Assembly (NCBI GenBank): GCA_022565805.1
Contig: JAIULZ010000009.1
Span: forward strand, 1-53,584
DNA: 53,584 nt
Direction of reading: 5' to 3'
Source: Balneolales bacterium
Lineage (GTDB): Bacteria > Bacteroidota > Rhodothermia > Balneolales > Cyclonatronaceae
Part shown: positions 1 through 53,584 of the stretch, piece by piece
How the letters are laid out: each line of letters starts with the position of its first letter
Position numbering within the stretch: the stretch's first letter is position 1
Position numbers and translations under genes: made by a program
Notes under the pieces: model-generated
What the model was told of the DNA's origin: nothing
Database searches by the model: none
Seen by the model: the letters and a program-made list of their open reading frames with translations, nothing else

Positions 1-117
1 AGTTTTTTTGATGGAGAGGTATAAGAATAAATACAGAAACGATTCAGCACGATTGTATACTGGAAATACCCTCCTCCATTCTCCATTACTTAGCCTTTCC
101 AGGCTGCTGTTTATTAC

Positions 118-390
118 TCAGACCGAATCGAAGCCTCGATTCGTGTAGAAAATAGTTATAGATTCATCATCTCTGAAATAGTTACGGTCCGGTTTCAGCT
201 TAAGCTCACGAAAATAATACTGCTTGAGCGCTCCGTTTTTTTCAACAAAAATAATTTCATTCGTTTTACCCATCCATACCCATCCCTTCGGCAAAAAATC
301 ACCCTGTTTCGCGGGATGCAAGCTCCTAAAGTAAAGCAGTATGAATGAAATCAACCCTGGAATACGCATTGTAGTTAAGTGTCTCGACAT
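118..390 (-). CDS. Doubtful small hypothetical protein (90 aa)
   Basis: I do not recognise this protein. The frame is open from an ATG at 390 to a TGA at 118. It starts with a short hydrophobic stretch (about residues 9-20) after a basic start, which could be a weak signal or membrane segment, followed by a charged, aromatic C-terminal half. There is no Shine-Dalgarno site before the ATG. It lies next to a copy of the dispersed intergenic repeat (about 404-552), and short ORFs inside other copies of that repeat look accidental, so this one may be too. It could instead be a real small membrane-associated protein. Confidence 0.3.
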   Translation of the reverse strand: MSRHLTTMRIPGLISFILLYFRSLHPAKQGDFLPKGWVWMGKTNEIIFVEKNGALKQYYFRELKLKPDRNYFRDDESITIFYTNRGFDSV

Positions 391-403
391 TATTTAAAAA
401 ACC

Positions 404-552
404 ATTATTAGAAGGCTTTGTTAAACCAGAAATCAGGTCGTATTCAAGGCCGGATGGGAAAAACCGCCGAATAGATTATTTATTTGGGGATTTTGTATTT
501 GTGATAAGGCAGGAAAAGTGCCAATATCCGTTTTTGTAGAGCCTTCTTTTAT
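404..552 (+). repeat. Dispersed intergenic repeat, copy A (with inverted ends)
   Basis: The core runs from TCGTATTCAAGGCCGG (438-453) through GATTTTGTATTTGTG (about 488-502) to the right end CCGTTTTTGTAGAGCCTTCT (528-547). The same order of blocks occurs at about 38454-38574 and 46192-46305. The left end (404-427) reads TTAGAAGGCTTTGTTAAACC, an inverted version of the right end, so this copy looks like a small element with imperfect terminal inverted repeats. It carries no ORF. It sits directly upstream of the DUF2207-like gene. The similarity was judged by eye. Confidence 0.5.
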
Positions 553-591
553 CAGATTACTAACTAAACTGAAGATCCAAAAGGAAGAATT

Positions 592-2673
592 ATGAACGGT
601 GCGGCTTATCTAAAGAATAATTTTAACTTTTACAGTATTCATCTTATTCCATTTATTCTACTTTGGATTTTCGCGAACCTGCCCGTATCCGTTGCCGGGG
701 CACAGCCTAGCTCCGATTTGTTTAAGGAGCTGCATATCGAAGCCCAGATACTTACCGATGGCTCACTGCTTGTTTCTGAAACCCGTAAATACGAGATCAA
801 TTTTTTCAGAACTTATATTTTGGTTGATATTGCTCATGGCGGGCATCCGGTTGTGGATCTTGAGGTTTTCCTGAACGACGAACCGCTGCAGCAGTTTTCG
901 TCATTGCCCGAATATGCCACCAACCCGGAGGCAGATGATCCCGGTCCGGGGTTTTTCGTACACCCCGGCTCCCCGATCGAGACGCTTTCCATATTTGGCC
1001 GTTTTGTGGATACCGAGCTCCGCTTGCAATACCGACTTGAGGGCTTGATTCAGAACGACGGAGGGTCTGCTTTTATGGATCATAGTTTCAACTTCGGCGC
1101 AGGTGTAGAGTTTGAGGATGCACGCACACGGCCACGATCAGGTCGGGCAATCACTTCCCTGCAGCTTGGCTTTGAGCAAACTCCGGATCAGGTTTTATTT
1201 GCGCGCCTGTTTAACTCAATACGCAACGTTCCGATAGAGCTTAAACGCATGGAAGAAGCAGATAAAAAAATAGTTAAAGTAGCACAAACAGAAGCGCGGC
1301 CGCATTTAAAAATGCTTTTTAGCTTGGATGCCGTCCCAAATCAACAGGCCGATACTGCCAATGTAAATACAAATCCTGAAGCTCAAGATCTTGAAGCAGA
1401 GTATCAGAACTGGATCGATCGCATCGAGGCGAGTGAGCTTAGGCGACAGGAAGCAGAGGCTAAACTTGTATTCTGGCGGCCATTTGGCTGGGTAATGCTA
1501 CTTCTTAGTTTGTTCACCGCGATTGCCCGCAGATTTAGGAAGAGTATAAGAAAGAAAAAAGTTAAACAGCTCGATTTTGAGCAACAGCTCAGCATGAGCG
1601 ACATGCGAAATTTACCGCTGCCTGTTATCCGAGCTTTGAACGATGCGTCTGCACTGCAGCCCCGAAACCATGTTTTAAGGCTCATTGGCTTCGCACTCCT
1701 TTCCCTTGGCAGAGCAGGATTCATACGAATTACCTCCGAATTCACTCCGGAGCTTTTCCAAAACAAGAGCTTCAGTTTTTATTACGGTCTTGATAGTATT
1801 CGGAAGTTCACTAATTTCCAGATTAAGACGATGATTCAGCTAACGGATATTCACATTATACCCACTGACAAAAGAAATGATGAAGATCTGCGTCCCTGGG
1901 AAAAAACACTTCTTGATCATATAAGAACAGCGGGTAAGGGTGAGCCCATCGAGCTCAAATCTTTATTCCCGAGCAAGACCCGACTTAAAAACCTAAAGAA
2001 AAGCGGCCTTGATGGTGCCATTAAGGCTGATGAAGAGCGCGAAACCATGAAATCCCTCAAAGAAACACTCAGGGAACAGTTTGTTGATGACCTCAAAAAT
2101 GGATATGCTTTTTACGAAGAGAAAAAAGGCACGGTTTACATCAATATCGTAACGCTTTTGGTTGGCTTTTACCTGCTTGGGCTGGGTTCTCCACTTGGTT
2201 TCCTGGTGTTTATTGTCGCATTACCGGCCTTAATATTCGCCATTGTCAACCGCTTTGAACGAACGGCCGAAGGCATCAGATACCAAAGGTTTATCCGGGA
2301 TACTTTCAAAAAATTGAAAAAGTCGTCCCGCATTACAGAAGAGATGGAATCTACCGATGATGTGTTTACGGCCTTTATGGTGATAAACTACCCAAAACAC
2401 TATAATGAGCTGTACAACAGGCTGCATCCACAATATTATTACCCATTATTTTCCAGAATTGGCGTAGATGATCCACATAAGCTTAGCAGCTTGCCGTGGA
2501 TAAAGTTCGGACCTTCGCCCGATGATGATCCCGACCGGACACTTTACCTAAACAATTTTATTTTGCTGGATGTTTGCATGCGTGGACTCATGCAATGGTC
2601 GGATTTTGTGGGATCAGAGCTGGGCTCAATTTTTGGATCATCAAAAAAAGATAGCAAAAACAATACGTTATAA
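592..2673 (+). CDS. DUF2207-like predicted membrane protein
   Basis: A 693-residue envelope protein that resembles the DUF2207 family; its function is not known. An N-terminal hydrophobic segment (about residues 17-36) is a signal peptide or anchor. The extracytoplasmic N-terminal domain (about 45-240) has the LTDGSLLVSETRKYEI pattern typical of that family. A membrane segment at about 298-310 is followed by a basic RKSIRKKK stretch, then a cytosolic region with RNLPLPVIRALNDAS. A second hydrophobic block lies at about 520-552. The C-terminal part (RTAEGIRYQRFI onward) also matches the family. The glycine/serine-rich tail common in the family is reduced to a short Ser/Lys end. The ATG at 592 has a good AGGAAG ribosome site. 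It is a single-gene unit. Confidence 0.75.
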   Translation: MNGAAYLKNNFNFYSIHLIPFILLWIFANLPVSVAGAQPSSDLFKELHIEAQILTDGSLLVSETRKYEINFFRTYILVDIAHGGHPVVDLEVFLNDEPLQQFSSLPEYATNPEADDPGPGFFVHPGSPIETLSIFGRFVDTELRLQYRLEGLIQNDGGSAFMDHSFNFGAGVEFEDARTRPRSGRAITSLQLGFEQTPDQVLFARLFNSIRNVPIELKRMEEADKKIVKVAQTEARPHLKMLFSLDAVPNQQADTANVNTNPEAQDLEAEYQNWIDRIEASELRRQEAEAKLVFWRPFGWVMLLLSLFTAIARRFRKSIRKKKVKQLDFEQQLSMSDMRNLPLPVIRALNDASALQPRNHVLRLIGFALLSLGRAGFIRITSEFTPELFQNKSFSFYYGLDSIRKFTNFQIKTMIQLTDIHIIPTDKRNDEDLRPWEKTLLDHIRTAGKGEPIELKSLFPSKTRLKNLKKSGLDGAIKADEERETMKSLKETLREQFVDDLKNGYAFYEEKKGTVYINIVTLLVGFYLLGLGSPLGFLVFIVALPALIFAIVNRFERTAEGIRYQRFIRDTFKKLKKSSRITEEMESTDDVFTAFMVINYPKHYNELYNRLHPQYYYPLFSRIGVDDPHKLSSLPWIKFGPSPDDDPDRTLYLNNFILLDVCMRGLMQWSDFVGSELGSIFGSSKKDSKNNTL

Positions 2674-2747
2674 AACAGTGCTTGATTTAGACAATCTAAC
2701 CATTAATAATGACAAGGCTGTTTAATTAAATTTTTGTGATTGTACGA

Positions 2748-5700
2748 TTATGCGTTTTCACAAACTTCTTTTTGTGCGTGAAACACCACTTTGAAAGCCG
2801 TTCCTACATTAACTTTACTTTCTACGCTTACAGATCCGCCAACGGCTTCAATTTGGTTTTTTGTTATAAAAAGACCGATTCCACGCGAATCATCATTTCC
2901 GTGAAATGTTTGGTAGAGACCAAAGACACTATCACCGTATTGATCCATATCAATACCTTTTCCATTATCTTCGATAATAATTTCTGCAGTGCCCTCACTT
3001 TCATACAGTTTGGCAGTAATCTTTACAAAGCTTTCTGTTTCGTCTCTTTTCTGGCTGTATTTAATGCCGTTGGTAAGTAAGTTGAGTAAAATACTTTCTA
3101 AATAGGATGGGATGCCCATCACTTGTATGTCTTTAGGTACTTGATTTGCTATTTTCACCTGCTTTTGGTTTGCCAGTGCCAGGATACTATCTTTTACTTG
3201 TTCTATGCTATCGAACAGATTAAGTGGTCTTATTTTATCTTTAATCTGCATGTTAGATTGTACCAGATCTTTAAGCTCGTCTATGGTTTTAACTAAATTA
3301 CCGGTAGCTTTTCCCAAAAGCTCAAAGATTTCATCGTTTAATAAGTTGGGATGATCCATTTTTATAAGCGCTAGCAGCCCGCTTATACCCGCCGCATGGG
3401 AGCGTAAATTATGAGACACAATCTGCGCAAAATGTTGTAGCTGAGCATTTTGACCGCTCGAAGTTTCGAGAAGTAACCGAAGCTCTTTTTTAGCTTTTTT
3501 CTCCTTAGTAATATCAAATGCAAGGGCCAGGATAAAGTTGTTTCCGCTAAGATCTTTAAATCGTACTCTTCTAACCTGCAAGAACTGCGTTTCTCCATCC
3601 GGATAAACAACTTGCTCTTCGCCTTCATGGCTACCCGTTTCGAGTGCAATGCGATCGCTTTCCCAGAAAAGTTGTTTTTCTTCTTCAGAAAAACCTTCCA
3701 TCATAGTTTGGCCTATTTTCAAAGGCGTACCCATTCGTTCGAAAAACCTCTGCACCCACTTATTACCATTCACAAAACGATATTGGCTGTCTTTTACAAA
3801 CAAATACCCCGGTATGGTATTAAGCACCAAATCTTGAAATGCCGTAAGTTCTTCTGATTTTACCTGTGCCTTTTTCAGTTCTGATATATCCGAGACTGTT
3901 GCAAAATAATTAGCCACATTTCCATTTTCGTTATTAAGCGAGCTTGCTGTTACCAGCGCCTGAAATTGGGTTCCGTTTTTTCGGGTAAAGGTCAACTCAA
4001 AACTACCTGTACCCACAGCAAGCATTTCTTCGAATTTTTGCTTGAGGCTATCATTGCCTATAGCAGGCAAATACGGAAACGGAGGCTTTTTGCCAATTAG
4101 CTCCTCTTGTGTAAAGCCTGTCATCCTACAAAACGACTGATTTACTCTTATTTGCATAAGTTCGGCTGAGACCACGACGAACCCGTCTCTCATGTTTTCA
4201 ATTAGCTCGTTCGAAAACTGTTCTACCTTTTTAATTTGCCTCTTATCCAGCTCCTGCTGCGTTATATCCTGAAAGATACCGGTTAAACGCACAACAACAC
4301 CGTTTTCCACCTGTGGTACACCAGTGGTTCGCACCCATTTATGATTGTTTTTCGCGGTGATGAATCTGCATCTCAGGTCATATGGCTCTTTCGTTTTAAT
4401 CGTTCTCTTAAGAGCTTGCTGAATACGGGGCTGATCATCCGGATGATAAAAGCGAATAGCATCATTTTTAGTAACCGGAGTATTGCTTTCTAACTCATGA
4501 ATTCTAAAAACTTCGTGAGACCAAAAAATATGATCTGTTTTCAGATCCAGCTCCCATGCCCCCATGCGGCCGATTCTCTGCGCTTCGTTCAGCAACTGAT
4601 TTACCTTTTCCAGCTGCTTTTCTACTACTTTTCTGGCTGTAATATCAATTACATGACATACGTAGTGAATAAACTCACCATTTTCGTCCCGAACAGCTGA
4701 GACACCCAGGATGGCGTGTATCTGGCTTCCGTCTTTACGGATATATCTTTTCTCAATCTGGTATTTGTCTAAGGTTCCGTTTCTCAGCTGTAATGCCATT
4801 TTTACATCTTTATCCCAATACTCAGGATGTGTAATTTCTTTTACTGAAAGGTTTCGAAGCTCATTAAAAGTATAGCCTAAAGCATTGCATAAAGAATCGT
4901 TGGCATTTAGCCAGCGGCCGTCTTCGCTTACCAGAGCCATGCCAGCCGGAGCATCATAAAAAGACGAGCGAAAGCGTTTTTCACTTAGGAGAGTACGCAT
5001 TTCAGCCTGTTTCCTCTCATCTATATTTTCGAGCGTTCCGTACATTATTTCGGGGGCCTGCTGCACATCAGATCCATAAACTTTACCCCGGTCGCGCACC
5101 CATACCCATTTGCCACTCTTGTGATGTATGCGGTATTCTGCCACATAAGTGTCGCTAAGACCGCTCAAACAATTATCGAGCTGATGGTCTGTAATTGTTT
5201 TATCATCAGGGTGAATCAATTCATTCCACTTGCTATAATTAAATGGCAGGAATTCATCTAAAGTGTAGCCGGCGATCTCAGCAAACCGTTCATCAATAGT
5301 AATAGTATTGTCTTTTATGCTCCATTGCCAAGTGCCAACGCCTGTGCTTTCAAGAGTGGCCAATAATTGATTTCTGGCGAAAACAAAATCTTCTATAGGA
5401 CGCCCTTCCGGCACAATTACTACTACATTTCCGTGCTCATCTTTTACAGGTCGCAGACCAAAAATGATATTCAAACGCTTACCGTCTCCCGCTGTAATAC
5501 CTACTTCGTAGGTGCACGACTTGCCAAGAGCCGCCTTTCTTATGTCTTCTTTTAGCTGTTGCTGTTGCTCTTCGGAATGTTGCCACCAAACAGTCTCCCA
5601 AAAGTTTTTTCCGGCTACATCTGCTATTTTTACACCAGCAAAATCCAGCGCTGTTTCATTTATTTCCAGCACAATGCCATTGGTATCAAGCAAGCCTATA

Positions 5701-6533
5701 AAAGAAAAAGTGGTGTTAAATACACCTTGGAAACGCTGTTTTTGAAGATCCATTTCTTCCTTTTTGCGCATTTCCGAATCGATATCCTGCAAGGTGCCGT
5801 ATAGCCTCACGGTTTTATTTTTGTAGACTTCTGCCATAGCGACAAAGCGAATCCACTTTTGGGTACCCTTAATCGTTATGGCGTGTATCTCCTCTTTTAG
5901 AACACCTTCTTTCGTAGCTATATCCTCTAAATTTTTACTCAGCCCGACTTCTGTATTTGGTCCTTTAAGAGCAGTGGTAAAGATTTCGGGGCTTAAACTC
6001 TCTCCGTTTACTTCCAGTATTTGTGCTGCAACAGCAGATAGATGTACCATTTTGCTACCCGTTTCGAGTTCCCAGTAACCGATATTTCCCTCACCATTAC
6101 AGCGCAACAGAACTTCTTCTCTTCGTTTTATTTCTGTTTCATTTCTATGGATACCAAGCATGCGAACGACTTTGCCCGAAGCATCCCGAATGGCAATACC
6201 TGTACAGCGAACCCAAACTACAGATCCTGTTTGATGGCGAAACCTAACGAGTTCATCAAAAGGAAAGCCGGGATCATTTATATGCTTTTGAAGACTTTCC
6301 CTGGCCCTGTATAAATCATCCTCGTTAATGTGCTCTTTCCATTCACCTGCACTTTCTGGTAAGGCAGTACGGCTGTAGCCGAGCAGTTCCCAGAATCGGG
6401 GACTCATCCATTCTTTATCCGGATTTTCAAGATCCCACATCCAGGCTCCGTCAAGGGCAACCTCTGTAAGAAATTCAATAAGCTCCGGGTTTTCCGCTAT
6501 GGCAGAATAAAACTGATTCCTATAATTTGTCAT
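2748..6533 (-). CDS. Multi-PAS sensor histidine kinase (cytosolic)
   Basis: This 1261-residue protein should sense signals and autophosphorylate to start a two-component relay. I count about eight PAS/PAC modules in a row: roughly residues 20-135, 145-255, 262-380, 392-508, 518-635, 648-762, 772-885 and 890-1010. They carry PAS_3 and PAC signatures such as HPDD, KWVRTTG and GTLQDID. The kinase core follows: an H-box SHNLRSHAAGI with His1041, an N-box NLLTNGIKYS, a G1 box DNGKGID and a G2-like RGIGLFITKNQIEA. This SHNLRS type is common in Bacteroidota PAS kinases. There is no membrane segment or receiver domain and no neighbouring response regulator, so its partner is elsewhere. The ligands are unknown. 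The ATG at 6533 is the clear start. Confidence 0.93.
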   Translation of the reverse strand: MTNYRNQFYSAIAENPELIEFLTEVALDGAWMWDLENPDKEWMSPRFWELLGYSRTALPESAGEWKEHINEDDLYRARESLQKHINDPGFPFDELVRFRHQTGSVVWVRCTGIAIRDASGKVVRMLGIHRNETEIKRREEVLLRCNGEGNIGYWELETGSKMVHLSAVAAQILEVNGESLSPEIFTTALKGPNTEVGLSKNLEDIATKEGVLKEEIHAITIKGTQKWIRFVAMAEVYKNKTVRLYGTLQDIDSEMRKKEEMDLQKQRFQGVFNTTFSFIGLLDTNGIVLEINETALDFAGVKIADVAGKNFWETVWWQHSEEQQQQLKEDIRKAALGKSCTYEVGITAGDGKRLNIIFGLRPVKDEHGNVVVIVPEGRPIEDFVFARNQLLATLESTGVGTWQWSIKDNTITIDERFAEIAGYTLDEFLPFNYSKWNELIHPDDKTITDHQLDNCLSGLSDTYVAEYRIHHKSGKWVWVRDRGKVYGSDVQQAPEIMYGTLENIDERKQAEMRTLLSEKRFRSSFYDAPAGMALVSEDGRWLNANDSLCNALGYTFNELRNLSVKEITHPEYWDKDVKMALQLRNGTLDKYQIEKRYIRKDGSQIHAILGVSAVRDENGEFIHYVCHVIDITARKVVEKQLEKVNQLLNEAQRIGRMGAWELDLKTDHIFWSHEVFRIHELESNTPVTKNDAIRFYHPDDQPRIQQALKRTIKTKEPYDLRCRFITAKNNHKWVRTTGVPQVENGVVVRLTGIFQDITQQELDKRQIKKVEQFSNELIENMRDGFVVVSAELMQIRVNQSFCRMTGFTQEELIGKKPPFPYLPAIGNDSLKQKFEEMLAVGTGSFELTFTRKNGTQFQALVTASSLNNENGNVANYFATVSDISELKKAQVKSEELTAFQDLVLNTIPGYLFVKDSQYRFVNGNKWVQRFFERMGTPLKIGQTMMEGFSEEEKQLFWESDRIALETGSHEGEEQVVYPDGETQFLQVRRVRFKDLSGNNFILALAFDITKEKKAKKELRLLLETSSGQNAQLQHFAQIVSHNLRSHAAGISGLLALIKMDHPNLLNDEIFELLGKATGNLVKTIDELKDLVQSNMQIKDKIRPLNLFDSIEQVKDSILALANQKQVKIANQVPKDIQVMGIPSYLESILLNLLTNGIKYSQKRDETESFVKITAKLYESEGTAEIIIEDNGKGIDMDQYGDSVFGLYQTFHGNDDSRGIGLFITKNQIEAVGGSVSVESKVNVGTAFKVVFHAQKEVCENA

Positions 6534-7568
6534 TTTAAATCAGACCTGAAAATTGCTTTATGATGAGCACTTTTATACCGTACGATTTGCAGAAATGATA
6601 TTTACCCTATCTAAGCATATACTATATAACGATATGGTTTGAAACTTTAAAAGTACCCATCGCTACTCACAAAGATTGAATTGAATACCTCACCTACAGC
6701 ACCACCAAAGTAAAAAAACTTTTTTTCTTACAGACATGGCGTTTTCATTCATTACCTGCCTGCATCCATTCATTTTCATTTATCAAAGACAGGACATACC
6801 CATATAAATTGATATACCAAAATGCCAATTAGAATTCCATTTTTCAGATTTTGCACACTAAAACCTTTTAATGCGCCTTGTGCTTGACCGAGTAATTGGG
6901 TAGCGATATTAACCCAAATTATGAATAGAATGCTTTACAAAACTACTCTTTTGCTCGCCTTCTTCCCTGGAGCAAAATTAAAATGCTCCAATAGATTGGT
7001 TGAGATACGATTTTATAAACCTTCTTACGCTTAGTCGACCAAATCCTGGCAGTCGTAAAGGTTCCATTTTAGTTTTTAATCTTCAATTAATGACGTTTGA
7101 TTTAAGGTGCAATACGAGCGCATGGCTATTTATGCTTAGCGACTGTTTTTGTTGAAAAAAATCAATATGAAGAGCTGTTAACACAATATTACAAAAAAAA
7201 ATAATACTACGCATCTTCAATATTTCCTAAATCGATATTAACTGTTCCTTCCCGAGTCAATTCTTAAGAAATACGTATTTTAACCAGACCCAAATCTTAT
7301 TTTAAAAAAGGCTTAATGCTGTAAGCTAACTCAAGCTTCTTATTGCTAAAACATGAAGGAATTGTCCCGAAAATGAATTCCCGGTTTGACCTCCTCCATT
7401 TTTGATCCTATATTTGGAGCCTGTATCTAAAATTAGACTTTATTTAGTAATACGATTTCGTGAATTCATGAGCGCAGTTGAATAAACTTTGCTTCTTTGT
7501 TCTTTTCGACAATTCGAAATTGATTTCTGAATTTATGATTGAAGATACGAATCAAACCAACCAATGAA
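6534..7568. other. Gene-free stretch of about 1 kb upstream of the TPP riboswitch
   Basis: No convincing gene lies here. It holds the divergent leaders of the histidine kinase and the thiamin receptor. There is a small hairpin, GGAGCA/TGCTCC, at 6969-6989. A sequence at about 7005-7024, ending AAACCTTCTTACG, weakly resembles the right end of the dispersed intergenic repeat, but not well enough to call a copy. The rest is AT-rich with stops in all frames. Confidence 0.6.
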
Positions 7569-7648
7569 GAGGTTGGGGGTGCTTGCCGGTGCGAGCTGAG
7601 ATTATACCCCGTAACCTGATCCGGATAATACCGGCGTAGGGAAACCTT
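7569..7648 (+). promoter_or_regulatory. TPP riboswitch (THI element)
   Basis: All conserved blocks of the thiamin pyrophosphate aptamer are present: GGGGTGCT near 7576-7583, GCTGAGA followed by ACCC (about 7593-7609), and ACCTGATCCGGATAATACC then GGCGTAGGGAA (about 7614-7642). Helix P1 closes with GAGGTT (7569-7574) against AACCTT (7643-7648). Known biology: TPP binding represses the downstream gene. Here that gene is a TonB-dependent receptor, which makes it a thiamin or thiamin-precursor uptake gene. I see no strong terminator before the gene, so control is probably at translation. Confidence 0.97.
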
Positions 7649-7761
7649 GAGCTGTACTTTTTCGCATTTGCGACTGCCAAATCAGACCTTGGTAAATCGT
7701 TATTTTTTTATTTTTGTTAAAGTACTCTCTTACTGCTATAAGCTCACCATCACGCATGACA

Positions 7762-7794
7762 CCTCCGTACCATGTTTTATACATATAATGGAGG
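7762..7794 (+). promoter_or_regulatory. Probable Shine-Dalgarno sequestering hairpin of the TPP riboswitch
   Basis: CCTCC at 7762-7766 can pair perfectly with GGAGG at 7790-7794. The latter is the best ribosome site before the receptor gene, five bases ahead of TTG 7800. A further G-T and T-A pair extend the stem, and the loop is AT-rich. This is the expected layout of a translational expression platform. The competing anti-sequestor pairing was not worked out. Confidence 0.6.
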
Positions 7795-7799
7795 AAACA

Positions 7800-10238
7800 T
7801 TGAATACCTTTGTACACAACTCGAGAGTTCGGTCTGCAACCGGCGCTAGTCTGCTTGCATTTACCCTGCTCGTTTTAGCATTACTTTTCATAATTCTGCC
7901 GGAAACCTACGCTCAGTCCCAACGACTTACCATAAGCGGCGTGGTAAAAGATATACGCACTCAGGAGCCTCTGCCGGGTGCTGGAGTTGTGCAGCTGAAT
8001 ACCACAAATGGAACCGCTGCCGACGAACAAGGGAAGTTTAGCCTTACTTTATTACCTGCTGAAGCTCTCTCTGTAGAAGTATCTTTTCTTGGCTATAACA
8101 CTCGTGAAGTTAGAGTGCGCGGCTCGCAAAATACGGGGCTTACGATTTATCTGGAGCCTGCTGCTCTTTTGAGCGACGACGTAATCGTGGCCGGCCTTCG
8201 AATAGACGAATCTACTCCAATGAGTTTCACCAACTTTACCCGGGAAGAAATACAGGAGAATAATTTGGGTCAGGATTTGCCCTTTCTGCTGCAAATGGCG
8301 CCATCTGTGCTTGCTACATCCGATGCGGGTGCGGGAGTTGGCTATACCGGCATACGTATTCGCGGGGTAGATCCGACCCGAATAAATGTAACCGTAAACG
8401 GGATTCCGCTTAACGATTCCGAGTCTCATGGTGTTTTTTGGGTGAATATGCCCGATTTTGCATCATCAATTAATAACTTGCAAATTCAGCGGGGCGTTGG
8501 AACTTCTGTAAATGGTCAGGCGGCTTTTGGGGCCAGCGTAAACATCCAAACCGACGGGCTAAATCCGGAACCTTACGCTTCAGTTACTAACGCTGTTGGA
8601 AGTTACAATACCCGGCGCCATAACATTGTAGCAGGCACCGGGCTTCTTTCTAACGGTTGGAGTTTTGATGCCAGACTTTCAAAAATAGATTCTGACGGCT
8701 ATATCGATCGTGCCTTTTCAGATTTAAGCTCTTTTGCACTAACCGGTAGCTACTACGGCGAGCGCAGCCTGCTTCGGCTAAATTTGCTGAGCGGGCGCGA
8801 GCAAACCTATCAGGCCTGGAATGGCGTGCCGGAAGAAGAGTTGCAGAACAATCGCCGCATGAACGAGTTTACCTACGACAACCAAACCGACAACTACCGT
8901 CAAGACCATTACCAGCTGCATTACACCTATCGTTTGAGCGATAACTGGCTGGCAAATACATCTCTGCACTACACCTATGGCCGCGGTTATTTCGAAGAGT
9001 TTCGGGCAAACGACCGGCTCAGCTCGTATGGCATTAGTCCGGTCCAAATCGGAGAAAGCACAATAGAGCGAAGCGATATCATACGGCGCCGCTGGCTCGA
9101 CAACCATTTTTATGGCTTTGTGGCAAGTACCGAATACAGCACCGATCGTTTTACATTTATTGCCGGTGGTGGCTATAACGAATACGACGGCGACCACTTT
9201 GGGGAAGTTATCTGGGCCCGGTTTGCGGGAGATTCGGATATAAGGGAGCGGTATTACGATAACAACGGCTTCAAGACAGACGGTAACCTATATGCTAAGC
9301 TATCCTACAACCTAAGCGACGGCATTACGGTTTATGGCGATGCTCAGATACGACGAATTTACTACCAGTTTCTGGGCTTCGACCGAAACCTCGAGAACGT
9401 AACGCAGGATGATGAGCTCTGGTTTTTTAACCCAAAGGCCGGTATAGTTTACCGCTTTGGCCCCAACCTTAATCAGCGCCTTTACGCTTCTTTTGCCATA
9501 GCCGGGAAAGAGCCCACCCGACGTGAATACACAAGGTCTACACCCGATTCCCGCCCGAATAAAGAAACCCTTTATAACCTGGAAGCCGGTTATCAATATC
9601 AGTTTGGCAGAGGCTTTGCCGGCGCCAATATTTACTACATGCACTACGACGATCAGCTCATTTTAACCGGAGAGATAAACGACGTAGGGCAAGCTATTCG
9701 CACCAATGTGCCCGACAGCTATCGGGCCGGTATTGAGCTGGAAGGCGGCTACCGATTTACCAGCTGGCTCGAATGGACCGGTAATGTAACGCTATCCCGC
9801 AACCGAATTAGTGAGTATACTGAGTTTACAGACAACTTTGACACCGGCACGCAGGAGCTCACGATATACCGTGATACCGATATAGCACTTTCTCCGGGAA
9901 TTATCTCGGCATCACAGCTTCGGTTTACTTACGGAAATTTTACAACCGACCTGATGAGCCAATTCGTTTCGAGGCAATATCTGGATAACAGCTCGTTGAG
10001 AGAGCGGTCGATCGACCCGTATTTCATTACCGATCTGCGCCTCAGCTACACCACTTCGCGACTGCCGTATATGCGTTCGCTTACGGCTTCTTTACAGGTT
10101 AACAATCTCTTTAATGAGCTTTATGAAAGCAACGGGTATACCTTTGGTTTTATAGCCGGTGGAGAAAAACAGCGCTTCAATTATTTCTACCCACAGGCCG
10201 AGCGTAACCTGCTGGCACAGATAACGTTTAACTTCTAA
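7800..10238 (+). CDS. TonB-dependent outer-membrane receptor, probably for thiamin or a precursor
   Basis: An outer-membrane active transporter driven by TonB. An N-terminal signal peptide ends near PETYAQ. A carboxypeptidase-regulatory-like domain follows (ISGVVKDIRTQEPLPGAGV to about residue 120), then the plug domain (about 125-260, with IRGVDPTRINVTVNGIPLND) and a long beta-barrel ending in an aromatic residue (TFNF). Substrate is inferred from the TPP riboswitch just upstream; such riboswitch-linked receptors are known in Bacteroidota. An open frame continues back to a TTG at 7647, but that lies inside riboswitch helix P1 and cannot be the start. ATG 7788 is possible but has no ribosome site; TTG 7800 has GGAGG five bases upstream and is preferred. 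The product is about 812 residues. No other thiamin gene is adjacent. An intrinsic terminator follows. Confidence 0.93.
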   Translation: MNTFVHNSRVRSATGASLLAFTLLVLALLFIILPETYAQSQRLTISGVVKDIRTQEPLPGAGVVQLNTTNGTAADEQGKFSLTLLPAEALSVEVSFLGYNTREVRVRGSQNTGLTIYLEPAALLSDDVIVAGLRIDESTPMSFTNFTREEIQENNLGQDLPFLLQMAPSVLATSDAGAGVGYTGIRIRGVDPTRINVTVNGIPLNDSESHGVFWVNMPDFASSINNLQIQRGVGTSVNGQAAFGASVNIQTDGLNPEPYASVTNAVGSYNTRRHNIVAGTGLLSNGWSFDARLSKIDSDGYIDRAFSDLSSFALTGSYYGERSLLRLNLLSGREQTYQAWNGVPEEELQNNRRMNEFTYDNQTDNYRQDHYQLHYTYRLSDNWLANTSLHYTYGRGYFEEFRANDRLSSYGISPVQIGESTIERSDIIRRRWLDNHFYGFVASTEYSTDRFTFIAGGGYNEYDGDHFGEVIWARFAGDSDIRERYYDNNGFKTDGNLYAKLSYNLSDGITVYGDAQIRRIYYQFLGFDRNLENVTQDDELWFFNPKAGIVYRFGPNLNQRLYASFAIAGKEPTRREYTRSTPDSRPNKETLYNLEAGYQYQFGRGFAGANIYYMHYDDQLILTGEINDVGQAIRTNVPDSYRAGIELEGGYRFTSWLEWTGNVTLSRNRISEYTEFTDNFDTGTQELTIYRDTDIALSPGIISASQLRFTYGNFTTDLMSQFVSRQYLDNSSLRERSIDPYFITDLRLSYTTSRLPYMRSLTASLQVNNLFNELYESNGYTFGFIAGGEKQRFNYFYPQAERNLLAQITFNF

Positions 10239-10360
10239 AAGCTAGCTCTTTACGACTGTCTGACCCAAACAAAGGGACACACATTATGAATATGATGAGG
10301 ACGCCATCAATCAGACAGCTTTTAAGGGATTGTATAAGCATAGCCTTATAACATAAAAAA

Positions 10361-10394
10361 AGTCGCCCGGTTAATCCCCGGTGCGACTTTTTTT
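10361..10394 (+). terminator. Intrinsic terminator after the thiamin receptor
   Basis: The hairpin AGTCGC-CCGG / CCGG-GCGACT with a short loop is followed by a run of seven T. It ends the riboswitch-controlled transcript about 120 bases after the receptor stop codon. Confidence 0.85.
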
Positions 10395-10471
10395 GTATAA
10401 TATCTTTCGATTTTAAGCAATTCAGTATCGGTGAAATTTCCCAATCGATACAGTTGTGAGATTAAGGTTGC

Positions 10472-11710
10472 TTAAAAAGAAATCCCGGTCGTAAACTCCA
10501 AAGCCGTGGTTCGGAAAGAATGGGAGCCATCGTCTATATTAGAAAAAATCCGGATGTACTTACCTTCCAGAAATATAGAGGTAGATCCAACCGGAATACG
10601 CACTCCTGTGCCAAAATTAAGGCCGAAATTTAAATCGTCTACAAATGGAATTACCCTGTTCGATCGTGTTACAACTTCATCATCTGCGGTAAAAACATCT
10701 CTTGAAACAATGTTTCGCTCATAAACAGTAACTGCAATTACAGGCCCAAAATTAAAATATGGGAAGATACCCGCAAGCGCATACTCATATCGTAACATCA
10801 TATTTGCAGTTACATAACTGAATCTAAACTCAATTTCATCTTCCGTTAGAATGGTTTCAGGCGGTATACCGGGAAAGGGTACTTCTGCATTGCCTCCCCT
10901 TGTGGCAAAGGTTAACTCCGGCCGAAAAAACACGGGCCATCTTGTAATCGGAATATCAAAAAAAGCACCTGCGGTAAAACCCGGAATATAATCAAAGGCA
11001 ACGCCGGCGTATAAATTACGGTCATATGCAGTAACCCGGCTATTGCTCGTGTTGTAACCGGCGAAAATACCAAAAGAGTTGGTTCTTTCCGGTCTTACCC
11101 TTTCAAGCTCCCCTACAATACGATCCTCTTCTCCTGTGCACGCAAAGTAGGCATTCATGGCGTTTGTTATACCCTCTTCGGTATAGCGAAACCTGCGTTG
11201 AGCACGCGGTTCGGGACGCATGATGCCACCACATTCCGCAAAAAGAGATTCCAGCTGCGGTATGTACAAATCCGGCTGCAGGTAAATAAGGCGACCGTCG
11301 CGGTGTCGCACAAAAAAAACGGTGCGTTCGCGGTCTAACATTGTACTGTATAGCTTTAGTGAACCATCCATCCTTTCAATCATAAAAAGATTGAGCATAC
11401 CGTCTAACCCGAAATCTCCTGCAATACTAAAGTATTCGTCTCCGGAATCAAAAAAATAGCTGTAGACTTCTTCAGGACGATAGCGCACGAACTCAGATTC
11501 GCCTTGTTTGCGGAAATTCAGCCTCCAATGATGCTCGAATTGGCTAGTCAACAAGATATCGCCCCGAAGCGTATCTGCATCTATGGTTATAACAAAACCG
11601 GGCGCATAGCGCTCATTCGAATCTGTGGCAAATGCGGTATTGAATACCGGTGCAGATGCCATCATAAACAAGAAAACAAAAAAACGTAACGTTTTGGCTA
11701 ATAAATTCAT
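10472..11710 (-). CDS. Secreted outer-membrane beta-barrel protein
   Basis: A 412-residue envelope protein of unknown role. A signal peptide ends near residue 28 (NTAFA). The N-terminal domain (about 32-170) contains GFVITIDADTLRGDILL and VRYRPEEVYSYF. This resembles the 'continue to read out a numeric trait' type domain that often precedes barrels in Bacteroidota surface proteins. The C-terminal half (about 212-412) alternates polar and hydrophobic residues in strands starting SFGIFAGYNTSNSRV and ends in Phe (TTGISF), as expected for an outer-membrane barrel of the OMP_b-brl type. The start ATG at 11710 gives a clean signal peptide. The gene points away from the thiamin receptor's terminator side and stands alone. 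No function is assigned. Confidence 0.75.
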   Translation of the reverse strand: MNLLAKTLRFFVFLFMMASAPVFNTAFATDSNERYAPGFVITIDADTLRGDILLTSQFEHHWRLNFRKQGESEFVRYRPEEVYSYFFDSGDEYFSIAGDFGLDGMLNLFMIERMDGSLKLYSTMLDRERTVFFVRHRDGRLIYLQPDLYIPQLESLFAECGGIMRPEPRAQRRFRYTEEGITNAMNAYFACTGEEDRIVGELERVRPERTNSFGIFAGYNTSNSRVTAYDRNLYAGVAFDYIPGFTAGAFFDIPITRWPVFFRPELTFATRGGNAEVPFPGIPPETILTEDEIEFRFSYVTANMMLRYEYALAGIFPYFNFGPVIAVTVYERNIVSRDVFTADDEVVTRSNRVIPFVDDLNFGLNFGTGVRIPVGSTSIFLEGKYIRIFSNIDDGSHSFRTTALEFTTGISF

Positions 11711-12069
11711 CTTAAATACAGCAGTAACAAATAATAATGAAAAAGGAATAACAGAACAGGAGCCGAGCCTTGTATTCTAATAATGCGAATTACAAGCTCT
11801 TTATCTTTAGACAGTAGATTTAAAAGTATTGCTTCTGTTATGCCCGGCAAACTATGCCAGGTTGCAACAAAAACACCATTTCAAAACACTCCTGAGTCTG
11901 ACTGCATAGTATAAGAAGTCTTTACTTAATTTGTTCTATAAACGGACGGGGAAGCCCTTCTGGTTTTTTTGTCTTAATTTTTGCTCCTGCAATTCGCAAT
12001 TTTGGCCAAAAACTCTCCTATTCTGCTATAAAGCATCTCTTTGGCTGCAACCAAGCGAGGTCGCAGGAA
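11711..12069. other. Intergenic stretch, no gene seen
   Basis: This 359-base gap lies between two minus-strand genes and carries the leader of the barrel-protein gene. I see no conserved gene, tRNA or clear terminator. Bases about 11949-12005 have some resemblance to a degraded copy of the dispersed repeat in reverse orientation, too weak to call. Confidence 0.5.
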
Positions 12070-13302
12070 TCATGCTTTTAGAGCGGAAAGTGCGGGCTGA
12101 TCTATTTTTTCCATCAGTAAATTGAGACGGGATAGGGCCGACCCCAAATCTGAAATCATTTTTTCCGCGGAAGTATTAAATACCGGATCATAAAGAGACT
12201 TTTCGTCATCGGCCAGACTTTTGTGGCTCAGTCGGAGCCCGTATTTATCCATCATCGGCTCAATTACAGCGGCGTTTGCTTTCAGGAAAGCACGCGTACT
12301 TTGGTAGGCATAGGCGCAAACTTCTTTACGCGAGGCAAAGCTGAAAATATTGGTGAAGAACATGCGGTAATCGGTTGGTGATGGCTCAATTACAAGTATA
12401 TCTTTACCAGCAAACTCTTGCTTATAGCGATTAATACCGATATTCATACGCGAGTGAATCATGGTGCGAAAGGTTTGAGAAAGCACAGCCGATAGCCCTC
12501 TGTCTACAAGCAGCCGCTGAATTTCACCCTCATTCTCATGATTCAGCAAAGCCTCGTAGGGAACAATAGGGTTTACACAAATAGTAAAGTCGGCGCCTTC
12601 GGCCATAGATACGCTTGCATGCACGGTTCGCTGTGCAACCCCATCAATGTAGTATCTGTTTTTTATTTGCACCGGCGTATAAACGCCCGGAAGCGCCGTG
12701 GATGCCTGAACCGCGCTACTAATTGGGATATCATCAAGCCCCGGGCTCCCGAAGACCACGCTTTTGCTGGTATCAAGGTCTGTCGCTACAATTCTCAGCT
12801 TTGTGCTAAGTTTCCTGAAATCGTCGGTTCGCCCGTCAAACTCAAAGTTTTTTTGCATGTATTCGCGAATGGGCGAGTTATCAAACAGACCCACAGGCAA
12901 AAATTCTGTCATGCGGGATAGCGACCCGGTTAAGCTAAGGTCGCTTGGGTTTTTCAGATAATCCCAAAACATCGAAACAAGTCGTGCGGGAATACTTCCT
13001 GCACGACTCAGATACTCCTGATAGGCTGGGCTGAAAAAAGTAGAGGGGGTAATCGGGTGCACATTATGCTGATGCGAAAGTATAGCACGGCTCATCTGTC
13101 TTGGTGTAATGCCGTTGGCAAGACTTGCCGTAACTATCGCCCCGGCGCTTACGCCTACATAAACGTGTGCATTAGTAAAATCAAGGCCGTCAACCGCTTC
13201 TTCAAGGGCGCATAATGCTCCTATTTCATAAACGGCCCCTTCAATTCCGCCGCCGGCACATGCCAAACCAATGCGAAAAGGGGAGGAGGAAGATGTGTAC
13301 AT
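12070..13302 (-). CDS. Patatin-like phospholipase family protein
   Basis: A predicted acyl hydrolase acting on phospholipid or lipid esters through a Ser-Asp dyad. The oxyanion-hole glycine stretch CAGGGIEGA is at residues 15-23. The nucleophile elbow G-V-S-A-G places the serine at residue 52, and the aspartate is Asp220 in YYIDGVAQ (the family usually has DGG or DGA). It is 410 residues long and has no signal peptide, so it is probably cytosolic or membrane-peripheral. The C-terminal 130 residues are helical and not recognised. The ATG at 13302 gives MYTSSSSPFRIGLACAGGG, directly into the first strand. The gene stands alone. Substrate is unknown. Confidence 0.88.
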   Translation of the reverse strand: MYTSSSSPFRIGLACAGGGIEGAVYEIGALCALEEAVDGLDFTNAHVYVGVSAGAIVTASLANGITPRQMSRAILSHQHNVHPITPSTFFSPAYQEYLSRAGSIPARLVSMFWDYLKNPSDLSLTGSLSRMTEFLPVGLFDNSPIREYMQKNFEFDGRTDDFRKLSTKLRIVATDLDTSKSVVFGSPGLDDIPISSAVQASTALPGVYTPVQIKNRYYIDGVAQRTVHASVSMAEGADFTICVNPIVPYEALLNHENEGEIQRLLVDRGLSAVLSQTFRTMIHSRMNIGINRYKQEFAGKDILVIEPSPTDYRMFFTNIFSFASRKEVCAYAYQSTRAFLKANAAVIEPMMDKYGLRLSHKSLADDEKSLYDPVFNTSAEKMISDLGSALSRLNLLMEKIDQPALSALKA

Positions 13303-13856
13303 AGTATAGATGTGTTACAATTTACAAAAAGCGGTTTTCTACGTTATTTTACCAAGAACAAATCAGATTAACAATTATCATATTAAAATCTCTCATCACG
13401 GATTAATCATCATAGCCAAGATTAACGGAAGAGAAGAGAAGAGAAGAGGATCAAAACCCTAAATAAAATAAGAAATTTGCTTTTTCTAACGTTTGGCAAA
13501 TAATGCTCTACAATATTCCATTCTTAACAAATAACCTTAAGGAATGATTCTCCTGCTAAAACGTTATGTTCTATGTTAGTACACGGCTGGCAATTAATGT
13601 TCTTATGTTATAGTCACAAAAAAGAAACCCACAGAGCAGTGCATTAGCTCCTATGGTTTCTGCAATTTTATACATAATTACGATTTTTGTTTAAAAAACT
13701 GCCGTTTAAGGGTGGGCTCCACTCTAAGCCTGTAAACAGTAATCAAGTAATATTATCTCGTGCAGGCTATAATCAACTTATTAAGGCTTGCTCTGCCGGC
13801 ACCCTCAACCTTTTTTACCCGATTTATTAATTTCTTAACTACGAAACTTATCTATC
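13303..13856. other. Intergenic stretch between patatin gene and sodA-like gene
   Basis: A divergent promoter region of about 550 bases. It holds four tandem GAAGA units at 13428-13447 and a minus-strand terminator-like hairpin at 13615-13661. No protein-coding gene is convincing. Confidence 0.6.
13615..13661 (-). terminator. Orphan terminator-like hairpin, minus orientation
   Basis: AGAAACC (13623-13629) pairs with GGTTTCT (13655-13661). Inside are a symmetric 4x4 internal loop, a second stem GAGC/GCTC and a 9-base loop. Read on the minus strand the hairpin is followed by a run of T (from the AAAAAA tract at about 13617-13623). No annotated gene on the minus strand ends here, so it may end a small RNA starting between about 13670 and 13850, or it may be incidental. 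Confidence 0.4.
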
Positions 13857-14582
13857 ATGAATAGAAGAGAATATTTGAAAAAATCACTTGCCGGCGCCGC
13901 TGTTCTTGGCACCGCTGGTTTAGGATTCGCGCCCAACAGCTACGCAGAAGCCGTTATGGGCGAGACTTGGCGCAATGGCGAATACGTATTGCCTGCTCTG
14001 GATTACGCCTACGATGCTTTGGAACCACATATTGATGCACAAACAATGGAGCTTCACCACAGCCGGCATCATCAGGCCTATGTAAATGGTCTCAATACCG
14101 CACTTACCCGACTGGCCGAGGCCCGCGAAAAAAACGACTTCGGCCTTGTTAAACACTGGAGCCGGGAAAGCGCCTTTCATGGTGGCGGTCATTTCCTGCA
14201 CGCTATGTTCTGGAAAGTTATGAGCCCGAATGGCGGCGGAGAACCCGGTAACAGAACACTCAGAAATGCTATAAATGAATCATTTGGAAGCTACGACGGC
14301 TTTAAGAGGCATTTCAAAGCTGCTTCCGCAGCGGTCGAAGGCAGTGGCTGGGGAGTTTTGGCATACGAACCAAATAGCAACCGCCTTATCATACATCAGG
14401 TCGAGCGGCAGAGTGATTTGTCTCTTTGGGCTACGCGTCCGTTGCTAATGGTAGATGTTTGGGAGCACGCCTATTACCTGAAATATCAGAATCGTCGCGG
14501 CGATTATATCGATGGCTTTATGGAAGTGGTAAATTGGGATGCCGTTGCGCAAATGTACGATCACGCAAGAGCAGCCCGATAA
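13857..14582 (+). CDS. Superoxide dismutase, Fe/Mn family, exported (Tat signal)
   Basis: Converts superoxide to oxygen and hydrogen peroxide. The N terminus, [18 protein letters not shown], is a twin-arginine export signal with a possible cleavage site near SYAEA, so the folded metalloenzyme should act outside the cytoplasm. The metal ligands are His67 (first His of the HHSRHH motif), His115 (FLHAMFW), Asp200 and His204 ([10 protein letters not shown]). The GGG before the second ligand and a Gln near residue 185 lean towards the Mn or cambialistic type rather than strict Fe. After removal of the signal the enzyme has the usual length of about 205 residues. A Tat-borne Fe/Mn SOD is less common than a cytosolic one. 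The gene stands alone, with a terminator 35 bases after the stop. Confidence 0.93.
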
Positions 14583-14616
14583 AACCCCCTTTTACTATTT
14601 CCTTTATTTATTACAA

Positions 14617-14650
14617 GCAGCGGTCGGGTTTACGGTCGCTGCTTTTTTGT
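14617..14650 (+). terminator. Intrinsic terminator after superoxide dismutase gene
   Basis: The stem AGCAGCG / CGCTGCT (14617-14623 with 14638-14644) runs into a string of T. It separates the superoxide dismutase gene from acnA. Confidence 0.85.
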
Positions 14651-14847
14651 AGATCTAATCTCAAACCTTTAGTGACCACGCCCTCTTATTTTGACCAAAG
14701 CTAAATTAGAAAATAAGGCCGACCAGCGCCTTGGTTAGCGAATATTCGCTAATTCATATTGGGATAATCTGATCATAAATCATTATTTTAGAAATTGTGA
14801 ACTAATTCCGAAAATTGAAATCATTTAGACCTCCGGGAATTAACATT

Positions 14848-17583
14848 ATGAGTACTATTAAAAACTTCGCCGGCAGCCGCGCTTCTATCGATACCAAAAG
14901 CGGTAAGGCAATAATCTATCGGCTCGACGCCCTCGAAAAACAGGGTTTTGGTAATATTAGCCGCCTTCCATTTTCTATTAAAGTGCTGCTGGAATCAGTT
15001 TTGCGCGAATATGATGATTATGTAGTAAGAGAGGAAGATATTAAACGACTGGCTAGCTATGATCCTTCTAAGCCAGCTTCTGCTGAAATTCCATTTAAAC
15101 CCGCCCGCGTAGTTCTTCAGGATTTTACTGGCGTTCCGTCGGTTGTGGATTTAGCAGCGCTAAGATCTGCCATGGCACGGGCAGGGGGCGATCCGCAGAA
15201 AATTAATCCTGTTGTGCCCGTAGACCTGGTAATCGACCACTCGGTTCAGGTAGATGCTTTCGGGCAGGAATTCGCCTTTATGTTTAACCGCGACAAAGAA
15301 TTCGAGCGCAACAGGGAGCGCTATGAATTTCTACGCTGGGGCCAAAAAGCCTTCAAAAATTTCAGCGTTGTGCCTCCTGCACGGGGTATTGTGCATCAGG
15401 TTAACCTCGAGCATCTTGCAAAAACCGTTTGGAGCCGTACCGAAAACGGCGAAACTATTCTCTATCCCGACTCTTTGGTAGGAACAGATTCTCATACTAC
15501 CATGATTAACGGCTTGGGTATTCTGGGCTGGGGCGTTGGCGGCATCGAAGCCGAAGCAGTTATGCTTGGTCAGCCTATTTATATGCTGATTCCGGAAGTG
15601 GTTGGCTTTAAAATTACCGGAAAAATGCCGGAAGGAGCTACCGCAACCGACTTAACGCTAACCGTAACGCAAATGCTGCGCAAGAAAGGCGTTGTTGGTA
15701 AGTTTGTTGAATTTTACGGCGATGGCTTGTCTAGTATGAGCCTGCCAGACCGAGCTACTATTGCGAATATGGCGCCCGAGTATGGGGCAACCGTTGGCTT
15801 CTTCCCGGTTGATAAAGAATCTCTTCGCTATATGCTTCGCACGGGTCGTTCCGAAGAACTCTGCGATACCGTAGAGCGCTATTCAAAAGAACAGGGGCTT
15901 TTCCGCGTAGACGGCATGGAAGATCCGGTTTTCACAGATACTCTACACCTGGATCTTTCTACTATCGAGACTTCTCTTGCCGGACCCAAGCGTCCGCAGG
16001 ACAGAGTACCGCTCGATCACATGAAAACATCTTTCAACGAGTCTTTAATCAGCAAGGAGCCAACCAGCGGATTTGCGCTCGATCAAAAAGCGCTTGCCAA
16101 TAAAGGAACGTTCAAAAACGGCACAACTCTCGAAATGAAGCATGGTGATGTGGTTATAGCCGCCATCACCTCTTGTACCAATACATCCAACCCCTCTGTT
16201 ATGCTTGGCGCAGGTATTCTTGCCAAGAAAGCAAATGAGCGCGGGCTCAAGGTTCCTCCTTATGTTAAAACTTCTCTGGCGCCCGGCTCCCGCGTGGTAA
16301 CCGAGTATCTGGATGAAGCCAAACTTACCCCGGAACTCGACAAGCTTGGCTTTAACCTTGTTGGTTACGGATGCACAACCTGTATCGGAAACTCCGGACC
16401 GCTTCCCGAAGCCGTTGAAAAAGCAATTATTGAAGGGGAGCTAATTGTAGCCGGCGTACTTTCCGGCAACCGTAACTTCGAAGGCCGTATTCACGCCAAC
16501 GTAAAAGCAAATTATCTGGCTTCCCCGCCGCTTGTTGTGGCTTATGCGTTAGCCGGAACCGTAGATATCGACCTGTCTAAAGAGCCTATTGGAAAAGACA
16601 AAGACGGGAAAGAAGTATTTCTGAAAGAAATCTGGCCGACCTCCGACGAAATAATGGAGCATCTCGACAATGCGGTTCGGCCCGATCTTTTCCACAAAAT
16701 GTATGATGGTATTGCAGATTCTAACGAAGAATGGAACAATATCCCCATTACCGGCGGAGCACTTTTCGACTGGAAAGAAGACTCAACCTACATACAAGAG
16801 CCTCCTTTCTTCGTAGACCTTACGCCTGAGCCTCAGCCCGTTCAGTCTATCGAAAGCGCGCGCGTTCTTGTAAAAGTGGGCGATTCCATTACAACAGACC
16901 ACATTTCTCCTGCGGGCTCTATTAAAGCAGACAGCCCCGCCGGCTTTTATCTGGTTACAAACGGGGTAGAAAAAAATGAGTTCAACTCCTACGGCTCCCG
17001 TCGCGGAAACGACCGTGTAATGACACGAGGTACTTTCGCCAACGTAAGGCTTAAGAATCAGCTCGCACCCGGTACCGAAGGTGGTTACACCACATATTTC
17101 CCAACCGGCGAAGTTCGCTTTATCTACGATGCTTCGATGGATTACCAGAAAAATGATGTGCCTCTCATCGTATTAGCCGGAAAAGAATACGGCACCGGAT
17201 CTTCCAGAGACTGGGCGGCAAAAGGCACGAATCTGCTTGGTGTTAAAGCCGTTATCGCAGAAACATTCGAACGTATACACCGATCGAACCTGGTTGGCAT
17301 GGGCGTACTTCCGCTTCAGTTCACCGATGGTCAAAATGCTGATGTTCTGGGTCTCGACGGAGACGAATACTTTACCATTATGCTGGACGAAAATATCAAA
17401 CCCGGACAGGAAATCTGGGTAACCGCAGTTAAAGGCAAAGATAACAAGCCAGACTTCGACGGTCCGGTTTCTAAATTTAAGACTCTTTGCCGAATTGACA
17501 CACCGGTTGAGGTTGATTATTTCAAAAATGGTGGTATTTTACAGACCGTACTTCGTAAGTTTATGAAGGAAGATCAGGCTTAA
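14848..17583 (+). CDS. acnA: Aconitate hydratase (aconitase A)
   Basis: Interconverts citrate and isocitrate via cis-aconitate in the TCA cycle, in the cytoplasm. The protein is 911 residues, the usual length of the AcnA/IRP type. The [4Fe-4S] cysteines are Cys443 (in SCTNTSNP), Cys509 and Cys512 (in [10 protein letters not shown]). Other signatures include [24 protein letters not shown], the swivel-domain [16 protein letters not shown] and [10 protein letters not shown]. An open frame begins at TTG 14815, but ATG 14848 gives the normal [11 protein letters not shown] start and is chosen. The gene follows the superoxide dismutase gene but is separated from it by a terminator. The cluster is oxygen-sensitive in this family, which makes the neighbourhood with a SOD suggestive only. 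Confidence 0.97.
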
Positions 17584-17670
17584 ATAAAGTTTGGTCCTTT
17601 TTTGTTAACCACCGAAAACCAGAACCATATGGTTTTCATAAATTAATGTAGTTCTTACTACTTGCACTGG

Positions 17671-17700
17671 AAAAGGCTGCCTTCGGGTGGCCTTTTCTGT
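17671..17700 (+). terminator. Intrinsic terminator after acnA
   Basis: AAAAGG-C-TGCC and GGTGG-CCTTTT fold on a TTCG loop and are followed by a T-rich tail. A UUCG-type loop is a strong terminator feature. Confidence 0.8.
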
Positions 17701-17873
17701 TTTATATAGGGTGATGCGCTCCTGCTCCTCTATACATTTCGCTCCAGTTTAGGCTCAAAAACTTGCCCATTTGCGATCTTGTAAACGGAAGCCTCCAACA
17801 AAAGGTTATTGATAGGTATAGCTTTATTCAAAGCTTCATCACTTTTTTTTTCTTAAACTTTCGGAAACCAAAC

Positions 17874-18743
17874 ATGAATTTCAAATCCGGCTTCTTCCTT
17901 TTTATTGGGCTAACTTTTTTAGCACTTTCGTGCGGCAGACACGACCACGACTCACAAGGTGATAACAGTGGTGACTACACATCCAGAATGGCGCATGAGC
18001 ATCACGGCGAAGCGCCTGTTTCGAATGAATCATCTAATTACGAACCAAGAACAGCCGTTTCTGACATGATGGTGGTTTACGGAAAGCTGGAAAATGAACT
18101 AAATGGATACCTTGCATTTCCGGCTGATGCAGCAGATGATCACAACCTCCCGGCAGTAGTGCTCATACACGAATGGTGGGGACTTAACGACAACATCCGA
18201 ATGATGGCACGCCGTCTTGCCGGTGAAGGTTACCGGGTACTCGCCGTAGACTTTTACAACGGGACCACCGCAGAAAACAGCGAAGAGGCTCAGCAGCTAA
18301 TGCGGGCAGCAATGAATCAACCTGAAGACGGACTTTTAAACCTAAACCAGGCCTTTCGCTTTATGAACGAGCAAAGCAGCGCGCTGGCCGTAATGGGATG
18401 GTGCTTCGGAGGCGCATGGACCCTCAACTCTGCAATACATCATTCAGAGCTACTCGATGCGGGTGTTATTTATTACGGCCGCGTAAATACCAATATCGAA
18501 GACCTCACGCGTATACACATTCCGCTTCTCGGCATTTTTGGTGAAGAAGACCGAGGCATACCCGCAGATGAAGTTAGAAAATTTAATGAACTTCTTACCA
18601 GCCTCGGCAAAAATGCGCAAATCCATATTTATGAAGGTGCAGACCATGCCTTCGCCAACCCATCCGGATCAAGATACGAGCCCGAAGCCGCCGCCCACGC
18701 CTGGCAAAAGACACTCAGCTTTCTTAATGAGCACCTCAATTAA
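17874..18743 (+). CDS. Dienelactone hydrolase family lipoprotein
   Basis: An alpha/beta hydrolase of the dienelactone hydrolase family, probably tethered to the envelope. ATG 17874 gives MNFKSGFFLFIGLTFLALSC, a lipoprotein signal with Cys20, followed by a His/Asp-rich linker and then the hydrolase domain (about residues 60-289). The nucleophile is Cys177 in GWCFGGAW, with Asp226 (EEDRGIP) and His258 (GADHAF) completing the family's Cys-Asp-His triad. HEWWGLNDNIRMMARRLA is the usual oxyanion region. An open frame begins 111 bases earlier, but that N terminus would bury the signal peptide. The true substrate is not known; many family members outside aromatic-degradation clusters act on other esters or lactones. 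The gene stands alone. Confidence 0.9.
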   Translation: MNFKSGFFLFIGLTFLALSCGRHDHDSQGDNSGDYTSRMAHEHHGEAPVSNESSNYEPRTAVSDMMVVYGKLENELNGYLAFPADAADDHNLPAVVLIHEWWGLNDNIRMMARRLAGEGYRVLAVDFYNGTTAENSEEAQQLMRAAMNQPEDGLLNLNQAFRFMNEQSSALAVMGWCFGGAWTLNSAIHHSELLDAGVIYYGRVNTNIEDLTRIHIPLLGIFGEEDRGIPADEVRKFNELLTSLGKNAQIHIYEGADHAFANPSGSRYEPEAAAHAWQKTLSFLNEHLN

Positions 18744-18801
18744 AGGTGGTTTATTCCAATTTCTGAGTATGCTTCTAATAATTTGTCTATCACAAGTTAG
18801 T

Positions 18802-18817
18802 ATAAAGTTAACTTTAT
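18802..18817. repeat. 16-bp perfect palindrome
   Basis: ATAAAGTTAACTTTAT is a perfect inverted repeat with no spacer. It lies between the hydrolase stop and the CHRD gene. It could be an operator or simply chance in AT-rich DNA. Confidence 0.35.
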
Positions 18818-18990
18818 CTTCCAAAAAAACACTTTACAGCCTGCGCATATCCATTTATAGGTAGAAATCTTCTTTTTTATACAATTCTTTAAAAAATATT
18901 AATCCACTTTCTAACAAGCTTCGTACTTCATGGTAACCAAGAGGGAAATACCCTTTTTTAATATTCAACAGAGAATAAACGGAGTTATCC

Positions 18991-21276
18991 ATGAAGACAG
19001 CAATTACCATGCTAATGATGATTTTCCTGATGGCAGGTTTTTCGTCGGAAGCAAAATCCCAAGCATTTACCGCCAACCTCAGCGGAGATCATGAGACGCA
19101 CCTTGTAAGCACACAGGCTACCGGATCAATCGAAGCCATGCTTGATGGCAATAATCTAATCATTACCGGCTCGTTTATGGGCCTAAGCTCGCCCGTTGCC
19201 ACAGAAATTGCAGGTGGCGCCCATGTACACATGGGGCTTGCCGGCCAGGACGGAGATGTTGTTTTAGTTCTTGACGCCAATTTCGACGCCGACCTTCGGG
19301 GCGGCAGCTTTCTGGCCGAAGATAATACCTTCGAATTAAGCAGCGAGCAGCTTACAGCTCTTGAAAACCGCATGCTATATGTAAATATCCATACCGAGCT
19401 TTTCCAGGCTGGCGAATTGCGCGGTCAGCTTGTTCCCGAAGCAGATCAGGTTTTCCGGGTTTCATTGCTCAGCAGCGAGGAAGTGCCTCCGGTTGCTTCA
19501 TCAGCTGGCGGAGCTGTAATTATTGAGCTTAATGATCATGACATTACCGTTTCAGGTTCTTTTTCAGGATTAAGCAGTCCATTGGCTACCGAAATTGCGG
19601 GTGGCGCGCATATTCACCTCGGCTTTGCCGGTCAGAATGGTGATGTAGCTATCGTACTCGAAGTTGAAACGGGCGACGATCCTACAAGCGGTGTTATTCT
19701 TGCCGAAAACAACACCTTTAACCTGTCGCACAGCCAGCTTATGGCCATGATTAACCGTCAGCTGTATGTTAACATCCACTCAGAAATGTTTCAGGCCGGC
19801 GAAATTCGCGGGCAAATTCTGGCCGATAACGATGCCCATTTTCGCACTACCCTTTCCGGAGTTTCGGAAACACACCTTGTGAATACAGAAGCGAGAGGCG
19901 CTGTTGTAGCAGAGCTAAACGGTAATATGATTACATTTACCGGTTCTTTCGACGGGCTAAGCAGCCCCGTAGCTACAGAAATTGCCGGTGGAGCGCACGT
20001 ACACATGGGGCTTCCCGGCCGTGATGGCGACGTAAAAATCGTTCTTGACGCGACGCTTTCTTCAGACGGCAGGTCCGGCGTGTTTGAGCGCAGTAACAAT
20101 ACATTCGAATTAGATACTGAGCTTGCTACCGCCCTTTTTGGCAGAGAACTATATGTTAATATTCATACCGAAATGAATCAGCCGGGCGAAATTCGCGGAC
20201 AGATACTTCCAAACGCGCAGGTTTACTTTTTGGCTAACCTCGACGGACTTAATGAAAACGACGTAAACGGTCCGGTTGTGACCTCTGCGGAAGGCCTTAT
20301 TTCTGCAGAGTTGGTTAACAACAGACTTACTGTCTCGGGATCATTCAATAACCTGAGCAGCGCATTAGCCACCGAGATTGCAGGTGGAGCCCACATTCAT
20401 GTTGGCGGCGCAGGAGAACTAGGTGATGTTCTTTTCGTACTCGAAGCCCAAACCGACGCAGAAATGACGTCCGGAGTATTTCTTGCCTCAGAAAACACGT
20501 TTATGATAGAAGACGAAGCCATGCTTGAAGCACTATTGGAAGGCGGACTCTATGTGAATATTCATTCCGAAATGTTTCCGTCTGGCGAGCTTCGTGGCCA
20601 ATTACTGGCAGGATTACAGTTTTTTGCCGATGCTCCAGAAATTCTAAGTCCGGCAGATGGTGCAGAAATCACCATTCAAGGTAATCCTGATACCATTTTC
20701 GAAGTAAGCTGGAGCGAGTCTGAGTCTATGGATAGCCACAACATAACCTACCTGTGGGAATTAGCGGCTGATGCCGACTTTGAAACCAACGTTTTGTTTG
20801 TGAATACTGGTTCAAGCGCTTCTTTTGAAGCTACTTTCGAAGTATTGAGCATGCTTTTAGATGATTTTGGAGTACTTCCCGGGCAATCTGTCGAGCTTTT
20901 TCACAGAGCGTATGCCTCAAATGGTAGCGTTAACAGTAAAGGCGAAACTGCTTCAGTTATAGTTACCCGCGGTGTTTTAACTAACATCGGCGACGAAAAC
21001 GGCGATCTACCTACACAAACACAGCTAAGCCAAAATTACCCCAATCCGTTTAACCCGACCACTCAAATCACATTTGAGCTTGCGCAGTCTGGTTTAGCTA
21101 CACTTGATGTGTACAATATGCTTGGTCAGCGGGTTGCGACTCTGGTAAATGAAAACATGAGCGCAGGTGTACATACTATTTCGTTTGATGCGTCAAGACT
21201 ATCATCCGGAACCTATATCTACCGCTTGACATCTGACGGTTTTTCACAAACCAGGAAAATGATGCTGGTGAAATAA
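18991..21276 (+). CDS. Secreted four-CHRD-domain protein with T9SS sorting tail
   Basis: A 761-residue secreted protein. A Sec signal peptide (about residues 1-24, ending SEAKSQA) is followed by four tandem CHRD domains (about 25-147, 150-275, 280-403 and 405-535). Each carries a near-identical core such as SSPVATEIAGGAHVHMG followed by G-x-x-G-D-V. CHRD domains were first described in chordin; their bacterial role is not known. A beta-rich region (about 540-660) comes next, and a type IX sorting domain from about residue 677 starts LSQNYPNPFNPTTQ and ends RKMMLVK. It is therefore exported through T9SS and anchored or released at the surface. The ATG at 18991 has a GGAG ribosome site. It is a single-gene unit ended by a strong terminator. 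Confidence 0.93.
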   Translation: MKTAITMLMMIFLMAGFSSEAKSQAFTANLSGDHETHLVSTQATGSIEAMLDGNNLIITGSFMGLSSPVATEIAGGAHVHMGLAGQDGDVVLVLDANFDADLRGGSFLAEDNTFELSSEQLTALENRMLYVNIHTELFQAGELRGQLVPEADQVFRVSLLSSEEVPPVASSAGGAVIIELNDHDITVSGSFSGLSSPLATEIAGGAHIHLGFAGQNGDVAIVLEVETGDDPTSGVILAENNTFNLSHSQLMAMINRQLYVNIHSEMFQAGEIRGQILADNDAHFRTTLSGVSETHLVNTEARGAVVAELNGNMITFTGSFDGLSSPVATEIAGGAHVHMGLPGRDGDVKIVLDATLSSDGRSGVFERSNNTFELDTELATALFGRELYVNIHTEMNQPGEIRGQILPNAQVYFLANLDGLNENDVNGPVVTSAEGLISAELVNNRLTVSGSFNNLSSALATEIAGGAHIHVGGAGELGDVLFVLEAQTDAEMTSGVFLASENTFMIEDEAMLEALLEGGLYVNIHSEMFPSGELRGQLLAGLQFFADAPEILSPADGAEITIQGNPDTIFEVSWSESESMDSHNITYLWELAADADFETNVLFVNTGSSASFEATFEVLSMLLDDFGVLPGQSVELFHRAYASNGSVNSKGETASVIVTRGVLTNIGDENGDLPTQTQLSQNYPNPFNPTTQITFELAQSGLATLDVYNMLGQRVATLVNENMSAGVHTISFDASRLSSGTYIYRLTSDGFSQTRKMMLVK

Positions 21277-21313
21277 ATAGCCCGCTTTATTTTTCAAATA
21301 CTACTGAATCACA

Positions 21314-21346
21314 AAAAAAGCCCGGGAGCAATTCCGGGCTTTTTTG
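21314..21346 (+). terminator. Intrinsic terminator after the CHRD protein gene
   Basis: AAAAAAGCCCGG and CCGGGCTTTTTT form a long perfect stem with an 8-base loop and T run. By symmetry it could work in both directions. Confidence 0.9.
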
Positions 21347-21542
21347 TGATTTATTGTAGAAAGGTGAAGAGTATCAGGGTCTCTGAGCTCAATTTTGGCA
21401 ATTTGCACTTTAAGAATTAGTAAAAACCTGAGTTGGATTTAAGATCATTGCTAAAAGAGAGGTATGGTCGAGGCGAAGCATGGAAAATATAGGCGGTGCC
21501 TTACGTCACTCGGTATTCGGCGTGGGTATTATCCCTCAAATG

Positions 21543-21617
21543 AATTCCAGGGATACAATATCGATCGTGTCTGTCGGCACTGCCTTTAGCCGGCAGATTA
21601 TCTAAGATGTCTGGAAT
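21543..21617. other. Nested inverted repeats (possible structured RNA or decayed element)
   Basis: AATTCCAG (21543-21550) faces CTGGAATT (21610-21617). Inside, CTGTCGGC (21571-21578) faces GCCGGCAG (21589-21596) with one G-T wobble and a 10-base loop. No T run follows, so it is not a simple terminator. Confidence 0.35.
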
Positions 21618-21995
21618 TGAATATATATAGATCGCAAATAGGGGTTTGGCGTTAATGCAGATAAGACATCACCTTTCTAAAAAACTTTCAAGTACCATAC
21701 TTATCGAGTGTTCAAAAGCCAGATTCGAGCAGTGTCGTACAGGCACGACCCCAATTTTGTAAGCCCGGATTTTGATCCGACTGCAAAAAGCCCCGCCTAT
21801 AATAAGAATACCGTATAGCATGATTCATTTCTCACGATTTACCGATAAACCACATCCAGATTATGAATCGAACTCAGCTTACTAAGTTGAACATTCGACA
21901 GATCCCGGCAGGGAATTTTCTGTCAAATCTCTTAACGAGACTAGCTGCTGACACCTAATTTCAAAAAAAACGGCTACTAATATGATCCCTTCTAT

Positions 21996-22060
21996 TCTAG
22001 AAGGCTTTGAAAAACCAATTAAGCCCGATATAAATTGAACTCAGCTAAAAAGGGATATCT
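21996..22060 (-). repeat. Dispersed intergenic repeat, partial copy G
   Basis: Read on the minus strand this ends TTGGTTTTTCAAAGCCTTCT, preceded by TTCAATTTATATCGGGC. It matches the right end of the copy at 46192-46305 (TTCAATAAAGAAGACGGGC, then TGGTTTTGCAAAACCTTCTA). Only the right part is recognisable. Confidence 0.42.
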
Positions 22061-22223
22061 AATTCAAAAATTGGTCAGATGTAATTTTGGTTCAGTGCGT
22101 TGTCTTTTAAACTTATCATTATTTACTTGGATATCGCTATTTCTTTAACCCCGGCCATTTACAGCGCTAACAGGTGAGTTCAACTTGAAAAAAATCATAC
22201 CACAGTTGCCGTTTTCCGATCCC

Positions 22224-22733
22224 TCAGGGATTTTTGCCTATCAATTCCCAATTTTGCTTTTTATGGGGGGTGATTACTTCACTAAATTTTATTCTGTTTT
22301 TATTAATTTTGAAAAGAATTGATTCATGTTCATTTTCAAGGGTTAAAACTATTTCTCTGCCCAGCAACTTTGATAAGGCTGACATATACTCAATTAGTTT
22401 ATCGTGTTCTTCAATTGAGTTAAACTCTCCCGGATCAATGTCATTTTCGATTTCTGACTCTTCAAAGAAATGTGCATTGATTTGAATCTTTCCGATAAAT
22501 ACCCTGGCTGTTGAGCAATGGTGATGTTTGCCATCCCAAAATTCTTCGATAACTTCAAAATCGACTTGATTTTCGAGCTTGCCCGTTTTACCGTTGAACC
22601 AGCCAATGGGATAGTTTCTATTAACATAATCTGCCCATACTTTCCAGTCTTTACGATTTGTATGCAAAATGCAGATGTCACGCCAAGAGCCATCCCAATA
22701 GTACACCTTATTTTTTAAGTCCTTCCAGTGCAT
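22224..22733 (-). CDS. Hypothetical protein (169 aa), orphan
   Basis: I do not recognise a named family. The 169-residue product is soluble, with no signal peptide or membrane segment. It is rich in Trp and aromatic residues at the start (HWKDLKNKVYYWDGSWRDI), has a His-rich patch (DGKHHHCSTA), an acidic middle (EESEIENDIDPGEF) and a helical segment (HDKLIEYMSALSKLLGRE) before a beta-rich end. The composition is that of a real compact protein, and it resembles small orphan proteins such as those of immunity type, but that is a guess. The gene is more AT-rich than its neighbours and stands alone between long gaps, which would fit acquisition by transfer. The start ATG at 22733 gives MHWKDL. 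Confidence 0.65.
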   Translation of the reverse strand: MHWKDLKNKVYYWDGSWRDICILHTNRKDWKVWADYVNRNYPIGWFNGKTGKLENQVDFEVIEEFWDGKHHHCSTARVFIGKIQINAHFFEESEIENDIDPGEFNSIEEHDKLIEYMSALSKLLGREIVLTLENEHESILFKINKNRIKFSEVITPHKKQNWELIGKNP

Positions 22734-22838
22734 TGTCGTTTTTTTTACGAAGACTGTGCCAAACCACTTTATTTGCTGTTACTTTTATTCGAATCTGGTT
22801 ATTCAAAAGAATTCACTTGTTAAAAAAATCTACTCAAA

Positions 22839-23522
22839 TTAATTGAGACGAAAAGTAACCGGGAGAGTCATTCTTACTTTAACAGCCTCCCCTCTGTGCG
22901 TACCCGGTGTAAAACTCATGCCCTGTATTGCGAGTGCAGCTTCACGGTCTAAACCCCCGCCAACTCTTTGCAGAACAGTTATATCCCCAGGCCTGCCGCT
23001 TTCATCAACAATAAAACTCAGTAATACGGTACCTTCAATTCCTTCATTTAGGGCTTCTTCGGGATATCTAAGCTTTTGGTAAAGAGCGCTCATGCCACCT
23101 TCCATTTGGGGCATTTCTTCGACCACGGCATAAACATCATCCGGGTCTGTATAAAAAGGCCCTCGGTTATCCGGTGGAAGCAACTCAACAAGAGCTTCAT
23201 CAGAAAGACCTAAGCTGCTAATATCTGCACGGGTTCGAATCACAATTGCGCCTTCCGATCCACGGTTGCCAAAGCGGGACTCTGCCTCTACAGCGGTTAA
23301 AATCGTTAATTCCTCTATCACTACAGGCATAATACGCTCCATGTCTTCACCTGACTTTTCCAGATTACTCAAAAAGAGCACAATTTCGTGCATTTCTGAT
23401 ACCGACTCTGTCATCATGTCGGAATTTCCCCTGATTTCGTCAAGAGCAAATAGCGGTGTAATGGTCAAAATAGTGCCTGAGAGGATTATACCTATGGTTA
23501 CTATAGTTTTAGACAGTTTCAT
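22839..23522 (-). CDS. Small secreted TonB-C-terminal family protein with plug-like motif
   Basis: A 227-residue protein with an N-terminal signal or anchor (about residues 8-26). A helical region follows (about 35-68). Then comes a short block ESRFGNRGSEGAIVIRTR (81-98), like the YGSRGxxGVI motif of TonB-receptor plug domains. The TonB C-terminal domain (about 145-227) has RYPEEALNEGIEGTVLLSF, DESGRPGDITVL and FTPGTHRGEAVKVRMTLPV. Proteins with this pairing are known in Bacteroidota, often fused to M56 peptidases; here only the periplasmic part is present. It may contact a TonB-dependent receptor or act as a small energy-transducer variant. No exbB/exbD genes are adjacent. The start ATG at 23522 has a purine-rich AGAAAGAAG ahead of it. 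Confidence 0.8.
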   Translation of the reverse strand: MKLSKTIVTIGIILSGTILTITPLFALDEIRGNSDMMTESVSEMHEIVLFLSNLEKSGEDMERIMPVVIEELTILTAVEAESRFGNRGSEGAIVIRTRADISSLGLSDEALVELLPPDNRGPFYTDPDDVYAVVEEMPQMEGGMSALYQKLRYPEEALNEGIEGTVLLSFIVDESGRPGDITVLQRVGGGLDREAALAIQGMSFTPGTHRGEAVKVRMTLPVTFRLN

Positions 23523-24359
23523 TAGCTTCTTTCTCTTTTAATTTCTGCGATTCGATTAAATCATGCCATAAGAGAATTCTGTTACAATTCCCTGGTTTAG
23601 ATACGATTGTTCGGTTCCTTAAACCGATAATGGCAAAAACTTATTTTGTGTAAAAGGCGATGTATAAATCATTTTATCAAATATATAAATCGAGATGCAG
23701 CTTATTCTATTCTGGTATAAAGCTGTTGAAGAAATACCTGCCAGCAGTCTATTTGTCCCCCAGAACAATACAATTGAGATAGTCATCACTTTGGAAAATA
23801 AACCCGACAGGGAAAATGGCTAAGATTACTCGGAAAATGAAGTCTGGGCATCTGGTTTAAGTAATAAAATGATCTGTTCACACCCAAATGACTACTCGTT
23901 TGCCAGATTTTATGACTGACAAACATGCTTATTCTTAACAAAATCGAAGAAAATACCCATTAACTGACATTTTGACGACCTCTAAAAAAGCAGTATTTCA
24001 GGAGTTTATGCAACCGTTTGCGGTTATTTTGAGCAGGTGAAAATACGCTTCCAGAAGAGGCAGAAAAAAGTCATTAACAAAAACGTAATTGCAAAAATGT
24101 CAATAGGATAGCGCTTTCATAGAATTTTCGGCACGATAAATGCCTAAGATATATCAGCAGCACGACAGCCACGCTGACGCGCTGTGAATTCGATAACCGT
24201 CTGGCTCTACATATTTATATAGATGGGCAAGACAAAAACTACAACCCGGCTCTCGCAGTCGGGATTATAAACACATAAATACAAGACAATAGTGATCAAA
24301 AACATCACTTTTACTTATATCAAACAATCAATCAACAACTCAACCAACTACTAACTATT
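23523..24359. other. Gene-free stretch of about 840 bases
   Basis: This is the divergent region between the TonB-like gene and the secreted 169-residue protein gene. I see no conserved ORF, RNA gene or strong hairpin; a short ACAGC/GCTGT inverted repeat near 24167-24187 is weak. The last 40 bases before the ATG at 24360 are AT/CA-rich, a typical unstructured leader. Confidence 0.5.
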
Positions 24360-24869
24360 ATGAAAACATTAGTCAATCGCTCCACAACTTTAATCTTAGC
24401 CCTCGTTCTGCTGCTAAGTTTTAGCGTAAATGCTCAGGAAAAAGGCGAAACGCTCTTACAAGCAGATGAGCAGACCATTTCAATGTCTGAAGCTGACAGT
24501 CTTGATATTTCTGTTAACAGGCCGCAAACTCAATTGAACGACAGAAACATACATGCTACACTTCGTGCCTTTGAGCTTTCCCTGCTTTCACAAAATGCAG
24601 GCGTTCGTGAATCAGCGCTTTTTCACGGTTTTTTACTTCAGTTATTGTACCCTGAGAAAGAATTCACCTATCTGGAACAGCGAATCCGCCACCTTGCGGA
24701 ACGAGAACCGGATCCCCGTCTTAGGTACAAAGCCGAACTCATCAGCTATCTGATGGAGTCTGGCGCCTGGAAAGAGTTCCTTCCTATGGATTCTATTCCT
24801 GGTGAAGCAGATTTCTTCGAGCAAGCCGCATCTATCCGACACACATCCATGCTTAGCTCAGCTAAATAA
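24360..24869 (+). CDS. Secreted helical hypothetical protein (169 aa)
   Basis: I do not recognise the family. The 169-residue product has a clear Sec signal peptide, MKTLVNRSTTLILALVLLLS, ending at VNAQ. A Ser/Asp-rich stretch follows, then an amphipathic helical domain (about residues 60-165). Its paired helices, ALFHGFLLQLLYP and EQRIRHLAEREPDPRLRYKAELISYLME, resemble a short HEAT-like or armadillo-like hairpin array, which in this type is often a protein-binding surface. It should be periplasmic or secreted. The gene stands alone, preceded by a long gap and followed by a strong terminator, so it is probably well expressed. Confidence 0.8.
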   Translation: MKTLVNRSTTLILALVLLLSFSVNAQEKGETLLQADEQTISMSEADSLDISVNRPQTQLNDRNIHATLRAFELSLLSQNAGVRESALFHGFLLQLLYPEKEFTYLEQRIRHLAEREPDPRLRYKAELISYLMESGAWKEFLPMDSIPGEADFFEQAASIRHTSMLSSAK

Positions 24870-24902
24870 GCATTTCTGCAGAACACGTTTAAAAGATGTA
24901 AG

Positions 24903-24940
24903 AAAGGCCTCTATCCTCACGGATGGAGGCCTTTTTTTTG
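24903..24940 (+). terminator. Intrinsic terminator after the secreted helical protein gene
   Basis: AAAGGCCTC and GAGGCCTTT pair, with an inner ATCC/GGAT stem, followed by eight T. It may also act on minus-strand transcripts. Confidence 0.9.
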
Positions 24941-24969
24941 GGGAATTGACTTGAAATTTACAAGCTATT

Positions 24970-25170
24970 CTATTTCAACTCGTTTTTCGGGCCTATACGA
25001 ACGTTAAAAGTTTCCCGGCTTCCCGAAAAGACCACAATCTTTTTGTACTTTCGAAACTTCAGCACTGCATCCATGCCCGAATCGCATGAAAGCAGGCTGG
25101 CTAACAGAGGAATAAGCGTAATCCTCTTTTCAAAATGGTTTACCGGGCGTGGGGAAATTGAATACAGCAT
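24970..25170 (-). CDS. Doubtful small lipoprotein-like ORF (66 aa)
   Basis: The frame is open from ATG 25170 to a stop at 24970. After a short N-terminal stretch it has KRITLIPLLASLLSC, which looks like a lipoprotein signal with a lipobox Cys, followed by a basic strand (FRKYKKIVVFSG). There is no clear ribosome site and I know no family. The two-way terminator at 24903-24940 could end it. It may be a real tiny lipoprotein or a chance frame in a 450-base gap. Confidence 0.28.
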   Translation of the reverse strand: MLYSISPRPVNHFEKRITLIPLLASLLSCDSGMDAVLKFRKYKKIVVFSGSRETFNVRIGPKNELK

Positions 25171-25317
25171 TTAGTCCTCCGGTTAATCTCAGAAATTAAT
25201 GGCCGGCAATTTTTGCTATTTTATGCCATATATTTGGAATTATACCTATTTACTGACTAAGGAACGCCCTATCAACATACCAACTGATTCTAAAAAGACT
25301 CCATTAAATTATATTAT

Positions 25318-26643
25318 ATGAATAAATACCTTACCATAGTTGCTCTGTTAATCGGCAGCTGGCTTGTGTCTGGTTTCTTCAGCCTGTTTTTTACAGCTGA
25401 TGCCCACGCGCAGGAACAGCCGATAGCATTTACCGGAGCGACCATTTATCCAATATCATCACCACCCATAGAGAACGGTGTTATGGTGGTGCAAAATGGT
25501 CGCATACTCGCAGTAGGAGCTGCCGGTTCCGTAACAATTCCAACTGCTGCTCAAGTAAAAGACGCAAGTGGCTATATTTTGATGCCCGGTCTTGTAGACA
25601 CGCATTCTCATATTGGCGGTGGCGATGGCGGCGACCGCTCTTCGGCTCTGCATCCCGATGTACGAATAAAGGATGCCGTAGACGTAAGATCAGATACATT
25701 TAGAAAAGCACGTACCGGCGGCGTTACGGTGGCGAATGTTATGCCAGGCTCGGGTCACTTGCTTAGCGGACAAACCATCTATTTAAAGCTTCGTGATGCC
25801 CGCACGATTTATGATATGCTCATTCCAGACGAAAATCTTCGTGACGGATTTATGGGAGGCATAAAAATGGCTAACGGGACCAATCCGCTGCGCCAGCCTC
25901 CTTTTCCCGGTACACGAGCGAAATCGGCAACCATGCAGCGAGAACTTTTCATACAGGCTCAGGAGTATCAGCAACGGCTGCAGAACGAAGAAAACGTAGC
26001 CCGAAACCTGCGGCTCGAACCCATGGTAGAAGCCCTTGAAGGTAACCGCATCATCCATTTTCATACGCACAGACACGACGACATCCTAACCGTACTGCGC
26101 ATGCAGCGCGAATTTGGTTTTCGGGTTGTGTTGCATCACGTAACAGATGCATGGCTGGTTGCCGACGAAATAGCTGCGGCAGGGATTCCAAGCTCTATTA
26201 TTGTGCTCGATACCCCCGGCGGAAAACTGGAGGCCATCAACCTGCTGTATAAATCAGGTCGCTATCTGGAAGAAGCCGGAGCAGACGTTGCCTTCCACAC
26301 CGACGATTCCGTTACAGATTCGAGGCTTTTCTTTAGAATGGCGGCCTTCGCTGTACGAGACGGCATGAGTCGCGAAAAAGCCCTTGAAGCCCTTACACTT
26401 GCCGGCGCACGCATGCTCGATCTCCAAGATCGCGTTGGCTCACTCGAACCCGGCAAAGATGCCGATTTTATTCTACTGACCGGAGACCCGTTTAGCGTGT
26501 ACACCCACGTACAGCAAACATGGATCGATGGTATAAAAGTTTTTGACCGGGCCAATCCCGATCAGCTACCATTCGCCACCGGCGGTCACGAAGTATATCG
26601 CGGCGACTATTTCGACCATTATTCTACCGGAGGTGCCCAATGA
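25318..26643 (+). CDS. Secreted amidohydrolase family protein (catalytic partner)
   Basis: A 441-residue metal-dependent hydrolase of the amidohydrolase superfamily (imidazolonepropionase/dihydroorotase-like), exported by an N-terminal signal (about residues 1-31, ending DAHAQ). The metal-binding HxH is His96-Ser-His98 in VDTHSHIGGG. Further ligand candidates are in HFHTHRHDD and VVLHHVTDA, and the conserved catalytic Asp is in FHTDDSVTD. The C-terminal GSLEPGKDADFILLTGDPF closes the composite beta-sandwich. Substrate is unknown; secreted members often act on peptides or cyclic amides. The stop overlaps the start of the next amidohydrolase gene (ATGA), so the two are translationally coupled and probably work as a pair. 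Confidence 0.92.
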   Translation: MNKYLTIVALLIGSWLVSGFFSLFFTADAHAQEQPIAFTGATIYPISSPPIENGVMVVQNGRILAVGAAGSVTIPTAAQVKDASGYILMPGLVDTHSHIGGGDGGDRSSALHPDVRIKDAVDVRSDTFRKARTGGVTVANVMPGSGHLLSGQTIYLKLRDARTIYDMLIPDENLRDGFMGGIKMANGTNPLRQPPFPGTRAKSATMQRELFIQAQEYQQRLQNEENVARNLRLEPMVEALEGNRIIHFHTHRHDDILTVLRMQREFGFRVVLHHVTDAWLVADEIAAAGIPSSIIVLDTPGGKLEAINLLYKSGRYLEEAGADVAFHTDDSVTDSRLFFRMAAFAVRDGMSREKALEALTLAGARMLDLQDRVGSLEPGKDADFILLTGDPFSVYTHVQQTWIDGIKVFDRANPDQLPFATGGHEVYRGDYFDHYSTGGAQ

Positions 26644-27872
26644 GAATAACCGGCAAACATACTAATCTTTTGCTTTTATTAGCATCATTCCTCCTTTTTT
26701 CGGCCTGCTCAGGAACGCAGTCTGTTGCTTTGGCTCAAAACCAGGTTGCCGTTAAAGGTGATATTGTATACACCATGGCAGGCGAGCCCATCACCAATGG
26801 GATTGTGCTGGTTCGTGATGGCAGAATTGAGCGCGTGGGATCACAAAGCTCGATTTCTGTACCCGATGGCTACGATGTTTTTGAAGCACCGGTAGTTACT
26901 CCCGGCATTATAGACACGCGCTCGGTTGTTGGCCTGGCCGGTATTTACAATGTGCCCCACGATCAGGATCAGCTTGAAACTTCATCTCCGTTTCAGCCCG
27001 AACTTCGCGCTTTCGATGCCTATAATGCGCGGGAAGATTTGGTGGTTTGGCTTCGTAATCTGGGAATTACAACCGTACATACAGGTCACGGACCAGGCGC
27101 ACTCGCAAGTGGCCAAACCATGATTGTGAAAACCTTCGGAAATACAGTTGAAGAAGCTTTGGTAGATTCTACAACTATGGTTTCCTTTACGCTTGGACCA
27201 TCGGTGGGCTCGAATTTTGGGGGAAATCCCGGCACAAGATCCAGATCTGTGGCCTTAATTCGCAGCGAGTTTCTGAAAGCAGTCGACTACATGAACCGCG
27301 ATAACCCGCCACGGGATCTCAGAATGGAGATTCTGGTTTCTATATTAAAGGGTGGTGTCCGGGCAATGGTCAGCGCACATCGGGTGAGTGAAATCATGGC
27401 TGCGCTGCGTTTACAGCGCGAATTTGGCTTCGATCTTGTGATTGAAGGCGCAAGTGAAGCTTATCTTGTAGCAGATGAACTTAAAGAAGCCGGTGTTCAC
27501 ATCATTCTGCACCCTACTATGACGCGTACGCGGGGGGAAACGACCAATGCCGCATTTACTACTGCAGCTGTGCTGGCAAAGCACGGCATTCCATTTACAT
27601 TCCAAAGTGGATTTGAAAGCTACGTTCCTAAAACACGCGTTGTGCATTATGAGGCGGCAATTGCTGTTGCCAACGGGCTTTCATTCGATCATGCAATGCG
27701 CGCCCTAACGATTGATGCCGCTCGTTTTTTAGGAATAGATAGTCGAGTTGGCTCCCTTGAGCGCGGTAAAGATGCCGATATCGTTCTTTGGGAAGGCGAT
27801 CCATTTGAGTATCTCAGCCGTGTTTGTACGGTTTTCATACATGGTGAAGTTGCGAGCGATCAATGTCGTTAA
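26640..27872 (+). CDS. Amidohydrolase-like protein lacking metal ligands
   Basis: A 410-residue paralogue of the gene before it, starting inside its stop codon (ATGA overlap, with a GGAGG ribosome site inside the upstream gene). It has a lipoprotein-like signal (LLFSACSG, Cys near residue 23). The fold signatures remain: GIVLVRDGRIERVGS at the start and GSLERGKDADIVLWEGDPF at the end. The metal-site residues are changed: HxH is now Arg94-Ser-Val96 (IDTRSVVG), the LHHVTDA motif reads IEGASEA, and the HTDDS motif reads QSGFES. It is probably a non-catalytic partner or scaffold, anchored to a membrane, for the upstream enzyme. An altered, metal-free activity cannot be excluded. Confidence 0.88.
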   Translation: MRITGKHTNLLLLLASFLLFSACSGTQSVALAQNQVAVKGDIVYTMAGEPITNGIVLVRDGRIERVGSQSSISVPDGYDVFEAPVVTPGIIDTRSVVGLAGIYNVPHDQDQLETSSPFQPELRAFDAYNAREDLVVWLRNLGITTVHTGHGPGALASGQTMIVKTFGNTVEEALVDSTTMVSFTLGPSVGSNFGGNPGTRSRSVALIRSEFLKAVDYMNRDNPPRDLRMEILVSILKGGVRAMVSAHRVSEIMAALRLQREFGFDLVIEGASEAYLVADELKEAGVHIILHPTMTRTRGETTNAAFTTAAVLAKHGIPFTFQSGFESYVPKTRVVHYEAAIAVANGLSFDHAMRALTIDAARFLGIDSRVGSLERGKDADIVLWEGDPFEYLSRVCTVFIHGEVASDQCR

Positions 27873-27901
27873 TTCATTTCTCTTCAGTTCGATAGAAACC
27901 T

Positions 27902-27965
27902 AAAAAAATCCCCTCTAATGTTAATCCTGTTGCTTCAGGATTCGTACCGGAGGGGATTTTTATAT
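27902..27965 (+). terminator. Intrinsic terminator after the amidohydrolase pair
   Basis: AAAATCCCCTC pairs with GAGGGGATTTT, and an inner stem AATCCTG/CAGGATT sits on a 6-base loop. It is a two-tier hairpin followed by T-rich sequence. Confidence 0.85.
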
Positions 27966-28029
27966 CTGAGAAGAGTGTAATAGGGATCAGTTCGACTCAA
28001 AGCATAGCGGGTTGGCAGATTCAGCTAAA

Positions 28030-28530
28030 TCAGAACGTATAGCGAACGCCAGCTGATAGCGAGAACTGCCCCCATGCGCTTACCAACGATATTTTGGGTT
28101 CACCATAAACAGAAATACCACCCAGATCGTAGGCTACTCCGCCACCAATAATCAGACCCGTCTGCGAAGTGCTAAAGCCACCAAATCCTGAATTAGAAAA
28201 TGAAACGTTAAATCGGTGAATACCGGCGAGAGCATATACTTCCAGGCCATCTTCATCTATAAAAAGATAGTTCCCTAAAATATTTAGTTCCCAGAAAGAT
28301 ACTCCGTCCAAATCATCTAAATAATAGAGGATATCGAGGCCAGCACGAATTTCCGGCGTTATAGAATAATAGCCGTTAAGGTTAATACCAAGGTACTCCA
28401 GATCGAAGCCATAGCCAAGACCGCCGCCAATGGTTATATTCCCTTCTTCATTCTGAGCCTGCGCATTTTCAGCACTGAATGTCATTAGTAATGTAATTAT
28501 AGCTGAAAAATAGATTAGTTTTCTCATCAT
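28030..28530 (-). CDS. Small outer-membrane beta-barrel protein
   Basis: A 166-residue outer-membrane protein. The signal peptide MMRKLIYFSAIITLLMTFSA ends near AQAQ. The mature part is about eight alternating strands with glycine/aromatic patterns (ITIGGGLGYGFD, GLIIGGGVAYDLG, FSLSAGVRYTF), and the last residue is Phe, the classic barrel-assembly signal. The length fits an eight-strand barrel of the OmpX/OmpA-like size class. The role is unknown. The start at 28530 gives the full signal. The dispersed repeat copy B lies just upstream. Confidence 0.85.
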   Translation of the reverse strand: MMRKLIYFSAIITLLMTFSAENAQAQNEEGNITIGGGLGYGFDLEYLGINLNGYYSITPEIRAGLDILYYLDDLDGVSFWELNILGNYLFIDEDGLEVYALAGIHRFNVSFSNSGFGGFSTSQTGLIIGGGVAYDLGGISVYGEPKISLVSAWGQFSLSAGVRYTF

Positions 28531-28554
28531 AGTTGTTTTTTAATAAGTAATAGT

Positions 28555-28660
28555 TAGATGGAGGCTTTGCGAAACCACACCAATGGGGTAAGTTTTTTAG
28601 ACATAGGGAACAAACTTCTCCGGGTGAGTTTCACAAAGCCAATTCCGGTGTTTATTCGAA
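28555..28660 (-). repeat. Dispersed intergenic repeat, copy B (minus orientation)
   Basis: On the minus strand the core begins TTCGAATAAACACCGG (compare TTCGTATTCGACACCGG in copy F), continues CCGGAGAAG then CTATG, and ends TGGTTTCGCAAAGCCTCCAT. It lies wholly between two minus-strand genes. Confidence 0.48.
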
Positions 28661-28685
28661 ATGCTTATAGGAGATCCGAATTAGC

Positions 28686-29573
28686 TCAAAGCGCTGGATT
28701 ACATGGAACTGTTAAAAAGTTTGTATCCCAGCAGCTGCGGTTACCGTCGTTATACTGCGGGCTTTCAATCCAGCCCCAGCCTTCAGTGCGATGCCATTCA
28801 AGTTTTACAACATCCTCACTGCTGTAATATCCGCCAAATACAAGGCTGGCAATTTCGGAAGGGGCTTCATACACAATCTGATAGGTATCTGATCCTTCTA
28901 ACAGCATCAGATCTACGAAACGAGTTATATCATTTTCGGTTACAAACTCAAAATCAGCAAAAGGCTGGTTCATATCTTCAAATATATCATACATAGTCCA
29001 GCTACCGGAGTCTCCCTGCAAAGTGATGTTTGCGCTCATAAAAAGCGCATTATTAACATCAGGCATATCGGGGCCGCTATAACTCCATCTCATTTCCCAA
29101 AGTTGACGGTCTGAAGTTACCTCTGCCGTTATACGAAAACCGATAGTTTCACCTTCAAAGCTCTGGTTAAATTCCCAGTACCAGATATTTCCATCCTGCT
29201 GAGCATCGTCCCAGTTATTCATGTTAAAAAATATAGCTGGATACAGACCAAGAGTTTGAAAGAGCATATCTGCATATACGGCATAATATCCTGCTGTTTC
29301 AAATGAGTCCTGATTGTTGGCAGTTGAGACATCGGATAAAGATGCCCGGGCCTCTGTTAAAGCAGAACGCATACTTTTAGTTTTCTTAATGAAATTATCC
29401 ATTTTGCCCGAGGCCATTCCTGCCATTTCAAAGATGCCAAGATCTATCGTTATGGTCTGGAACTCAGGAGGCTCTGGGGGCTCTTCTGCAGATGACCCGC
29501 TGCTGTTGCTGCATCCTACCGTTAACGTTGCTATTAATAGAAGATTTAGTATAACTGTCTGTAGTTTTTGCAT
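28686..29573 (-). CDS. Unknown lipoprotein (295 aa)
   Basis: I do not recognise the family. From ATG 29573 the protein starts MQKLQTVILNLLLIATLTVGC, a lipoprotein signal with lipobox TVGC and Cys21, then a Ser/Glu/Pro linker (SSGSSAEEPPEPPEF). The mature domain mixes a helical part (KMDNFIKKTKSMRSALTEARASL) with a long beta-rich part (WYWEFNQSFEGETIGFRITAEV, WEMRWSYSG). Two cysteines near the end (RSCWDTN and TVPCNPAL) could form a disulphide. The open frame continues to GTG 29618, but ATG 29573 places the signal correctly. A 21-bp near-perfect tandem repeat spans the start codon (29551-29592). Confidence 0.7.
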   Translation of the reverse strand: MQKLQTVILNLLLIATLTVGCSNSSGSSAEEPPEPPEFQTITIDLGIFEMAGMASGKMDNFIKKTKSMRSALTEARASLSDVSTANNQDSFETAGYYAVYADMLFQTLGLYPAIFFNMNNWDDAQQDGNIWYWEFNQSFEGETIGFRITAEVTSDRQLWEMRWSYSGPDMPDVNNALFMSANITLQGDSGSWTMYDIFEDMNQPFADFEFVTENDITRFVDLMLLEGSDTYQIVYEAPSEIASLVFGGYYSSEDVVKLEWHRTEGWGWIESPQYNDGNRSCWDTNFLTVPCNPAL

Positions 29574-29592
29574 AACTGTCTGTAGTTTTTTG
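29551..29592. repeat. 21-bp tandem duplication across a start codon
   Basis: Two copies of ATAACTGTCTGTAGTTTTT plus two bases follow each other. In the minus-strand gene they encode KLQTVM and KLQTVI, and the chosen ATG spans the junction between the two units. Confidence 0.8.
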
Positions 29593-29618
29593 TTTTTGAG
29601 TAAGTCTATTTCACACAC

Positions 29619-30893
29619 GATTCTTTAGCCGAAACAACTATCCTTTTATTCGGCTTTAATGTTAATAAAACCGGTACGATCTCGTTATTCCCGGCAAAAC
29701 CGATATTTTCGGTTAAAAAAGCAGCCCTTAACAATTTCAGCTACCCATGCAAATGATAAAGCTTCATTTTTGAAGCATTAATTTGACAACTCTTGTTCCG
29801 ATAAGAGCAAGCTTACTTGCAAAGAGTCTTTTAAATTCTTGGGACCTTTGCAAATCCGTATAATTTGACTTTTGTAGTAATAGCTCTTTGCAAGAAAGAT
29901 TATGAGACGTCTTCCCTGCACGAATGATGTACACGTACCTTTAAGCTGGCAATATTCCTAACACCAGATTCGAGGCAGCAATAAATAGCCCTTACTTAAC
30001 TAAAGCGGCCTTTGCAGATGATTATAATTAAAAACACACATTTAAAGTTAGGCTCCCTGTATACTTGATTCATTACCTTGCGCACGCCAGTTTGGTTATC
30101 TCAACGTGCCAGCAGACCATATTTTTATGAATTTATGTAGCATTATCTTCAATACTTAGATACGATTGCATAAAATTTTAAACCTGAAAGTACTTTGCAT
30201 CGATTCCCAGCCTGCTACCTTAGTAGCCTTATAAATCAAAATAAATCAAAGCAGAATATTCAGCAGGGATAGCATCAACATACATCTTGCTGTAGTTACT
30301 TTTAATGTCGTATAGTGTTGGATGCGTAAACTATTCCCGGTTTGTGTCAAAAGAAATTATTATAAAAGAGACCAATCTTTTCCCGGTATGTGGCGTAGAC
30401 AAGACGCACCACCCTCAGATTTTGAAGGATATTCTATTTTTTCCATATTCGACTCTGTATAAAATGATTAAAGCTAATTCGAATTCGCTTCGGGCTTAAG
30501 TTTTTTTCTGGTGAGAATATGGGCAAAAGATGGTTTTGCAAACCTTTCGTTTATAGCTATTGAGTAAAAACAAATATTTTTCGAATCAGACAAAAAATAT
30601 AATCGTATTGCTGTAAAAAGATCCCGGCGTTAAAATGTTAACTTCTGGCTAAGGTGCTGCATCAGTTCATAGCCAGACCATAGTTTATGGGCTTTTCAGT
30701 TTCATTAGAACCTCATGGTTCGCTTTTTTAAAGGTTTCTCGTAAATATCAAAGTGCAAAAATGTAATTTTGTGCAATACTTTCATAAGTGTATTTTATTT
30801 ATGAAATGATAGCGTAAAAAAAAGACATGCTACAGCCTCTGTTAGCGGTCGGAAAAATTGATTGTCAAAACAATAACTTAATCACGTATCCAT
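29619..30893. other. Gene-free stretch of about 1.27 kb
   Basis: This is the divergent region between the unknown lipoprotein and the metzincin. It contains an 11-bp inverted repeat, CTTGCAAAGAG (29816-29826) with CTCTTTGCAAG (29884-29894). It also has small hairpins (AACCGA/TCGGTT at 29698-29714 and GCTTCA/TGAAGC near 29761-29776) and repeat copy C at about 30431-30550. A short open frame at 30305-30499 overlaps copy C and does not look like a protein. Confidence 0.55.
30431..30550 (+). repeat. Dispersed intergenic repeat, copy C
   Basis: ATTCTATTTTTTCCATATTCGAC (from 30431) parallels ATTCTATTTTGTTCGTATTCGAC at 46181-46203. The right end GGGCAAAAGATGGTTTTGCA (30521-30540) parallels GGGCAAAAAATGGTTTTGCA at 46276-46295. 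The middle is more divergent. Confidence 0.52.
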
Positions 30894-33800
30894 ATGATTC
30901 GAAAGTCACTAAGTTACTTATACCTTTTGGTGTTATCTTCGCTAGGCTTGCTTATAACGGTTCAACCCGTGCATGCCCAAGTTGAACATTCAAATTTATT
31001 TGAGTTTACATCTACTCCATTACTTACAGCAGAGCGAGATATTCAGCCGGTTGAATATCGGGCTGTAAGAATAGACCGGCAAATGATGACTCAATCTCTT
31101 AATACGGCGCCGTTTCAGGTTTCAGGCAGATTTATCGAGAGTGCTCAGATAGAACTGCCTCAACCCGACGGCACTTTCCACCGTTATCATGTGGTTGAAT
31201 CACCCATTATGGAAGAAGGGTTAGCGGCTATGTTTCCGGAAATTAAAACATACCGGATTGCTGGTATAGACGACCCCACGGCATCAGGAAGAATAAGTAT
31301 AACACGAGCAGGATTTCATGCCTGGATAAAGAGCGATCGCGGCACTGTCTATATCGATCCGTTTAACGCACGGCAGCCCGATTATTTAATGGTTTACAAC
31401 AGAGAGTCTTTTGTAGCCTCTTTTCAAAGAACGATTGGGGTTTCGCATCAGGAACCCATAGTAGACGACCCAAGCGTAGAGTTAGAATCGCTGCGTGCGC
31501 TGGAAAATGAGAATCTTCAGTTTAACGGCACTACTTTACGAACACACCGTTTGGCGATGGCCGCCACAGCACAATACACTAGTTTCCATTCACAGCCGAA
31601 CCGTTGCTCTACTCCGGAAAACCCCGTAGCCTGTGCAATGAGCGCAATTGTAGTAGCTATGAACCGTGTAAACGGTCTTTATGAGCGAGACATAAGCGTA
31701 ACAATGGTTCTAATTGACAATAATGAAATTTTGATTTCACAAAATCCCGGCGATTACTCCAACAATAGCGGGGTTGCGATGCTAAATCAGAATCAGGCGC
31801 GAATTGATCAGCTTATTGGTTCTGCCAATTATGATATTGGCCACGTATTCTCAACCGGTGGAGGTGGCGTTGCCCAGCTTGGATCGGTTTGTAACAATGC
31901 AGGCAAAGCACGTGGTGTAACCGGTCTGCCACAACCTATAAACGACCCTTTTTATGTAGACTATGTTGCCCACGAAATTGGTCATCAATATGGTGCTACA
32001 CATACATTTAATGGTAGTGTGGGCGGTTGCTCGGGGGGTAACCGTTCCGGAAACACCGCCTATGAGCCGGGCAGTGGTAGTACAATTATGGCATATGCCG
32101 GCCTTTGCGGTGCTCAGAACATACAGTTTGGCAGCGACGATTACTTCCACTTGGCCAGTTTGATTCAGATGATCAATTTTACCAATTCCGGTGGTGGTGC
32201 TACCTGCGGCACAACATCACCAACCGGGAACACACCTCCTGTGGTTGAAGGTGGCTTAACCGAGCTTACACTCCCGCTGCAAACGCCGTTTAAACTAACC
32301 GGCAGCGGCAGCGATGCAGACGGTGATGATCTTACCTTTACCTGGGAACAGTGGGATCTTGGTCCGGCCGGAGCACCAAATAACCCGGTAGGAAATGCTC
32401 CTCTTTTCCGATCATTTCCCCCTGTAGAAGAACCCTACCGCTACTTCCCGAGACTTAGTTCTGTAATCGGCGGCAGCAACGTACCAGGCGAACGTTTACC
32501 AGACTACCAGCGACAAATGCGTTTCAGGCTAACAGCCCGGGACAATGCACCAGGTGGCGGTGGAATTGACTTTGTACAAGTAAATTTTTCAGTTACAAAC
32601 CAGGCAGGTCCGTTTACGGTACCTATGCCCGGTAATGGCACTCAGTGGCAAAACGGCGCGGAAGTTCTGGTTGCATGGAACGTTGCAAACACAAATGTTG
32701 CGCCCGTTAACGCAGAAACTGTATCTATTTTACTTAGTACGAATGGAGGCGTTTCGTTCGATACCAGCATTGCCGAAAACATACCCAATACGGGAACTGC
32801 TGTTGTTACCGTTCCATCGGGTATTAATACAACAACTGCCAGACTAAAAATTAAAGCCGATAATCATATTTTCTTTAATGTTAATCCGGCCAATTTTAGC
32901 ATTAGTTCTGCGGCCGCACAACCATCTGCCAGTCTGCCGGAAGGTCCTGTTGAGTTTACCGTTGGCAGCGAAGAACCTACAGAAGGCAGCATTTCCATAA
33001 ACGCTGCGAGTGGTCCGGCTTACAATTATTTTGCATCAATAAGTTCAGACAACCTGCCAGAACAATTTAATCCGCTTCCGGCAGAGAACTTCTCCTTTAG
33101 CAACCCTGTAGGTTCTGTTCCCGGAGGCGCAAGCCGTGATCTTGATTTCACCGTTGTTGCAGACAATTTATCTGAAGGCTTTTATGCAACAAGGCTATCA
33201 CTTACATCCGATCCCGGAGTTGATGATCTTGAAGTTGTGCTTGTTTTTGACGTGCGGGTTGAAGGTACATTCACGCGTTTACTAACCCCTCCGGGTGGCT
33301 GGAGACTTGTAAGTACTCCTGTTGAGGAAACAACAGCAAGCGTGGTATTTCAGAACTTCACAACCCAAGGCTTTCCCGGCGCTGATGATGAAAGCACCGA
33401 ACTAAATCCCAATATTTACACCTACGGAAATACCGGATTGCGACCTATTAGCAATATTGATACCCAAATCGAGGGTGGCAATAGTGTTTTAGCCTATTTA
33501 TTCCCGGGAGATATTCCACAATTTTTGCGCGCTATTGGTTTTTCCAACAGAAGCCCGATGGAGATACCATTATCGAACCAAACCGTAATTCCAGACCCGG
33601 GTTCCGGTGGTCTGGTCGCAACGGGATGGAACTTTCTTGGAAACCCCTACAGTGTTAATATCGACCTGAATGGCTTAACTGATGATGACTTCGTTAATGC
33701 AGGTCGATCAATTCAAATTTGGAACCATCGTGCAAATAACGGAATAGGCGGGTTCCTAGCCTGGAACGGCCACGATATTTACCCCGACAATGTGCCGAGC

Positions 33801-34718
33801 ACACAGGTTTTCCGCGGAGTACTTGAGCCATTCCAGGGATTTATTGTTCGCGCCAGCGGCATTAACGGCAGTATCACCCTCGATTTGGATGCCCTCGCAC
33901 AAGAGGGGGCCGGCGATACCGGAGACGAACTTTTTGCCGCATACTACACTCTCGAACTTACTGCAGGAGATTTCACAACCTATACTACGGTAATGTTCTC
34001 GGATGAAGGAGAGGCCGGAGACGATTTATATGATGCAGACCAGTTAATAGCACTTTCTAACGACTATGCTTATTTCTACTCTGTAGCCGGGAACCGCGCC
34101 CGTACCATTAATTCGCTGCCGCTTAATTCCGGTCCTGCAACGGTTGATGTACCCCTTAACGTAGATGCTACCATCTCTGGCGACTTCACCATTCGTCTTG
34201 TAAAAATTAGTGGAAGTGCCGAAAATTTTAATAACCTAAGCCTTACAGACACCGAAACCGGTGATGCTGTAACTTTAGGTCTTGGAGATTCCTATACGTT
34301 TTCGTACGAAGGCACCCCCGCCGATGTCGACCAGGAGGTTAAAATGCTGATTAATACACCCGGCTACAGACTACCTTCTACGGCACCGCGATTTATGGCC
34401 ACTTTCGATCTGAGATCGCCAACAAGCACCGGCGAAACCCACTCTGAGCTGCCTCAAACAGTCGAATTACGCCAAAACTATCCTAACCCATTTAACCCAA
34501 CTACCAACATCACTTTCGGTCTTCCGGAAGCAGCCGATGTTCGTCTTGATGTGTTTAATGTTGCGGGGCAACGAGTTGCTACTGTCGTAACCGGCTCGAT
34601 GAACAGTGGCTATCATACCGTAACTTTCGATGCCTCACGCCTTGCATCCGGTGTATATCTATACCGTTTGGAAGCAGGCGGACAAGTCCGCACCGAAAAA
34701 ATGACGCTGATCAAATAG
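30894..34718 (+). CDS. Secreted metzincin (reprolysin-like) metalloprotease with T9SS sorting tail
   Basis: A 1274-residue secreted protease. Signal peptide about residues 1-28 (ending VHAQ), propeptide region about 30-210, catalytic domain about 215-430. The zinc motif HEIGHQYGATH is at residues 360-370 and the Met-turn is in TIMAYAGLCG, so the metzincin/reprolysin (M12B-like) fold is secure. A PKD-like or cadherin-like region follows (NTPPVVEGGL, SDADGDDLTFTWEQW; about 440-570), then further beta-sandwich domains. A C-terminal T9SS type A sorting domain starts QNYPNPFNPTTNI at about residue 1194 and ends EKMTLIK. It is exported by T9SS and cleaved or anchored at the surface, and should degrade extracellular protein. 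The gene stands alone and ends in a strong terminator. Confidence 0.94.
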   Translation: MIRKSLSYLYLLVLSSLGLLITVQPVHAQVEHSNLFEFTSTPLLTAERDIQPVEYRAVRIDRQMMTQSLNTAPFQVSGRFIESAQIELPQPDGTFHRYHVVESPIMEEGLAAMFPEIKTYRIAGIDDPTASGRISITRAGFHAWIKSDRGTVYIDPFNARQPDYLMVYNRESFVASFQRTIGVSHQEPIVDDPSVELESLRALENENLQFNGTTLRTHRLAMAATAQYTSFHSQPNRCSTPENPVACAMSAIVVAMNRVNGLYERDISVTMVLIDNNEILISQNPGDYSNNSGVAMLNQNQARIDQLIGSANYDIGHVFSTGGGGVAQLGSVCNNAGKARGVTGLPQPINDPFYVDYVAHEIGHQYGATHTFNGSVGGCSGGNRSGNTAYEPGSGSTIMAYAGLCGAQNIQFGSDDYFHLASLIQMINFTNSGGGATCGTTSPTGNTPPVVEGGLTELTLPLQTPFKLTGSGSDADGDDLTFTWEQWDLGPAGAPNNPVGNAPLFRSFPPVEEPYRYFPRLSSVIGGSNVPGERLPDYQRQMRFRLTARDNAPGGGGIDFVQVNFSVTNQAGPFTVPMPGNGTQWQNGAEVLVAWNVANTNVAPVNAETVSILLSTNGGVSFDTSIAENIPNTGTAVVTVPSGINTTTARLKIKADNHIFFNVNPANFSISSAAAQPSASLPEGPVEFTVGSEEPTEGSISINAASGPAYNYFASISSDNLPEQFNPLPAENFSFSNPVGSVPGGASRDLDFTVVADNLSEGFYATRLSLTSDPGVDDLEVVLVFDVRVEGTFTRLLTPPGGWRLVSTPVEETTASVVFQNFTTQGFPGADDESTELNPNIYTYGNTGLRPISNIDTQIEGGNSVLAYLFPGDIPQFLRAIGFSNRSPMEIPLSNQTVIPDPGSGGLVATGWNFLGNPYSVNIDLNGLTDDDFVNAGRSIQIWNHRANNGIGGFLAWNGHDIYPDNVPSTQVFRGVLEPFQGFIVRASGINGSITLDLDALAQEGAGDTGDELFAAYYTLELTAGDFTTYTTVMFSDEGEAGDDLYDADQLIALSNDYAYFYSVAGNRARTINSLPLNSGPATVDVPLNVDATISGDFTIRLVKISGSAENFNNLSLTDTETGDAVTLGLGDSYTFSYEGTPADVDQEVKMLINTPGYRLPSTAPRFMATFDLRSPTSTGETHSELPQTVELRQNYPNPFNPTTNITFGLPEAADVRLDVFNVAGQRVATVVTGSMNSGYHTVTFDASRLASGVYLYRLEAGGQVRTEKMTLIK

Positions 34719-34759
34719 TCATTTTATGAATAGTATAGCAGCTACGACTGCTACACATT

Positions 34760-34797
34760 AAAAAAGGCCTTACCCTAAGCGGTAAGGCCTTTTTTGC
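34760..34797. terminator. Bidirectional intrinsic terminator between convergent genes
   Basis: AAAAAGGCCTTACC and GGTAAGGCCTTTTT form a 14-bp perfect stem on a 6-base loop. It has A and T runs on both sides and can end the metzincin transcript and perhaps the convergent S9 peptidase transcript. Confidence 0.88.
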
Positions 34798-34924
34798 TGT
34801 TATGAAATATTAACCGATTATTTCGGGTACTAACGCTACTCAAACTTCCCGGGCTCTATACCCGAACCTGTCTCATCGCTACTATCGAATACGGTGCACA
34901 TCATACCGATAGAAAGAAAAATCT

Positions 34925-37573
34925 TTACGGATGAAGAGTGTCCCACCATTCAGGCTGATCTTTGAGATATTTATCGAAATAGCTAATGATGGTATTTTTC
35001 CAAAGTATAAATTTACGGAAGTCTACGATATGGTGATCCTGCTGCTCAATTTTAACGTATTCAACGTCGCGTCCAAGTAATTTAAGCGCAGTATACAGCT
35101 GCATACTTTCGGCAGGCGGCACATTGGTATCTGAAAGACCGTGGAGCAGAAGAAGCGGCGTATTTATTTGATCGGCGTGGAAAATAGGGCTTTGCTGAAT
35201 ATAGATTTCGGGGGTATCCCATGGAAACGAATTAGCCGATGCCACCGAACTGTACAAATAGCCCCAGAAGCCATCGCCCCAGTAGCTTGTAATATTACTG
35301 ATGCCGGCATGAGAAACTCCTGCGGCAAAAATATCGGTTTCGGTGAGCAGCAGTTGTGTCATAAAACCACCATACGAAGCTCCTATAGCGCCAACGCGGT
35401 CTGCGTCTGCGTATGGGTGCGCCTCAAGGAATCGCGTAGTACCTTCAATTATTTCGCCACTTACCCTAATTCCCCAGTCATTGATGTGTCTTTGCGAAAA
35501 CTCCTGGCCATAACCAATGGCGCCGCTGGGTTGCAGCACGTATACCAGGTAGCCGTGAGCAGCATAGAGTTCTTTAGGATAACGCCCGGAAAAGGCTCGG
35601 GTAACAGGCGTGGTTCCACCATAATAATACACGATAACCGGGTATTTTTTATCGGCATCAAAATTTGCCGGATAATACACATGGCCGTCAATTTCGGTAC
35701 CATCGTCGAGTGTAAAAACCCAGTCTTTGGCGGTGCCAAAATGAACGTTACGGTAGGCATCCTCACCCGGAAAAACTATAACAGAACTGCGGTTTCTGCG
35801 GAGGTCGGTTCTGTATACTTTTTGCGGATCATTCATTCCATGGCCAATAAAAGCAGCGCGCTCTGCATTCCGGGCAATTGAAAAACCTGATGCCATTTCC
35901 ACGCCAGTTTCTACTTTGGTGAGACTATAGTTTCTGGTATCGTAACGATATACTGTATTGAAACTTTTCTCAGTTACAGCAAGAAATACCGACCGACCGT
36001 CGGGCGACCACATCGCTGCATTTACAGATGGATCAAGATCTCTGCTTATACTGATAATAGTACGGGTTGTGAGATTCATGATATACGCCTGCGTATCGTA
36101 GTCGTTCGCCAGAGTATCCAGCGTATTGCCAACATCTCCAAAAGCATTTGGGCTTCCTGTAAAAAGCAGCCGGCTGCCATCCGGCGAAAAACGGGCTCCG
36201 GAAACCCAGGGGGCTTTTGTAAGACTTTCCATTTTACCGGTCCGGGGTTCGAAGATAAACAGCTCGTGTTTACTAAAAGGGCGCTCTGAGTAGTCTACAT
36301 AGGTTCTGCCAAGTATAAGCCGGGTCCCGTCTGGGCTAATATCGTGTAAATTAGTGCTGTACAGACCTGCTGTAAGCTGTACACTTGCGGCAGAGGCCAA
36401 ATCCAGCTTAAAGAGGCGACTACGATGGCGCCAGTCGGGGTATCGATCGTGCATACCGTCTAACCTGCGCACCCCGGTATTATTCTGGTCGGGGCGAATA
36501 CTAACTGAATAATACAATGCTCTGCCGTCTGGTGCCCATAAATGGCTTTGCAGATGTTCCACATCTTTTAGTACAGGTTCTTGAGTTCCGTTTTCCAAAT
36601 CGATAACCCAAACCGTGCTTTTAGACCCGTTTCGCGCTACATAGGAGAAGATTTTATCCTGATGAGACCACTGCATTCCGCTAATTTGCGTACTGCCCCG
36701 AAAGCTATTCAAAATTCTTCCGGTTGAAAAGTCGCGCATTTCAATCCAGGAATCCCAGCCGTCTGCGCTAGTATTGGCCTGCCTCATATGCACCGCTACT
36801 ATAGAGCCATCTGCAGAAAGAGAAACGCCTACCGACTCTGGGGTAGTCATTAAATGCTGTAAGCTAAGAGGCCCGGCCGGCCTTAAAGATTGTTGCAAGG
36901 AAGCAGAGTGCCCGTCAGCCAGCCTCACAAAAGTTTTAAACGGAAAAGAAACGGAGCCAAGCTGTGATCTGCTTCCAAGCAATTTAACCATAACCAAATG
37001 CCGGCCTTGACTAAGCTCAATCTCTGCTGATTGCTCTCCCGGTTCTGCCGTGGCGGTTTCTGCAGAGGCTTTCATAATGTGGCGTTCCCCGTTTATGTAA
37101 AGCGCTGCCATTGCTGGAGTATTAATTGTTATGGTGGCTTTAGCCCATCTGTCGGAATGTATATAGGTTGCCAGATATGTTACGCTATAGGCATTTTCAA
37201 CCGTTTCGGAGAGAGGCAACATCACCCTGCGGTCGGTTTCTGAATTACGCACTTGCCAGCGCATAGTTCCATTTAATGGTAGAGACCGGGATAAACCTTC
37301 AGACGGCTCAGATTGCAGTATTCCTCTGGAATATCCCTCAAAAAATAGCTCGGGACCGGGTTTATTCCCCCGGATATCCCGCTCATCATGGAAAACCGGC
37401 ATTTGAAAAATCGCCGGGCCAAGCTTTAGCCACGAGGTAATAGTAAGGTCGGCATCTTCATCGGCGGTTTCGGCCAATGCAGGTATAGAAGTAAAGAACA
37501 ACAGCGCAGTTAAGCAAACAAGTCGGGCAATAGCCGTGGCTGCATTTCGAACCGGCATTAAATCAGATCGCAT
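34925..37573 (-). CDS. Secreted prolyl oligopeptidase family (S9) serine peptidase
   Basis: An 882-residue peptidase that should cleave short peptides, possibly of DPP-IV/acylaminoacyl type. A signal peptide lies at about residues 5-35 (ending PALAE). An extra N-terminal domain with PVFHDERDIRG and jelly-roll-like strands follows (about 40-245). Then comes a beta-propeller (about 250-600, with repeats such as SPDGSRLLFTG, SPDGTRLILG and WSPDGRSVFLAV), and last the alpha/beta-hydrolase domain (about 620-880). The triad is Ser733 (GASYGG), Asp815 (SDTNVP) and His847 (DHHI). Met6 is a possible alternative start with the same signal. The protein is periplasmic or secreted. It is convergent with the metzincin gene, so two exported peptidases sit side by side. 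Confidence 0.93.
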   Translation of the reverse strand: MRSDLMPVRNAATAIARLVCLTALLFFTSIPALAETADEDADLTITSWLKLGPAIFQMPVFHDERDIRGNKPGPELFFEGYSRGILQSEPSEGLSRSLPLNGTMRWQVRNSETDRRVMLPLSETVENAYSVTYLATYIHSDRWAKATITINTPAMAALYINGERHIMKASAETATAEPGEQSAEIELSQGRHLVMVKLLGSRSQLGSVSFPFKTFVRLADGHSASLQQSLRPAGPLSLQHLMTTPESVGVSLSADGSIVAVHMRQANTSADGWDSWIEMRDFSTGRILNSFRGSTQISGMQWSHQDKIFSYVARNGSKSTVWVIDLENGTQEPVLKDVEHLQSHLWAPDGRALYYSVSIRPDQNNTGVRRLDGMHDRYPDWRHRSRLFKLDLASAASVQLTAGLYSTNLHDISPDGTRLILGRTYVDYSERPFSKHELFIFEPRTGKMESLTKAPWVSGARFSPDGSRLLFTGSPNAFGDVGNTLDTLANDYDTQAYIMNLTTRTIISISRDLDPSVNAAMWSPDGRSVFLAVTEKSFNTVYRYDTRNYSLTKVETGVEMASGFSIARNAERAAFIGHGMNDPQKVYRTDLRRNRSSVIVFPGEDAYRNVHFGTAKDWVFTLDDGTEIDGHVYYPANFDADKKYPVIVYYYGGTTPVTRAFSGRYPKELYAAHGYLVYVLQPSGAIGYGQEFSQRHINDWGIRVSGEIIEGTTRFLEAHPYADADRVGAIGASYGGFMTQLLLTETDIFAAGVSHAGISNITSYWGDGFWGYLYSSVASANSFPWDTPEIYIQQSPIFHADQINTPLLLLHGLSDTNVPPAESMQLYTALKLLGRDVEYVKIEQQDHHIVDFRKFILWKNTIISYFDKYLKDQPEWWDTLHP

Positions 37574-37750
37574 AAACTATGGGGTTAATCATTGATAGTG
37601 AATAAAAAATATAGTGGCGGGTTTTATCTCTATTTGGAGAATAAAAAATACCAAACAACCGAATTTAGGAAAAAAACACCAACTGCCTGTGCCTGCATTA
37701 ATCGAAGTAAACAACTTTCAAAAGGTTTTGCAAGAGCTTCTGCTTTTAAC

Positions 37751-37860
37751 ACTATCCGAAGCGGGAAAAAAATAAAACCGGAGTACATACGCTTCGTGAA
37801 GAAAATTTAATTTTCCATTCCAGGGCAGAAATGGGTAAAAAATAATAATGTGAAGTCCTC
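37751..37860 (+). repeat. Dispersed intergenic repeat, copy D
   Basis: AAAATAAAACCGGAGTA (37769-37785) matches copy F exactly (about 46214-46229). GAAAATTTAATTTTCCATTC then GGGCAGAAATGGGTAAAAAA follow in the expected order, and the right end is decayed. A GGTTTTGCAAGAGCTTCT just to its left (37723-37742) resembles the family's end motif. Confidence 0.45.
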
Positions 37861-38453
37861 ATTTCCCGGAACATTAAATACAAGATTAAGCATATTACAG
37901 GCAACCCGGCCTTTCCTATTCTTTCTATTTTTATGTATTTTAATACTTTACGAACATACTTTAGAAGACTAATAAACACTTTCTATTCTGTTCCTATCCG
38001 ATACCTGCTCAAAAATAGTGTTTTCCAACATCTTACATTTGGCTGTAAGACTAAATAGAAAAAAACGCGCAAGAGCCTTATTTTATAAAATTGAATCTTC
38101 AGAATGCTTCCATAAATATTGGTTTTATATATTTCACATTTCACATGTTTTAAAATATAAAACCAAGTCCGCAGTTCTGAGCTCTGCCGGTTTTCATTTT
38201 TCATCCAAAGATAGCATGCAGATGAGAGCAAGTAATTACGATTAAATGAGTCAATCTGAAGCTATATGTATAGTCTTTACGTAGGGTAATCAGTTGTATT
38301 TATTTACGAACAGAAAATTATCATTAAGCTTATTGCATCTGAGACAGCTTAACCTTTAATTATCATTTGCATTAACAAATTATTCTTAGTATTCGCAGAA
38401 CGCTTTGAAAAAACATATCCGAAGAAATGTAACAGACAGCGAAAATCTTTGTG

Positions 38454-38574
38454 TGCATTCAACAGCGCCGCAGGAAGAAAAACAGCAGTAGCCAACACTT
38501 GTAAGTCGGCGATTTTGTATTTTGTAGCAAAGCAGATAACACGCAAATAAACGGTTTTGCGATGCCTTCTAATA
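38454..38574 (+). repeat. Dispersed intergenic repeat, copy E
   Basis: TGCATTCAACAGCGCCGCAGG, then GATTTTGTATTTTGTAGC (about 38511-38528), then AACGGTTTTGCGATGCCTTC. This is the same block order as copy A, with the right end nearly identical to the family consensus. Confidence 0.52.
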
Positions 38575-38978
38575 CCACAGAATAGATTAAAGCAACTATA
38601 TAACCCAGCTTTATATTGAAAATCAAAAAGTGGTATTTAGGTATTTACAGAATCCAGGCTTAGTTTTCTAAGAATAACGGTCAGAATAGATTAAACTACA
38701 TAAAACTAAAGTTCTGCTTCCGGTAAGCCTTCAATCTGATTTTATATTAAAGAATAGTCGTACACCGCCATTATCGCTTTGCTGTATCACGAAGCTTAAG
38801 TTTTTAGGTATTTATGAAAACTGTTGGAAAAAGATGTGGGTATCTAACCCATCAGCAATGTAATACGTGAAATTAGCGCCAATGGCTGTACAGGCACTCT
38901 GCTACTTTTAGCCATACTCCCAACCGTAAACCATATTCTGCCCTGAGTATCACAGAAAAAATACGAGCCTTTTTTGAG

Positions 38979-41696
38979 ATGAGTGAAGGTACTAAACCCA
39001 AGCCTGCAGCGCCACGGTCGATTATACCCTTATTTACTGCTGTTGCAGTATTAAGGAATAATCAGCACGACGTTGAGCAAATAATAGGACCTTTTCTGCA
39101 ACCCGAAATATCCGGTGGAGAGCTCATCATCATTAATGATGGCTCGGCAGATGGAACCCACGATGCGGTTACATCTCTACTGGACTATTTTAGCAGAGAT
39201 GATGTCTATTATTTCGAAAATGAAATCCCCCGCGGTACCAGTTTATGCCTTAATATGGCTCTGGGCGAAGCCCGCTCCTCTGCTTTTATCTTTATAGATG
39301 AACCACTGGAGCTTTCTTTTTTTGATTTAACAAACGCTTTGGAAAGTCTTAAAAATTCGACCAGCGCATTCTTGCTGCCCGAAGACCAATCTTTTTCTGA
39401 TGTTAAAACTATCCGGAAAATGATCGGCGTTAAGAAACTTCCTTCTTCGCTCAACTTTATTTTACGCACCGACCGTATACCTTCGCATCAGCTCTTTTTT
39501 AATCCGTTCATCGACAGGGGGCAGTCAGCAGAACTCTTTTTACGATCCGGGCTGGCACAGGCACATACACTGGCACCTCCATGCTTTTTTTCTACAGAAA
39601 AGCCCGAACTTGTAATCTCTATTTCAGAGAAAGACGCCGCTGCGGTTGCTTTTAGTCTTAATACGGCTAAACATTCGGCTGACATTCCAGATTCTTCAGA
39701 CTCGATGTACGAAGATGCCGTTGCGCTCAAACTCGATGGGCGCATTGCAGATGCCCTGCACAAGTGTGATGAACTTTTAACAAAATTTCCGGAGCACGAC
39801 GATGCCCTTAATCTGAAAATTGAGCTTCTCCATAGGCTTAAACATTTTGTAGAAGCTTCAGAAATAATTCATCAGCGGAACCTGCAAAAACACCGTAAAA
39901 CGAGTGTATCCCAAACACCGGCAGCTTCCTCAGCAATTCTAAACCGGACTTCTGAAGAGGATTCGGGTAATTCATCTTCAGAATATGATGAAAACAAAAA
40001 GCCAAAGACCGTTGCTCTTGATGAAAAATCGGTCGGCTCTAAACCTCAATCCGATCTCTTTGGATCTGCCGATAAGCCCGCAAATACCGAAGAAACCACA
40101 GATGCTCCATCCGGAACCGGCTCTTCCCGCTTTAAAATACAAACAGAATCCAGTTCTCCAGACAGCGACACCGACAAAGACACCGGAAGCGTAGGGAAAT
40201 ATAACTACGCCGACAGCCAGGATGAGTCTGTTTTAACCAAAGAAACATCTACGGTTGATGATGAAGCTGAAGAGGAGGAGAGAAAATCATACGAAGCTGT
40301 CAACAGAGATATTTCCTACACAAACGATGACTCGGTTGAAGCTGAAGACGAGTACAGTAGCGAAGACGAAAGCGAAAGCGAACCCGAAGCTAGCGCCGAA
40401 CCTTATGTTCGTCCCGACAGTTTTCGCCATTCTGTAATTGTGCCGGTTACCGCTCTTGGGCTCGACTTTATAGAAAACTTTGTAGTTAGCCTCAATGCGT
40501 ATGGTAGTGAGGCCGATACAGAACTTATCGTAATTGACAATGTATGCCTCGACGATACCTATGCGTATTTAAAGCAACTCGAGGAATCTCATTTTTTCCA
40601 TATCCACGTTATCCGGAATAAAGAAAATAAAGGATTTGCGGCTGCAGTAAACCAAGGCATAAAGCAGGCGCTTGGTACCTATATTTTAGTTTGCCATAAC
40701 GACATTGCCCTGGTGAGCAACCTGCCCAAACAGCTAGCGGCTATACTTGAGAAAAACCCGGATGTCGGTATGGTGGGGCCAACTACCGACAATTCGTGGA
40801 ACGAGCATCAAACGGTTGAGAAACATGCCGATCCACTGTCTTGTACCGAAGTTCCGGTGCTCGATAGTTTTTGCTTTTGCATTCGGGCAGAAGATGCGCT
40901 AAAAATGGAGGAACGCTACGGTCTGGCGTGGTATGATGATGTTCATCTCTGCCTGGAAGTACAGCAACGAGCCAGAAAAACGGTTCTGGCATCCGGTGTT
41001 TTCGTACCCCACTTTGGCGGAGGAACCACTTCCCAACTGGGCATTGAAGCAGACTCACCTCTTTTCTATGCCAATCAACAGCTTTTAAACGAGTCTTGGC
41101 GCTTTCCGGCCGCTTCGCCACAGCAGGACGAAGATGAGGAACTGCACCCGGTAGAAGAACTCTATCGGCTTGGGCAAATGGTAAATGTATACTACCCACA
41201 TCCTGATCATGTAAAGCGAATAAAAAAACTTTTTACCGGCGAAACAGAAGTCGATCTCAGAAATCTTGGCAAACTCAGCGATATAGATTTAATTAGTTTT
41301 ATCCGCGCGATGATGGTGATCGATAATCGTAGCTTTATGCGCCAATTCGAAGAGCAGCTCGAAAATATGCTGGATGAAGAAAGCGGACTTGAGCTGGTTT
41401 ATTTTTATTACGAAAGGCACATTTATTCGCGTTGCAAAAAACACCTGAACCGGATTGAAGGCGAACCCGGCTTACTTCGCAAACTGTACAACCTTAAAAT
41501 TGCATGGGGAGAACGGGAAGTGGAAACCGCTGTGAAATATTTAGCCGATTTGCTCGAACAATACCCTGCCTGCCCGGAAGTAAATGCAATAGCTGCGCAG
41601 GTTCACGACTTCGCCGGAAACAAAGAAGAAAGCGAGTCTTTCGCTACATTAGCAAAACAGCTGTATCCCGAAAAGTATAGAGAAGTCCTGGCTTAG
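38979..41696 (+). CDS. Double GT2 glycosyltransferase/TPR fusion protein
   Basis: A 905-residue cytosolic protein. The first GT-A (family 2) domain (about residues 15-215) has LIIINDGSADGT, but in place of the metal-binding DxD it reads FIDEPLE, so it may be weakened or regulatory. A TPR-like pair lies at about 243-305 (EDAVALKLDGRIADALHKCDELL). Then comes a long acidic, Ser/Glu-rich disordered linker (about 310-480). A second GT2 domain (about 483-720) has VIDNVCLDDTYAYL, NKGFAAAVNQGI and CHNDIAL, with an end-of-domain HFGGGTT. The last 180 residues are helical and TPR-like. This layout fits protein or surface-polysaccharide glycosylation; acceptor and donor are unknown. No sugar genes are adjacent. 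The ATG at 38979 has no clear ribosome site but gives MSEGTKPKPAAP. Confidence 0.85.
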   Translation: MSEGTKPKPAAPRSIIPLFTAVAVLRNNQHDVEQIIGPFLQPEISGGELIIINDGSADGTHDAVTSLLDYFSRDDVYYFENEIPRGTSLCLNMALGEARSSAFIFIDEPLELSFFDLTNALESLKNSTSAFLLPEDQSFSDVKTIRKMIGVKKLPSSLNFILRTDRIPSHQLFFNPFIDRGQSAELFLRSGLAQAHTLAPPCFFSTEKPELVISISEKDAAAVAFSLNTAKHSADIPDSSDSMYEDAVALKLDGRIADALHKCDELLTKFPEHDDALNLKIELLHRLKHFVEASEIIHQRNLQKHRKTSVSQTPAASSAILNRTSEEDSGNSSSEYDENKKPKTVALDEKSVGSKPQSDLFGSADKPANTEETTDAPSGTGSSRFKIQTESSSPDSDTDKDTGSVGKYNYADSQDESVLTKETSTVDDEAEEEERKSYEAVNRDISYTNDDSVEAEDEYSSEDESESEPEASAEPYVRPDSFRHSVIVPVTALGLDFIENFVVSLNAYGSEADTELIVIDNVCLDDTYAYLKQLEESHFFHIHVIRNKENKGFAAAVNQGIKQALGTYILVCHNDIALVSNLPKQLAAILEKNPDVGMVGPTTDNSWNEHQTVEKHADPLSCTEVPVLDSFCFCIRAEDALKMEERYGLAWYDDVHLCLEVQQRARKTVLASGVFVPHFGGGTTSQLGIEADSPLFYANQQLLNESWRFPAASPQQDEDEELHPVEELYRLGQMVNVYYPHPDHVKRIKKLFTGETEVDLRNLGKLSDIDLISFIRAMMVIDNRSFMRQFEEQLENMLDEESGLELVYFYYERHIYSRCKKHLNRIEGEPGLLRKLYNLKIAWGEREVETAVKYLADLLEQYPACPEVNAIAAQVHDFAGNKEESESFATLAKQLYPEKYREVLA

Positions 41697-41714
41697 CAGA
41701 TACTCCAGCCATTT

Positions 41715-42404
41715 TTATGAGTACCAGAAAAACATAACCAGCAGAATATCATAAACCGAGTGTGTCCAGGCCGTTATCCCGAAGCCGCGCAAAACTAGCA
41801 AACCGTTAAGCAACAGCCCGAACAGCATACGAAATATAAATGAGGGCCATGTAAACGCATCGCCAAGTGAACCCGTGTAATGTACGGCGCTAAAAATAAT
41901 AGCTGCCAGAACTATAGCTAAAGCAGTGGCAAAAGTTTGATCGAACAGTAAATTAAAAACCCAGATTAGGGCAAATACCAGCACTACCCGAAAAATAAGC
42001 TCTTCATATAAGCCGGCACCTATAGATAATGCCAGCATTTGTAGCCTTGTAACACCAGTTTCGGCAGGGGCAAGAAGGTAAGCCGGAGATACCGTAAATG
42101 CAGATGCAGAAAACATAAAACCGACAATACCAGATACTATAAAAGCCAGGAATATGGCCCAAACCGTGGATTCGGCTATCATCATACCGAAAAAAGCGGG
42201 TTTGTATTCTATTCGGCGGTCTTTTTCGCGATAGAAAATAAACGCACCCAGGAATACCAGCAAGACAAGGCTAACGTAGAGCGTGTTTTCATGTACAAGT
42301 AACAGCAGCGTTCTAATCCATATGTCTGCGGTAAGCCGAACCAAAGCCTCTTCCCCGGGTTGCGAAATAATGATCAGGATTTCATAAAGCGCAAAAAGAG
42401 GCAA
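41715..42404 (-). CDS. CPBP family intramembrane metalloprotease (N terminus uncertain)
   Basis: A multi-pass membrane protein of the CAAX-protease/bacteriocin-processing (CPBP) family. Numbered from TTG 42404, the motifs are EELIFR (Glu134, Glu135, Arg139), FSAVHYTG (His175) and WTHSVYD (His215), the conserved metal-site set. There are about six to seven hydrophobic segments. The protein-like sequence clearly continues upstream of TTG 42404: KRIKKYLENTSSLTYSFLAC is in frame, with an in-frame stop further up and no ATG, GTG or TTG between. The natural start position (42465-42467) reads ATA after a GGGGG stretch, so the gene may use AUA or a near-cognate CTG (about 42444-42446), or its start may be damaged. 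Its substrate is unknown. Confidence 0.8.
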   Translation of the reverse strand: MPLFALYEILIIISQPGEEALVRLTADIWIRTLLLLVHENTLYVSLVLLVFLGAFIFYREKDRRIEYKPAFFGMMIAESTVWAIFLAFIVSGIVGFMFSASAFTVSPAYLLAPAETGVTRLQMLALSIGAGLYEELIFRVVLVFALIWVFNLLFDQTFATALAIVLAAIIFSAVHYTGSLGDAFTWPSFIFRMLFGLLLNGLLVLRGFGITAWTHSVYDILLVMFFWYS

Positions 42405-42686
42405 ACAAGCCAGAAAGCTGTAAGTAAGCGAGGATGTATTTTCCAGATATTTTTTGATGCGTTTTATCCCCCAAAAGTAAAGTATTCATTTTCGCGACGG
42501 GGCAGTTTCACCTGCCACGTTTTTTTCCGGGCTAACTCTGCATCTTCGACGGATAATTGCTGCGGTGCAGTAGCTTTACCCCTGTTAAATAAAACTGCCA
42601 GGAAGGAGCTTACGAATTCCCGGCTTCAAGGTTTCCGGCGGTACCTTCCCGTGCTCAATTCAATATATATATAGCTAGCTAGTTAG

Positions 42687-44171
42687 TTAGCTGTCTAAAC
42701 TTGTGTTTATTACAACCTGGTTCGAATTACTTGCCGGCATATCCAGCACCTGAAAAGCTTTTGCGCTTATTTTAAGGTGGTTACCGGTAGTACGGTCGTT
42801 AATCAACACAAAGACTCCGCGATTGTTTTCGGGATTAATAACATGCACAACGCTACCAAGAGGCAGAGACGGATGCGCAGCAGTTAAAGCTTGCGGGTTA
42901 TACAACTCTCCGGAAGTTGTAGTTTGCCCTCTTTCATCGCTGCTATATACAATTACCCGGGCAACAAGCTCATTTCCGCTCGCCCTTAGCTCAGTGCTGT
43001 CTTTAACCCTGTATGGGTTCGCATGTGCTACGGTTGGTGGCGCAAGTAGTACAACTTGCTGACCTGCACGCACATCTGCTGTCGTAAGGCCCGGATTAAG
43101 CACCATAAAGTCCCGCTCATCCATTTGGTGTGTAGATAACAAATTCCGGATCGATTCATTCCGGCCTACTTCATGGCGAAAGAATCGTCCCTGAGCGGTA
43201 GAAGCCACCGCAAGCCCGGTAACCGATTGCGACACGGCCGATCTACCCACAATTAAGCTTTGGCCTATCGAAATAACATCACTTCTAAGATTATTAAATT
43301 CGCGCAGTTCGGCAAGTGATATATTATACATTCGCGCAATAGCACTAAGGTTATCACCAGGTTGTACTTCGTGATACGTAAAAGCAGCACCCTGCGCCGG
43401 AAGCCTTAGCGACTCTGACTCTGATTCTGATTCTGATTCTGATTCTGATTCTGATTCGGATACCTGATCATGGTCTGTGGTACTCTGGCTGGCTGCTGGT
43501 GGTATAGTTTGCCCGGTCTGATCTGTATCGCTAGTGCTTCTGCCAATAATTAATCGTTGCCCCAGACTAAGAGTGTTGCTCTCAAGTTTATTCCAGCTAA
43601 CCAATTCTTCGACAGTAACCCCAAACTGTCTGGAAATTGAAAAAAGTGTTTGCCCCCGCTCAACTATATGGTAGGTATTTTGTTCTACCGGAGCTGCATC
43701 AAGAGGGTTTTCCTTTTCTGTTACCGGTTCAATTGGCGGCGTTGGCGTAGTCTGCTCCTCGGTTTGCCGGCTGGTCTCCTGTTGCGAGCTTGAGGTCGGT
43801 TCTGCAACCCACAGCATAGTACCCGGCGAAAGAGCATCGCTGCTAAGGTTATTCCAGTCTCTAAGATTCTGCACCGTAATATTATATCTCCTCGAAATTG
43901 AAAAAAGAGTTTCGCCCTGCCTTACTTCGTGCCTCTTATCGTTAATAATTCCAGTTTGTTTTAAAATGTAAGAATTCGCTACAGTATTACTCACCGGAAT
44001 TACCACAACAGAAGATACAGCACCAACTTTTGAAACCTGCGCACCCATTGCTATCAAAAAGGCAGCTACGAAAGGGAATACAATCGTGCGTCTCTTCTTA
44101 CAATCTCTCATTCTCATAGAATGGTTCGTGTTCTGCAAATTACTCGGATAAAAATGGGGATACAGGATCAT
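42687..44171 (-). CDS. LysM repeat protein with RlpA-like double-psi beta-barrel domain
   Basis: A cell-wall-binding envelope protein of 494 residues. The signal peptide follows MRDCKKRRTIVFPFVAAFLI (about residues 21-52). There are three clear LysM domains (about 80-122, 167-209, 266-308) and a fourth divergent one (about 332-376). A C-terminal RlpA-like double-psi barrel (about 402-478, with TSGELYNPQALTAAHPSLPLGS and VFVLINDRT) may act as a lytic transglycosylase or bind glycan. A pure Ser-Glu repeat (238-254) forms a linker. The ATG at 44171 overlaps the stop of the upstream TPR gene (ATGA), which suggests coupling. Met19 or Met21 would give a neater signal peptide. Confidence 0.9.
   Translation of the reverse strand: MILYPHFYPSNLQNTNHSMRMRDCKKRRTIVFPFVAAFLIAMGAQVSKVGAVSSVVVIPVSNTVANSYILKQTGIINDKRHEVRQGETLFSISRRYNITVQNLRDWNNLSSDALSPGTMLWVAEPTSSSQQETSRQTEEQTTPTPPIEPVTEKENPLDAAPVEQNTYHIVERGQTLFSISRQFGVTVEELVSWNKLESNTLSLGQRLIIGRSTSDTDQTGQTIPPAASQSTTDHDQVSESESESESESESESESLRLPAQGAAFTYHEVQPGDNLSAIARMYNISLAELREFNNLRSDVISIGQSLIVGRSAVSQSVTGLAVASTAQGRFFRHEVGRNESIRNLLSTHQMDERDFMVLNPGLTTADVRAGQQVVLLAPPTVAHANPYRVKDSTELRASGNELVARVIVYSSDERGQTTTSGELYNPQALTAAHPSLPLGSVVHVINPENNRGVFVLINDRTTGNHLKISAKAFQVLDMPASNSNQVVINTSLDS
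43411..43458 (-). repeat. Hexanucleotide microsatellite in LysM gene
   Basis: Eight consecutive GAYTCK hexamers (GACTCT twice, GATTCT five times, GATTCG once) encode the Ser-Glu linker on the minus strand. The unit is six bases, so gain or loss keeps the frame and changes only linker length. Confidence 0.9.
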
Positions 44172-44506
44172 AAATCGTTTTCGTCTTTTAGCTCTATGAC
44201 TTCATGTAAAGCTTGCTGCATCTCGCGCAAGCTGTGCAAATCGTTAATTTTCCTACTCACATCGATACCATCGGTATAAAGCTTAGCGGCGGCATCAAGT
44301 CTGCCCTGCTCCTGTGCAAGCTTACCATAGTGATAATACGCACCGGAATAATCGGGATGCTTCCTCAAAAGCTCCACAAATTCCTTTTCGGATGTGGCAA
44401 TATCACCGACTTTAAAATACTCAATGGCAAGAGCAAATCGCGTAAAAGCATCTTCGGGATCTGCCATCAGGAACGCTTGCAACTGCTCGATTCGTGTATG
44501 ATTCAT
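44168..44506 (-). CDS. Small TPR protein
   Basis: A 112-residue soluble protein made of about three tetratricopeptide-like helices pairs: IEQLQAFLMADPEDAFTRFALAIEYFKVGD, EKEFVELLRKHPDYSGAYYHYGKLAQEQG and DAAAKLYTDGIDVSRK. The last segment is acidic. Such short TPR proteins usually act as protein-binding adaptors in the cytoplasm. Its stop overlaps the start of the LysM/RlpA-like gene, so the pair is translationally coupled; the partner may be in envelope or cell-wall work, which is inference. The start ATG at 44506 gives MNHTRIEQ. Confidence 0.88.
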   Translation of the reverse strand: MNHTRIEQLQAFLMADPEDAFTRFALAIEYFKVGDIATSEKEFVELLRKHPDYSGAYYHYGKLAQEQGRLDAAAKLYTDGIDVSRKINDLHSLREMQQALHEVIELKDENDL

Positions 44507-44733
44507 CTAAAACAAAAAACTTGGTTTTGGAATATCTGTGTTTTGGGAAGTTGTAATTTTCGGAATTACAAAAATATCGTCTGTGGTGGGTATCGCAAAA
44601 AAGCAACCGGCTCCCTATCCGGAAAACTCTTAGAGATAAAAAGACTCTGCAGATTATTTTCCGAATTTGTTTACTTTTGCGATTATTCTAATACAAACTT
44701 AAGGCGATCTTACGGCTTTTACAATGCATGCCT

Positions 44734-45933
44734 TTATGCCATAAGCTTTTGAAAACGTTCTTTTATTTCTTCTATAGAGTCGCCGCCCGTTTTCTCGAGA
44801 ACGGCATTTGCGATTACCGGCGCCAGAACACACTCTGCTACAACCACAGCTCTTGGTAATGCGCAAACATCAGATCTTTCATATCGGGTTAAGGTAGCTT
44901 CGCCCGACTCAATATCTACAGTACCAAGTGGTTTTAGCATGGTAGGTATGGGTTTCATTACTCCCTGAACAATTACCGGCTGCCCGGTAGTAACTCCGCC
45001 TTCGAGCCCTCCAGCCTGGTTAGAAGAACGCCCGAAACCTCCGGCAATATTTGCATCAGCGATAATAGGATCGTGCACCCTTCGCCCATCTCTTGCACCA
45101 GCCTCGAAACCAAGCCCGATCTGTACACCCTTCATAGCCTGTATACTTAAAATTGCCTGCGCAATTTGTGCGTCGAGTTTACGGTCCCAATGCACGTAGC
45201 TTCCCAAACCAGGCGGTAAACCGGTAATAACGATTTCATAAATACCGCCAAGAGACGACCCTTCTTTCCGTATTTTTTTTATCAAATCTACCATTCGACC
45301 TGTAAGCCCATCATCGAGACAGCGTACTTCAGACTCATCGGCTCTTTTAAAAAGAGATTCTGCGCCGTTGCCGGCCAAAGAGTCTGCAGCTTCCCGTATG
45401 GCCTCCCAACTGCTGTAGCCTTCGCTGCCTATACGCACAACATGGCCACCAATCTCGATGCCCAGTTCTTTTAAAAAAATGCGGGCTGCAGCGCAACAAG
45501 CTACTCTGGCTGCTGTTTCCCGGGCACTAGAGCGCTCAATTACCGGACGTATATCATTAAAACGAAATTTCTGAACCCCTACAAGATCGGCATGCCCGGG
45601 CCGGGGCAGGGTGATGCGCTCCACGCCTTGCTCATCGTCTACAGGTGCAACCGACATGGTAAAAGGCCAGTTAGCTTCATCTTTTTCCCATGCTCTGTTT
45701 TCCAGCGAAAAAGTAACTGGCCCGCCCATGGTTTTCCCGAATCGCACACCCGAAGAAATACTTACGAGATCTTTCTCCCAAGCCATTCGGCCTCCACGCC
45801 CGTACCCCTTTTGCCTTCGGGACAAATGAAAGGAAATATCTTCTTCAAGTAGCGTTAAACCTGCCGGCAGACCTTCTGTAATTCCGGTTAATCGTGGTCC
45901 GTGAGATTCACCGGCTGTTAAATATCTTATCAT
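44734..45933 (-). CDS. aroC: Chorismate synthase
   Basis: Catalyses the last step of the shikimate pathway, 5-enolpyruvylshikimate-3-phosphate to chorismate, with reduced FMN as cofactor, in the cytoplasm. At 399 residues it is at the usual length. It begins IRYLTAGESHGPRLTGITEG and carries GKTMGGPVTF, RPGHADLVG, RSSARETAARVA and the FMN/phosphate region FGRSSNQAGGLEGGVTTG, all family signatures. The ATG at 45933 is clear. It stands alone; no other aro gene is adjacent. About 230 bases separate its stop from the start of the next minus-strand gene. Confidence 0.98.
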   Translation of the reverse strand: MIRYLTAGESHGPRLTGITEGLPAGLTLLEEDISFHLSRRQKGYGRGGRMAWEKDLVSISSGVRFGKTMGGPVTFSLENRAWEKDEANWPFTMSVAPVDDEQGVERITLPRPGHADLVGVQKFRFNDIRPVIERSSARETAARVACCAAARIFLKELGIEIGGHVVRIGSEGYSSWEAIREAADSLAGNGAESLFKRADESEVRCLDDGLTGRMVDLIKKIRKEGSSLGGIYEIVITGLPPGLGSYVHWDRKLDAQIAQAILSIQAMKGVQIGLGFEAGARDGRRVHDPIIADANIAGGFGRSSNQAGGLEGGVTTGQPVIVQGVMKPIPTMLKPLGTVDIESGEATLTRYERSDVCALPRAVVVAECVLAPVIANAVLEKTGGDSIEEIKERFQKLMA

Positions 45934-46302
45934 AGACTATAAAATAAAGCTGTTACTTTCTGAATAAAAATTAAGCGTCGTAAAACGCACCTATCCGAGC
46001 TTAAGTTGCTTTTTTGTACTCAACCTCTTTTAAAGAAAAAAACCGCTTCTAGCGGTTTTAAACAATACATATCAACACACAAGCACGTATCATAAATCCG
46101 GCCTTTATAAAAAAATTACAAAAGCTTGGATGACTCCAAAATTACTTTAGTAAGCTTTCTAAATGAAGACCGTGAAAAACATTCTATTTTGTTCGTATTC
46201 GACACCGGCGCAAAAATAAAACCGGAGTATAGGCTATCTATTCGAGGATTTTATTTTTGCTTCAATAAAGAAGACGGGCAAAAAATGGTTTTGCAAAACC
46301 TT
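45934..46302. other. Intergenic stretch with terminator and repeat copy F
   Basis: This gap between porQ and aroC (both minus) contains the porQ-side terminator (46034-46060) and dispersed repeat copy F. A 60-codon open frame at 46126-46308 on the plus strand covers the repeat and is judged accidental. Confidence 0.6.
46034..46060 (-). terminator. Intrinsic terminator, minus strand, after porQ
   Basis: AAACCGCT and AGCGGTTTT fold on a 3-base loop; on the minus strand it is followed by seven T. It lies about 245 bases after the porQ stop, beyond repeat copy F, so the repeat is probably transcribed as the 3' tail of the porQ message. Confidence 0.8.
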
Positions 46303-46305
46303 CTA
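46192..46305 (+). repeat. Dispersed intergenic repeat, copy F (best-preserved right end)
   Basis: The blocks are TTCGTATTCGACACCGG (46192-46208), AAAATAAAACCGGAGTATA (46214-46231), GAGGATTTTATTTTTGC (about 46244-46260), GGGCAAAAAATGG (46276-46288) and GGTTTTGCAAAACCTTCTA (46287-46305). The right end holds the palindrome GGTTTTGCAAAACC. It touches the last codons and stop of porQ. Confidence 0.55.
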
Positions 46306-47319
46306 TAAGTAGGTTTGTATTCCAATTCGGGTAATGCCGCCTAAATCCGAAAAGGAGCTTCTGCTAAACTCGAAACCAAACCCCCGGATATTAATTCCTA
46401 CGCCAAAAGCAAAGCCTGCTGTATCTAAACGGTTGTTCACTTTAAGCTCTTCATGTGTGAAATGATCGTACCCAATACGAGCATGTACATTATCTGAAAA
46501 CATTATTTCTGCACCTATCGTAATATGACGCAGCATATTATCCATAAAAGAAGGTTCTTCACCCTGATCCCGAAAAGTTTCCATATTCCAGCGGTTTAAA
46601 GAGTGCGCCGTTAGCGAAAAACGGATGGGCACATACTCAAGTCTGCGACTAACTCCAATGCGTACATCTGCCGGCAGGTTTTCGCGATAATTATCAAAAG
46701 CGCTAATCTGATAGCCCAAATTGGTTACTGCAGCTCCTATATGAAGGCCGGCTGACTCGAAATAGTAATATAAGCCGGCATTCAGCGCTACAGCAGTAGA
46801 GCTAAATGCATCGTAGCCAGAGTAGATAAAATTTCCTGCGGCTCCAATACGTAAATTAGGGATTACTTCTCGGGACAAGCCTGCAGAAAATGCCAGATCG
46901 TTAGCGCTAAAACTCCCAAGGTCGTTTCCGGCTTCATCTGCTCTTCGAATTTCTCCATAATTTATAAATCTTAAGCTTGCAGCAAGAGTACCAATCCCTT
47001 TTAAGTGATAAGCCGAACTTGCGAAGCCCATATTAACATCACCAATATGATTGAGGTAAGAAAAGGCGATATTTGCGTGCGTATCTTCATTTACATAGGC
47101 AGGATTTGCTGTAAAATGCGACGCATCTGCATTTGGTAAAGAAACGTGAATACCACCCAGTGCTGCCGTTCGGGGAGAAGGCGCAAGTTGCAGAAAGCGG
47201 TAAACAGAATTGCCGTTTTGCTGAGCAAGTGTAACAACAGGCAATAAGGTCATTACCGGTAAAAGAAGTAAAAAGAGTCGAAGAATAGCAGGTCGCATAA
47301 AAATTGATGTGGTACGCAT
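46303..47319 (-). CDS. porQ: PorQ-family type IX secretion system protein
   Basis: A 338-residue outer-membrane protein of the PorV/PorQ group. The signal peptide is at about residues 9-32 (LFLLLLPVMTLLPVVTLA, then QQ). It has the characteristic start VYRFLQLAPSPRTAALGGI, a barrel-type pattern throughout (FSAGLSREV, IGAAGNFIYSG, HIGAAVTNLG, FAFGVGINIRGFGFEFS) and the end ITRIGIQTYL. PorQ is part of the T9SS attachment complex in Bacteroidota. It fits the two T9SS-tailed proteins in this window. PorV-like fatty-acid-transporter relatives are an alternative. The Met8 start is also possible. Its 3' end abuts repeat copy F. Confidence 0.85.
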   Translation of the reverse strand: MRTTSIFMRPAILRLFLLLLPVMTLLPVVTLAQQNGNSVYRFLQLAPSPRTAALGGIHVSLPNADASHFTANPAYVNEDTHANIAFSYLNHIGDVNMGFASSAYHLKGIGTLAASLRFINYGEIRRADEAGNDLGSFSANDLAFSAGLSREVIPNLRIGAAGNFIYSGYDAFSSTAVALNAGLYYYFESAGLHIGAAVTNLGYQISAFDNYRENLPADVRIGVSRRLEYVPIRFSLTAHSLNRWNMETFRDQGEEPSFMDNMLRHITIGAEIMFSDNVHARIGYDHFTHEELKVNNRLDTAGFAFGVGINIRGFGFEFSRSSFSDLGGITRIGIQTYL

Positions 47320-47673
47320 ACTTTAATTAGAAAAACAAAATGCCGGAATACTTAGATTTTATTACATTACCAAACCATCACGCATATGGCAAATCGCATT
47401 TTGCACAAATACAATATTTACAAGCAATGCAGTATAAACTGCTCAACTTTAATTTATAGGAAGAAGGTTTTAGAAAGCCGTTTATCAGCACGCCTTCTGC
47501 TTTTTATAAAGTCTTTCGGGAGAGAAATTTTAAGCATTTCCCGTAATAGCAAGCCGCAAATTCTAAAGATACCGATACTATTTTTGAGAGTTTAAACGAC
47601 AGCTAACATGATACATAAAATTACAATGAATCGGTGTATATTACCACGGTTTGTATAAACCTTTACTCGACCC
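47320..47673. other. Intergenic stretch between porQ and mlaE
   Basis: The divergent promoter region for porQ and the mla genes. It contains a probable reversed copy of the dispersed repeat (about 47463-47570). No convincing gene is present. Confidence 0.5.
47463..47570 (-). repeat. Dispersed intergenic repeat, probable copy H
   Basis: On the minus strand this reads AAAAGCAGAAGGCG, then ATAAACGGCTTTCTAAAACC and TTCT. It parallels AAGCAGATAACACGCAAATA then AACGGTTTTGCGATGCCTTC of copy E. The left half is poorly preserved. Confidence 0.38.
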
Positions 47674-48411
47674 ATGCAGGTATTTAACGATTTCGGACGC
47701 TATTGCAGGTTGCTCTATCAAGCCATCCGATCATCTACCGAATTAAAGTCCTATTACAAGAACTTTGTTTCAGAGATGATTAAAACAGGCTACGACTCTC
47801 TGCCTATTGTTATACTTGCCGGTGTTTTTACCGGTGCAGTATTAACTATTCAAACTTCTTATCAGCTTGTTTCTCCCTTTATCCCCAACAGTACCGTCGG
47901 GGCTATAGTAACTCAGTCTATTATTATAGAGTTGGCTGCCGTTATTTCCGGCCTTGTGCTGGCCGGTCGGGTGGGTGCGCGCATTGCCACCGAGCTTGGT
48001 ACTATGCGTGTAAGCGAGCAGATAGATGCCATAGAATCTATGGGATTCAATAGCGTGTCTTTTCTGGTGGTTCCACGTGTTCTGGCCGGTTTCGTAATGT
48101 TTCCCATTCTGTATATTGCAGCCGCAACCATGGGCGTTAGCGGTGGACTTTTGGCTGGTATGATTACCGGGCAAGTACCGGCTGCTGATTTCATGCAGGG
48201 TGCCCGAACATTTTTCCTGCCCTGGGATGTCATATTTGGTATGACCAAATCGGTTGTTTTCGGTTTTGTAATAACCTCTATTTCTTGCTACAAAGGCTAT
48301 TATGCTTCCGGTGGTGCCGAAGGGGTAGGTAAAGCTACTACCAATGCAACAGTTCTTAGCTGTATTTTTGTACTGCTCTCAGATTTACTTCTGGCCATAA
48401 TCCTGCTTTAA
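47674..48411 (+). CDS. mlaE: MlaE-family ABC transporter permease
   Basis: The membrane subunit of the lipid-asymmetry (Mla) transporter, which moves phospholipids between the inner and outer membranes. The protein is 245 residues with about five to six membrane helices (for example LPIVILAGVFTGAVLTIQ and VLAGFVMFPILYIAAATMGVSG). The MlaE signature VLAGRVGARIATELGTMRVSEQIDAIESMG is complete. It is the first gene of an mlaE-mlaF-mlaD set, with mlaF starting 10 bases after the stop. No mlaC or mlaA is visible nearby. The ATG at 47674 lacks a ribosome site, as many genes here do. Confidence 0.95.
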   Translation: MQVFNDFGRYCRLLYQAIRSSTELKSYYKNFVSEMIKTGYDSLPIVILAGVFTGAVLTIQTSYQLVSPFIPNSTVGAIVTQSIIIELAAVISGLVLAGRVGARIATELGTMRVSEQIDAIESMGFNSVSFLVVPRVLAGFVMFPILYIAAATMGVSGGLLAGMITGQVPAADFMQGARTFFLPWDVIFGMTKSVVFGFVITSISCYKGYYASGGAEGVGKATTNATVLSCIFVLLSDLLLAIILL

Positions 48412-48421
48412 ATAAATTTCT

Positions 48422-49186
48422 ATGATTGAAGTCAAAAATCTTAAAAAAAGCTTTGGGAAAAATCTCGTTTGGGAGAATGTAAGTCTCACTATACCCGATG
48501 GAGAAACCCTTGCTATTATCGGCAAATCGGGCTGCGGTAAATCGGTGCTTATGAAACACTTTAACGCGCTGCTTTTACCCGACGAAGGCGAGGTACACGT
48601 AGACGGTAAAAACATCTTCGATTTGTCTTATGTAGATTTACGTATTCTAAGGCAGCGATTCGGGTTTCTTTTTCAGGGTGCAGCTTTATTCGATTCTATA
48701 AGCGCATACGAAAATGTGGCTTTCCCTCTTCGCTATTTTACAGAGCTTAAAGAGAAAGACATTCATAAACGCGTTATGGATTGCCTCGACATGGTAAACT
48801 TGTCGGGGATTGGCAACAAGGGTACTTCCGAACTTTCCGGAGGAATGCGCAAGAGAGTAGGCCTGGCGCGGGCTATTGTGCTGGAACCCGACTATCTAAT
48901 GTACGACGAACCAACTTCGGGCCTGGATCCGGAAACATCAGACGAAATTAATGATCTGATTATACATATGTCTGAAAATTTGAATATCACCTCAATTGTA
49001 GTATCTCACGATATGCACAGTGTGTTACGAATTGCAGATTATGCGGCTTTCCTGGATGAACAAAAGCTTAGCTGGTTTGGCACAATAGACGAAATGCTGG
49101 TTGCAGATCATGCCCGCCTTAAAAGTTTTACCACTGCCAGCGAATACGCAATCTCCAACCCGCAAAGAATGAATGTTCCCGATTAG
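48422..49186 (+). CDS. mlaF: MlaF-like ABC transporter ATP-binding protein
   Basis: The ATPase subunit that powers the MlaE permease. In 254 residues it has Walker A GKSGCGKS, the Q-loop region LFQGAALFDS, the ABC signature LSGGMRKRVGLARAI, Walker B YLMYDEP followed by TSGLDPETS, and the switch His in SHDM. The AALFDSISAYENVAFPL stretch is typical of the MlaF/Ttg2A type. Its start lies 10 bases after mlaE, so the two are co-transcribed. A gap of 145 bases before mlaD carries no terminator that I can see. Confidence 0.96.
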   Translation: MIEVKNLKKSFGKNLVWENVSLTIPDGETLAIIGKSGCGKSVLMKHFNALLLPDEGEVHVDGKNIFDLSYVDLRILRQRFGFLFQGAALFDSISAYENVAFPLRYFTELKEKDIHKRVMDCLDMVNLSGIGNKGTSELSGGMRKRVGLARAIVLEPDYLMYDEPTSGLDPETSDEINDLIIHMSENLNITSIVVSHDMHSVLRIADYAAFLDEQKLSWFGTIDEMLVADHARLKSFTTASEYAISNPQRMNVPD

Positions 49187-49331
49187 CCTTAAACCCGAAT
49201 TTTATGTGGCTACAAAGCTCGTATTAAAGGCAGAAACTCTGCAAATCACCTTTTGATGAGCAGCAAATCATCAATCCACACTATTATATTATATCTGGCT
49301 TGCGCACAGCCCGTACACTAAGAGCAATACT

Positions 49332-50252
49332 ATGAATAATGAAATAAAGGTTGTCATAACTATTTTTATCGCCATTGTTGTCGGCATCATTGGCTACAGG
49401 TTCATGTCTGAAATACCGCTGTTTTCGCAAACCTATGAGCTGCATGCCACATTCGACAGGGTAGACGGGCTGGTTACCGGCAGTGCTGTTTTAATGCAAG
49501 GTGTTAAAGTGGGTACAGTTCGGCGTATTAGCTTTACAGATAACGACAGCCTGCGGGTAGATATGTCTTTTTCATTTGGCAGAAAACTTAACGAAGGTTC
49601 TGTAGCTTACATCCGTACCGTTCAGCTGGTAGATAAAGCCATCGAAATCGAGCGTTCTTCATCTTCGGCTATGCTTGAGAGCGGTAGCGGTATAAAGGGT
49701 GTTTACGATGATGGTCTCCTTGGCGCGTTATCAGAACTTAGTGAAAGAGCTGCGCCCTCTGTCGAACAATCTGTTGAAAGCTTAAGCAGCGTACTTTCGC
49801 AGGTCGACTCCATGCTTTTAGAGGGCGGGCGCGACGACATTGCCGCCACCCTAAGCAGTCTAAACCAATCTGTAGAAGCTATTCGCCAGGTATTAGCCGC
49901 AAGAGCCGGTGAAATTGATGAGTCTATTCTTCTTATTAGAAATACCCTGCAAAATATGGAAGGAATTACAAGCGGGCAGGAAGAAAAAATCGAACAAATT
50001 CTTGCCAATCTCGAAACTAGCTCAAATGAACTGAATGTTGTAGTTAAAGATGCCGGCGAATTAACCCGTGAACTTTCAGAAATTATGAAAAAGGTAAATG
50101 AAGGTGAAGGCAGTCTGGGTCGCCTGGTAAACGACCCTTCTCTCTATAATAATTTAGACAGCCTTTCTTATAATCTGAATGAACTCATCAAAAATTTCAA
50201 CGACAACCCAAGGCATTTTCTGAAACATATGCGGCTGATCGATATTTTCTAA
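49332..50252 (+). CDS. mlaD: MlaD/MCE-domain lipid-binding protein
   Basis: The periplasm-facing lipid-binding subunit of the Mla transporter. It is 306 residues with one N-terminal membrane anchor (about 7-24, VVITIFIAIVVGIIGYRFM). An MCE domain follows (about 35-115, with TFDRVDGLVTGSAVLMQGVK and VGTVRRISF). A long coiled-coil region (about 130-290) ends in LGRLVNDPSLYNNLDSL, a common MCE tail in Bacteroidota. It completes mlaEFD. The start is ATG 49332. Confidence 0.93.
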   Translation: MNNEIKVVITIFIAIVVGIIGYRFMSEIPLFSQTYELHATFDRVDGLVTGSAVLMQGVKVGTVRRISFTDNDSLRVDMSFSFGRKLNEGSVAYIRTVQLVDKAIEIERSSSSAMLESGSGIKGVYDDGLLGALSELSERAAPSVEQSVESLSSVLSQVDSMLLEGGRDDIAATLSSLNQSVEAIRQVLAARAGEIDESILLIRNTLQNMEGITSGQEEKIEQILANLETSSNELNVVVKDAGELTRELSEIMKKVNEGEGSLGRLVNDPSLYNNLDSLSYNLNELIKNFNDNPRHFLKHMRLIDIF

Positions 50253-50515
50253 GCCACATTAAATTCGAATACCTTTACCCCGCATAAATCAACACGATTG
50301 ATGCAGCTAAGCGGCTCTGGCTTGTAATAGATTTTTTTCGCAACTCGACAACCCGCTTTCAAAGTAAAATATTACACTAAAAGGGACATAAAGGTGCTCT
50401 TTGAATTGCAGCAGAAAGGCCTTATTTTGATAAGCTGTATACGTGCCTTGTCGCAAACCGCGCTTGTTGCACAAATAGCGATTTTTACTAACATAAACCT
50501 GTTTATTACTCTGTA
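50253..50515. other. Intergenic stretch after mlaD
   Basis: 263 bases, AT-rich, without a clear hairpin terminator or gene; probably holds the promoter of the PpiD-like gene. Confidence 0.4.
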
Positions 50516-52285
50516 ATGGGATTCATGGAAAAAATGAGGTCCTCCACGGGACCGGTACTTTGGGTACTGGTTGTCGCTTTTGGAGTCCTCTTTATGCTTC
50601 AGGATACGGATGTATTCTCTGCTCTTCAGGCCGGTCAACGCAACCTTGGTGATGTTGATGGAAGGCCAATTACACAAACCGAATATAATGCGCGTGTAAG
50701 CAACTTTACCGAACAATTTACCCGCCAAAACGGAAACCCGCCTTCTATAGAAGAGCGCGCCCGTTTTGAAGAAATCGCCTGGGAGCAAATGGTTATAGAG
50801 TTAGCTCTTCAAAGCGAAATGGAACGTTTGGGTATAGATGTATCGGATGAGGAAATTATTGAAGCAATCCTCGGCGATGACCCGGATCCGATTATCCGGC
50901 AAATTTTTGGCCGCCCCGATGGTAGCATCGACCGTGCTACTCTACGTGCGCTTATCGATCAACCCGAAACACAGGCCGACTGGGTTATGATCGAAAATCA
51001 AATCCGCGAGAATCGTAAACAGCTTAAAATTAACCAGTTCATGCAGTCTGCTGTTATGGTTACATCGCGCGAAATCAATCAGGACTACATTCGCAATAAT
51101 ACTACAGCCTCTGTAGAGTTTGTGCGTTTCCCGTTTTCTGATATTTCCGACAGCGAAATTGAAGTTACAGACCGCGAGCTTCGCGATTACCACAGAGCAA
51201 ACTCAAGCCAGTTCGAGCGAGACAAAACATGGAGATTCCGGTATGTTAGCTTTAGCAAAGAAGCGACTGCACAAGATACACTTAACTCGAAGAATCAGCT
51301 TGAGCGCATTCGTAGCGATTTCGAAACATCTGTAGACGACTCTCTTTTTGTTCGGCTTAACTTTTCAACTACACCATACAATGGCAGCTTCCGCAGCCGC
51401 GATGAAATACGGGATGTATATCATATTGTATTTGATATGGAAGTAGGAGAGGTTAGTGCTCCACTGGTTGATGAAAACCAGGTGGCTATCATTAAAAAGA
51501 CAGGTCGACAGGGAGATCAGGTTCGCTTTGCCAAAGTTACACGCGTAATAACAGCCGATGCGACCATTTCCGATATGGAAAGACAGGCAGCCGACTTTCA
51601 GGCTTTTGCTGTTATGGAAGGGTTCGAAACGGAAGCCGAACGTGCCAATTTAGAGATTCGCGAAACCTCAGCCACACGTGGCGCACCTTTTGTGCCTGGT
51701 ATTGGCGAAAGCCGCGTAACATTGCGCGAACTTGAGAAATTAAGCAGAAACAATATTTCTGATTTAATTGAACTGGATAACCAATTTCTTGTTATTCAGG
51801 TGCTGCAGGTAACAGATAAAGGTGTTCGTCCGCTAGATGAAGTTCGCCAACAGGTTGAAAACGCTGTGCGTGCCGAGAAAAGACGCCAAATTATGTTCGA
51901 CCGCGTTAGCTCTCAGTATAGCAATTCGTCTTCGCTTCAAGAACTTGCAGACCGTGCAGAAAGATCTGTACAAAGTGCTTCGAATATTCGTATGAACAGC
52001 ACAAATATTTCCGGAGCAGGTCGCGAACCAGGTATAGTGGGTGCAATTTTCGGCTCTGAAACCAATACTCTTAAAGGCCCGATCAAAGGCGAAAATGCTG
52101 TGTTCTTTTTTATCGTTACAGAAAGAACAGACGCCGACCTTGCCAACCTTAGCTCTTCTGAGAGAGAGCGTATTCGTACAAGACTTACTCAGCAGAAAAC
52201 AAGAACTTTTACCGAACAACTTGTCGACAGACTTAAAGAGCAATCCCGTGTAAGGGATCTTCGCAATCGTGTTGTAATGATGTAG
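50516..52285 (+). CDS. PpiD/SurA-like membrane-anchored peptidyl-prolyl isomerase/chaperone
   Basis: A 589-residue envelope chaperone. One N-terminal membrane anchor (about residues 13-32, GPVLWVLVVAFGVLFMLQ) precedes a SurA_N-like helical domain (about 36-190, with GDVDGRPITQTEYNARV and LNxxQ-type helices). One or more parvulin-type PPIC segments follow (about 220-330 and further on). Such proteins fold or escort outer-membrane and secreted proteins in the periplasm. It is shorter than the roughly 700-residue forms common in Bacteroidota, and the parvulin active-site residues are not obvious, so it may work mainly as a chaperone. A long perfect terminator hairpin follows. Confidence 0.88.
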   Translation: MGFMEKMRSSTGPVLWVLVVAFGVLFMLQDTDVFSALQAGQRNLGDVDGRPITQTEYNARVSNFTEQFTRQNGNPPSIEERARFEEIAWEQMVIELALQSEMERLGIDVSDEEIIEAILGDDPDPIIRQIFGRPDGSIDRATLRALIDQPETQADWVMIENQIRENRKQLKINQFMQSAVMVTSREINQDYIRNNTTASVEFVRFPFSDISDSEIEVTDRELRDYHRANSSQFERDKTWRFRYVSFSKEATAQDTLNSKNQLERIRSDFETSVDDSLFVRLNFSTTPYNGSFRSRDEIRDVYHIVFDMEVGEVSAPLVDENQVAIIKKTGRQGDQVRFAKVTRVITADATISDMERQAADFQAFAVMEGFETEAERANLEIRETSATRGAPFVPGIGESRVTLRELEKLSRNNISDLIELDNQFLVIQVLQVTDKGVRPLDEVRQQVENAVRAEKRRQIMFDRVSSQYSNSSSLQELADRAERSVQSASNIRMNSTNISGAGREPGIVGAIFGSETNTLKGPIKGENAVFFFIVTERTDADLANLSSSERERIRTRLTQQKTRTFTEQLVDRLKEQSRVRDLRNRVVMM

Positions 52286-52330
52286 AATGCATAGTCTTCC
52301 GGCGCTATTAACGCCTGATTCGGTTCTCAC

Positions 52331-52376
52331 TATAAACAAAAAAGGCAGCCTACAAGGGTTGCCTTTTTTGTTTATA
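52331..52376. terminator. Long bidirectional terminator hairpin
   Basis: A 17-bp perfect stem (52331-52347 with 52360-52376), with the core AAAAAAGGCA/TGCCTTTTTT on a 12-base loop. It ends the PpiD-like transcript before ribD. Confidence 0.92.
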
Positions 52377-52433
52377 GTATATTTCTCAAAATAAATCTCA
52401 TTCACAATTAATTAAACTTTCTAAGCCGGACCA

Positions 52434-53564
52434 ATGACAGAGCCTGTTTTTTCCAAAGAAGATCAATCTTTTATGCGCCGTGCAATAATACTTGCCCAGA
52501 AAGGTGAGGGATATGTTAGCCCTAACCCTTTAGTTGGCTGTATTATTGTAAATCGTGCAGGTAAAGTAATTGGCAAAGGCTATCATCAGAAATTTGGTAA
52601 AGCGCATGCCGAAATTAATGCCCTTAATTCAGTAAAAGATAAGGCTGAGCTTAAGGATGCTACCGTTTATGTAACTCTTGAGCCATGCTCCCACATGGGA
52701 AAGACACCACCCTGCGCTTTAGCATTGGCTGCGCTTCCTATAAAAAGAGTAGTTGTGGGGCTGAAAGACCCCAATCCCAAAGTTAACGGTGCCGGAATCA
52801 AGATGCTGCGTGAAGCGGGGATACAGGTAGACAGCGGACTTTTATCCGATAATGTTGCCGCTCAAAACGAGTTTTTTCTGCATTATATCCGTCATGGCCG
52901 ACCCTTTGTTTCACTTAAAATTGCCCAAACGCTGGATGGATATATCGCAGCTGCCGACGGAAGTTCGCAGTGGATTACCGGAAAAGCCGCAAGAGCGCAC
53001 GTACACAAATTAAGAACCCGCTACGACGGGGTAATGGTGGGCAGAAATACGGTTATGAATGATAACCCGCGGTTAACGGTGAGGCATGTGGAAGGAAGAC
53101 AGCCGAAGCGCATCATCATAGACGGGCCACTAAGCATTCCTCGCTCCATGAATATTTACGCAGATCAATACGAGGAAAAGACGGTCATCATTACGCATAA
53201 TGTAGAAAAATACAGCAAGAGCGCCGATCCAATGCTTGATATATTGAATCCACGAAGATTTCGTGGTAAAACCCTGCTGGTTTCATCATTCGAAGGTCAT
53301 ACCGATCTTGATGAAGCTTTAGAAGCGCTTGGCTCGCTCGGCATCGCATCTGTTCTTACAGAGCCTGGTAGTAATTTAGCCCGTGCAATTATTCGCCGCA
53401 AACTGGCCGATAAGCTCTATCTATTTGTAGCCCCGAAACTACTTGGGGCCGGCACAAGATCTGTAACCGGTCTTGGAATAAATAAAATTGATGAAGCCCT
53501 AGAGCTCAAAAGAATATCCTCCGAGAATATAGGCGACGATTTGCTCATCACAGGCTATTTTTAA
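52434..53564 (+). CDS. ribD: Bifunctional riboflavin biosynthesis deaminase/reductase RibD
   Basis: Catalyses two steps of riboflavin synthesis: deamination of 2,5-diamino-6-ribosylamino-4-pyrimidinone 5'-phosphate, then reduction of the ribose side chain with NADPH. The deaminase domain (about residues 1-150) has the zinc site HAEINAL and PCSHMGKTPPC. The reductase domain (about 150-376) starts PFVSLKIAQTLDGYIA, with GRNTVMNDNPRLTVR and the end signature LADKLYLFVAPKLLG. At 376 residues it is complete and ends 20 bases before the window edge. No FMN riboswitch is visible in the short leader. Further rib genes may lie beyond the window. Confidence 0.97.
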   Translation: MTEPVFSKEDQSFMRRAIILAQKGEGYVSPNPLVGCIIVNRAGKVIGKGYHQKFGKAHAEINALNSVKDKAELKDATVYVTLEPCSHMGKTPPCALALAALPIKRVVVGLKDPNPKVNGAGIKMLREAGIQVDSGLLSDNVAAQNEFFLHYIRHGRPFVSLKIAQTLDGYIAAADGSSQWITGKAARAHVHKLRTRYDGVMVGRNTVMNDNPRLTVRHVEGRQPKRIIIDGPLSIPRSMNIYADQYEEKTVIITHNVEKYSKSADPMLDILNPRRFRGKTLLVSSFEGHTDLDEALEALGSLGIASVLTEPGSNLARAIIRRKLADKLYLFVAPKLLGAGTRSVTGLGINKIDEALELKRISSENIGDDLLITGYF

Positions 53565-53584
53565 AGCAGATTAGAGAAAGACAG

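Follow-up and report, generated by a model that had tools for sequence, protein, structure and literature searches.

Pseudoenzyme partners are already known as a kind, and a dead chain of the amidohydrolase superfamily is known from pyrimidine synthesis. In the ATCase of Pseudomonas aeruginosa, an inactive dihydroorotase chain is needed by the partner enzyme for activity (PMC7053772). We compared this class A2 ATCase-pseudo-dihydroorotase with two adjoining genes, here called A and B, which lie in a stretch of 53,584 nucleotides (the window) from a Balneolales bacterium (assembly GCA_022565805.1, contig JAIULZ010000009.1, positions 1 to 53,584, forward strand). Judged by their sequences, a dead B is genetically coupled to an active A, as the dead chain is to its partner in the Pseudomonas system. 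Class A2 ATCase pairs an unrelated transcarbamoylase with a dead chain of dihydroorotase descent, whereas A is itself an amidohydrolase, the active paralogue of B, and both A and B appear to be exported.

The closest solved structure to both chains is PDB 3ooq, an amidohydrolase of Thermotoga maritima which we take to be TM0814. It is the best solved relative of A (E 2.6e-52) and of B (E 9e-45), and when a profile of B was searched against the PDB it was the sole match at E <=1e-20 (E 3.2e-69). Like A, 3ooq carries the A-type metal ligands, and unlike B it is of the active type. The 396-residue chain of 3ooq aligns from its own residue 7, hence the crystallised chain is devoid of the long export-type N-terminal extension found in A and B. 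Sequence family search places both A and B in the amidohydrolase superfamily. The fold, a distorted β/α barrel with a small β domain, is assigned to A by sequence and to B by sequence, model, and structure comparison. The AlphaFold2 model of the B monomer has a mean pLDDT of 92.2 and a pTM of 0.89, and 368 of its residues can be aligned with 3ooq at 1.8 Å (Z 50.9); the next-best structure reaches only Z 26.4. Among the folds that come next are 3mtw and 2qs8 (Z about 25-26), which belong to the Xaa-Pro dipeptidase/arginine carboxypeptidase group (NF051886), and this group is also among the best curated-family resemblances of A and B by sequence. We rejected an assignment of either chain as an NF051886 Xaa-Pro dipeptidase, as A scores 68 bits and B 47 bits against a curated cut-off of 500. 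Curated family models score far under their cut-offs for both chains of the window. Those matched at 1e-10 by 68 members of the B group have many unlike functions, and no substrate was assigned on this basis.

Gene A and gene B are 35% identical at the protein level and lie in tandem (Table 1). Their coordinates, reading frames, and ATGA overlap, re-read from the sequence, agree with those in the initial annotation of this DNA. The 3' end of A contains an RBS-like GGAGGTG for B, and downstream of B there is a strong terminator-like hairpin; the two genes thus look like a self-contained two-gene unit. The hairpin was absent from the list produced by a simple pattern scan for terminators. A promoter scan gave 4 sites, as compared with a mean of 5.1 in shuffled sequence. 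With gene starts assigned by rule, A and B overlap in 34 of 79 orthologous pairs, taken from the best 80 of at least 565 relatives.

Table 1. Features of the A/B locus, in positions of the window.
Feature	Position	Strand	Basis or remark
Gene A, 441-aa amidohydrolase with export signal and complete binuclear-type metal site	25318..26643	+	sequence, orthologue alignment
Signal of A, residues 1-31, cut between AHA and QE	within 25318..26643	+	judged by eye
HxH of A (β1), H96 and H98	25603..25611	+	alignment
K183 of A (β4), candidate carboxylated bridging lysine, role assigned from the superfamily	25864..25866	+	79 of 79 covered A rows
H249 of A (β5)	26062..26064	+	79 of 79 covered A rows
H274 of A (β6)	26137..26139	+	79 of 79 covered A rows
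D329 of A (β8)	26302..26304	+	80 of 80 A rows
GGAGGTG, RBS-like, for B, within the 3' end of A	26629..26635	+	sequence
ATGA, start of B overlapping stop of A (4 bases)	26640..26643	+	sequence
Gene B, 410-aa pseudo-amidohydrolase, same fold, every metal ligand replaced	26640..27872	+	sequence, alignment, model
Signal region of B, residues 1-33, lipobox-like LLFSAC and alternative cleavage between A-L-A and Q	26640..26738	+	both by eye
R94-S-V96 of B (β1), replacing HxH	26919..26927	+	alignment
S245 of B (β5), replacing histidine	27372..27374	+	alignment
G270 of B (β6), replacing histidine	27447..27449	+	G in 77 of 81 B rows
Loop Q322-S-G-F-E-S-Y-V-P-K-T-R333 of B (β8), replacing HTDD	27603..27638	+	highly conserved; low confidence in the monomer model
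Terminator-like hairpin 3' of B	27904..27961	+	-28.8 kcal/mol, z -4.66, 0 of 200 shuffles as stable

The metal site was read column by column in an alignment of 79 A orthologues and the window's A, and of 80 B orthologues (the best 80 of at least 565 relatives) and the window's B. Alignment with 3ooq and the orthologues defines the ligand set of A as H96, H98, K183, H249, H274, and D329, all six of which are present. A set composed of HxH, Lys, His, His, and Asp is the binuclear type with a bridging lysine in the amidohydrolase superfamily. In the 80 A rows the six columns are invariant wherever covered, histidine occupying the H96 and H98 columns in 76 of 76 covered rows each. The B of the window keeps none of the six ligands. 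Across the 81 B rows, the H96 column is divided between Arg (43) and His (38), the H98 column has Val in 73, Thr in 7, and Ser in 1, the K183 column has Ala, Ser, Thr, Val, or Met, the H249 column has mostly Thr or Ser with His in 3, and the H274 column has Gly in 77 and Ser in 4. All 81 rows have Glu at the D329 column, which adjoins a two-residue insertion in B, and this Glu is therefore an uncertain counterpart of D329. None of the 81 aligned B rows has more than one of the six ligands. The initial annotation had proposed that the metal site of B is lost. The motifs on which it relied are present, namely THSHI (with H96 and H98), LHHVTDA, and HTDDS in A, TRSVV, IEGASEA, and QSGFES at the aligned places of B, and the fold-closing GSLExGKDAD, intact in both chains. 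It overlooked the losses at β4 and β5, where K183 (in GIKMANG) and H249 (in HFHTHRH) of A correspond to non-ligands in B. Second proteins that keep all ligands, the counterexample it had named, were sought in the aligned A/B, second-system (described below), and Gemmatimonadota sets, and none was found. As read from the alignment and the model, B is a pseudoenzyme, its metal residues being lost and its fold retained and conserved; it belongs to the amidohydrolase superfamily through fold and descent, not through its site.

The gene pair and the ligand loss are both kept over many phyla, as the following scans demonstrate. At the level of the order, matches to B (E <=1e-10) occur in 57 of 59 genomes, that of the window included, many of these being paralogues and not B orthologues. 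In 29 aligned orthologous loci of the order, every B row keeps at most one ligand, three retaining the β5 histidine. The 28 A rows, one of them cut, keep every ligand covered; the remaining locus is without A, its contig start falling inside B. Beyond the order, a scan of named genomes gave at least 565 confirmed B relatives, the best 80 of which were analysed. In 79 of these 80 loci the gene immediately upstream of B, in the same orientation, is A; in the 80th the contig begins just before B. Six of the 79 upstream A genes are cut by the contig start and one (L066) is interrupted by a stop. The groups named in the record titles of these best 80 of at least 565 are Balneolota-type bins, Rhodothermia, Bacteroidetes/Bacteroidota including Pontibacter, Ignavibacteria, Chlorobi, Calditrichaceae, Gemmatimonadetes, Acidobacteriota, and one 'Deltaproteobacteria' bin. 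Among 198 genomes sampled evenly from the phylum, full-length A was found in 43, that of the window included, and comparison of coordinates placed B next to A in 43 of 43. This count omits a genome whose A runs into the contig end (G046) and another (G219) in which A and B have recombined to a single gene at the shared motif LRLQxEFGF. Twelve genomes were reached via named loci of other groups, and a weaker, B-like match adjoins A in all twelve.

We inspected the flanks of the pair (up to 5 kb) in the same best 80 of at least 565, and found no widely kept third neighbour; the most frequent cluster of neighbours is present in 9 of 79 loci. Gene context therefore gives no substrate. Over 73 loci the A and B distances correlate with r 0.74, which could be explained through shared ancestry alone and is not counted as evidence.

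The genome of the window contains a second system on another contig (C52). A 1016-aa open frame encodes a dead domain (D1) at the N terminus and an active one (Act) at the C terminus, and it is followed by a 478-aa dead chain (D2). In 20 corresponding regions from other members of the phylum, the ligands of Act are present throughout, and a D1-type domain is fused to Act or located upstream of it in 20 of 20. All 15 D1 domains aligned are dead (out of 21 loci including that of the window's genome); those of L145-L148, L151, and L153 were found and left out of the ligand reading. In 18 of the 20 regions Act has a D2 ORF next to it, dead in every case, 19 D2 domains having been aligned from the 21 loci. 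The other two regions, L161 and L162, have no D2 ORF beside Act, though the fused dead domain is present. In the printed columns, no aligned D1 or D2 row has more than one of the six ligands. The A profile has matches at E <=1e-50 in 127 of 150 genomes of the phylum to which a Gemmatimonadetes locus belongs. We read the best 30 loci among these 127 positive genomes, which are not a random sample, and a dead paralogue follows the active ORF in 30 of 30. Sorted by motif, 3 of them are of the A/B type, 13 belong to the second system, and 14 to two further subfamilies. Nine of the twelve genomes of other groups that have A contain further matches at other places, most of which resemble the second system in score and frame length. 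By their aligned motifs, the active member examined in each of three related subfamilies has dead homologous domains adjoining or fused to it, and one such case is in the window's own genome.

The origin of the dead partners was examined in several trees. A, B, Act, D1, and D2 each form a single clade with support of 99-100. In one tree of 71 rows, B, D1, and D2 group together (96/89); this tree omits 27 of the 98 rows of an earlier one, which are 18 A/B rows, two long-branch D1 rows, and seven near-duplicates of the second system. A clade of A and B is not rejected by the AU test (p-AU 0.242), and in a larger quick tree the A+B arrangement scored above the free tree (p-AU 0.841). The extended tree contains 20 of the 73 Gemmatimonadota domains read and chosen older rows. 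Act3 and Dead3 of the Gemmatimonadota are sisters (87/85), D1, D2, and Dead4 cluster as a single dead group (95/93), and Act joins Act4 in a single active group (100/98). The last two groupings indicate that the active-dead arrangement there probably predates the subfamilies. With the two further subfamilies added, bringing all dead rows together needs two changes and they form one group in 10% of bootstrap trees, and a single origin of the dead partners is disfavoured on these alignments. Given the support for B+D1+D2 in one tree, the unrejected A+B clade, and the result with the two added subfamilies, we claim neither one loss nor several.

Both chains are predicted to leave the cytoplasm. 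The A and B orthologues have export-type hydrophobic N termini, and most B signals end in A-Q without a lipobox cysteine, which is in line with the export that had been proposed for the pair; their location is most likely periplasmic, as far as signals of this kind can tell. The initial annotation had also assigned a lipoprotein-like signal to the second protein only, and had suggested an exported hetero-oligomer in which B is membrane-tethered. The first statement holds in the window and does not generalise, since a simple lipobox pattern matches 4 of 79 orthologues of B and 6 of 79 of A (best 80 of at least 565), and on the same counts a conserved membrane tether of B is not supported. In the B of the window, the lipobox competes with the A-L-A/Q site. 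Within the genus of the window, a lipobox is plausible by eye in 3 of 5 species with B (the window, L017, and L018) and not in L015 and L016.

These observations lead us to favour, with somewhat more confidence than doubt, the interpretation that A and B are two chains of one exported amidohydrolase and that B is an obligate pseudo-subunit of A. The constant pairing, the lost ligands, the conservation of B, and the fusion of a dead to an active domain in the second system point in this direction. Export and coupled translation, physical association of the two chains, the need of A for B, and the reaction of A are inferred. In detail, A with its binuclear metal site would be the catalytic chain and would probably hydrolyse an amide-type bond in a small molecule or a peptide. 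B, read from its sequence as a catalytically dead paralogue that should be unable to bind metals in the ordinary manner, probably arises by coupled translation of one short mRNA that also encodes A. It would then assemble with A and either stabilise it or, by means of its rewritten β8 loop, shape or gate the substrate site, which is the likeliest role; B would be kept because A needs it. A joint AlphaFold2 model of A and B from L071, built as a single chain with 12 paired rows, is poor (mean pLDDT 66.4, pTM 0.49) and no conclusion on the complex was drawn from it. A deeper paired alignment was discarded as its conserved columns placed B rows on the A half.

B is constrained almost as strongly as A, with a mean column entropy of 1.17 vs 1.08. 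Among the five former ligand regions of B, the β8 motif QSGxExYVPKTR is the most constrained, with F321-R333 in the top 0.5% of same-length segments by conservation. The β1 region is in the top 7.4%, and the β6 (13%), β4 (39%), and β5 (63%) regions are not unusually conserved. Residues 321-330 have a pLDDT of 66, the lowest of the monomer model outside the N terminus. Strong conservation combined with low confidence in the monomer is what one would expect of an interface or a ligand loop. The conservation of B as such would fit any important function, including one independent of A.

A ligand loop in B would also suit a separate exported binding or sensor protein, whose barrel mouth binds the substrate or product of A and delivers it or signals its presence. 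We regard this as the foremost alternative, though an unlikely one. The β8 and, less strongly, the β1 motifs are conserved in a new form as in a ligand pocket, and the export-type N termini of both genes suit such a role; however, the dead domain fused to an active one in the related subfamily is left unexplained, and no gene of any kind is widely conserved beside the pair, the widest cluster being the one in 9 of 79 loci (best 80 of at least 565) noted above. Less probable still is that B is an enzyme of new chemistry, either metal-independent or differently metallated. Q322, E326 (81 of 81 rows), K331, H291, H147, and D108 are fixed or nearly fixed in B and would be the residues to carry such chemistry, and the invariant E326, or other invariant acidic or histidine residues, could build a different metal site, a point that also weighs against the pseudo-subunit interpretation. 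Against the new-chemistry reading stand the 81 aligned B rows, none of which has more than one of the ordinary ligands, and the close pairing with A, which it leaves unexplained; moreover, we know of no metal-free hydrolase in the amidohydrolase superfamily. That A and B are mere diverged tandem duplicates, with B decaying or doing something unrelated to A, would agree with their being paralogues that recombined in one genome (G219), but it is very improbable and largely refuted by the co-occurrence in the sequence data, as B is conserved almost as well as A, the two genes stay paired in several phyla, similar pairs recur in other subfamilies, and a decaying copy should show frequent frameshifts or loss.

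For the wider clan of exported amidohydrolases, we consider it an even chance that an active subunit with a metal-less paralogue is the rule, in at least four subfamilies and several phyla, the site of the partner having been lost either once early or repeatedly in parallel. In the open-licence literature on pseudoenzyme, tandem, or inactive amidohydrolases we found no account of the A/B pair, and no paper naming TM0814. What appears to be new, judging from the sequences and that literature, is that an active exported amidohydrolase should have a dead homologue as its constant partner across several subfamilies and phyla.

If this rule holds for the clan, homologous dead partners would represent the standard but undescribed architecture of a large class of proteins annotated as 'amidohydrolases', and a sizeable share of these proteins would not be enzymes. 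Sequence families put both A and B among the ordinary amidohydrolases, and B is thus likely to be credited with an activity it presumably lacks. Assays of A alone may fail if A needs B. The pair in several phyla, the dead partners in related subfamilies, and the natural recombinant would together offer a tractable bacterial model of pseudoenzyme evolution, in which the question why an enzyme retains a dead twin becomes directly testable by co-expression.

Genome G219 carries a natural recombinant of gene A, the active-type amidohydrolase, and gene B, its metal-less paralogue. A supplies the N-terminal half and B the C-terminal half, and the junction is the LRLQxEFGF motif common to both. The searches of sampled phylum genomes for these genes detected neither an intact A nor an intact B in G219. 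In a Balneolaceae bin, A is either broken by an in-frame stop or affected by a sequencing error, and B of the same locus is whole.

The G+C contents of the pair (25318-27872) are 51% and 49%, versus 44% for the whole window, and such elevation may be ordinary for coding sequence. Elsewhere in the window, one protein has repeated HVHMG-type blocks, which we take to be CHRD-like, and a metalloprotease-like protein has the motif HEIGHQYGATH. At the C terminus each of these two proteins has a tail, NYPNPFNPxT...YRL, resembling that of type IX secretion cargo. A small exported protein presumably has a TonB-like C-terminal domain, judged by motif.

Coordinates of the features
Feature	Location	Strand	Remark
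A/B recombinant	L144 7929-9275		G219, single contig
Split A, Balneolaceae bin	L066 3649-4953		in-frame stop or sequencing error
HVHMG-block and metalloprotease-like proteins	window 18991-21276 and 30894-34718		
Small exported protein	window 22839-23522	-	
Second amidohydrolase system, own genome	L012 45-1481 and 1375-4092	-	contig C52; also L005
Further-subfamily loci, first group	L170-L175, L181, L183, L187, L188, L195		Gemmatimonadetes set
Further-subfamily loci, second group	L189, L192, L194		Gemmatimonadetes set

In the second system on contig C52 of the window's genome, the active domain carries a fused dead domain, one whose metal ligands are lost, and is followed by a separate dead protein (D2). 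Beside the fused protein of second-system regions L161 and L162 (families f25 and f26), no D2 ORF was found within the fetched stretch; a further match is located elsewhere in genome G133. The Gemmatimonadetes set contains two additional subfamilies, with motifs resembling DNHSHIG..HHSTEAY and HSHxG..GLKMACG, and in each an active ORF is followed by a dead paralogue.
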